Virus record (IMG/VR): IMGVR_UViG_3300013132_000128
Span: 1-34,606 of that record
Strand: one strand, 5' to 3'
Length of the DNA: 34,606 nucleotides
Source of the DNA: a virus
The notes under the pieces are model-generated. The model did no database searches, was not told where the DNA came from, and was given only the letters and a program-made list of their open reading frames with translations. Each line of letters begins with the position of its first letter. The first letter of the stretch is position 1. Of the stretch, positions 1-34,606 are shown in pieces. Position numbers and translations under genes: made by a program.

Positions 1-12
1 AGGAGGTGTGAG

Positions 13-111
13 ATGGATCTTGAGACGTTGATGTGGAAGATGTACCGCCGTGGCGTTGTTCACGGTGGTGTGGTTGCCGTACTCACGGCAGCAATCTACC
101 TGATTATGTAA
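13..111 (+). CDS. small predicted membrane protein, 32 aa
   Basis: The ORF starts ATG at 13, six bases after a perfect AGGAGG ribosome site at 1-6, and stops with TAA at 109-111. The 32-residue product has a short charged N-terminus (Asp, Glu, Lys, Arg in residues 2-13) followed by a hydrophobic stretch from about residue 15 to the end, rich in Val, Ala, Leu and Ile, long enough for one membrane helix with the N-terminus inside. I do not recognise a family. The strong ribosome site and the clean join to the next gene support real translation. It could be a small membrane toxin-like or host-takeover protein, but that is only inference from size and hydrophobicity. Confidence 0.55.
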   Translation: MDLETLMWKMYRRGVVHGGVVAVLTAAIYLIM

Positions 112-127
112 ACACTGTTTATAAAAG
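107..127. repeat. palindromic 21-bp repeat, copy 1
   Basis: This 21-base site matches 1067-1087 at 20 of 21 positions. Its core TAAACACTGTTTA is a perfect inverted repeat about a central C. It covers the stop codon of the small membrane gene and lies just before the ribosome site of the next gene, a position suited to an operator. Function is inferred. Confidence 0.5.
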
Positions 128-137
128 GAGAACTGAA

Positions 138-917
138 GTGCTAACCGGAAACTTTGATGCTTATTTCAATACTGACCGTAACGTGTATAACGCGCTCCGT
201 ACCTTTGCGCGGGGGCATGTGTCACGGTTCCCCATAAAGTTTGAAGGGAGCGGGTACGCGGTCAGGTTTTACGACTCACGATTTCCTGCGCCAATTGCTT
301 CCTTGGAAAGGGACAACGGTAAATATGTTTTGAGATCTGATCTCATACGCAACGATAAATACGGTGGTGCTAATCACAAGTACAACACGCGGGCTACTTC
401 CAATACGAAACTTCTTCCGGCTTGGTTTGAAGCGTATGTCCGTCCCGTTCCAGACGAAAAGATATGCAGACAGTTTGTCTCTGTCAGAAACGAATTGAGC
501 GAAAAGTGGCGAACCGAGTTTGCCAATCTTGTTGATACTTTCAACATGGCGGGGTGGGGCGGTAGCGCAGACTTATTGCGTAAGGCGTTTTCAGATGACT
601 TCATAAACCATGTAATGAACGGCACCGCCCCCTACTCACATCCCGAATTGCGGAAGTTTATGAATGGCGAATTCGCAAACACATTCCTTGAACACAAACG
701 CCGCCAGTCTATTACACATCCAGACAAACACATCTTTATCAATCCTGACGATACGGTAGTTGTGAACATAGACAGCACCGTAGCCACACTCCTCAGTATC
801 AATGAGTTGCAGGAAGAATCGCGTTCCAAGATTGCCCTGATGCGGCTGCTTGAGAACAACACCCTGCTCGATGGAGTTGGTATAAAGATCTCTCCAGTTA
901 GTTTCTGGCTTTACTAA
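138..917 (+). CDS. phage protein of unknown function, 259 aa
   Basis: I chose the GTG at 138 because AAAGGAG at 124-130 lies seven bases upstream. The open frame extends back to 33, but that part overlaps the small membrane gene and lacks a ribosome site. The protein is soluble and mixed alpha/beta, with no signal peptide or membrane segment. The N-terminal half is rich in Tyr, Arg and Phe; the C-terminal half (about 200-259) looks mainly helical and ends in SFWLY. I recognise no catalytic motif. Its position at the left end, with other small early genes, suggests a host-interaction or regulatory role, but nothing in the sequence proves this. Confidence 0.75.
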   Translation: MLTGNFDAYFNTDRNVYNALRTFARGHVSRFPIKFEGSGYAVRFYDSRFPAPIASLERDNGKYVLRSDLIRNDKYGGANHKYNTRATSNTKLLPAWFEAYVRPVPDEKICRQFVSVRNELSEKWRTEFANLVDTFNMAGWGGSADLLRKAFSDDFINHVMNGTAPYSHPELRKFMNGEFANTFLEHKRRQSITHPDKHIFINPDDTVVVNIDSTVATLLSINELQEESRSKIALMRLLENNTLLDGVGIKISPVSFWLY

Positions 918-920
918 TAA

Positions 921-949
921 TTGCTATTGACGCAAACATGTGGTATATT
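921..949 (+). promoter_or_regulatory. possible sigma-70-like promoter
   Basis: TTGCTA at 921-926 and TATATT at 944-949 are separated by 17 bases. The expected start of transcription, about 955-957, falls on the ATG at 956, which would make the transcript leaderless. The -35 element matches consensus at only four of six positions, and the site overlaps an imperfect copy of the TTGTAAACA palindrome at 948-965. Confidence 0.4.
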
Positions 950-965
950 GTAAACATGGTAACAA
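948..965. promoter_or_regulatory. possible operator, degenerate palindrome
   Basis: TTGTAAACATGGTAACAA has arms related to the perfect palindrome at 1066-1084: the left arm is identical over nine bases and the right arm matches at seven of nine. It overlaps the candidate -10 element and start site, where a bound repressor would block RNA polymerase. It also covers the ATG at 956, so coding constraint must be considered. Confidence 0.3.
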
Positions 966-1282
966 GTCAATGGCTGTTAAGCGTAAGTCTTAAACGTAAT
1001 GGCGATGAGTACCCCTACTACACGTTAATTGATCGTCGCAGACAAAAGTCCACACGGTTCAACAGTTGTAAACACTGTTTACAAAAGCCAGTGGCCGAGA
1101 AGTTAGTGATGATCAAGATGATGCGTGGTGATTTCAAGGACTATATCTTTGGGTCATGGATTGGGGATAGGCATATAGTCGTTGCGTTAGACAAAGACGA
1201 GTACAACGAACTATTGGAGAGGGTCAGTGGTACCGACACCGGAAAACAAAGTAAAAAACCGCGTAAGAAAGATACTGAATAA
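956..1282 (+). CDS. phage protein of unknown function, about 108 aa
   Basis: The frame has ATG codons at 938 and 956, neither with a ribosome site. I prefer 956 because a candidate promoter would place the transcript start there; starting at 938 adds six residues. The protein begins with a probable beta strand (QWLLSVSLKR), has a Cys-x-x-Cys pair (SCKHC, encoded within the perfect palindrome at 1066-1084), and ends in a Lys/Arg-rich tail overlapping the start of the next gene by 56 bases. The basic tail and Cys pair would fit a nucleic-acid-binding protein, but I recognise no family. Confidence 0.6.
   Translation: MVTSQWLLSVSLKRNGDEYPYYTLIDRRRQKSTRFNSCKHCLQKPVAEKLVMIKMMRGDFKDYIFGSWIGDRHIVVALDKDEYNELLERVSGTDTGKQSKKPRKKDTE
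1066..1084. repeat. perfect 19-bp palindrome, copy 2 of the 21-bp repeat
   Basis: TTGTAAACACTGTTTACAA has perfect nine-base arms about a central C. It lies inside the coding sequence at 956-1282. With the flanking bases it matches 107-127 at 20 of 21 positions, 960 bases away. A dimeric winged-helix or MarR-like regulator could bind such a site, and two candidates are encoded immediately downstream (1558 and 1778). Confidence 0.5.
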
Positions 1283-1586
1283 GTACACGACTGCGTACAG
1301 TTTTATGCCCGCTACGCATGGTTATGGATCATCAGGTGTGGCTGACATTGTGTCCTGCATCAACGGTAAATTTATTGCCATAGAGTGCAAGACAGACGGT
1401 AATAAGCCTACGGCCCTACAGAAAAAGAACTTGAACGATGTTGTGAAATCTGGGGGCTACGGGTTTGTTGTGGACGATTCATCCATAGGAGTGTTCATCC
1501 TTACTCTGGATAACGTGGTAAGTGGCAGGTTGCCGCCAACATGTTTTGATTTCACCAATGAAGAAAACCAGAGCCAAGACAAGTGA
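1227..1586 (+). CDS. VRR-NUC family endonuclease (PD-(D/E)XK fold)
   Basis: The gene starts GTG at 1227, seven bases after GGAG at 1216-1219. The 119-residue protein has the VRR-NUC pattern: GVAD with Asp40, the strand AIECK with Glu53 and Lys55 as the (D/E)xK catalytic pair, and TALQ with Gln65, followed by a predicted helix and a strand near residue 80. Stand-alone VRR-NUC proteins of this size are common in phages and cut branched or structured DNA, so a role in resolving replication or recombination intermediates is likely. Its end overlaps the next gene by 29 bases, suggesting coupled translation. Substrate specificity cannot be read from sequence. Confidence 0.85.
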   Translation: MVPTPENKVKNRVRKILNKYTTAYSFMPATHGYGSSGVADIVSCINGKFIAIECKTDGNKPTALQKKNLNDVVKSGGYGFVVDDSSIGVFILTLDNVVSGRLPPTCFDFTNEENQSQDK

Positions 1587-1800
1587 GGGCAAACTTAAAC
1601 GCATCATGCTGTATGCATCTAGCGTGTATGCCATCAGTACGAAAGAGATAGCCAACCGATACAAACTAACCAGACGCCAAGCGTTGAGATACATAGACAA
1701 GTTATACAACGACGGGCATTTGTACATGCGATACAAGGTTGGTGGACGTTTTTATTATTCAATTGTTAGGAGGAAGAATGAAACTAGAAAAACTAAATGA
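1558..1800 (+). CDS. winged helix-turn-helix protein, 80 aa
   Basis: I start at ATG 1558; a start at 1522 would overlap the nuclease gene more deeply. There is no ribosome site at 1558, so translation is probably coupled to the upstream gene. Residues 26-54 form a helix-turn-helix: STKEIANRYKLTRRQALRYI followed by a helix ending NDGHL, then a beta wing (55-70) with alternating basic and aromatic residues. N- and C-termini are strongly basic. This is the usual build of a small phage DNA-binding regulator. A binding site is not proven, but palindromes suited to a dimer lie at 107-127, 948-965 and 1066-1084. It overlaps the next gene by 23 bases. Confidence 0.75.
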   Translation: MKKTRAKTSEGKLKRIMLYASSVYAISTKEIANRYKLTRRQALRYIDKLYNDGHLYMRYKVGGRFYYSIVRRKNETRKTK

Positions 1801-2077
1801 AGCGTTGAGGGTAGCCGACGAGTTCGGCATGGACGGCACTGATGTGTCCATCCTCTTTGCTATTGCCGAGAAGCGCAGGGATGAGGGAGCGGCAACTATC
1901 ATGCAGTTCTCTTCTGGAACGCAGTTTGCGTCTTTTGGCACCATCCACGAGCGTGTCAAACGCATGGTGAAAAAAGGCGTGTTGAAGAAACAAGTTCGAG
2001 AGGACAATCAAAGATACAAAGTGTTGACTGATGGCCCAGTGTTGGGTAAATTCCTAGACCGTTTGAACGAAGTATAA
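1778..2077 (+). CDS. MarR-like winged-helix protein, 99 aa
   Basis: The start is ATG 1778, four bases after AGGAGG at 1768-1773; the longer frame from 1739 lacks a ribosome site. The protein has a helix with alternating hydrophobics (DVSILFAIAEKRRDEG, about 22-37), a recognition-helix region (ASFGTIHERVKRMVKKGVL, about 51-69) and a two-stranded wing (70-83). This order resembles the MarR winged-helix core, without the long dimerisation helices of full MarR proteins. It is the second of three consecutive HTH proteins, so a regulatory job or DNA-structure binding is likely. Family assignment is by pattern only. Confidence 0.7.
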   Translation: MKLEKLNEALRVADEFGMDGTDVSILFAIAEKRRDEGAATIMQFSSGTQFASFGTIHERVKRMVKKGVLKKQVREDNQRYKVLTDGPVLGKFLDRLNEV

Positions 2078-2098
2078 CTTTTTAACAAGGAGACTAAA

Positions 2099-2587
2099 GT
2101 GACTAAGAGTGCAAAAATTCGCAAGTTGATGGCCAAGGGTTTAAGCGTTGCAGAGATTGCCAAGCGCGTGAAGGTGCATGCCAACTACGTGCATACCATC
2201 AAGTGGTTGGACAAGAAGAAAAAGCCAAAAGCCCAATTCAAAAGCCCCCGTTCGCGTCTGCTGCAAGACATATTCCAGATGAAGAAGGCGGTGGATGCGG
2301 TGGAGAGCAAGCCGACGAAGTTATTGGTACAACCCCAGTACAAAGACATGGCTATGAAAATTCTTGCTGATAACGATCTTGTCAACAAGCCCCCGCACTA
2401 CACAAAAGGCGGTATCGACTTCCTCGACTACGCCGAGGCCAAGGGGCTGACCGAGAACGCCTATCTTTTCAACGTGGTGAAGTACGTTTCACGTGCGGGT
2501 AAGAAGGTAGGTGCTGACCCTGTGCAGGATCTTGAGAAGGCAGAGTTTTACCTCAAGCGTGAGATTGCGCGGAGGAAGAGTGCGTGA
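2099..2587 (+). CDS. HTH-DUF3310 fusion protein
   Basis: Translation starts GTG at 2099 after AAGGAG about six bases upstream. Residues 5-37 form a helix-turn-helix (MAKGLSVAEIAKRVKVHANYV), followed by a basic, probably flexible linker (38-90). Residues 92-156 match DUF3310: VNKPPHY at 95-101, then KYVSRAGKK at 128-136 and a helical end (DLEKAEFYLKREI). DUF3310 proteins are widespread in phages and sometimes called nucleotide-kinase-like, but their activity is not established. The N-terminal DNA-binding domain would target the DUF3310 unit to DNA. The stop overlaps the next start as GTGA. Confidence 0.85.
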   Translation: MTKSAKIRKLMAKGLSVAEIAKRVKVHANYVHTIKWLDKKKKPKAQFKSPRSRLLQDIFQMKKAVDAVESKPTKLLVQPQYKDMAMKILADNDLVNKPPHYTKGGIDFLDYAEAKGLTENAYLFNVVKYVSRAGKKVGADPVQDLEKAEFYLKREIARRKSA

Positions 2588-3597
2588 CCGAGAAAGACTA
2601 CTTGCCACAGTACGCCGCAGAGTTAGTGCATGACTTGAAAGTACAGGAAGTTCAATGGCGCTACTCTGCAAATGCTGCACTTAAACGATGGGGTGAGAGC
2701 AATTCCATATACAAGGAAGAATTTGCCAAGGCCGAGGCGTTTAGAAACACAGCAGATATGGTACGCAATGCAGTACACATTGTGCTGCCATTGAACGGTC
2801 AAGTATATGTACCTCCATCCAGTAGCAGATATACACCGGAAGAGTGTGAGTCTTCTCACGCTTTGCCACATATATTGACTACGTTTGAACACGCCGTGGA
2901 TAAAAACTATTACGACGCTGACAACTTAGATGAGTTTGAAATTCCAGATGCAAGCGTCAGTTTGGCTGTGGACTTCAAGCAGTTTGATGAAGATGATGAA
3001 AGGTACAAAGACGAACGACTCCCCGGCAGAAGCCCTGTTTCTGTAATCGCGTTCTCTAGGTTTAATAAGAATGCCAAGGGGGTAAAGTGGTGTCTTAATA
3101 GTTACTACATGACTATGTATACGCCGCTTGTGTTTACCAATAACGGCACAGAACTTAGCTTAAGTAATATCTATACGAAAGAAGGGCTGTTTGATAACGA
3201 CAGTCAACCAACTAAAGATAGAAACTTTGTAGAGACTATATATAGATCTTTGAACGCAAACATGGAAACAGTAATCCGAGCCTGTCACGCACTGCGTGTC
3301 GGTGCTGTGTTGGAGGAGCGTGAGGAGAAGTCCTATACACGCAACAGGACACTCCAGAAGAAGGGCGTTGGCGGGTTTGAGTACCACGTGTTGAGACTGC
3401 CATATGGCACAGTCAGAGAGACGTTGGGTAGTCGATCCGGTGGCGAGCGCGATGCCCCGAGGTATCACTTCCGAAGGGCACACCTACGTAAATTGTCCAA
3501 GGGAACTCAGACGTTCGTGCGTTCATGTTTCGTTGGCAATCGTGAGAAGGGCGAGATCCAGAAAGAATACAAACTAGAAAGCGGGGTAGCAGCATGA
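2584..3597 (+). CDS. conserved phage protein of unknown function, 337 aa
   Basis: The gene starts GTG at 2584 inside a GTGA overlap with the HTH-DUF3310 gene. The N-terminal two thirds are helical then mixed, with an acidic segment (FDEDDERYKDERLPG) near the middle. The C-terminal roughly 80 residues form a distinct basic module with the pattern GGERDAPRYHFRRAHLRKL, then TQTFVRSCFVGNREKG and KEY. I recall this C-terminal pattern from many unrelated phage early proteins, but I know of no assigned activity. His, Arg and Trp/Phe content fits nucleic-acid binding. The stop overlaps the next start as ATGA. Confidence 0.75.
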   Translation: MTEKDYLPQYAAELVHDLKVQEVQWRYSANAALKRWGESNSIYKEEFAKAEAFRNTADMVRNAVHIVLPLNGQVYVPPSSSRYTPEECESSHALPHILTTFEHAVDKNYYDADNLDEFEIPDASVSLAVDFKQFDEDDERYKDERLPGRSPVSVIAFSRFNKNAKGVKWCLNSYYMTMYTPLVFTNNGTELSLSNIYTKEGLFDNDSQPTKDRNFVETIYRSLNANMETVIRACHALRVGAVLEEREEKSYTRNRTLQKKGVGGFEYHVLRLPYGTVRETLGSRSGGERDAPRYHFRRAHLRKLSKGTQTFVRSCFVGNREKGEIQKEYKLESGVAA

Positions 3598-3710
3598 TTG
3601 ACTGGCTCAAAAAAATGTACCGCGATTGGCAGTGGCGCAGACAGAACGAATGGGCGCAGGTGCCACCGCCTGATTGGTCAGCGAAACGCGGTGGGAGGGA
3701 GTACTGGTGA
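3594..3710 (+). CDS. very small Trp/Arg-rich protein, 38 aa
   Basis: The ORF starts ATG at 3594 inside an ATGA overlap with the upstream gene and ends TGA at 3708-3710, overlapping the next GTG start. The product has six tryptophans and about ten Arg/Lys in 38 residues, with a Pro-Pro-Pro in the middle and REYW at the end. It has no hydrophobic membrane stretch. Start/stop overlaps on both sides, matching the spacing used through this operon, are the main evidence that it is a gene. Its function is unknown; an amphipathic peptide binding nucleic acid or membrane is possible. Confidence 0.6.
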   Translation: MIDWLKKMYRDWQWRRQNEWAQVPPPDWSAKRGGREYW

Positions 3711-4876
3711 AATCATTAAACGACATCTACCAAGATGGACTCAAACTTCTTGAGCAGGACAAGTGCGACGAGGCTATCCCTCGCTTCGACGATATCATCA
3801 AGTTGCGTCCGCTCCTTGCCGGGGCGTATGTGCAGCGGGGTCGGTGCCATTGGGAAATGCGACGTTGGGACTTGGCAAAACCTGACTTCGAGAATTGCCT
3901 GATGCTTGATCCAGAAAACCCAGATGCCAAGTGGACGACGGGCCTGATTGAGTTGCAGTTGGGAAACTTTGAGCGTGGGTGGATGCATTACGAGAACCGT
4001 TGGGACACCGACACATTCCAGTCACCCCGGCTCAAGACTCGGCTCCCATCGTGGGAGAAAGGCAAAGGCTATAAGTCTGTGTTGGTCTGGTGCGAACAGG
4101 GCGTGGGCGATCAGTTGCTCTACGGCAGCATGTTGGGTGCGCTGAAGAAAGAGACTGAGAAGGTCACGGTGATGATCGATATTCGACTGATGAATCTTTT
4201 CCAACGCGCCAATCCAGATATTAAATTCATACGCCACGACAGTCGGGTGAACAACGCCGAGTACGACTCGCAGATTCCGATTGGCAGCGTGGGTAAACAT
4301 TTCATTAACGATGTCGCTGACATCAAGAAGCATCGGTCTGTCGGATATGTTTATCCTGATCGCAGCCGATTGGATCATCTGACACACGAGTTGGCGCTGC
4401 AACCGGATGACTTCGTGATCGGTATATCTTGGGCAAGCACGGCTCCGCGCATCGGTGAACACAAGAGTGTGAAACTGGAGGAGTTGGTAGGACTTTGGGA
4501 TATCCCGAACGCCAAGATCGTAAGCCTGCAATACGGCAAGCCTGATCACGACATCGAACCGTTTGAAGAAAAGACTGGCAAGATTGTTCGCCAGACGACG
4601 GTCGGTAACTTCTTTGACTTGGAGGGCGTGGTCGCAGCGATGTCACTGTGCAACGCCGTGGTATCCGTGTCGAATGCGAACGTGCATCTGGCAGGAGCCT
4701 TGGGCGTACCGACGTACGTGCTTGATGCCAACAAGTTGTGGTATTGGAATCATAAGGAAGGGCGAACGAGCCTTTTCTATCCGACAGTTAACCTTTACCC
4801 ACGCGACTATTTGAACGCGCCGTGGGATGCACAGATTGCAGAGATCATCAAAGATATTAAGGAGCGACGAGCATGA
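3707..4876 (+). CDS. TPR protein with glycosyltransferase (GT9-like) domain
   Basis: I start at GTG 3707, inside a GTGA overlap and preceded by GGGAGGGAG. Residues about 4-105 hold tetratricopeptide-like helical repeats (for example AGAYVQRGRCHWEMRRWDLA and a LDPENPDAKW turn). From about 115 the protein resembles the glycosyltransferase domain of bacterial TPR-GT proteins: WCEQGVGDQLLYGSML (EQGVGD 130-135), a GISWAS strand near the middle, VSVSNANVHLAGALG near the end, and a final YPTVNLYPRD block. Homologues usually have Asp where this has Asn in the SNANVHLAGA loop. Such enzymes transfer sugars from nucleotide donors; a GT is unusual among replication genes. Acceptor and donor are unknown. 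Confidence 0.8.
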   Translation: MKSLNDIYQDGLKLLEQDKCDEAIPRFDDIIKLRPLLAGAYVQRGRCHWEMRRWDLAKPDFENCLMLDPENPDAKWTTGLIELQLGNFERGWMHYENRWDTDTFQSPRLKTRLPSWEKGKGYKSVLVWCEQGVGDQLLYGSMLGALKKETEKVTVMIDIRLMNLFQRANPDIKFIRHDSRVNNAEYDSQIPIGSVGKHFINDVADIKKHRSVGYVYPDRSRLDHLTHELALQPDDFVIGISWASTAPRIGEHKSVKLEELVGLWDIPNAKIVSLQYGKPDHDIEPFEEKTGKIVRQTTVGNFFDLEGVVAAMSLCNAVVSVSNANVHLAGALGVPTYVLDANKLWYWNHKEGRTSLFYPTVNLYPRDYLNAPWDAQIAEIIKDIKERRA

Positions 4877-5130
4877 CCGAAGAAGATGTTTCTTATCTTG
4901 ATGCCAAGCCTGAACACTTGGTGCCTATGCCCCCGCAACAGAAAGTGTGGGCGACCATCGGTGACAACTTGGAGTTGGATTACATCGACTGGGACATGAT
5001 CAACGAGTTGGCGAAACAGTTTGATGTTTTGCACAAGGAAGGGCAGGAGAAGACCGAGAGCCATGTCATCTGCAAATTGCTGACGTTGGTGCGTGAGCAA
5101 ACGAGGAAGGACTGTGAGCAGGCCAAATGA
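4873..5130 (+). CDS. hypothetical protein, 85 aa
   Basis: The start ATG 4873 forms an ATGA overlap with the glycosyltransferase stop. The protein is acidic in its first half (EEDVSYLDAKPEH and LELDYIDWDMINEL) and helical with more Lys/Arg in the second half. It has no membrane segment and no motif I recognise. Its end overlaps the next gene by 17 bases. Tight coupling to the TPR-glycosyltransferase raises the possibility of a shared function, but neighbouring genes here are so tightly packed that this is weak evidence. Confidence 0.65.
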   Translation: MTEEDVSYLDAKPEHLVPMPPQQKVWATIGDNLELDYIDWDMINELAKQFDVLHKEGQEKTESHVICKLLTLVREQTRKDCEQAK

Positions 5131-5284
5131 ATACATCGTTGATCGCTTAAACGAGCGGATCAATGACTTGGAGAAAGAACTTTTGGATGAAAAGTCCCAC
5201 AAGACTGACATTCTGATCGCAGAAATCATGTTAGCCGTGGTGTGCTTCTGTGCGGGCTGCGTGGTGGGAGCGGTGTACCTATGA
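5114..5284 (+). CDS. small coiled-coil protein with C-terminal membrane helix, 56 aa
   Basis: I chose GTG 5114 because GAGGAAGG lies immediately upstream; a longer frame starts at 5093. Residues 7-33 are a charged amphipathic helix with a heptad-like pattern (VDRLNERINDLEKELLDEK), followed from about residue 37 by a hydrophobic helix rich in Ala, Val, Cys and Gly that ends at the C-terminus. This layout is that of a tail-anchored membrane protein with a cytoplasmic coiled coil. No lysis function is suggested, because it lies in the early operon far from holin and endolysin. It ends with an ATGA overlap. Confidence 0.6.
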   Translation: MSRPNEYIVDRLNERINDLEKELLDEKSHKTDILIAEIMLAVVCFCAGCVVGAVYL

Positions 5285-5682
5285 CAAAACTAGAAGCGTG
5301 GAAGGCGTGGAATGAAACCGTAGGTGTTGGCGCAGAAGCGACAGAGTTTGCACTAGAGAAATCGAGCCACGGCAAAGCATTTAGTTATGCGTGGGATGCT
5401 GCGGTGGCCGAGAACGAGCGACTACGCGAAGCCCTGCATGACATCTCCATCAGTAAGAACTCTATGTATCAAGAGTCACGAGCCAAGCAAGCCTTGGGTG
5501 AGGATCAAAAAATCTGGAGGATGTGCGGCGTGAATACGGATGATGTGATTAAGATGGCCGAGGAAGCCGGGATCGTGATGAGTCTGACCGACGAGCGTGT
5601 GACGCTGAACAAACTGAATCGTTTTCTGGAACTGCATCTGAAGGCACTGAAGAACGAAGGCTACCGCCGGGGTGAAACATGA
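5281..5682 (+). CDS. hypothetical protein, 133 aa
   Basis: The start ATG 5281 overlaps the previous stop as ATGA. The protein is mostly helical. Residues 1-40 have the pattern AWKAWNE...AFSYAWDAAVAENERLREAL, which resembles short phage proteins with a helix-rich N-terminus and a coiled-coil turn. The C-terminal third is amphipathic (LNKLNRFLELHLKALKNEG). There is no enzymatic motif that I recognise. The next gene starts in another ATGA overlap, so it is read from the same transcript as its neighbours. Confidence 0.65.
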   Translation: MTKLEAWKAWNETVGVGAEATEFALEKSSHGKAFSYAWDAAVAENERLREALHDISISKNSMYQESRAKQALGEDQKIWRMCGVNTDDVIKMAEEAGIVMSLTDERVTLNKLNRFLELHLKALKNEGYRRGET

Positions 5683-5882
5683 TCATTGACGACAAGTCCC
5701 CGCCGGGATCGTGGCAGCGTGAGATAGAACTGCAACCGTGGAAGTACTCACAGCAGGAAAAGGTCGGGTGGGCGCTGTCTGAGATGCGCTTGCGTGGCAT
5801 GTTCAAGGAAGCCGACATCCTTTCCCAAGAGATCGTTGTGTTGAAAGCAGAAGTGGATCGTTTCCGTGCAGATCGAAAATGA
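5679..5882 (+). CDS. hypothetical protein, 67 aa
   Basis: The start ATG 5679 is in an ATGA overlap. The first 20 residues carry Pro and Trp (SPPGSW, LQPWKY), followed by a long predicted helix from about residue 24 (QQEKVGWALSEMRLRG) to the end (VLKAEVDRFRADRK), probably a coiled coil. No known domain is apparent. It overlaps the next open frame by 17 bases. Confidence 0.6.
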   Translation: MIIDDKSPPGSWQREIELQPWKYSQQEKVGWALSEMRLRGMFKEADILSQEIVVLKAEVDRFRADRK

Positions 5883-6054
5883 CATACTGAATCTGATCCG
5901 CGATCTTCCACGCGAGATCAATGACACATCAACCACAACTGAATTTAAATTTCTTACGGTGGGTGGTGTGCTGTGGGCCTGTCACGATGAGATCAGGCGA
6001 CTGCGGCAGGAAGTACAGGAGTTAAAGAGTGTCAATCGTAAAAAAGGTCCGTAG
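5866..6054 (+). CDS. hypothetical protein, 62 aa
   Basis: The only reasonable start in this frame is GTG 5866, without a clear ribosome site, so translation probably depends on coupling to the overlapping upstream gene. The protein is acidic at the N-terminus and ends with a charged helix (CHDEIRRLRQEVQELKSVN) suited to a short coiled coil, then a basic tail. Its end overlaps the zinc-finger gene by 26 bases. Function unknown. Confidence 0.5.
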   Translation: MQIENDILNLIRDLPREINDTSTTTEFKFLTVGGVLWACHDEIRRLRQEVQELKSVNRKKGP

Positions 6055-6226
6055 TTGTGTAGAGTGCAAAAGGACGTTTGCTAACCCAGAGTCCCTGCGT
6101 ACACACATATACAAGTTTGGTGGATGCAGGAGCGAAGAATCTTTAAAAGCCGCAGGCTTTGAAAATACCCCCAAAGGTTGGCTACGCAAAAAGATGGTAA
6201 GTTTTAATGACAATACTAACAATTGA
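6029..6226 (+). CDS. C2HC zinc-finger protein, 65 aa
   Basis: Start GTG 6029 is seven bases after AGGAG at 6017-6021. The protein carries a zinc-finger pattern: Cys10-x2-Cys13-x12-His26-x6-Cys33, in the context CVECKRTFANPESLRTH, like a C2H2 finger whose second His is replaced by Cys. The rest is basic (KGWLRKK). Single zinc fingers of this kind in phages usually bind DNA or RNA. Its 3' end overlaps the DNA polymerase start by 20 bases, so it may influence polymerase translation through coupling. Direct function is not known. Confidence 0.7.
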   Translation: MSIVKKVRSCVECKRTFANPESLRTHIYKFGGCRSEESLKAAGFENTPKGWLRKKMVSFNDNTNN

Positions 6227-8018
6227 TTTTGAAACGTATTACGACAAACCGTTTTCGTTATCAAAGATAACCACGGAGGAATACATCCGTGACGAACGCT
6301 TTGAAGTTATCGGTGTAGCCGTAGCGGTAGACGACTCCGAACCGGAATGGTTTAGCGGCACACACGAAGAAACTTCTGCGTGGCTGAACAAGTTTGACTG
6401 GACTAACTCCTTGGCATGCGCCCACAACGCGCAGTTCGATGGGGCTATCTTGTCTTGGATATTTAACATCAAGCCGAAGGGATGGCTTGATACGCTATGC
6501 ATGGCGCGGGCTAAGCATGGGGTGGACTCAAGTGTGAGTCTTAAATCCCTAGCAGAACAATACAAACTGGGAGCAAAGGGAGATGAAGTTATTAACGCGC
6601 TTGGTAAACGGCGCATGGATTTTACTGCTGAAGACCTTGCTCGTTACGCTAGTTATTGTATTAACGATGTTCGCCTTACCCATCGTTTGCTTAATTGCTT
6701 GCTTGCTGAGTTCCCTGCGAAAGAACTGAAGGTTATCGACTTAACGCTGCGTATGTTCACCGAGCCTGTGCTTGAGTTGAACCTGCCGTTGCTTGAGTCC
6801 CATCTGGAATCCGTCAAGGACAAGAAAGCCAAGTTGCTCGCCGCTGCCGAGGCAGACCGCGAGTCGCTTATGAGCAACGACAAATTTGCTGAACTGCTTA
6901 CGCGATTAGGAATAGAACCGCCCAAGAAAATCAGCAGCCGCACAGGGAAAGAAGCGTGGGCATTCGCCAAGACTGACGAAGAGTTCAAGGAACTACTTAA
7001 CCATTCAGACCCACGTGTACAGACGTTGGTCGGTGCGCGGCTTGGTACAAAAACTACTTTGGAAGAATCACGCACACAGCGGTTTATAGATATCAGTCTG
7101 CGTGGCAAGTTGCCGGTGCCAATTAAATACTACGCAGCACACACTGGCAGATGGGGCGGCGAGGACAAGATCAATCTTCAGAACCTGCCGCGTGAAAGCA
7201 ATTTGAAGAACGCAATCGTAGCCCCTGATGGCTACGTCATAATTGACTGTGACTCATCACAGATCGAAGCCCGTACGGTTGCTTGGCTTGCAGGGCAGAA
7301 CGATTTGGTCGAAGCGTTTGACGAAGGCCAAGATGTATACAAGATCATGGCGGCTACCATCTACAAAGTGCCTATCGAAGAAGTCACCAAGGCCCAACGA
7401 TTTGTAGGAAAAACAACTATTTTGGGTGCTGGGTACGGTATGGGCGGTACCAAGTTTCAGTTACAACTTAAGGCGTTCAACGTTGATGTAGATATCGACG
7501 AGTGCAACCGCATCATTGACGTATACAGGGAAACATATCCAAGCATACCTGCGCTATGGCGACAGGCTCAGAAGTGTATTGAGTTTATTTTGCTCAAGAA
7601 AGCAGCGCCATTTGGCAGCGTAGATGTTGTGCAGTTTGATCCACGACAACGCGGCTTCCTGTTACCGAGTGGACTGTGGCAGCGATACGAGGGGCTGCGT
7701 AAGGTCGATGACGGTACAAAGATCGAATACGAGTACGGCACACGTAAAGGCGCGGTCAAGATTTATGGTGGGAAGATTGTTGAAAACATTTGCCAAGCCG
7801 TGGCAAGATGTGTGATTGCCGAGCAAATGATCAGGATTTCAAAACGCTACCGAGTTGTGTTGACCGTGCATGACGCTATTGCTTGCATAGCACCCGAGGC
7901 CGAGGCTGAAGAAGCGCAACGGTACGTTGAGGAATGCATGAGATGGCGACCGACATGGGCTGCTACCCTGCCGTTGAACTGCGAGTCAGGTGTAGGTAAA
8001 AGTTACGGGGATTGCTGA
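6207..8018 (+). CDS. family A DNA polymerase with 3'-5' exonuclease
   Basis: This 603-residue protein replicates the phage genome. The N-terminus is a DEDD proofreading exonuclease: IDFET (Asp6, Glu8), HNAQFDG near residue 75 and YCINDVRL near 150. The polymerase motifs follow: motif A DSSQIEAR (Asp349 catalytic), motif B RFVGKTTILGAGYG (Arg398, Lys402, Leu406, Tyr410) and motif C VHDA (Asp556 catalytic). Leu406 aligns with Phe762 of E. coli Pol I. The usual motif C Glu is Ala557. No 5'-3' exonuclease domain is present. The ATG at 6207 directly precedes the exonuclease strand, so the start is firm. The stop overlaps the nuclease gene as TGATG. Confidence 0.95.
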   Translation: MTILTIDFETYYDKPFSLSKITTEEYIRDERFEVIGVAVAVDDSEPEWFSGTHEETSAWLNKFDWTNSLACAHNAQFDGAILSWIFNIKPKGWLDTLCMARAKHGVDSSVSLKSLAEQYKLGAKGDEVINALGKRRMDFTAEDLARYASYCINDVRLTHRLLNCLLAEFPAKELKVIDLTLRMFTEPVLELNLPLLESHLESVKDKKAKLLAAAEADRESLMSNDKFAELLTRLGIEPPKKISSRTGKEAWAFAKTDEEFKELLNHSDPRVQTLVGARLGTKTTLEESRTQRFIDISLRGKLPVPIKYYAAHTGRWGGEDKINLQNLPRESNLKNAIVAPDGYVIIDCDSSQIEARTVAWLAGQNDLVEAFDEGQDVYKIMAATIYKVPIEEVTKAQRFVGKTTILGAGYGMGGTKFQLQLKAFNVDVDIDECNRIIDVYRETYPSIPALWRQAQKCIEFILLKKAAPFGSVDVVQFDPRQRGFLLPSGLWQRYEGLRKVDDGTKIEYEYGTRKGAVKIYGGKIVENICQAVARCVIAEQMIRISKRYRVVLTVHDAIACIAPEAEAEEAQRYVEECMRWRPTWAATLPLNCESGVGKSYGDC

Positions 8019-8680
8019 TGACATCGTACAGTTGGTCGTATTCGTCGTTGGACTTGTTCCAACAATGTCCGCACAAGTATTACCGACTGAAGGTAAAGAA
8101 GGACATCAAGGAACCCGTCAGCGAGCATCTTGTGTATGGACTCGACATGCACAAGGCAGCAGAAGAATACATCAAGGATGGCAAGTCAGTACCGGATCGG
8201 TTCAAGTTCCTGATACCCGCTCTCGACAAACTCAAGGGGTACGCTGGAGAGAAACTTTGCGAGTACCGAATGGGTTTGACTAAAAGTCTAGCTCCGTGTG
8301 GCTTCTTCGATAAAGATGTTTGGTGGAGAGGCATTGCTGATTTAATAATTTTAAGTGATGACTTTGCAAAAATTGTTGACTACAAAACGGGCAAGTCATC
8401 CAAGCATGCGGATACCAAGCAATTGGAGATACTGTCGCTGGCAGTATTCAAGCACTTCCCACAGATCAAACGCATCAAGGGCGGGCTGCTGTTTGTAGTT
8501 GCTAATGAGTTTGTGAAAGGCAACTTTGATGTGGAGCAGAGTCATATTTACTGGCAGCGATGGCTAACCGGAACCGCTCAGTTGGAGAAAGCGTTTGAGG
8601 TTGACGTATGGAACCCGCGTCCGAACTTCACATGCAAGAAGTGGTGTCCGGTTAAAGACTGCACGCATAACGGGAGATAG
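8018..8680 (+). CDS. Cas4/RecB-like PD-(D/E)XK exonuclease with probable Fe-S cluster
   Basis: Start ATG 8018 forms TGATG with the polymerase stop. The 220-residue protein has the Cas4/RecB nuclease pattern: His45, GIAD with Asp108, VDYKTGK with Asp121 and Lys123, and Gln135 in the following helix. Cys17 (FQQCPHKY) at the N-terminus and Cys206, Cys210 and Cys215 near the C-terminus (CKKWCPVKDC) match the four-Cys arrangement that holds an iron-sulphur cluster in Cas4 and AddB. It probably trims DNA ends during recombination or replication. No CRISPR array or cas1 is nearby, so it is a phage recombination-type nuclease. Confidence 0.88.
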   Translation: MTSYSWSYSSLDLFQQCPHKYYRLKVKKDIKEPVSEHLVYGLDMHKAAEEYIKDGKSVPDRFKFLIPALDKLKGYAGEKLCEYRMGLTKSLAPCGFFDKDVWWRGIADLIILSDDFAKIVDYKTGKSSKHADTKQLEILSLAVFKHFPQIKRIKGGLLFVVANEFVKGNFDVEQSHIYWQRWLTGTAQLEKAFEVDVWNPRPNFTCKKWCPVKDCTHNGR

Positions 8681-8682
8681 AA

Positions 8683-9006
8683 ATGTCAGACATAAAAGTT
8701 AAATTAAGTGAATCCGGTATAGATACACCGCTGTTTCATGACTATGAATATCACTATCCCGCGAAGAATCGAGGGGCTAACCAAGATTATTTGACGCTTG
8801 TTATTGAAAATAATGGCGGTAACTTTTTGTCGGTGGCTTTGTACGATGAAGGCGATAGGAAGATAATTTCTCGCAATCAAGATGTCAGTAAGATACTTAT
8901 TCAGATTGACGGTGGTATTGAACATACCGATTTTTTCAACATGCTAAAACTTATTAAAGAAGCGCACGAAGTTAGTAATGCGCTGGGAGGCACACATGGC
9001 TCGTGA
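8683..9006 (+). CDS. hypothetical protein, 107 aa
   Basis: ATG 8683 follows GGGAG about eight bases upstream. The protein is probably beta-rich in the middle (YLTLVIENNGGNFLSVALYDEGDRKI is a run of strand-like segments) with helices at the C-terminus (FFNMLKLIKEAHEVSNALG). It has no Cys cluster or catalytic signature. It sits between two nuclease genes and overlaps the HNH gene by 11 bases. The A/T-rich codons at its 5' end differ slightly from the neighbours. I do not recognise it. Confidence 0.65.
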   Translation: MSDIKVKLSESGIDTPLFHDYEYHYPAKNRGANQDYLTLVIENNGGNFLSVALYDEGDRKIISRNQDVSKILIQIDGGIEHTDFFNMLKLIKEAHEVSNALGGTHGS

Positions 9007-9247
9007 TTACCGTCGTGAATACGACAACTACCAAGGCAAGCCCGAACAACTAAAGAACCGTGCTAAACGTAATTCTGCTCGTGCCAAGATGATGGCAGCC
9101 GGGCGTGTACGTAAAGGCGACGGTAAAGATGTTGACCACAAGCAACCGTTGAGCAAGGGCGGATCAGCAGGTAAATCAAACCTGCGAGTTGTCAGCACCC
9201 ACGCTAACCGTGCATTTAAGCGGCAGAAGGATCGGAAACCTGTTTGA
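8996..9247 (+). CDS. small HNH endonuclease, 83 aa
   Basis: I start at ATG 8996, with GGGAGG at 8985-8990. The HNH motif is VDHKQPLSKGG (Asp47, His48), followed by SNLRVVSTHANR, which supplies Asn62 and Asn71. The first 40 residues are strongly basic. Minimal HNH proteins like this occur in many phages, either as homing-type nucleases or as nicking enzymes in replication or packaging. With no intron or flanking split gene visible, a replication role seems more likely. The stop overlaps the helicase start as TGATG. Confidence 0.85.
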   Translation: MARDYRREYDNYQGKPEQLKNRAKRNSARAKMMAAGRVRKGDGKDVDHKQPLSKGGSAGKSNLRVVSTHANRAFKRQKDRKPV

Positions 9248-10797
9248 TGCAGATCATCGACAACAAGGCACTTCTATTGCGTGTCAAGGAACCCGAGCGG
9301 ATTACTGCTGTGATTCACAACGCTAAGAAACTTAACGACAACGAAGTGCTGGTCAAATGGGGGGTGGAGGAAGCACAGATTCTCAAGAATCTACGGCTCA
9401 AGGATGTGCCGTCCCCCATTATGCGAGATTACGTATGGTCAGGATTACAAAAGCCGTTTAAGCATCAGTACGACACGGCTGCGTTTTTGACCTTGCATCG
9501 GCGGGCTTTCTGCTTCAACGAGCAAGGCACTGGCAAGACGGCATCGGCTATCTGGGCTGCGGACTACTTGATGCAGCAAGGGTTTATACGCCGTGTGCTT
9601 GTGTTATGCCCGCTATCCATCATGCAGTCGGCTTGGGAGAACGATCTCTTCAAGTTTGCCACGCATCGGACATGCGCTATCGCGCATAGTTACTCCAAGG
9701 AGAAGCGCATACAGGCGGTGCAAGGCGATGCCGAGTTCGTGATTTGCAACTACGATGGTTTGAATATTGTAAAAGAAGCCGTGATAAAGGGTGGCTTTGA
9801 TCTGGTGATTATTGACGAAGCCAACGCCTACAAGAACGTAAGCACAAAAAGATGGAAGGTACTGAACTCCATACTCATGCCGTCCACTTGGGTATGGATG
9901 ATGACGGGTACGCCAGCGGCGCAGACACCGACAGATGCTTACGGACTAGCCAAGATCATTAACCCAAGCGGTGTGCCAAAATTTTTTGGATCTTTTCGGG
10001 ATCAAGTGCTATTCAAAGTATCCCAGTTTCGATGGGTACCGAAGCCTTCTTCCCAACAAATCGTACACAACGCACTACAACCAGCAATACGTTTTACCAA
10101 AGACGAATGTCTGGATCTGCCGGAAATGACTTACGTCATGCGTGATGTACCGCTCACCCCGCAGCAGACTACGTACTACGAAGAGATTCGTAAACAGATG
10201 CTTACAATTGCAGCGGGCGAGGAGATTACCGCCGTCAACGCAGCCGCAAGCCTAAACAAGTTATTACAACTTTCATGTGGCGCGGTCTACTCGGATAGTG
10301 GAGAAATCATAGCGTTTGATGCGAAGAACCGCATGGCTGCGCTACTGGAGGTCATCGAGGAGGCAAGCCAAAAAGTAATCATATTTGCCCCGTTTCGCCA
10401 CGCCATCGAGATCATTGCGGAGGAACTGAAGAAGAACAAGATCTCCTGCGAGATCATCAACGGTGCAGTCCCGGCTACCAAGCGTTCAGAAATTTTCAAG
10501 AAATTTCAAGAAGATCCAGAACCGCGAGTGCTTGTCATACAGCCTCAAGCAGCAGCACACGGTGTCACGTTGCATGCGGCCAACGTTGTTGTTTGGTGGG
10601 GACCGATAACGTCTATTGAGACTTATTTGCAGGCCAATGCCCGCGTCCACCGTGCGGGCCAGCACCATCCATGCACAGTAGTACACTTGCAAGGCAGTCC
10701 TGTTGAGAAGCGCATCTACAAGATGCTGTCTCAGAAATTAGATGTGCATACCAAGTTGATCGAACTTTATAGAAACTTTGTGTCGGAGGTTGCTTGA
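9247..10797 (+). CDS. SNF2-type SF2 DNA helicase/translocase
   Basis: The ATG at 9247 overlaps the HNH stop (TGATG). The 516-residue protein has the SF2 helicase motifs in order: Q-like FKHQYDTAAFL (71-81), Walker A NEQGTGKT (91-98), motif Ia VLCPLSIM, motif II IIDEAN (DEAN 190-193, where SNF2 proteins usually have DEAH), motif III MTGTP (219-223) and motif VI QANARVHRAGQ (462-472). The RVHRAGQ form is typical of SNF2 proteins. No accessory domain is seen, as in other phage SNF2 helicases. It probably remodels replication forks or recombination intermediates using ATP. It is the last gene before the promoter at 10794. Confidence 0.92.
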   Translation: MQIIDNKALLLRVKEPERITAVIHNAKKLNDNEVLVKWGVEEAQILKNLRLKDVPSPIMRDYVWSGLQKPFKHQYDTAAFLTLHRRAFCFNEQGTGKTASAIWAADYLMQQGFIRRVLVLCPLSIMQSAWENDLFKFATHRTCAIAHSYSKEKRIQAVQGDAEFVICNYDGLNIVKEAVIKGGFDLVIIDEANAYKNVSTKRWKVLNSILMPSTWVWMMTGTPAAQTPTDAYGLAKIINPSGVPKFFGSFRDQVLFKVSQFRWVPKPSSQQIVHNALQPAIRFTKDECLDLPEMTYVMRDVPLTPQQTTYYEEIRKQMLTIAAGEEITAVNAAASLNKLLQLSCGAVYSDSGEIIAFDAKNRMAALLEVIEEASQKVIIFAPFRHAIEIIAEELKKNKISCEIINGAVPATKRSEIFKKFQEDPEPRVLVIQPQAAAHGVTLHAANVVVWWGPITSIETYLQANARVHRAGQHHPCTVVHLQGSPVEKRIYKMLSQKLDVHTKLIELYRNFVSEVA

Positions 10798-10822
10798 CAG
10801 TGTAAAGCAAGAGGCATAAATT
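10794..10822 (+). promoter_or_regulatory. sigma-70-like promoter for the second early operon
   Basis: TTGACA at 10794-10799 is a perfect -35 hexamer, separated by exactly 17 bases from TAAATT at 10817-10822. It overlaps the last codons of the helicase gene. The predicted start near 10829 leaves a short leader carrying AAGGAG before the ATG at 10846. It is the best-matching host-type promoter I found in the window and indicates use of host RNA polymerase. Confidence 0.75.
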
Positions 10823-10845
10823 CATAGACCCACAAGGAGAACAGC

Positions 10846-11226
10846 ATGAGTGCAATGAATGCAGAAAAACTTGCGGCAGTCTACGTAAAGATACGAGACG
10901 CTCGCAGAGACTTGGCAAAAGAAGATGAGAAGTTAAAGGCACAACTTGATGTTGTGGCTGAGCAATTACTAGAGATATGCAAAGCGCAGGGTGCTCAAAC
11001 CATCCGCACTGAGCATGGCACCATTTCGCGCAGACTGAACAAACACTACTGGACTAACGATTGGGATTCGTTTTTTCGATTCGTCAAAGAAAACGACGCC
11101 TTCTCGTTGCTCCAGCATCGCATCCATAACGCGAATATGGAGCAGTTCCTTGAAGAGAACCAAAACCTTCACCCGCCGGGGTTACAGGCAGACATCGGAC
11201 AAACCGTGGTTATTGTAAAACGCTAA
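10846..11226 (+). CDS. conserved phage protein with N-terminal coiled coil, 126 aa
   Basis: The ATG at 10846 follows AAGGAG by about seven bases and is the first gene after the promoter at 10794. Residues 5-50 form a charged helix likely to coil (KIRDARRDLAKEDEKLKAQLD). The C-terminal part has a conserved-looking pattern: GTISRRLNKHYWTNDWDSF, then LLQHRIHNANMEQFLEEN and a PPGL turn before a final strand. I recognise this as a family common in phages next to ssDNA-binding proteins, but with no firm function. A link to the following ssDNA-binding protein is likely from position. Confidence 0.78.
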   Translation: MSAMNAEKLAAVYVKIRDARRDLAKEDEKLKAQLDVVAEQLLEICKAQGAQTIRTEHGTISRRLNKHYWTNDWDSFFRFVKENDAFSLLQHRIHNANMEQFLEENQNLHPPGLQADIGQTVVIVKR

Positions 11227-11235
11227 GGAGCGCAT

Positions 11236-12123
11236 ATGAGCAATGATATTGCTGTTCTGGATTCAGGGTTGCCAGATTACTTAAAGACCCTGCAAGTTGA
11301 CGACACTACTAAGGCTCTTATGGGCGGCGGTAGTGGATCGCAATCCAAGCGCATCTCCATTCGTGGAAGCGTGTGGAGACTCATGATCAATGGTAAGGAA
11401 GTGACCCATAACGAGGATCGCCATCTGAACGTGGTGATTGTCGCTGCTGCGCCGAAGGTATCGCGTACGTACTACGCACAGCAGTATCAGGAAGGTGGCG
11501 AGGTTGTCGCACCTGATTGTTGGTCGGCTGATGGTGATGTGCCTGATGCCAAGGCTGCATCGCCGCAGTCTAAGCGTTGCGTAGATTGCCCTCAGAATAT
11601 TGCTGGCTCTGGACAAGGCAATAGCCGTGCTTGTCGCTATAGTCAGCGTATTGCTGTCGTGCTTGCCAACGATGTTGGTGGTGACGTATTCCAGTTGACG
11701 CTGCCTTCTACTTCTATTTTTGGAGAAGGAACTAACGGCAAGTGGCCCCTGCAAGCCTATGGCAAGATGCTTGGTAGCAAGGGTATCCCAGTGACCGCAG
11801 TCGTTACCGAGATGCGGTTCGATACCAATAGTGCTACCCCGAAAGTCAACTTCAAGGCAGTCAAGTTCTTGGAAGCAGATCAGCATCAGATCGCTATCAA
11901 GCAAGGCCAGACTGACGTTGCCAAACGTGCAATCACCATGACGGTTGCCGAGGTTGATGGCGTTAAGACTAAGGCGCTACCCACTCCGAAGGCCGCAGCA
12001 GAACCTGCACCTGTGGAAGAAGTGGTGGTTGCTGAACCTGTGAAGCGTGTTTCAAAGAAGGTCGAGGAGGCCGCAGCCAGCAAGCCTGATCTGTCTAAGA
12101 TCCTTGCTGATTGGGATGACTGA
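11236..12123 (+). CDS. probable ssDNA-binding protein with zinc ribbon
   Basis: ATG 11236 is preceded by AAGGAG. Residues 38-90 contain strands like an OB-type core. A four-Cys cluster (Cys95, Cys115, Cys118, Cys133) probably binds zinc. The core ends near 225 and is followed by a low-complexity Ala/Pro/Val/Glu/Lys linker (about 240-280). The last residues (ILADWDD) are acidic with an aromatic, as in the C-terminal tails with which single-stranded-DNA-binding proteins recruit polymerase and helicase. Position between the conserved coiled-coil protein and the primase-helicase supports this role. The assignment is by architecture rather than a clear family motif. Confidence 0.68.
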   Translation: MSNDIAVLDSGLPDYLKTLQVDDTTKALMGGGSGSQSKRISIRGSVWRLMINGKEVTHNEDRHLNVVIVAAAPKVSRTYYAQQYQEGGEVVAPDCWSADGDVPDAKAASPQSKRCVDCPQNIAGSGQGNSRACRYSQRIAVVLANDVGGDVFQLTLPSTSIFGEGTNGKWPLQAYGKMLGSKGIPVTAVVTEMRFDTNSATPKVNFKAVKFLEADQHQIAIKQGQTDVAKRAITMTVAEVDGVKTKALPTPKAAAEPAPVEEVVVAEPVKRVSKKVEEAAASKPDLSKILADWDD

Positions 12124-12359
12124 TGGCGATCATTAAGGGCTACACAACTTTAATGGTACAGGCAGTTTATGAAGCGAATGCTTTTTATCTTGGTGTGCAA
12201 TTAGCCAAGATTTGCATTCGGCTGAACATTCCTGTTGTTGATGTTGCGGAGTACCTTAAAGTGAGCAGACAAACTGTTTACTCGTGGTTCATGGGTAAGC
12301 GAGATGTCTCTCCCAAGTACGCTGAACAGGTACAGAAACTAATCGACAAATTGTCGTAA
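12123..12359 (+). CDS. small XRE-like helix-turn-helix protein, 78 aa
   Basis: The ATG overlaps the previous stop as TGATG. Residues 38-60 are a helix-turn-helix: VVDVAEYLKVSRQTVYSWFMGKR, the pattern of Cro/XRE-type DNA-binding proteins, followed by a helix to the end. The N-terminal 30 residues are helical and hydrophobic enough for dimer contact. It may regulate the operon that starts at 10794 or the primase-helicase gene after it. No operator can be assigned with certainty. Confidence 0.78.
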   Translation: MAIIKGYTTLMVQAVYEANAFYLGVQLAKICIRLNIPVVDVAEYLKVSRQTVYSWFMGKRDVSPKYAEQVQKLIDKLS

Positions 12360-12365
12360 AAGTAG

Positions 12366-12415
12366 GTGGGCTAGGTTCGCTACCGAAAAGGGCATCGCCG
12401 TCTGCCCCTGCCCAC
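12366..12415 (+). promoter_or_regulatory. structured leader upstream of the primase-helicase gene
   Basis: This 84-base gap (12360-12443) holds nested inverted repeats: outer stem GTGGGC (12366-12371) with GCCCAC (12410-12415), and inner hairpin GGGCA (12390-12394) with TGCCC (12403-12407) around an eight-base loop, plus a weak GGT/ACC element between them. There is no T-run directly after the outer stem strong enough for a terminator, and the next gene's ribosome site is 19 bases downstream. It could control translation or processing. Confidence 0.4.
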
Positions 12416-12443
12416 TCTATTTGACGGTCTTTTGAGGACGGCT

Positions 12444-15317
12444 ATGCTTACACGTAAGGACTTTCTTTCTCTTGTTCTTCCCCCACTGGGAGAAGGTGAG
12501 TCCTACTGTACCGTTGGCATCAAGGAAGATGGGGAGAACAAGGACGTTCGCCAGCGGTTTGTCGGTAGTATTGATGAGATATCTCAGCATGCCGATGAGT
12601 TCGTAACTACAAAATACAACGCCTTTTACGGCATGGCTAAGTACGGGCCTGAAGGTCGTCGTACTACCAAGAACGCCATCGCCCTCAAGTCGTTCTACAT
12701 TGATCTGGACTGCGGCCCCGGCAAGCCGTTTGCAGAATTGAACGATGGCCTTGTAGCACTCAAGGCTTTCTGCAAGACCACAAGTCTGCCGCGCCCGACG
12801 ATTGTGAAGTCTGGTATGGGTGCCCATATCTACTGGATATGCACCGAGGCTTTGTCACGCGAGCGGTGGACGCTATATGCAGAGCGGCTGAAGGAACTGT
12901 GCGTCCAGCACAAGTTTGAAGTTGATCCGGTCGTGACAGGTGAAGCCGCCCGCATCCTGCGTATCCCCGAGACCTACCATGTCAAAGACCCAACCAATCC
13001 AATTCTGGTTGAGGTGTTACATGTAGGTGCCCAGTTATCACCTGATGATATCCATAAACTTCTTGAGCCAAGCGTTGACTCGCTCAATGCTCCTGCACCG
13101 ATAAAGAGACAGCTAGATCCGACAACTTTGGCATTGATGGGTAACTCCCAGTCGCGCTTTAAAGCGATCCTGACTAAATCGCTGGAAGGCACGGGGTGTG
13201 CTCAGATTGCTTACATCTTCAACGAGCAAGCCACGTTGGAAGAACCCATGTGGCGAGCAGGGCTTAGCATCGCCCAAGTCTGTGTAGATAGAGACAAAGC
13301 CATCCATGTGCTGTCTAGGCAGCACCCTGACTACTCACCAGAAGCCACCGAGCGGAAGGCCAACGAGACCAAAGGGCCGTATACCTGCGAGACGTTCAAG
13401 AAAATAAAGCCGTCATTGTGCGAAGGATGCCCGCACAAGTTCACATCGCCAATCCAGTTGAGTAAGGAAATTGTTGAGGCTTCTGAAGAAGATAACAAAA
13501 TCGTACAAATTGAAGAAGTCACCAAGGAAGAACGACAGTACACGATACCCAAGTACCCGTTCCCTTATTTCCGTGGACGCAACGGTGGCATCTACCGCAA
13601 GGTTAAAAGCAAAGAAGACGATACCGAGATTGATGAACTTATTTATCCGTATGACTTGTATGTAGTCAAACGCATCATTGATCCCGATTTGGGAGATGCC
13701 TTGTTACTAAGGTTCCACACCCCCAAAGATGGCGTAAGGGACATCATTCTTCCCAATACCTCCACGGTATCCAGAGACAAGTTTATGGGGGTCGTGGCGT
13801 TTAACGGGATCGTGGTGCTTGGCAAGAAGCAGGAAACGTTGATGAACTACATAGAGACTTGGAACTACCAGTTGATGAACGAGAAGGCGGAAAAGGCGCA
13901 TCGCCAGTTTGGTTGGACAGACGGTGAGTCGTCCATGATTATTGGGGAACGCGAGATCAAAGCCACGGAAGTGGTATACAGCCCGCCCTCTGCGCCGACT
14001 CTGCCCAATGTACCGTTTTTCCAAACGAAGGGCGACTTCCATACGTGGAAAAACATCATCAACCACTATGCCACTCCCGGTCTGGAATACCGTGCATTTG
14101 CTTTCTTCTTGGGGTTTGGCGTACCGCTGATGCGGTTTACTGGACTGGAAGGTTTCCTCGTCAACCTGTTTAGTCGGGATTCTGGTTCGGGTAAGACCAC
14201 GATTCTGCATGCCATCAACAGCATCTACGGGCGTCCAAAGGAACTGACCCTTGCTCCCAAGGACACGTACAACTCACGTATGAACCGACTTGGCGTTATG
14301 CAAAGTCTTGCCGTGACGATGGACGAGATTACTAACATGGACCCCGAGCAAATGTCGCAACAGATTTACGACGTTACGTCTGGGCGCGGCAAAAACAGAA
14401 TGAAGCAGCATGAGAATAGCGAACGTGTAAATACCACGCAGTTTCAGACTGGCGTTATCTCGTCATCTAATAGATCTGTTATGGACATACTGCTATCCCT
14501 AAAGGGGTTTCCAGATGGTGAATTAAAACGAGTCCTTGAGATTCCGGTAGAACCTGAACCAAATGCAGATGCCATATGGTCGCGTACTCACTTTGAGCGG
14601 CTGAAGGATAACTACGGACATGCTATTGAACCCTACGCTCAAGGCGTTATTTCTCAACTTCCAGTCGTTAGAAACCTTGTCGAAAAGATTCGTGACAAGG
14701 TAGACATTCAGGCGAGCACTCGGTCAACCGAACGATATTGGAGTTTGATCGTAGCCTTGTCAGTAACGGGGGGCATGATTGCTAAAAAACTCGGGCTGCA
14801 TGACATCCCCGTTCAACCAGTATTTGATTACGGTATTCAGTTAATTAAGGACAGCCGTACCAAAGGCAAGTCCTATATGTTTGATGCCGATGAGTTCCTC
14901 AGTTTGTTCATGAAGAACAAATACCACGAAGTTCTGATCATCAACGGCAAGCAGGACAAGCGTACTGGACTGGAGCAAGGCCCGATTCGGGAACCCCGCA
15001 ACGCGCTTAGCATGCGGTATGAGCCTGACACCAAGATGTTGTATGTATCAGCCAGTTCTTACCGGAACGAATGCAACCGACTAAGCATGAATTTTGACGA
15101 GACGCTGAAGCCTTACATCAAGGCCAAGGCGCTGGTTGTTCATCCCAATAACGAAGTCATCCGCGTCAAGCGCATGTTCGTGGGCACCGCTGCTCACAAT
15201 ACGGCAGGTACCCGGTGCCTCTGGTTTGATACAACCAAGTTGGGCTTCTTCAACGAAGAATTTTTAATGGACGACGATGCGGATATTCAATCTGCCAGTA
15301 CTGGTGGAATGGAATAA
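12444..15317 (+). CDS. primase-polymerase/helicase fusion (AEP plus DUF927-like helicase)
   Basis: Start ATG 12444 has GAGG six bases upstream. This 957-residue protein combines two replication activities. The N-terminal archaeo-eukaryotic-primase domain has motif I FYIDLD (Asp87, Asp89), motif II SGMGAHIYW (His128) and motif III VDPVVTGEAARILRIP (Asp161). A Cys cluster (Cys315, Cys326, Cys329 with His331) suggests a zinc-binding element. The C-terminal helicase is DUF927-like, with Walker A DSGSGKTT (Lys584) and Walker B VTMDEI (Asp627, Glu628). It likely makes primers and unwinds DNA at the fork, replacing separate DnaG and DnaB proteins. It overlaps the last gene by 41 bases. Confidence 0.9.
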   Translation: MLTRKDFLSLVLPPLGEGESYCTVGIKEDGENKDVRQRFVGSIDEISQHADEFVTTKYNAFYGMAKYGPEGRRTTKNAIALKSFYIDLDCGPGKPFAELNDGLVALKAFCKTTSLPRPTIVKSGMGAHIYWICTEALSRERWTLYAERLKELCVQHKFEVDPVVTGEAARILRIPETYHVKDPTNPILVEVLHVGAQLSPDDIHKLLEPSVDSLNAPAPIKRQLDPTTLALMGNSQSRFKAILTKSLEGTGCAQIAYIFNEQATLEEPMWRAGLSIAQVCVDRDKAIHVLSRQHPDYSPEATERKANETKGPYTCETFKKIKPSLCEGCPHKFTSPIQLSKEIVEASEEDNKIVQIEEVTKEERQYTIPKYPFPYFRGRNGGIYRKVKSKEDDTEIDELIYPYDLYVVKRIIDPDLGDALLLRFHTPKDGVRDIILPNTSTVSRDKFMGVVAFNGIVVLGKKQETLMNYIETWNYQLMNEKAEKAHRQFGWTDGESSMIIGEREIKATEVVYSPPSAPTLPNVPFFQTKGDFHTWKNIINHYATPGLEYRAFAFFLGFGVPLMRFTGLEGFLVNLFSRDSGSGKTTILHAINSIYGRPKELTLAPKDTYNSRMNRLGVMQSLAVTMDEITNMDPEQMSQQIYDVTSGRGKNRMKQHENSERVNTTQFQTGVISSSNRSVMDILLSLKGFPDGELKRVLEIPVEPEPNADAIWSRTHFERLKDNYGHAIEPYAQGVISQLPVVRNLVEKIRDKVDIQASTRSTERYWSLIVALSVTGGMIAKKLGLHDIPVQPVFDYGIQLIKDSRTKGKSYMFDADEFLSLFMKNKYHEVLIINGKQDKRTGLEQGPIREPRNALSMRYEPDTKMLYVSASSYRNECNRLSMNFDETLKPYIKAKALVVHPNNEVIRVKRMFVGTAAHNTAGTRCLWFDTTKLGFFNEEFLMDDDADIQSASTGGME

Positions 15318-15504
15318 GTTCCAGCCGGGTACGTCCTTCTTCATACCGTGCATCAACCGCAAACGGATGGAGAGATGGGTGTTATCTGAAGCTCGCCGTA
15401 TGAAACTAAACGTGTTGTGTAAACATGTTATAGAGAAAGGGGTATACGGTTTGCGTGTTTGGAGGATACCGCCTAGAATGGATTCGCACTCTAGTTCTCC
15501 TTGA
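15277..15504 (+). CDS. small conserved phage protein, 75 aa
   Basis: The frame starts at ATG 15277, inside the primase-helicase 3' end, and ends just before the terminator. The pattern LVEWNKFQPGTSFFIPCINR followed by a basic helix and GLRVWRI is one I recall in small phage proteins near the end of replication operons. The FxPGxSFFIP segment is the most conserved-looking part. The protein is basic and could bind nucleic acid or DNA-associated proteins. The ribosome site is weak, so coupling to the upstream gene is likely. Confidence 0.65.
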   Translation: MRIFNLPVLVEWNKFQPGTSFFIPCINRKRMERWVLSEARRMKLNVLCKHVIEKGVYGLRVWRIPPRMDSHSSSP

Positions 15505-15518
15505 GCGGAGACCTTTTA

Positions 15519-15543
15519 CCCCCGGTTCGCCGGGGGGATTTTT
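15519..15543 (+). terminator. rho-independent terminator of the + strand block
   Basis: CCCCCGG (15519-15525) pairs with CCGGGGG (15530-15536) across a TTCG tetraloop, followed by GATTTTT on the + strand. The seven G-C pairs and T-run make a strong terminator for early transcripts. On the - strand the same hairpin follows the stop codon of the giant ejection gene, but the downstream bases read TAAAAGG, with no U-run, so it should not be an efficient intrinsic terminator for late transcripts. Confidence 0.88.
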
Positions 15544-18500
15544 ACTCCAGTTCTTTTTCAACCCCTAGTTCGCCATAGATCTTGCGAGCAAGTCTGGGGT
15601 TTACGTTTACGCCGTTTACTGACTGCATCAGGCTCTTCTTACGGCGTTCAATCGCGTTAATAAGGGTATCGGCAGTGATTGGATACTGCGGGTTCCTGCG
15701 GCTAAATTCCAAAGCCTCTTGCTTGGCTTCATTAAAGCCTTCCATATCCCCACTTATCCGCGCTATAGCCGCACGAGTAATGATGGAGTTACGCTTTTCA
15801 AGGATTTTGCTTTCAGCGCGTTTGACAGCCCCTGCAATATCTCCAGCTTCTGCAACTTCGCTTGGACGGAAACCGAACACTTGCATGAACACGTTGTAGG
15901 CGCTGATATCTTCAACCAGCGGTTTGCCACTGGCGGTTATGGCTCCTTCTTCTGCATACCGCAAAGCTTTTACGGTATTACCCATAAAGCGCGGAGCTAG
16001 CTGCTCAAACGCTCGGTTGTATTGTTCGTTCTGCATGTACTCAAACGCCCGTGGGACGCCTACTGCATACGAGTACGCAGGTCCAAGCATCTGCTCCATG
16101 GCATAGGTAACAGGACCGACTTCGGCCATGCGCTTTGGATCTTCACGCCAGAACATGCCAGTCCAACCTGTACGACTCGCAATGTCTACGCCCAACAAAT
16201 AATTGACTGGGCCTTTATACGCAAACAACCCTATGGCTTCGCGCATAGCAAAGTCAGGATTAAACGGCTCGTCGTCATCGCCAAAGATCCCGTTGAGCGC
16301 CGTGGCAAGAAGCGTAGCAGCCCCAACCATCGGCATACCTTGCGCGCCAGCCGTAATAAACGCCGTGCCAAAGTACCCAAGAAGTTCTTTGCGCGCAGCC
16401 TCACGCACAGCAGGATCTGGCTCAATATCCCGTGCTTCGCGCATTGCACTAACGAGCAGGTTGACGCGAGTAATAGCAAATCGTTTGAACGTCAAAGCAG
16501 TGCGGGCAAGTTGATTGCCCATAATGGGCGGACCTGCTTTGGGGAACGACGACCCATATACGTCGTAGACTGCGCGTTGGGCTTGTTCAAAAGCCTTTTC
16601 GTCAAACGTGCCTTCGGGGGTTTTCTTGGCAAGATCGTAGGCTGCAGCCAACGTAACCTGTCGGTTGAAGGTATCTGACTTGGCAAATGCCCAGTTGGTC
16701 AGGCGCTCGACACGTCCCTTCATCTCCAGATACTTGGACCCCCTGTCCTTGAATTCAGCCAAGTCCCGCAACTGCTGCTCACGGAGCACACCAGAGTTCA
16801 GCCCCTGTTCAATCAGCATCTGCATCTCAGGAGATTTTTGCTTGCTAAAGAACGTTGAGGTGGCTTTGCTGATGGAGTTGAACGCCTTACCAAATCCGTA
16901 TTTGCCGCCCAACCGACTCCACGTAACCGTTGGAATATCAAGCGTGTTGACGATAGCTGTTGAGATGTTGGCACCCAGATACATCTGATAACTGAAGTAC
17001 CCCACTTTGGCAGCGAGGTTATTCATGTTCGGGTTACGAATGTACTCAAGCTGCTTGTCGGCAATCGAAAGCAAATCCCCAGCTAAGACCGAGTCAAGGC
17101 GATTCTGATCAACCGCAGACATCAAATCTGCTTTCAAATCTTCATTGTGCGCGCTGAACTTGGGCATGTACTCCATATTGACGAGCCTACGCGAGTAGCT
17201 GTCTGCCACGTTTGCGTAAGCCTCAAGCACGTTGCTGGAGAAGCCCGCCGTTCCTTCGCGGCGGCGTGATAGTTGAAGAACAGAGTTAGAGGGGAGGTAG
17301 TCCAAATACGTATCAACAATAGAACGAACTACGTCTCTGTCTACGCCCGCCTTAGTCAACGTGCCAACAACTTCACCAAAGAACCCAGCGGACGGAAGCG
17401 TGTCTGCTTCTTTTGTACCAAGCGTGGATTCACTAAAGTCTTTGGCACCGCTACGCTGTGCTTCTAACCGAGCAAGTTTGCGCTGGTTTGGATTTTCAAA
17501 TTGGCGGGCTACGTATTCGCCACCTTTGTCCGTGTAGGTAAGTTTGTAATTGCCTTTGCGGAACAATGGCAGGTATACAGGCACTCGACGCTTGTTAAAT
17601 TCATTCAGCATCTTCTGCCATTCGTTTGGCGTCATGTACTGCTGAAGCAGCTTCTCCATCTGCAGGGAGTAGTCCAAATAAGACAGACGGAGTTCTTTAT
17701 ATAACTGCTGTACTTCCGGCTTCAAGTTTGAGAATTGCCGATACACCGGACTGTCTTTCTTGGCAACCCAATTAATGTTTTTGCTTGGATCAACCAAATC
17801 CAAAACTTCAACTTGATCAACGGTCGTGTCCATGAAGATCTTATAGATGCGATCCCGTTCAGCATCGCTGTACGGTTCCATGATCTTCTGCCATTTCTGG
17901 AAGTTGTTCTCAATCTTCTCCTGCTGCTTACGCAGAACAACACCTTCACGGTTTACATCCGTCCACCAGTTGCCGAGCGCCTTCGTGTACTTGCCATACA
18001 TCCGGTCAAGCTCGTGCAGATTCAGCATGCTGTACAAGCCTTGGCGCATTGAAGACGGCATCTTGGACGCAGCGTCTACGGCGTTGCTGTACGTGTCTTT
18101 GGCTACTGCAGGCAGGCTACTGGGAATCTTGCCGATGGAATTGACGAAGCGGCGATCATTGTCTCGCTGCTCAGTTGGGGTCATGGAATAACGTGCTGCG
18201 TCGTCAAATGGAGTTCCTGCTACCGGACTCTTTGCGCTTTTCCAAGCCTCTGCTGATCCCGGCCCCATGGCATCAAGGAAGTCTTTGACAGACTTGGCAG
18301 GTACGAAGCGATTACCAGTAAGTTTGGCAACAAACTCGCGTAGTTTTTTAGCCAGATCGGAGAAGAACTTTTCAACAATGCCAACAGGCTTTTCGCTAGT
18401 GGTCGCCCATTTAGAAGTGTTGTCTGCAAACCATTCTCCAAACGAACGCCAGTAACTATTTTCTGCAGCCAGTTTGGTTTCGGGAGTTTTGCCTTCAGCT

Positions 18501-21500
18501 TGTGCTTCTGCTGTTTCTCGATTACGCAGTGCACGGATAAGGTCAGACCCCTTCTTGCCTTGGGTTTCTTTCAACCACGCTTCGTATTCCGCACGGATGG
18601 CAGCTTTTGTTTCAGCCGGTGCGTTGTTGTATGCAACCTGTTCAATTAAATGTCCAAGCTCGTGAGCAATAACTTCAACCGTACGACCTTCAGACATACC
18701 GGGCTTAACGGATATGTAAAAGTCTTTTAGGTCAGCACCGTATGGACGCAACGAACCATCTTCACGGAAATCAAGTCCAGCAGAAAGCGCGGAAGAGTAA
18801 GTTCCGTACAGTTTGTATTTGTCTTTGTTGCCCCGAACGTCTTCCGGATGGAACAGGAATACGCGAATATCCCCCAATCCCATGGACTTTGTGAGGCTAC
18901 GCAAGAAGTTGGCGTAATTTGGATTGACGGTTTCAGAAGCAACCACATTGGAAGTAGCCCCAGCAAATGGGCCTTCTGGATTTGCTTCAAACTTAGCCTT
19001 ATCTTCAGCAACAATTTTATTCTTGGCTTCGATAAGCCGCTGCTTTTGTTCTGGCGAAAACAAACTGCCGATAAAGTTTTCGATATCTACGCGAGTACGG
19101 CTACCGGTTTTACGGTCAACGGCCATGTAGACATTTTGGCCAGACAGTCTGCTAGATCCGCGCACTAAGGCAGTATCAGGGTCTGAATAAACGACTTCGC
19201 CGCCTACATCTGGTTCAAACTTGGTAGCCCATTCCGGATGCACTTTGGGTGCAGGGGCAGCAGGAACAGCTTTCTCTTCAGCCTGACGTAGGAACGCATC
19301 GGCGGCGTCTTCAGCCTCCCGATCTATACCGGCCAACGGAATACCACGTTCTTTCTTTACGCTTGGAGGAGCCTTAGATCCGCCAGTTCTTTTATAAAAG
19401 GCAGCAATCTCTTCGTCAGTAGCATTCTCGCTAAGACCAACCGTAGGCTCTTGCTTGACGGGTGCTGGAGTAGGCTTAGCAACAGTAGGTGCAGGTTTAG
19501 CACGAGCAGTAAGTTTGTTAATTACAAGCCCAAAGTTAGGAACAGGCTTTTTTAGTTCCTGAATAATGTTGTTGTAAGTAGCCTCACTAATGGCATTCTT
19601 CTCAAAAGCATCAATTGCTTGAGTCCGCAGAGCCGTTCTGCGATTAGATACTTGTTGAATTGCATCACGAGCAACACGTTGTTGAGTAGCACGACGTTCT
19701 TCGTCTACCTGCCGCCCAAGCATCAGCACCTGCTCACGCAGGGTCATTGGCGGCTTTTCTGTTAGTGCAGGCTCACCCGCTCCTTCTCCAACATCAGATC
19801 GTGTAGGAGTCTCGCCAGTAGCAACCACTCCCGGCTCTCCAGTTGGAGTAACTGTGGGTTCTTCGGTTCCTGATGGTTGTACAGGCACAGCAGCCCTTCT
19901 TCCAAGGCGCGCAGATCCAATTCGTTTACGAGGCGTGCGTACACTTTCCGCTCCTGCGGGAGTCAACTCCCATTCATTTGCCTTCTTGTTGAACGCAATT
20001 GCTTTCTCTTTCTTGAGGTCGCCAAGCGTCCTTAACAACTCCATCGGACGCAATTCAGTCGCAAACTGAAGGTTGGGAATGTTCTTCTTGTCTTCCGTAA
20101 TTGCCATCGCCCGCAACACACGGTCACGGGGGGTAAGCCGAGCCATCGGAATACCGGGCAGATCAAGCGAAAACTGCTCTTCAGGAACTTCTACCGTAGG
20201 CACTTCAACCGTAGGCTCTTGCCGTGTGAAGGGCACAGTTGGACCCGGCGGTATGGGTTCTTGTGCAAACAAGTCTCCCTGTCCTTCGAACGGAGCAGGC
20301 TGCATAAGCGGCAACTGCTGCTGCGCCTCAAACTCAAACCGCTCTTGATCCGGTGATACTTGTGAAGTTATGTCAGGAACAAACTGGTTGGGTTTGAGAT
20401 TGCCCTTGCGGTCCAGCTTCAAGCCAAGGTCTTTGGCTTCTTCTTTATACGCACGACTGCGCGGCGCTAGCCCAGCAAGAGCATCTTCTGCCGGACGGTA
20501 CATTCCCGGTATCGCTTCACCCGGCTCACTAGGAGCAAGCAGATCTAACTGTGCGTATCCACCAGCAAGCGGCAGACCTATCTGGTCTTCTTCGCCAAGC
20601 GGACGGCGACGAGCCTCATCTCTAGCGCGCAGGGCAGCGTCGTACTGGGCAAGATACTCAAGGTCATCCTTGCTGGCTTCCTCGCGTTCTTGATTCTCAA
20701 TGGCTTGCTTTAGCCGCTCATCCTGCGTGGCAAGGAACCGCAATTCTCTAGCCCGTCGCTCTGTAGCCTCACGTGGGCTGACTTCTTCAGCAGGTGCTGC
20801 AGGTGCGGCTTCCCTTGTCGGTGACGCTGCTTCTGCTGCCGCAGGTGCTTCAGGTTCAGTAACAGCCGGTTCTTTTTCAACCCTTTCAGGTGGCGGCTCA
20901 ATGCCGCGCAGACGACGACCAAGTGCAAGTTCTGAAATAGCACCAATCACGGCACCCGCACCGCCACCCAATTGAGCAGCTTCGCCCACCCCGCCAAATA
21001 CGGCTTCTTCGGGCTTGTATACGCCCTTGGCAATGAGGTTCTGGAGGACTTGGCTGCTGGCTTCTTGCAGGGCTTCTTCGCCACCTGCTTGGGCTACACG
21101 CCGAAGGGCTGGAACAAACCCAGCGACTTCCCTTACCGCGTCGTCTCCAAAGCCAAAACGACGAAGGATACGGATTGGCGCTAATGCTTCAAAAGCACCG
21201 GGGATGGTACCAAGCGCGGTTGATACGCCACGTTCGCCTTCTGTAGTGCCTTCCTGTTCGGCTCTTTGACGGGCCTCACCTGCACCAGCAGATACACCCA
21301 GCCCAGTTGCTGCAACGCGCCCAGCCGCACCCAGTGCGCCAAGCGGAAGGAACGGAATGGTTGAGCCTACCGCCTCACTTAATTTACGAACCGTTGTATC
21401 TTCATACCCCGGCGCTGGGGCAAATTTCTCACGCACCCCTGCTGCAAATTCTTCAACAGGTCTACGCACCGCCTGTTCCGCTTCTTCAGGTAGCAGTGCC

Positions 21501-21715
21501 GCAGCACCCGTAATTGCAGTCTCGCCCAGCCCAACAAGACCCGGCACCAGCCCCTTCAGGGCTTCCTTGGCGTAACCACCGATGGTGCGTTCTTTTTTGG
21601 GTTCAACGTACCCGGCTTGTTCTCGGATGTACTTAGCAAGAACCTTAGCGGACTCAACATCGCCCGCAGCATCGGCTCTTTCCAAAGCCCGATAAACATC
21701 TTCCATCGTGGCCAT
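15542..21715 (-). CDS. giant probable ejection protein with HELGH metallopeptidase domain, 2057 aa
   Basis: Start ATG at 21715 is preceded by AGGTAGG. The N-terminus (MEDVYRALERADAAGD) matches a short helical motif common in phage virion proteins. Residues about 40-270 are Gly/Ala-rich with amphipathic helices suited to membrane insertion; Pro/Glu-rich stretches follow. HELGH at 1018-1022, with Glu1094 in GEWFAD as likely third ligand, marks a zincin-type peptidase. The C-terminal third is helical, with a hydrophobic Gly-rich segment near 1777-1810, and resembles the large polyvalent protein type. It is probably packaged and ejected with the DNA, where the peptidase may act on wall or host proteins. 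The target is unknown. Confidence 0.8.
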   Translation of the reverse strand: MATMEDVYRALERADAAGDVESAKVLAKYIREQAGYVEPKKERTIGGYAKEALKGLVPGLVGLGETAITGAAALLPEEAEQAVRRPVEEFAAGVREKFAPAPGYEDTTVRKLSEAVGSTIPFLPLGALGAAGRVAATGLGVSAGAGEARQRAEQEGTTEGERGVSTALGTIPGAFEALAPIRILRRFGFGDDAVREVAGFVPALRRVAQAGGEEALQEASSQVLQNLIAKGVYKPEEAVFGGVGEAAQLGGGAGAVIGAISELALGRRLRGIEPPPERVEKEPAVTEPEAPAAAEAASPTREAAPAAPAEEVSPREATERRARELRFLATQDERLKQAIENQEREEASKDDLEYLAQYDAALRARDEARRRPLGEEDQIGLPLAGGYAQLDLLAPSEPGEAIPGMYRPAEDALAGLAPRSRAYKEEAKDLGLKLDRKGNLKPNQFVPDITSQVSPDQERFEFEAQQQLPLMQPAPFEGQGDLFAQEPIPPGPTVPFTRQEPTVEVPTVEVPEEQFSLDLPGIPMARLTPRDRVLRAMAITEDKKNIPNLQFATELRPMELLRTLGDLKKEKAIAFNKKANEWELTPAGAESVRTPRKRIGSARLGRRAAVPVQPSGTEEPTVTPTGEPGVVATGETPTRSDVGEGAGEPALTEKPPMTLREQVLMLGRQVDEERRATQQRVARDAIQQVSNRRTALRTQAIDAFEKNAISEATYNNIIQELKKPVPNFGLVINKLTARAKPAPTVAKPTPAPVKQEPTVGLSENATDEEIAAFYKRTGGSKAPPSVKKERGIPLAGIDREAEDAADAFLRQAEEKAVPAAPAPKVHPEWATKFEPDVGGEVVYSDPDTALVRGSSRLSGQNVYMAVDRKTGSRTRVDIENFIGSLFSPEQKQRLIEAKNKIVAEDKAKFEANPEGPFAGATSNVVASETVNPNYANFLRSLTKSMGLGDIRVFLFHPEDVRGNKDKYKLYGTYSSALSAGLDFREDGSLRPYGADLKDFYISVKPGMSEGRTVEVIAHELGHLIEQVAYNNAPAETKAAIRAEYEAWLKETQGKKGSDLIRALRNRETAEAQAEGKTPETKLAAENSYWRSFGEWFADNTSKWATTSEKPVGIVEKFFSDLAKKLREFVAKLTGNRFVPAKSVKDFLDAMGPGSAEAWKSAKSPVAGTPFDDAARYSMTPTEQRDNDRRFVNSIGKIPSSLPAVAKDTYSNAVDAASKMPSSMRQGLYSMLNLHELDRMYGKYTKALGNWWTDVNREGVVLRKQQEKIENNFQKWQKIMEPYSDAERDRIYKIFMDTTVDQVEVLDLVDPSKNINWVAKKDSPVYRQFSNLKPEVQQLYKELRLSYLDYSLQMEKLLQQYMTPNEWQKMLNEFNKRRVPVYLPLFRKGNYKLTYTDKGGEYVARQFENPNQRKLARLEAQRSGAKDFSESTLGTKEADTLPSAGFFGEVVGTLTKAGVDRDVVRSIVDTYLDYLPSNSVLQLSRRREGTAGFSSNVLEAYANVADSYSRRLVNMEYMPKFSAHNEDLKADLMSAVDQNRLDSVLAGDLLSIADKQLEYIRNPNMNNLAAKVGYFSYQMYLGANISTAIVNTLDIPTVTWSRLGGKYGFGKAFNSISKATSTFFSKQKSPEMQMLIEQGLNSGVLREQQLRDLAEFKDRGSKYLEMKGRVERLTNWAFAKSDTFNRQVTLAAAYDLAKKTPEGTFDEKAFEQAQRAVYDVYGSSFPKAGPPIMGNQLARTALTFKRFAITRVNLLVSAMREARDIEPDPAVREAARKELLGYFGTAFITAGAQGMPMVGAATLLATALNGIFGDDDEPFNPDFAMREAIGLFAYKGPVNYLLGVDIASRTGWTGMFWREDPKRMAEVGPVTYAMEQMLGPAYSYAVGVPRAFEYMQNEQYNRAFEQLAPRFMGNTVKALRYAEEGAITASGKPLVEDISAYNVFMQVFGFRPSEVAEAGDIAGAVKRAESKILEKRNSIITRAAIARISGDMEGFNEAKQEALEFSRRNPQYPITADTLINAIERRKKSLMQSVNGVNVNPRLARKIYGELGVEKELE

Positions 21716-21723
21716 TAGAAAGC

Positions 21724-23502
21724 CTACCTGACGTATTTATTAACGATGCCTAAAATATTTGACGGAATAGGCGATTGAGGCGCGATTGCTGCGGGAACTC
21801 TTGCTCCTCCTGCGGACATTAGATTTGCTCTAGCTTCAGTTACACGAGCCTCGGCAATAGCAATCTCTTCAGGGGTGCCTATAGTGCGAGCCACTTTGAG
21901 TTCATCTGCGGCGTCATCGAGGGCAGCTTTGTACACTTCCACGTTCAAGCCACGCTCTCTAAGCCCGCGTTCTTCTTTACGCTCGGCACCGCGCTCTCCA
22001 CGCTCCAACCTGCGTTCTTCAAGCTCCATGCCCGCAATCTGCATTTTCTGAGCAAGTTCAGCACGATTAAGTTTAAGTTGCTCAGACCGGGCAGTAAGGT
22101 CCGAAATGTTGTCTGCACGCTTCTCTTCAAATGCACGTTGAGCAACACGCTCGCCACGTGCCACCTCGTCTTGATACCGACGAAGCGAAGCCATTTCTTT
22201 ATTAAGCTCGCGCTCGGTTTGCTTCAATTCTTTCTGAGTAGCGTTGTACTGCTGCAGACCACCAATGGCCCCTTCAGCCAAAGCTCCAAGTCCAGTCGTA
22301 CGTTGCCGCCCAGCACGGGCAGATGCTGCAGCCCATTCAAACCCAGCTTTTGCAAGAGCCATACGAAGAGAATCTTGTTTGTCTTTATCTAATCCGCTAA
22401 TTGCTTTTTCAATACGTTTCTTCTCTTCGCCTGAAAACGTATCTGGGATTGACTCAAACTTACGCCCACGTTGCTCTGTAATTAATTTAGCGAACGGATC
22501 TGTAGCCCCACCTGCCGAGGCAGCCCCTTGTCTTCCAGTAGTCAAAGCAGGCGCTCTGGGGACATCTTGGCGAACATCTTGTCTGGCACGACCAATAGCC
22601 GTGTCAAACGCGCTACCTGCCGCAGCACTACTTGAGTACGGGCTTGTTGCTCCCATAGGAGGAACCGCGCTTTGTGCTTCTGCAGCCTGAGCAGGGGAAG
22701 CATTAATTCTTTCTGCAATTGCTGAACTGGCTTGGGCAAATCTTTCCGGAGTATCTGGAGACAGTCTACGCACCATAACCCCAGAAGATGGAACTTCTTT
22801 TAACCCACCAATTCCTGCTAACGAAGCGTCACTACGCCGAACCTTTCCTTGTTCGTCATACATGTAGGCAGGAAATTTACGCGAATCAAATTTAAACGCT
22901 CCGCCTGTTGGAATGCCTTGCTTAACCAATTCAGCATAACGGCTCAAGTATTCTTGAGGAGCAACATAACCCGTGCGGCGCAAAAACTCATCATAAGCAG
23001 CTTTTGCTATATCCCGATTTTCATCGTTTGCCAAAGTACGAAGTTGTTCAGTAGACATCTTGGTGAAATCAATTTCTTCACCAAATCCACCACCTTGGAA
23101 AGCAACGATGCCACCGCTCGCAAACTGCGGGTATTCCATCAAACCAGCGTCGATACCGCCAAGCCCACGACTCATGGGATCTTGCATCTCTGGGTTGTAA
23201 CTTGTAGGGCCACCGTACCCAAGCGAGCCACCGCGCCCGCCTCGCTGCTGCATCTGTTGCTGCTGATCTATCATGTTCAACTGATCTTTAATTGTCGGCG
23301 GTGTTTGTGGCGGCTGAACCTGTTGCTGCTTCAGTCGCTGAAACTGATTCATCATCGCGTACAAGTCTGCAAGAGGCGCAACACCTTGTGTCGCCATGCT
23401 TTTCACATATTGCACTGCTTGTTCAGGTGGCATCCCTTTGGCAATAGCCTGCTGAAGCGAGGACATCATTGCACGACCCGTGCCGCTGACTGGACCGATC
23501 AT
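21724..23502 (-). CDS. probable internal virion protein with long coiled coil, 592 aa
   Basis: Start ATG 23502 overlaps the upstream stop as ATGA. The N-terminus is helical and rich in Met and Gln; Gln runs occur near 57-86. The segment FASGGIVAFQGGG (127-139) is a short motif that recurs in phage virion proteins, and a related form occurs in the 1206-residue protein upstream. Residues roughly 400-520 form a long coiled coil with many Glu, Arg and Lys. The Ala/Gln-rich helical character and the place between other ejection-type proteins suggest an internal core or ejection protein, like gp15 or gp14 of T7 in role. I see no enzymatic site. Confidence 0.7.
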   Translation of the reverse strand: MIGPVSGTGRAMMSSLQQAIAKGMPPEQAVQYVKSMATQGVAPLADLYAMMNQFQRLKQQQVQPPQTPPTIKDQLNMIDQQQQMQQRGGRGGSLGYGGPTSYNPEMQDPMSRGLGGIDAGLMEYPQFASGGIVAFQGGGFGEEIDFTKMSTEQLRTLANDENRDIAKAAYDEFLRRTGYVAPQEYLSRYAELVKQGIPTGGAFKFDSRKFPAYMYDEQGKVRRSDASLAGIGGLKEVPSSGVMVRRLSPDTPERFAQASSAIAERINASPAQAAEAQSAVPPMGATSPYSSSAAAGSAFDTAIGRARQDVRQDVPRAPALTTGRQGAASAGGATDPFAKLITEQRGRKFESIPDTFSGEEKKRIEKAISGLDKDKQDSLRMALAKAGFEWAAASARAGRQRTTGLGALAEGAIGGLQQYNATQKELKQTERELNKEMASLRRYQDEVARGERVAQRAFEEKRADNISDLTARSEQLKLNRAELAQKMQIAGMELEERRLERGERGAERKEERGLRERGLNVEVYKAALDDAADELKVARTIGTPEEIAIAEARVTEARANLMSAGGARVPAAIAPQSPIPSNILGIVNKYVR

Positions 23503-24533
23503 GATGATTTACTACCTCCAAGCCCACCAAACAGACTGCCTAGCCCCAATCCTACGCCAGCAATCTGCCCAAACAAACTACCCGGCTGTTGATACAAAGT
23601 TTGCGTTTGGCCGGTAGCCGGGATACCCCGCAAGATACCCATACCAAACTCAGCCTGCTTGTACGGAAATTGCTGTTTGTTGATGAACTCTTGCAACTGC
23701 TGATTAAGCAACTGCTGTTCCAAAGCTTGCATCTGACCGCCAGCACCAAGTTGAGCACTAGTAATGCCCATACCCTGTTGGTATTCCTGCATACCAAGCC
23801 CGCCCAATGCCCCCGCCGCAGCCAATTGCTGTTGCAGACCCTGCAGCCCAAGCCCAGCGCCAAACTGCCGAGAGGACTCTGCCAACTGCTGCCCAGCTAG
23901 TCCGTACTGAGCACGAAGTTGAGCATCTTGAGCAGCCTGTTGTGCAGCCTGCTGATACGCCTGCTGAAGTCCCGTGGCCTGAATACCCTGCAACTGCCCT
24001 TGCAGATTACGCTGTGCCTCAGATTCCATCAGGGCTTGGCGCGTACCGCCCAACGCCCCGGCACGAGCAGAAGTAGCACGAAGCCCCGGAATCTGACGAG
24101 CATAGTCCTGAACCGCTTGGCGCTTTTGCTGCTCAACAACGCCCTGCATATAAGGCGACATATACGGTTCTAGCCCACCTTCTCGTAAAAAAGGCGAACG
24201 GTAATACTGTTTACGGCGCAGGGGGCTGTATTGGCTTAGTTCACCTGCCCGCATTCCAGCCAAAGAAGCAAGCCCTGAAGCAGCCCCAATTTGCGGGGCC
24301 ACTTGCATACCTGCCGTGGCTTCAATCGCTTGTTGCTGGAGGGGGTTAAACGCCGCGACAGTCTGTCCACGGTATGGCTCGTAGCCTTGACCGATCAAAC
24401 CGGGAATAAATGTTCCGCTTGTTGGGTCTACCCCACCAAACACGTTTCCTAGCAGTTGCTGAGCATACGGCTCGGCAAACTTCGGAATGGTTGAACTAAT
24501 CTGGGTTTGTTCTACAGGTTCTGCAGTAGCCAT
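23499..24533 (-). CDS. probable internal virion/ejection protein, Gln/Ala-rich, 344 aa
   Basis: Start ATG 24533 has GGGAG nearby upstream. The protein is Gln-, Ala- and Gly-rich and mostly helical. Residues 126-176 (SPYMQGVVEQQKRQ, then SARAGALGGTRQALMESEAQR) match a segment I know from phage proteins thought to be ejected with the DNA. The C-terminus (321-344) is a glycine-zipper-like stretch (LFGQIAGVGLGLGSLFG), which could insert in a membrane to form part of a channel for DNA. By size and nature it is a fair analogue of T7 gp14, though similarity of sequence is not claimed. Confidence 0.7.
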   Translation of the reverse strand: MATAEPVEQTQISSTIPKFAEPYAQQLLGNVFGGVDPTSGTFIPGLIGQGYEPYRGQTVAAFNPLQQQAIEATAGMQVAPQIGAASGLASLAGMRAGELSQYSPLRRKQYYRSPFLREGGLEPYMSPYMQGVVEQQKRQAVQDYARQIPGLRATSARAGALGGTRQALMESEAQRNLQGQLQGIQATGLQQAYQQAAQQAAQDAQLRAQYGLAGQQLAESSRQFGAGLGLQGLQQQLAAAGALGGLGMQEYQQGMGITSAQLGAGGQMQALEQQLLNQQLQEFINKQQFPYKQAEFGMGILRGIPATGQTQTLYQQPGSLFGQIAGVGLGLGSLFGGLGGSKSS

Positions 24534-24545
24534 GTTCGCTCCCGA

Positions 24546-27500
24546 TCAAGCAGGTAAATAACGATCAGTTTTTACAGCGGGGGCTTGCCGTGATCTGCCC
24601 GTCCGCGCCTGTCGTATCTGCGCCATCATTTTATGAAGTTTCTTCGCTCCCGCATTCGTGGAGCCATTACCGAGATGCGATACCACATCAGCAGGGATGA
24701 CAAACTCGCCATCTGCCAGTGCAGCACGTTGTACTCCCTTACCGCGAATAACGGCAGGGATATCGTCAGACATACCATCGCCTTGACCGCGCAGTAGTTT
24801 ACCCCCTGCACGATATTCAGACATCGGTGGCATACCGCCACCTGCAAAGCCGAAATTGTAGTCGTCGCCTATCGCGCCACCCATCGCAAATCTGTATTGA
24901 TCAGATTCCGGACGATACATAAGGCGCTCTCCAGCATACGGATTATATGCTTCATAAAGAGCACTAGACTCGCCTGTTGGTTGAATAGACTCCACTGATA
25001 ACGGAACAGATTCGTCAGTCGGCATGATGGATTCATATCTTTCTGGTCTTTCTGGAGGGGCTTCCGGAATTAACCCAGCGTCAACGCCTGAAAAATCAGG
25101 CACCGGCATGATGCTTTCGCGTTCAGGAATCAGCGCCACATCGCTAGACCCACCACCTCCCGGTCCTGCTACCGGCATGATGCCTTCACGCTCTACCTCA
25201 CGTGCAGCAAACGGAGTATCTGTGGCAAAAATGTCCCTCGGTCGTCCTTGGAACCCTGCAGGCATCTGCCCATACATTTGCACAACAGGCGGCGGCATCC
25301 CTGCATACACAGGTCTCTCGCTTACCATCTTGTATTTGCTGTCACCCTTAACTTGCGAATTGCTGATCGGCGCACCAGCCATAAAGTTGTGAATCAGATC
25401 CGTCATCATGAAGTCTTGAATGCGCTTAGCATCGGCATTCTGCGGGCCTGATCCCATGCTGTTCAGCCATGGCTCCACAACTTCTTTGTACATCGTTGTT
25501 GGGTCAACATCCTTATTGACCTTGCCGCTCTTGACTGCATTGTTGATGACTTGCGTCATGTCGTACACAAAATCTTCGTTGCCCGTACGACCGTATGCCT
25601 GCTGCCCCGCGAAGTCGTTCTTGTTGGTACGGTAAAAATTGATAAAGCCTTGAGCAAGTTCTTCAGGCGGTGCCTGACCAAACCCACGGCCTTGATCCAC
25701 CGCGTTCCAATAATTACGCAAGGCTACGTCACCAAACTCCTTGGTATTGACGAGTGATGCACCGATAGCTGCAACGGCTGCTGCGGCAAGGCCTATCGGG
25801 CCCAATGATGCAAGACCGCTATATCCCGCCAATGACGCCGCACCCATCCCGGCACCAAGTCCGCCCAAAGCAGCACGGGCTTCATTACCTGACTCAATGC
25901 CCTTAAATGCTTCATAAGCACCAAGTGCTGTCTGAAGACCGGGAATAATTTTGCCTTGCAGACCGCTAAGCCCGGCTTCAGACCCTGCAGCGGCGGTTCC
26001 AGAAGTACCTGCAGCGGTACCAGCACCGGCCCCGGCAGCACCAGCCGCACCGGACGCAGCAGCGGCAGCACTCGGTGCTGCACTAAACCCAATTAAGTTA
26101 CCCAAAGCGTCGTATATTGGAAGTTCAATACCAACAGAAGCCACTCTGCCTAGTCCAGCAAGCCCTGCTAACCCGCTTCCTAACGTAGAAGCTCCAGACA
26201 AATAACTACTTAAAGGTCGAGAAAAATCTCCAACGCGGGTTTTTGCTTGAAGGTCAGCATCAAGTTGCCGTGCCGTGTCGTCATTAATAACGATGTCTTC
26301 CCCTTCATAAGATACGGGGGTAACTGTGGTTGCTGTAGCAGGCAAATTTGAAACATTGGCAAAAGGACTAATTGCGCTAAGTGCACCAAGTGCTCCAGTC
26401 GTATACGGAACAGCCGATGTTGCAGAAGGACGAGGTTGCTGCGTAACAGTTGGGTCTTCCCGAACAACCATCTCCTCGCCTTCATAGGAGACAGGTTCAA
26501 TCGTTGTCCTAGTTGGAGGAAGCGCGGTTTGCGGGGTTACAAAAGTAGGCAGCGTCAATGCGGCAATCGTGGGGTCAAGCGCAAAGTCTTGGGCAAACTT
26601 TTGATCTGCCATCGCTTGCTGTTGCTGCTGCGTTGGCTGCGGTTCTTCTTTCGTACCAAATTTATCTCTTAGATAATCAACACCCGCGCCGATTCCTTTG
26701 TTGAGCAGATAACTACCCGCAATAGACCCAGCAAGTGCACCAAGCCCATCACCAGCAGGAGTCCCACCGCCATCAACTCCAGCACCGCCCGTGCCGGGAA
26801 TAAACGGATATCCGCCCCCTAGTACACCCGTACCACCACCCATACCCCCAGCACCTTGGGCACCATACGGAGAACGAGCGCGACGGTTCAGTTCTTCAAT
26901 ATACGCACGAGTTGCCAGTACATTTGGATCATTTGTGGGCATTGCATACGGCGAAATAGTGATCGGAGTAAATGTCTCCGGACCTCCCGGCACGATACCG
27001 CCTTCTGCAAACCGCTCCTCGCCTGTGTACGGATCAATTTTTGGTTCGTACCCACCTACAACTTCACGCGGCTGCGGGGAATTAGACTGGTAATTCGCCT
27101 GCATTACTGTTGAAAGCGGGTAATTTTGATTGGGGAACGGGTAAGGAGCAGTCTTATGAGGGAACGACCACCTCGGGTTCATGTTCTCGTCAAGTAACTG
27201 AACCGCTCCACCCTGTGCAAATCCACGAGGGCGCGGTGCCAACTGGAACGGGTTATACGGCACAAGCCCTTGCGGAGTACGCTTGTAATACTGCCCCGGC
27301 AACTGATAAGGCTGATCTCGCCCAGTGCCATATTGCGGGTTAAACCCACCCGGTATGTAAACAATATCTTCGCCCGCCCCACTGCCAACCTGAAGGGGCT
27401 TTTGTTCTGGCGTAAGGGCATTTGCTACGCCCGTAAATACCGCTGTCCGGCTAAGCGGATTCCCCAACGCGCTCATGAACGCAGTACGGCCTTCGGGCTT

Positions 27501-28166
27501 CATCAAAGCAGAAATACCGCCCATGTACGAAGGAGTCGGCGGGGGAGGGGTGTAGGGCGTATAGTCAACCGGCTTGATGGCAATACCACTTAAAGCCGAA
27601 GGTGCGGCCTTTGGAGAAAATATCCCGCCAACATCGGATAGCCGGGTTGCTTCAGCAGTAGCACCCACCGTTCCACGAGCCGCTTCAGCGGCTTCCCCTG
27701 CTTTAGCCGCCGCAGCCACAGGAGAGGCTTGGGGGGTTTCCACTTCAGCGGGTGCCCCTGCAACAGATGCAGCCTTCAACCCTTCGCCAATCTTGGCCCC
27801 GCTATAGGCACCCAGACCCGCCATGAGGCCTTTCTTCAGGTCGCCTTCAATAAGCCCTGTAGCGCCACCTACAATGAGCGCAGTGCCCAACGCCTGACTG
27901 CCAAAACCGATTGTTTTAGCAAACTCTTCAACACCGGGAATACCCGGCAGCACAGCGCCTGCAATCATCGGCAGGATCTTTTTCAAGAACGAAAACTGTG
28001 GTTGCCCTGTTATCGGGTCATACAGGTCTTCTTGCCGCGCTCCGTAGGACATCGCAAGCTGTTGAAGTCCCGCCACTTCACGAGGGGTCATCCGGACATT
28101 CATAACGTCCGAGTCGGCGTACGGAGAAGCGGTCAAAGCCGCCAAACCCATCGGATACTGGTTCAT
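24546..28166 (-). CDS. large probable virion/ejection protein, 1206 aa
   Basis: Start ATG 28166 follows GAGG. Residues about 60-135 are glycine-zipper-rich and may insert in membrane (IAGAVLPGIPG, ALIVGGATGLIEG). The middle is low-complexity Pro/Gly/Thr-rich with duplications (PVSYEGE twice; ESIMP-like element four times at about 989-1064). Two central hydrophobic Ala/Gly-rich regions follow the same pattern. The C-terminus has GDGMSDDIPA then ADGEFVIPADVV from 1151 and LGNGSTNAGAKKLHKMM, a module I recall as frequent in phage virion proteins. It is probably a core or ejection protein; no enzyme motif is seen. Confidence 0.72.
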   Translation of the reverse strand: MNQYPMGLAALTASPYADSDVMNVRMTPREVAGLQQLAMSYGARQEDLYDPITGQPQFSFLKKILPMIAGAVLPGIPGVEEFAKTIGFGSQALGTALIVGGATGLIEGDLKKGLMAGLGAYSGAKIGEGLKAASVAGAPAEVETPQASPVAAAAKAGEAAEAARGTVGATAEATRLSDVGGIFSPKAAPSALSGIAIKPVDYTPYTPPPPTPSYMGGISALMKPEGRTAFMSALGNPLSRTAVFTGVANALTPEQKPLQVGSGAGEDIVYIPGGFNPQYGTGRDQPYQLPGQYYKRTPQGLVPYNPFQLAPRPRGFAQGGAVQLLDENMNPRWSFPHKTAPYPFPNQNYPLSTVMQANYQSNSPQPREVVGGYEPKIDPYTGEERFAEGGIVPGGPETFTPITISPYAMPTNDPNVLATRAYIEELNRRARSPYGAQGAGGMGGGTGVLGGGYPFIPGTGGAGVDGGGTPAGDGLGALAGSIAGSYLLNKGIGAGVDYLRDKFGTKEEPQPTQQQQQAMADQKFAQDFALDPTIAALTLPTFVTPQTALPPTRTTIEPVSYEGEEMVVREDPTVTQQPRPSATSAVPYTTGALGALSAISPFANVSNLPATATTVTPVSYEGEDIVINDDTARQLDADLQAKTRVGDFSRPLSSYLSGASTLGSGLAGLAGLGRVASVGIELPIYDALGNLIGFSAAPSAAAAASGAAGAAGAGAGTAAGTSGTAAAGSEAGLSGLQGKIIPGLQTALGAYEAFKGIESGNEARAALGGLGAGMGAASLAGYSGLASLGPIGLAAAAVAAIGASLVNTKEFGDVALRNYWNAVDQGRGFGQAPPEELAQGFINFYRTNKNDFAGQQAYGRTGNEDFVYDMTQVINNAVKSGKVNKDVDPTTMYKEVVEPWLNSMGSGPQNADAKRIQDFMMTDLIHNFMAGAPISNSQVKGDSKYKMVSERPVYAGMPPPVVQMYGQMPAGFQGRPRDIFATDTPFAAREVEREGIMPVAGPGGGGSSDVALIPERESIMPVPDFSGVDAGLIPEAPPERPERYESIMPTDESVPLSVESIQPTGESSALYEAYNPYAGERLMYRPESDQYRFAMGGAIGDDYNFGFAGGGMPPMSEYRAGGKLLRGQGDGMSDDIPAVIRGKGVQRAALADGEFVIPADVVSHLGNGSTNAGAKKLHKMMAQIRQARTGRSRQAPAVKTDRYLPA

Positions 28167-28173
28167 ACCAACC

Positions 28174-28767
28174 TCACAGATTCACCGCCGAGACCCATGT
28201 TACCGTGATGATAACCGAAGGGATTTCGGGAATATTGCCTGTTGCAGCCTCGGCCAACAAGACCGTGCCGGTGCTTGGGGACTGCCAAACAATCTCAAAA
28301 TAGTCGTTAGCCGCGAGGGTCAAGACCCAGTTCCAAGCCGCGACTTTCTCATCATTGGGGCCAGCAATCACAACCTTGGTAGCCGAGTTCGGGACGTTAA
28401 TACCGTTGATCCGAATCCAGATATAGATCGTGGTATTACCGCCGCCCACATGGTCAAGCTGGGCTGAAAATTGTATGTTGTATACACCCGTCTGCGTGAC
28501 GTAGACCCGAGTTGTTTCTTTTTTGACGGCATACACGGTATCTTCATCGTAAACACTATTAACCTGCATCAGATTAACGGCATCAGCGACTGGATTAGTC
28601 TGCGTTGTGGTGTCGTAGAACGAACCGTGCGGCACCGGGGCATTGACCTTGTTGGTCAACTGCGTAAAAAACAAACGCAGTATGCTTAAGAATTGGTTCT
28701 GATACCGCTGATCGTACGCGGTCGGCCCCACAGGTAGGTTTGGCGCTGCGACGTTATTGTTAGCCAT
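28174..28767 (-). CDS. jelly-roll (C1q/TNF-like) structural protein, 197 aa
   Basis: The ATG at 28767 overlaps the upstream stop (TAATG). The first 50 residues are polar and look flexible or helical (YQNQFLSILRLFFTQLTNKV), followed by beta strands of a jelly-roll type: TGVYNIQFSAQLDH, then IYIWIRINGINVPN and DYFEIVWQSPSTGTVLL. The TGVYNIQFSAQ and NDYFEIVW strands match the way C1q/TNF-like domains appear in phage fibre or decoration proteins. It is likely a trimeric tail or capsid accessory protein, possibly binding a receptor. It lies between the hub gene and the ejection genes. Confidence 0.7.
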   Translation of the reverse strand: MANNNVAAPNLPVGPTAYDQRYQNQFLSILRLFFTQLTNKVNAPVPHGSFYDTTTQTNPVADAVNLMQVNSVYDEDTVYAVKKETTRVYVTQTGVYNIQFSAQLDHVGGGNTTIYIWIRINGINVPNSATKVVIAGPNDEKVAAWNWVLTLAANDYFEIVWQSPSTGTVLLAEAATGNIPEIPSVIITVTWVSAVNL

Positions 28768-31070
28768 TATCTACGGCCATCAGGTCGAACGTCGATTCTC
28801 ATCATGCCCATCTGCCATGCTACGCCAAGTTCGGTGGAGTCAATCCGAAACGCCATTTGACGACCGCGCACTCGCGTGTAGACCTGACCCGTGTACTGCT
28901 CAACCGGGATTACTGCTGTACGGGTAACGCTCGGCTCATCGGCAGGGGTGTAATTAGAGCCTGAGTTTTGCCGCGCTTTGACCGTCAACATGACAGACGG
29001 ATTCGTAGCCGTAGATCCTGCAAAGGTCAGGTCAGGGATGATGCGCCAAACGTAGCCAAAAGTTTGACCATCCTGAATATCAAAATCTGATGACTCAATG
29101 TAAGCCTCAATCGGCTCTGGTGTGCCCGTAGAATTATCGTTAACACCAAACTCATGCAGCAACACTTGGTTGGGAGCAATCATCGACACTTGCGTATCAA
29201 TCGTATGCGAGGCCGCTACTGTGCCATCTACACCACGAACGCATCCGGTCAAAGAAGTAGCTGTGCTTGTCGTGTAACTAATCTTCTCAGAGTCGATCTG
29301 GACGATCCCTGACTCTGGATAGGACGCGGCATTGAGCATCGGGATAACTGTGACCGTGCTATCGATAGCTTGGCTCAAATAGCTTGTCTGCACCCCAAAC
29401 GCCGCGAGTGGATACTGACGAAGTGAATGCTCAGCCCACGCCGAACGATTCAAAGTTCCGTAGTACCAAATACGCTCAAGATAGTTATAGATGACGTAGC
29501 TGTCGTTGGTGTCACTTCCCGCAGAAGGATAGAACCACCAGATTTCGCTGTAGGCTTCGTTGTGCCCGCACGCAATTTGCGCGGATTGATCTTGATTGAT
29601 GTTACCAAAGACGTACTGACGCAGGGTGCAAGGCAGCGTTTCTACGCGACCGCTGTAGGCATAGAACTTATCGCGGCCCATCCAATACGTGACGTTGTTG
29701 ACCGTACGCAGCGCATTCTGCGAAATGATGGAGATGTCTTGGTCAAGCAGCGTAAAGCCCCACACAAACGGAGGCCCAAGGTACTGCATGGAGTAAATGG
29801 CCGTGTCAGTCCAGACCAACAACTCTTGGCGTGAATTATCTGCCGCAACAATGTATGAGCCATGCGATATGCGCTGCTCACCAGATTGGTTCGTCGTCTC
29901 AGGCACCCACTCCCACGGCGCATCAGCATCGGACCAACGCACAAGAAGCGGATCAAACGTCGTCGTGAAACTTGTCGGATCATAGGGCGTAGACCCCATC
30001 GTGATCGTAAAATTATTTACTGACGAGTCAATGATGACGTTGGTCTCAGTCGGCACATGACGCCCTGCGTAGCTAAAATTCGCAGTGATCGTGGCTGATG
30101 AAGTCGTAGCTGCAGAAATTGGTACCGTTAAACCACCAGCCCAACTTGTCAAAACATACGCGCCAGAGGGGATGCCCGTACCAGAAACCACAGATCCTGT
30201 ATTGATACCAGTTGCATCAGAGACAGTAAGGGTTGTTGCGCCCGATGCAAACGTAGCCGTTGTAGTGAATTTAGTAATCGTGTTTGCGTAGGTCGATAGC
30301 AACGTAGCCCGCGCCCACGTGGACGTATCTTTTGTCCAGTAATAAATATCCCCCGCACGTTCTGCAAAAATTAAATCGTTGCCGTAATTAAAACCTGACC
30401 ATAGTCGAAGCGGCGTACCGGCAGGGATGTTTGATCCCCAACCACCTGAACCCCACGGAGGTCCACCCCAACCGACTTGGGTGGTGTAGACCGCGTTACC
30501 TGCATTGATATCGTAAGTCGAAATTACGTGCGAACCGCCACCTGTCACAGTAGATAAGCAGATTGAGGGAGCAAAGATGGTAAACGTATCGGAACTAGGT
30601 ACCGAGATAACTTCGTAAGCCCCGCTAATCACAATCGTCTGCGACGAAGTAACCGTGAGCGTAGAAGCGCCAGAAAAACTGACATACGTACCAATCGACG
30701 TACCATGCGCCGTGGCGTTAACTGAAATAGAACGTGAGTTAATCGTCGTGGTGAAGGGGTTAAGCGTGAGGCTCGTGCTGCCTGAGACCGGCGTGATGTC
30801 GTTGTAGTCACCACCCGATTCCACATAGACCTTCTGGTTGGTGCCTGTGAAAAGCAGGTTCAATCCGTCAGTCGTGATGTAATTCCAGAGAAACCGTGCA
30901 ACGCCTACATAAGTGCTGCCAGTATCTGAAGCATTAGTCCAGCCACCAATCTTCTCGGCGTAGCCTGAACGGAACCTAACTTTGTCAGAAGCGTAGAAGC
31001 CGCCCTCGTTGGCATACGAAGTGGACTCACGATTAACGCCGGGTCGCAGTTCCAGTTTTTGCAGTGGCAT
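28767..31070 (-). CDS. probable tail hub/nozzle protein, 767 aa
   Basis: Start ATG 31070 overlaps the endolysin stop (TGATG). The N-terminus (LRPGVNRESTSYANEGG then KVRFRSGYAEKIGGW at 30-44) is a pattern I recognise in phage tail proteins. The middle carries strand-rich Thr/Ser regions that may be Ig-like inserts. Near the middle to C-terminal half are repeated Trp/Tyr blades (VWGFTLLDQDISIISQNALR, YWMGRDKFYAYSGRVETL, RIWYYGTLNRSAW), suggesting a beta-propeller as in the tail proteins gp12 of T7 and gp10 of P22. It would form the tail tube end. The family link is inferred from pattern. Confidence 0.7.
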   Translation of the reverse strand: MPLQKLELRPGVNRESTSYANEGGFYASDKVRFRSGYAEKIGGWTNASDTGSTYVGVARFLWNYITTDGLNLLFTGTNQKVYVESGGDYNDITPVSGSTSLTLNPFTTTINSRSISVNATAHGTSIGTYVSFSGASTLTVTSSQTIVISGAYEVISVPSSDTFTIFAPSICLSTVTGGGSHVISTYDINAGNAVYTTQVGWGGPPWGSGGWGSNIPAGTPLRLWSGFNYGNDLIFAERAGDIYYWTKDTSTWARATLLSTYANTITKFTTTATFASGATTLTVSDATGINTGSVVSGTGIPSGAYVLTSWAGGLTVPISAATTSSATITANFSYAGRHVPTETNVIIDSSVNNFTITMGSTPYDPTSFTTTFDPLLVRWSDADAPWEWVPETTNQSGEQRISHGSYIVAADNSRQELLVWTDTAIYSMQYLGPPFVWGFTLLDQDISIISQNALRTVNNVTYWMGRDKFYAYSGRVETLPCTLRQYVFGNINQDQSAQIACGHNEAYSEIWWFYPSAGSDTNDSYVIYNYLERIWYYGTLNRSAWAEHSLRQYPLAAFGVQTSYLSQAIDSTVTVIPMLNAASYPESGIVQIDSEKISYTTSTATSLTGCVRGVDGTVAASHTIDTQVSMIAPNQVLLHEFGVNDNSTGTPEPIEAYIESSDFDIQDGQTFGYVWRIIPDLTFAGSTATNPSVMLTVKARQNSGSNYTPADEPSVTRTAVIPVEQYTGQVYTRVRGRQMAFRIDSTELGVAWQMGMMRIDVRPDGRR

Positions 31071-31558
31071 CAGGCAACTCCCGACAGATACAGCGCACGT
31101 TCATCTTTACGACGTTTAACTAAACCCGGCAGCACACGGCCACCCGCCTTGGTCCACTTTAAGAACTCATCCGCTGCGTCTTCGTAATCACCCCGGTTGG
31201 TCTTCATTCGCAGCGTAGAGCGTTGCAGATTGCCTAGCCCGACATTAAACGAAAAAGATACGAGGCTATCGAAGACTCCTTGACGATCAGTAGCAGCAGG
31301 GCAAAGTCGAAGAACGCCACGCTCAAACCTGCCAAGGTCTTTAGCCAAAATAGCGTCCACCTCTCCCATACTGAGGACGCGATCCCAGCCTTGGGGTATC
31401 GGTAGATTCTTGCGATCCTCATACTTCACCGTCGCATGAGCCGGGTCTATGACATGACCCACACCGACCGTCCACAAAAGCGCCGGACAGCGGTAAGGTT
31501 TAGTCCTCACCCCTTCGTGGTGCTTGATCATCTGGATGGCGGCAGGGCTGACTTTCAC
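31070..31558 (-). CDS. GH24 endolysin (T4-type lysozyme), 162 aa
   Basis: I choose GTG at 31558, whose GTGA overlaps the holin stop, giving translational coupling; a longer frame starts TTG at 31588. The protein is a muramidase that degrades peptidoglycan at the end of infection. The catalytic pattern Glu-x8-Cys-x5-Thr is present as Glu15, Cys24, Thr30 (IKHHEG, YRC, LLWTVGVGH), the Cys form of the GH24 E-x8-D/C-x5-T triad. There is no signal or SAR helix, so export depends on the holin. The C-terminus (GRVLPGLVKRRKDE) closes the fold. The length is usual for single-domain phage lysozymes of Gram-negative hosts. Confidence 0.9.
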   Translation of the reverse strand: MKVSPAAIQMIKHHEGVRTKPYRCPALLWTVGVGHVIDPAHATVKYEDRKNLPIPQGWDRVLSMGEVDAILAKDLGRFERGVLRLCPAATDRQGVFDSLVSFSFNVGLGNLQRSTLRMKTNRGDYEDAADEFLKWTKAGGRVLPGLVKRRKDERALYLSGVA

Positions 31559-32040
31559 TTCTTGGCAAACGCCTGTGTCCCGAACCAAAACGCAATAATT
31601 GATGACAGGATCAACATCTCGTCATCCGAGAAGACGTTATCCATCGCGACCGCAAACGGGATGCCCGTGGTGTAGGCGTACCAGACTCCGGCGATATTCA
31701 GCGCCACGAGTTCCAACACAAAGATATACGTCACCACCGGACGCACACTGGCACGAAGGTTAATCATCCACTGACTCGCGCCTTTGCCGATCTCGATATC
31801 GTGCTGGTAGAGAGCCTGTCGTTCCTCACCCGCAGTCTGGGTCTGGATCTGATCCAGTTTGATTTCCTCTACCCGTGCCTGCGCTATGAAGCCACGTTCA
31901 GCCAAGGCCAATTCGCGTTCTTTCTGAGCCGCAACGAGAGCCAGTTCGTGCTTCTTATCCTGCCGGTCTTGGAAAATGGACAAGATCTTAGGCAAGCCAC
32001 CCGCAAGGAACGAGAGGAACGTCGAGATTAACGTCATCAT
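31555..32040 (-). CDS. holin-like membrane protein, 161 aa
   Basis: Start ATG 32040 is in an ATGA overlap with the fibre gene and has AGAGGA upstream; a second ATG follows directly. Residues 3-23 are a hydrophobic/amphipathic helix, residues about 25-85 a charged coiled-coil-like helix, residues 101-121 a membrane segment (PVVTYIFVLELVALNIAGVW) and residues 141-157 another (MLILSSIIAFWFGTQAF). This resembles three-helix holins of the gene-transfer-agent type. Its stop overlaps the endolysin start, the normal pairing in a lysis cassette. The identification rests on topology and position; it may be an accessory membrane protein instead. Confidence 0.75.
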   Translation of the reverse strand: MMTLISTFLSFLAGGLPKILSIFQDRQDKKHELALVAAQKERELALAERGFIAQARVEEIKLDQIQTQTAGEERQALYQHDIEIGKGASQWMINLRASVRPVVTYIFVLELVALNIAGVWYAYTTGIPFAVAMDNVFSDDEMLILSSIIAFWFGTQAFAKK

Positions 32041-33485
32041 GGGTGCGTCCTCTTGTACTCATCGAACTCGGCCTTGAGTTCTTGGATGGCTTTGACCAAA
32101 GCAGGAATCAGCGTGGCAGGGGCCACCGTATAAATCCCATCCTCGCGCTGCTTCACCATCCGCATCACATCGGCGTTGTTGGCAACAATCGCTGCTTCAG
32201 ACTCTTGGGCAATAAACCCAATGTAAACACTGTCACCATCGCCGTGTACACGCTCTTCGCTTTTAGGGTTATATGACCCATCATCGTTGTACTCAGGGAC
32301 GTAACCCGGAACACTTGGGTCGATGTCCTTGCACTTTCTCCACTGGTAAGTGACCGAGCGCAGGCTTGTGATCAGGTCTAAGCCAATATCACTGCTCTGG
32401 ATGTTTTCCTTTAGCCGCTCATCAGATGAAGCGGCCCACGAAGTGTCGCTGCCATCCAGATCAAGTTCGGCAATGTTACCGCCGCTGCCTACGGTAATGC
32501 GGTTGTTTGCAGTCCCGCCAACTTCACTTCCAATAACTATTCGGTTAGATGCTGAAGCCGAACCCGAAACAGCGTTGTATCCAATAATGACGTTTCCTGT
32601 GCCTGTTGTAATGGCTGAACTGTAATATCCAGCACGCAATCCAATGAGGACGTTGTTAGACCCCGTGGTTACAGAGGCTCCTGCTGCGCCGCCTAGCGCA
32701 ACATTATATTGACCTGTTGTCAGGTTTTCTAATGTACTTACACCAAGTGCAGAATTTGCTACGCCCGTAGATGAGCCTAAAATGCCTCTAAGAGCGCCAT
32801 AACCTATTGCGACGTTTTCATTAGAGTTGATATTTCGTCCGGCAATTGAACCAATAAAAGTATTAAACGAATTACCGTATTCGCTGCCTGTTTCATATCC
32901 CAAACAAGTATTATTGCCAGTTGCAGAAATCGTTGCACCGGCCCTATGTCCAACAAGAGTATTGGATCCGCCGCTAGTTAACGCAGCGCCAGCGTTGTAT
33001 CCCACAGTAACAACTGCAGATCCTGAAGTAAGGGCGGTGCCTGCACCAATTCCCAAAGCCGTCAAAGCATTCGTTGTCGTACCAGTAGGTGCAGGGGTCA
33101 CGGCCTGCTGAACATCAGTTCCGTTAGACACCAAAATCTGCTTGGAGCCGTTAGGGATCGTAACGCCCGTCTGACCGTCAACTTTGAACGTAATGGTTCC
33201 AGACGAACAGTTGTTATAAACGAAGTAGAGTTTCTTATTAGACGGCACGATGACCGTGCTGCCATTACCCGTAAACTCTAGGTACATGTTGCGGGCTACG
33301 CCCGTCGAGCCGTTCGGGATGGTCAGGGTAAGCGTAGTTCCCGTAGTCAGGGACTCAGTGGCATAGCCAGAAATAGACTGTTCTAGCAACGTGCCGAGAT
33401 TAGTGTTTGTAGTATTACCCCATGTACCTGCGCCTTCGCCGGTATCCAAAAGGGTCAATGCCAAGTTAGTGCTATACGTTGCCAT
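32037..33485 (-). CDS. tail fibre/spike with C-terminal peptidase S74 chaperone, 482 aa
   Basis: ATG 33485 has GAGG seven bases upstream. Residues 1-145 begin with a virion-attachment-like part (MATYSTNLALTLLDTGEGAGTWGNTTNTNL). Residues about 150-335 contain repeated short units of the kind NxxxGxxA (NTLVGHRAG, NVAIGYGA, NVLIGLRAG), suggesting a trimeric beta-roll. From 353 the intramolecular chaperone domain begins: SDERLKENI gives the self-cleavage Ser354/Lys359 dyad, followed by YIGFIAQE and a C-terminal helix (LVKAIQELKAEFDEYK). The chaperone trimerises the fibre and then cuts itself off just before Ser354. It probably binds the receptor. Confidence 0.9.
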   Translation of the reverse strand: MATYSTNLALTLLDTGEGAGTWGNTTNTNLGTLLEQSISGYATESLTTGTTLTLTIPNGSTGVARNMYLEFTGNGSTVIVPSNKKLYFVYNNCSSGTITFKVDGQTGVTIPNGSKQILVSNGTDVQQAVTPAPTGTTTNALTALGIGAGTALTSGSAVVTVGYNAGAALTSGGSNTLVGHRAGATISATGNNTCLGYETGSEYGNSFNTFIGSIAGRNINSNENVAIGYGALRGILGSSTGVANSALGVSTLENLTTGQYNVALGGAAGASVTTGSNNVLIGLRAGYYSSAITTGTGNVIIGYNAVSGSASASNRIVIGSEVGGTANNRITVGSGGNIAELDLDGSDTSWAASSDERLKENIQSSDIGLDLITSLRSVTYQWRKCKDIDPSVPGYVPEYNDDGSYNPKSEERVHGDGDSVYIGFIAQESEAAIVANNADVMRMVKQREDGIYTVAPATLIPALVKAIQELKAEFDEYKRTHP

Positions 33486-33495
33486 GTTTAAACCT

Positions 33496-34152
33496 CTACG
33501 CCGCTATCGGGGTCCAGATATCGGTATCCCCCGTGCTAATTGGTGTCCACGGACCAGTCGGTACCGGGATAATCTTACCCCAAACGGTGACTTGCCCAAT
33601 CGCTCCTGTCGCTGATACACCCGTGACAAAGACCACGGCATTACCCGTGACTGTGACTGTACCCAGTTCGCCTGTGGCCGAAACCCCGGTGACGGGGATA
33701 TCAATACTAATCGCAACTGTGACCGTGCCAAGTTGCCCAGTAGCCTCAACTCCGGTGACAGGAACGACCGCTTCGCCTGCAACGGTGACAGTACCGAGTT
33801 GGCCTGTGGCTTCAACGCCCGTGACCAAAGTATTGGCATCAGCCGCGACCGTGACAGAACCAAGTTGACCTGTAGCCTCAACTCCTGTGAGGAGGATATT
33901 AGCAGTGCCTGTAACTTCGACCGTGCCAACCTGCCCTGTGGCTTCAACGCCCGTAACAGGAACATTGGCTTCGCCAAAGACAAAGACCGTGCCGATCTGA
34001 CCGTTGGCTTCAAGCCCTGTAACAAGGACGTTGGCATCTGCAACGACAAGGACTGTGCCGACAAAGCCTTCAGCCTGTACCCCTGTGACCGCAACCGCGC
34101 CTTCCCCAAGTGCAGAGAATGGAGCAACGGAAAAGGGGACAAAACCCAGCAT
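33496..34152 (-). CDS. 22-residue tandem-repeat protein, probable virion protein, 218 aa
   Basis: The start ATG 34152 lies three bases after the upstream stop and has no clear ribosome site, so translation is probably coupled. After a 21-residue hydrophobic head, eight tandem units of exactly 22 residues (22-197) follow the pattern VTGVEATGQLGTVTVaadANvp, then a 21-residue tail with GPWTPIS and IWTPIAA. Alternating Val and Thr with regular Gly fits a repeated beta-strand/turn, perhaps a beta-solenoid or fibre. Placed beside the S74 fibre and the MAHFAEID protein, it is most likely a structural or decoration protein. I know similar repeats in aquatic phages, without assigned function. Confidence 0.78.
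   Translation of the reverse strand: MLGFVPFSVAPFSALGEGAVAVTGVQAEGFVGTVLVVADANVLVTGLEANGQIGTVFVFGEANVPVTGVEATGQVGTVEVTGTANILLTGVEATGQLGSVTVAADANTLVTGVEATGQLGTVTVAGEAVVPVTGVEATGQLGTVTVAISIDIPVTGVSATGELGTVTVTGNAVVFVTGVSATGAIGQVTVWGKIIPVPTGPWTPISTGDTDIWTPIAA
33562..34089 (-). repeat. eight tandem 66-bp coding repeats
   Basis: The DNA encoding residues 22-197 of the repeat protein consists of eight 66-base units, aligned with no gaps and no frame change. Units 3 to 6 (residues 66-153) are most alike and the outer ones have drifted, as expected after internal duplication. Because the period is a multiple of three, copy gain or loss keeps the frame. Confidence 0.85.
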
Positions 34153-34155
34153 GGT

Positions 34156-34530
34156 TTAAATCGTCAGCGAACTCGCGCTAGAAATCCAAGCCTGAGCGGC
34201 TTCATCCCACGAGTACATCGCGCCGTCATCCGGCATCGCTACCGGAGCAACCCACTGCGCGGTCGCGTTATTAAGCACCCAAGAGGGATAGGGCTGCGGC
34301 GGTACAAAGGCATCAATCGCCGCATCGTAGGCGTAGCCGATCCCGGCGTAGTTTTTACGGATGTTGCCGTTGTAGCTCGTCTGCTTCCAGTTCCCGCCGA
34401 GCAGGTTCTGGCAGAAGGCCACGCCGATAGCCTCGCTCTCATTGCCGTTAGCGTCTGCCGTATCCTTGTTGGCGACAACGATGACGCGCTGCACCACGCT
34501 GCTTGAATCAATTTCTGCGAAATGAGCCAT
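34156..34530 (-). CDS. conserved virion-associated phage protein, 124 aa
   Basis: I start at ATG 34530, with GGAG seven bases upstream; a longer frame from 34575 lacks a ribosome site. The N-terminus MAHFAEIDSSSVVQRVIVV, the central LLGGNWKQTSYNGNIRKNYAGIGY and the PYPSWVLNNATAQW segment form a pattern I know from many marine and freshwater phages, including cyanophages, where it occurs among structural genes. Its exact role is not established; a small tail or fibre-associated protein is likely. It ends TAA three bases before the repeat gene. Confidence 0.82.
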   Translation of the reverse strand: MAHFAEIDSSSVVQRVIVVANKDTADANGNESEAIGVAFCQNLLGGNWKQTSYNGNIRKNYAGIGYAYDAAIDAFVPPQPYPSWVLNNATAQWVAPVAMPDDGAMYSWDEAAQAWISSASSLTI

Positions 34531-34531
34531 A

Positions 34532-34606
34532 TCAATTCTCCAAATGCAAAGCGGTGAGACTTTCTTCCTCACCAACGTAACCGACCGGGAAAGTGTTGAA
34601 CGATAG
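34532..34606 (-). CDS. 3' end of an unidentified gene cut by the window edge
   Basis: Reading leftwards from the edge, one frame is open for 24 codons and stops TGA one base before the ATG of the next gene. The visible C-terminus contains FPVGYVGEEESLTALHLEN, and the ribosome site of the next gene (GGAGAAT) lies within its last codons, as for other joined genes here. Only the tail is visible, so product and start are unknown. A second frame is also open to the edge, so the assignment is tentative. Confidence 0.5.
   Translation of the reverse strand, partial: LSFNTFPVGYVGEEESLTALHLEN

Follow-up and report, generated by a model that had tools for sequence, protein, structure and literature searches.

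We identified a giant protein in a 34,606-nucleotide stretch of viral DNA (IMG/VR record IMGVR_UViG_3300013132_000128, positions 1 to 34,606; the whole stretch is referred to here as the window) that is, with little doubt, a phage-type large polyvalent protein in the slot of an ejection protein. At its centre lies a zincin-like metallopeptidase domain. The kind of protein itself is already known; what is new is an obligate, single zincin, the class of which is exchanged on one carrier. Taken as a whole, the observations are best explained by a polyvalent ejection-slot protein with a zincin that cuts in cis, an account to which we give close to an even chance of being right.

The open reading frame spans positions 15542–21715 on the minus strand and comprises 2,057 codons with an ATG start. 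The earlier note on this DNA had located it exactly, with its strand unstated; the frame is real, and the plus strand of the region is filled with stop codons. The window, 34.6 kb long, is a linear fragment, and the head and packaging genes therefore lie outside view. A search of GTDB genomes with the conserved N-terminal module (N-module), aimed at a prophage or host, found none, and a tblastn search of a phage collection gave no isolate with this module.

The protein consists of recognizable modules, all encoded on the minus strand. The N-module is conserved and Gly/Ala-rich (residues 60–262; positions 20930–21538). Among 21 members of the N-module family, 18 match phrog_10691 and 13 match phrog_2206, a virion RNA polymerase profile. 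The N-terminal part had been described as carrying membrane-active Gly/Ala regions; the richness is there (34% G+A in residues 40–262), but the membrane activity finds little support in a single weak hydrophobic peak (residues 56–75, Kyte–Doolittle 1.43). Alignment also reveals a strongly conserved stretch amid the variable N-terminal linkers (about residues 530–600; 19916–20128), which is winged-helix-like as judged by eye and possibly DNA-binding. An exchangeable cassette follows, delimited by its replacement between two relatives (about residues 830–1190; 18146–19228), and holds the zincin-like domain (residues 925–1165; 18221–18943). Behind it lies an LPD39 (PF18858) region (residues 1211–1358; 17642–18085), for which the full-length protein scores 18 bits and the isolated region 24.1 bits, just below the Pfam cut-off of 27. 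LPD39 is matched at E ≤ 0.01 by 10 of 14 family members (best relative, 6e-17), and LPD38 at 95–117 bits by four relatives that share the N-module. The C-terminal module (residues 1375–2050; 15566–17593) is common to giant DarB-like/PLxRFG podophage proteins, and residues 1368–2044 match the C terminus of DarB-like giant proteins in PHROGs (phrog_10089, E = 2.6e-55). Besides the zincin, the LPD39 region and the N- and C-terminal modules, Pfam and PHROGs searches found no second enzyme in the window protein, and no methylase, helicase, ART or polymerase.

The zincin motif HELGH occupies residues 1018–1022 (18650–18664) and is the putative source of two zinc ligands and the general base, with Glu1094 in GEWFADN (18434–18436) as the candidate third ligand. 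Both elements had been pointed out in the earlier note and are present and conserved. Composition predicts about 0.0016 occurrences of HExxH in this protein, which has 6 His per 2,057 residues. In a domain alignment of nine class members with identities down to 43%, H1018, E1019, H1022 and E1094 (H163, E164, H167 and E239 in the alignment numbering of the window sequence) are invariant. HELGH is kept in four of five full-length IMG/VR relatives; the fifth, L005, has another motif. Ratios of dN/dS for the zincin are about 0.09–0.12 (four pairs) and, by this measure, the region is under purifying selection. The window class (HELGH...GEWFAD) falls below the Pfam threshold and has a weak PHROGs match (phrog_87, E = 4e-4).

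An AlphaFold2 model of residues 856–1195 has modest confidence (pLDDT 66.6, pTM 0.67) and orders the domain as a helix (77–89), strands (96–100, 135–137 and 143–147), a helix bearing HELGH (154–176) and a helix bearing E239, that is, E1094 (237–250). A model of an alternative-class zincin has the same order of helices and strands. Foldseek returned no significant PDB match for either modelled class, and neither did a PDB search by sequence. In a BFVD fold search, the well-scoring matches were to polyvalent proteins from uncultured phages (E = 5e-7 and 8e-5) and to uncharacterized phage proteins; SprT-like and lethal-factor-named matches were weak. The predicted order of helices and strands is that of a zincin and, as the PDB gave no fold match, the fold is supported rather than proven. 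We read the central domain as an intact zincin-type metallopeptidase site on a predicted fold, and as a likely active peptidase.

The domain might instead serve packaging, unfolding for passage through the tail or regulation of the C-terminal half, with its peptidase activity incidental or lost. Such a structural or regulatory role is possible because the corresponding region of the N4 virion RNA polymerase (vRNAP), which holds the metallopeptidase (MPTase), is required for encapsidation (PMC5512222), and the N4 C-terminal domain restrains the polymerase with no cutting seen (PMC12633501). Pure structure, however, does not need the four catalytic or ligand positions that are invariant across the nine diverged class members, nor the H, E, H and distal E that are likewise invariant in 17 class-2 members. 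We consider this role improbable.

A scan for the N-module by short peptide patterns gave 295 loci; the best 80 were kept. The census proteins are mutually related. Among these best 80 of 295 loci, each of the 57 unique complete IMG/VR N-module proteins (57/57) contains exactly one HExxH or HExxxH motif, compared with about 0.01 expected by composition, whereas only 2 of 198 other open reading frames of at least 450 aa at the census loci contain one. In most of the 57, 40–90 residues separate the motif from a downstream Glu in an E-x-x-A-like setting, and the motif at the cassette place is always zincin-like. The distance from the motif to the C terminus is near-constant (medians of 1,041–1,065 in the three largest classes, z1, z2 and z3), whereas the N-terminal side varies from 739 to 1,734 residues. 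Three N-module proteins (L118, L150 and L151; 3,076–3,150 aa) have about 1,000 extra residues, mostly before the zincin; in L151, Pfam detected LPD38 alone and the extra residues had no match. At L156:13570-21978 (MinM2, OQ594354), the syntenic slot holds a 2,803-aa protein annotated as RelA/SpoT, which contains LPD38 (5e-35) and two HExxH motifs and weakly matches ART-PolyVal.

The 73 cassettes placed on the N-module tree fall into five clusters that are not linked by BLAST: z1 (35), z2 (24), z3 (10, including the window), z4 (2) and z5 (2). On this tree, which was built by a quick method and has many branches with support below 95, class changes at least 21 times, against a minimum possible of 4 and a mean of 32 after shuffling. 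The nearest N-module to that of the window (L043, 86%) accompanies class z4, whereas the window has z3, and zincin class is not bound to one type of C-module in the N-module proteins. Profile comparison links z1 to z2 (94%) and places z4–z2 at 52%; z3 and z5 are unlinked (z3–z2, 35%). Within z1, HExxH forms (HEVFH and HELFH) occur beside HExxxH forms (HESLGH and HEVGAH), which suggests from the motifs that the active-site helix gains or loses one residue within this family.

The clearest case of exchange is the pair L004 and L005. Their chains are 95–100% identical over most of their length and 87–89% identical in parts of the N-terminal region, and the zincin regions share 18–24% identity, the motif of L005 being HESLGH...EEILAE. 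In nucleotide sequence, similarity is absent along about 1.1 kb, between flanks that are 97.4% and 89.6% identical. As read from these alignments, the zincin cassette is replaced between near-identical phages.

Exchange of this kind could reflect a host-directed effector: the ejected zincin would cleave a defence, envelope or regulatory protein of the host, and classes would be exchanged as host targets differ. The excess of at least 21 changes over the minimum of 4 on the N-module tree, the cassette replaced between near-identical phages and the purifying selection on the domain (dN/dS of about 0.1) all favour this explanation, and polyvalent MPTases have been suggested to act as effectors (PMC5512222). 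The earlier note's idea that a host defence, wall-linked or transport protein is cut would be a case of this and may hold. Of the roles considered, a host target accounts best for the exchange of classes; it leaves the obligate presence unexplained. A payload in an arms race would be expected to be missing sometimes or to be swapped for other enzymes, whereas a single copy is obligate in 57/57 census proteins and zincin-like domains alone are seen at the cassette place; moreover, the effector has no known target. We regard a host-directed effector as a real possibility that falls well short of even. A narrower version, in which each phage would inject one metallopeptidase on the common carrier and its class would be replaced against a host-variable factor, seems rather unlikely; by analogy it may be likened, with the same reserve, to swapped toxin tips, except that the swapped part is always a protease.

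The genomic setting of the gene agrees with that of an injected protein. The polyvalent gene is the last in its operon, after a gene of 1,206 aa, a DNA ejection protein of 344 aa (23499–24533, minus strand; phrog_4287, E = 1.4e-10) and a gene of 592 aa (21724–23502, minus strand) that has, as judged by position, the place of the tunnel protein N4 gp51 or T7 gp15. This order matches N4 gp52, gp51 and gp50. The proposal of an injected giant protein with many domains is supported, and the gene sits in the ejection-protein slot. From its operon position and its relatives, we infer by analogy that the protein is in all probability carried in the virion: JC1 gp69, a DarB-like protein with LPD38, was identified in virions by 51 unique peptides (PMC9144972), and N4 gp50 enters the virion and is ejected from it (PMC12633501).

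Three further proteins of the window merit mention. A 197-aa protein of the virion region (28174–28767, minus strand) has a weak match to the BclA C-terminal domain (E = 1e-3) and is possibly jelly-roll or C1q-like and receptor-facing. A 218-aa protein (33496–34152, minus strand) consists almost wholly of degenerate repeats, each about 24 residues long (VTGVEATGQLGTVTV), and has no PHROG match. Among the replication genes, a 400-aa protein (3674–4876, plus strand) appears TPR-like by eye in its N-terminal part and weakly matches phrog_36377 in its C-terminal part (4e-9).

The adjacent and co-oriented genes of the operon would also suit processing in trans, in which the peptidase matures neighbouring structural proteins, as the earlier note had suggested. 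We compared identity of the immediately upstream gene with zincin class. Pairs of different class keep upstream genes with identities of up to 87% (L004/L005, 87%; L155/L143, 76%), whereas same-class pairs can diverge to 28–30% (L127/L143, 30%). Binned by N-module identity, the comparison gives uncorrected P values of 0.02–0.25, at most a weak trend. Similarity of the neighbouring gene thus shows no clear dependence on zincin class. This makes it unlikely that the protein encoded just upstream is processed by the zincin, and we give trans processing in general very little weight.

We place cis proteolysis only slightly ahead of a host target, with a chance that is itself below even. The protein, in the slot of the N4 virion RNA polymerase or T7 gp16, would be carried in the head and ejected along with the DNA. 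The zincin stands at the start of the C-terminal half, the length of which is nearly constant, and follows an N-terminal half that varies in length. It would cut its own long chain near the cassette, either during packaging or after entry; the cut would separate the two halves. Cis processing explains why the zincin is always present, single, of one enzyme type and at a near-fixed distance from the C terminus. P1 DdrB, which has an MPTase, is processed and provides a precedent (PMC5512222). Against cis cutting, N4 gp50, despite its HExxH domain, is packaged without being processed (PMC5512222), and it has been purified without degradation (PMC12633501). The explanation as a whole is also strained by the lack of a PDB fold match for either modelled class and by the window class, as z3 joins the other classes weakly (35% to z2). 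Because the chains of L004 and L005 are near-identical outside the cassette and their zincins look unrelated, any cut site would need to be generic or to fall within the cassette. As substrate, neither the virion protein encoded just upstream nor a site particular to one class outside the variable part of the chain is likely.

Zincin domains occur in several injected phage proteins, and the N4 vRNAP has an HExxH domain. Their possible roles are narrowed by the present family, which always keeps exactly one zincin, freely exchanges its class on the same carrier and gave no match to an RNA polymerase, and the L004/L005 pair amounts to a natural cassette-swap experiment.

Among known systems, the closest in kind are the large polyvalent proteins of phage type that Iyer et al. 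(2017) described. No domain is commoner in these than the zincin MPTase, which sorts into 12 clades and includes HEXXXH variants (PMC5512222). The window protein resembles these proteins in being giant and multidomain, with LPD38 or LPD39 on the C-terminal side and an HEXXH/HEXXXH zincin with a distal Glu; it differs in that no methylase, helicase, ART or polymerase was detected. We also considered kinship with a characterized peptidase family. Dipeptidyl peptidase III (MEROPS M49) has HExxGH followed by a Glu-Glu motif, which class-2 cassettes (HESLGH...EEVLAE) resemble at the level of the motif. This likeness is one of relatives and not of the window class, and PDB searches gave no sequence or fold match to M49; the kinship, considered from the motif, was left unproven.

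N4 gp50 (Schitoviridae) is an ejected virion RNA polymerase; its N-terminal domain binds lipid, and it also has an HExxH domain, C1 (PMC12633501), with HELVH at residue 2228. It shares with the window protein the last place in the ejection operon, an N-module alike at the profile level, and an HExxH domain followed by a large C-terminal part. In hhalign, where reversed-sequence controls stayed below 0.4%, the N-module family matches the gp50 N-terminal domain (74%, E = 2.7e-5) and class z2 zincins match C1 (93.6%, E = 2e-7; hmmsearch against one sequence, 2.8e-11). Window class z3 is not significantly linked to C1 (2%), and the C-module has no link to N4 C2 (0.06%). No T7-type RNA polymerase domain was matched, the one contact being the weak N-terminal match to the virion RNA polymerase profile; we therefore set aside the identification as an N4-like virion RNA polymerase. 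The profile matches and the operon order together point to an N4-vRNAP-like carrier in which a polymerase was not found.

The C-terminal half leads to the DarB-like/PLxRFG proteins. An identification as a DarB antirestriction protein was rejected, as methylase and helicase domains were not found and the C-terminal module alone is common. These giant proteins differ in length (3,000–5,000 aa), and JC1 gp69 further differs in its transglycosylase, methylase and helicase matches and in having LPD38 with no C-module detected. The group (JC1 gp69, Skulduggery gp28, LASTA gp01 and Vibrio 12A4) otherwise has in common with the window protein a C-module with HExxH/HExxxH upstream. By tblastn, the C-module occurs in podophages of about 60 kb, downstream of such a motif, and the order zincin, LPD39 and C-module is explicit in Vibrio phage 12A4 and Pseudomonas phage Rollin.
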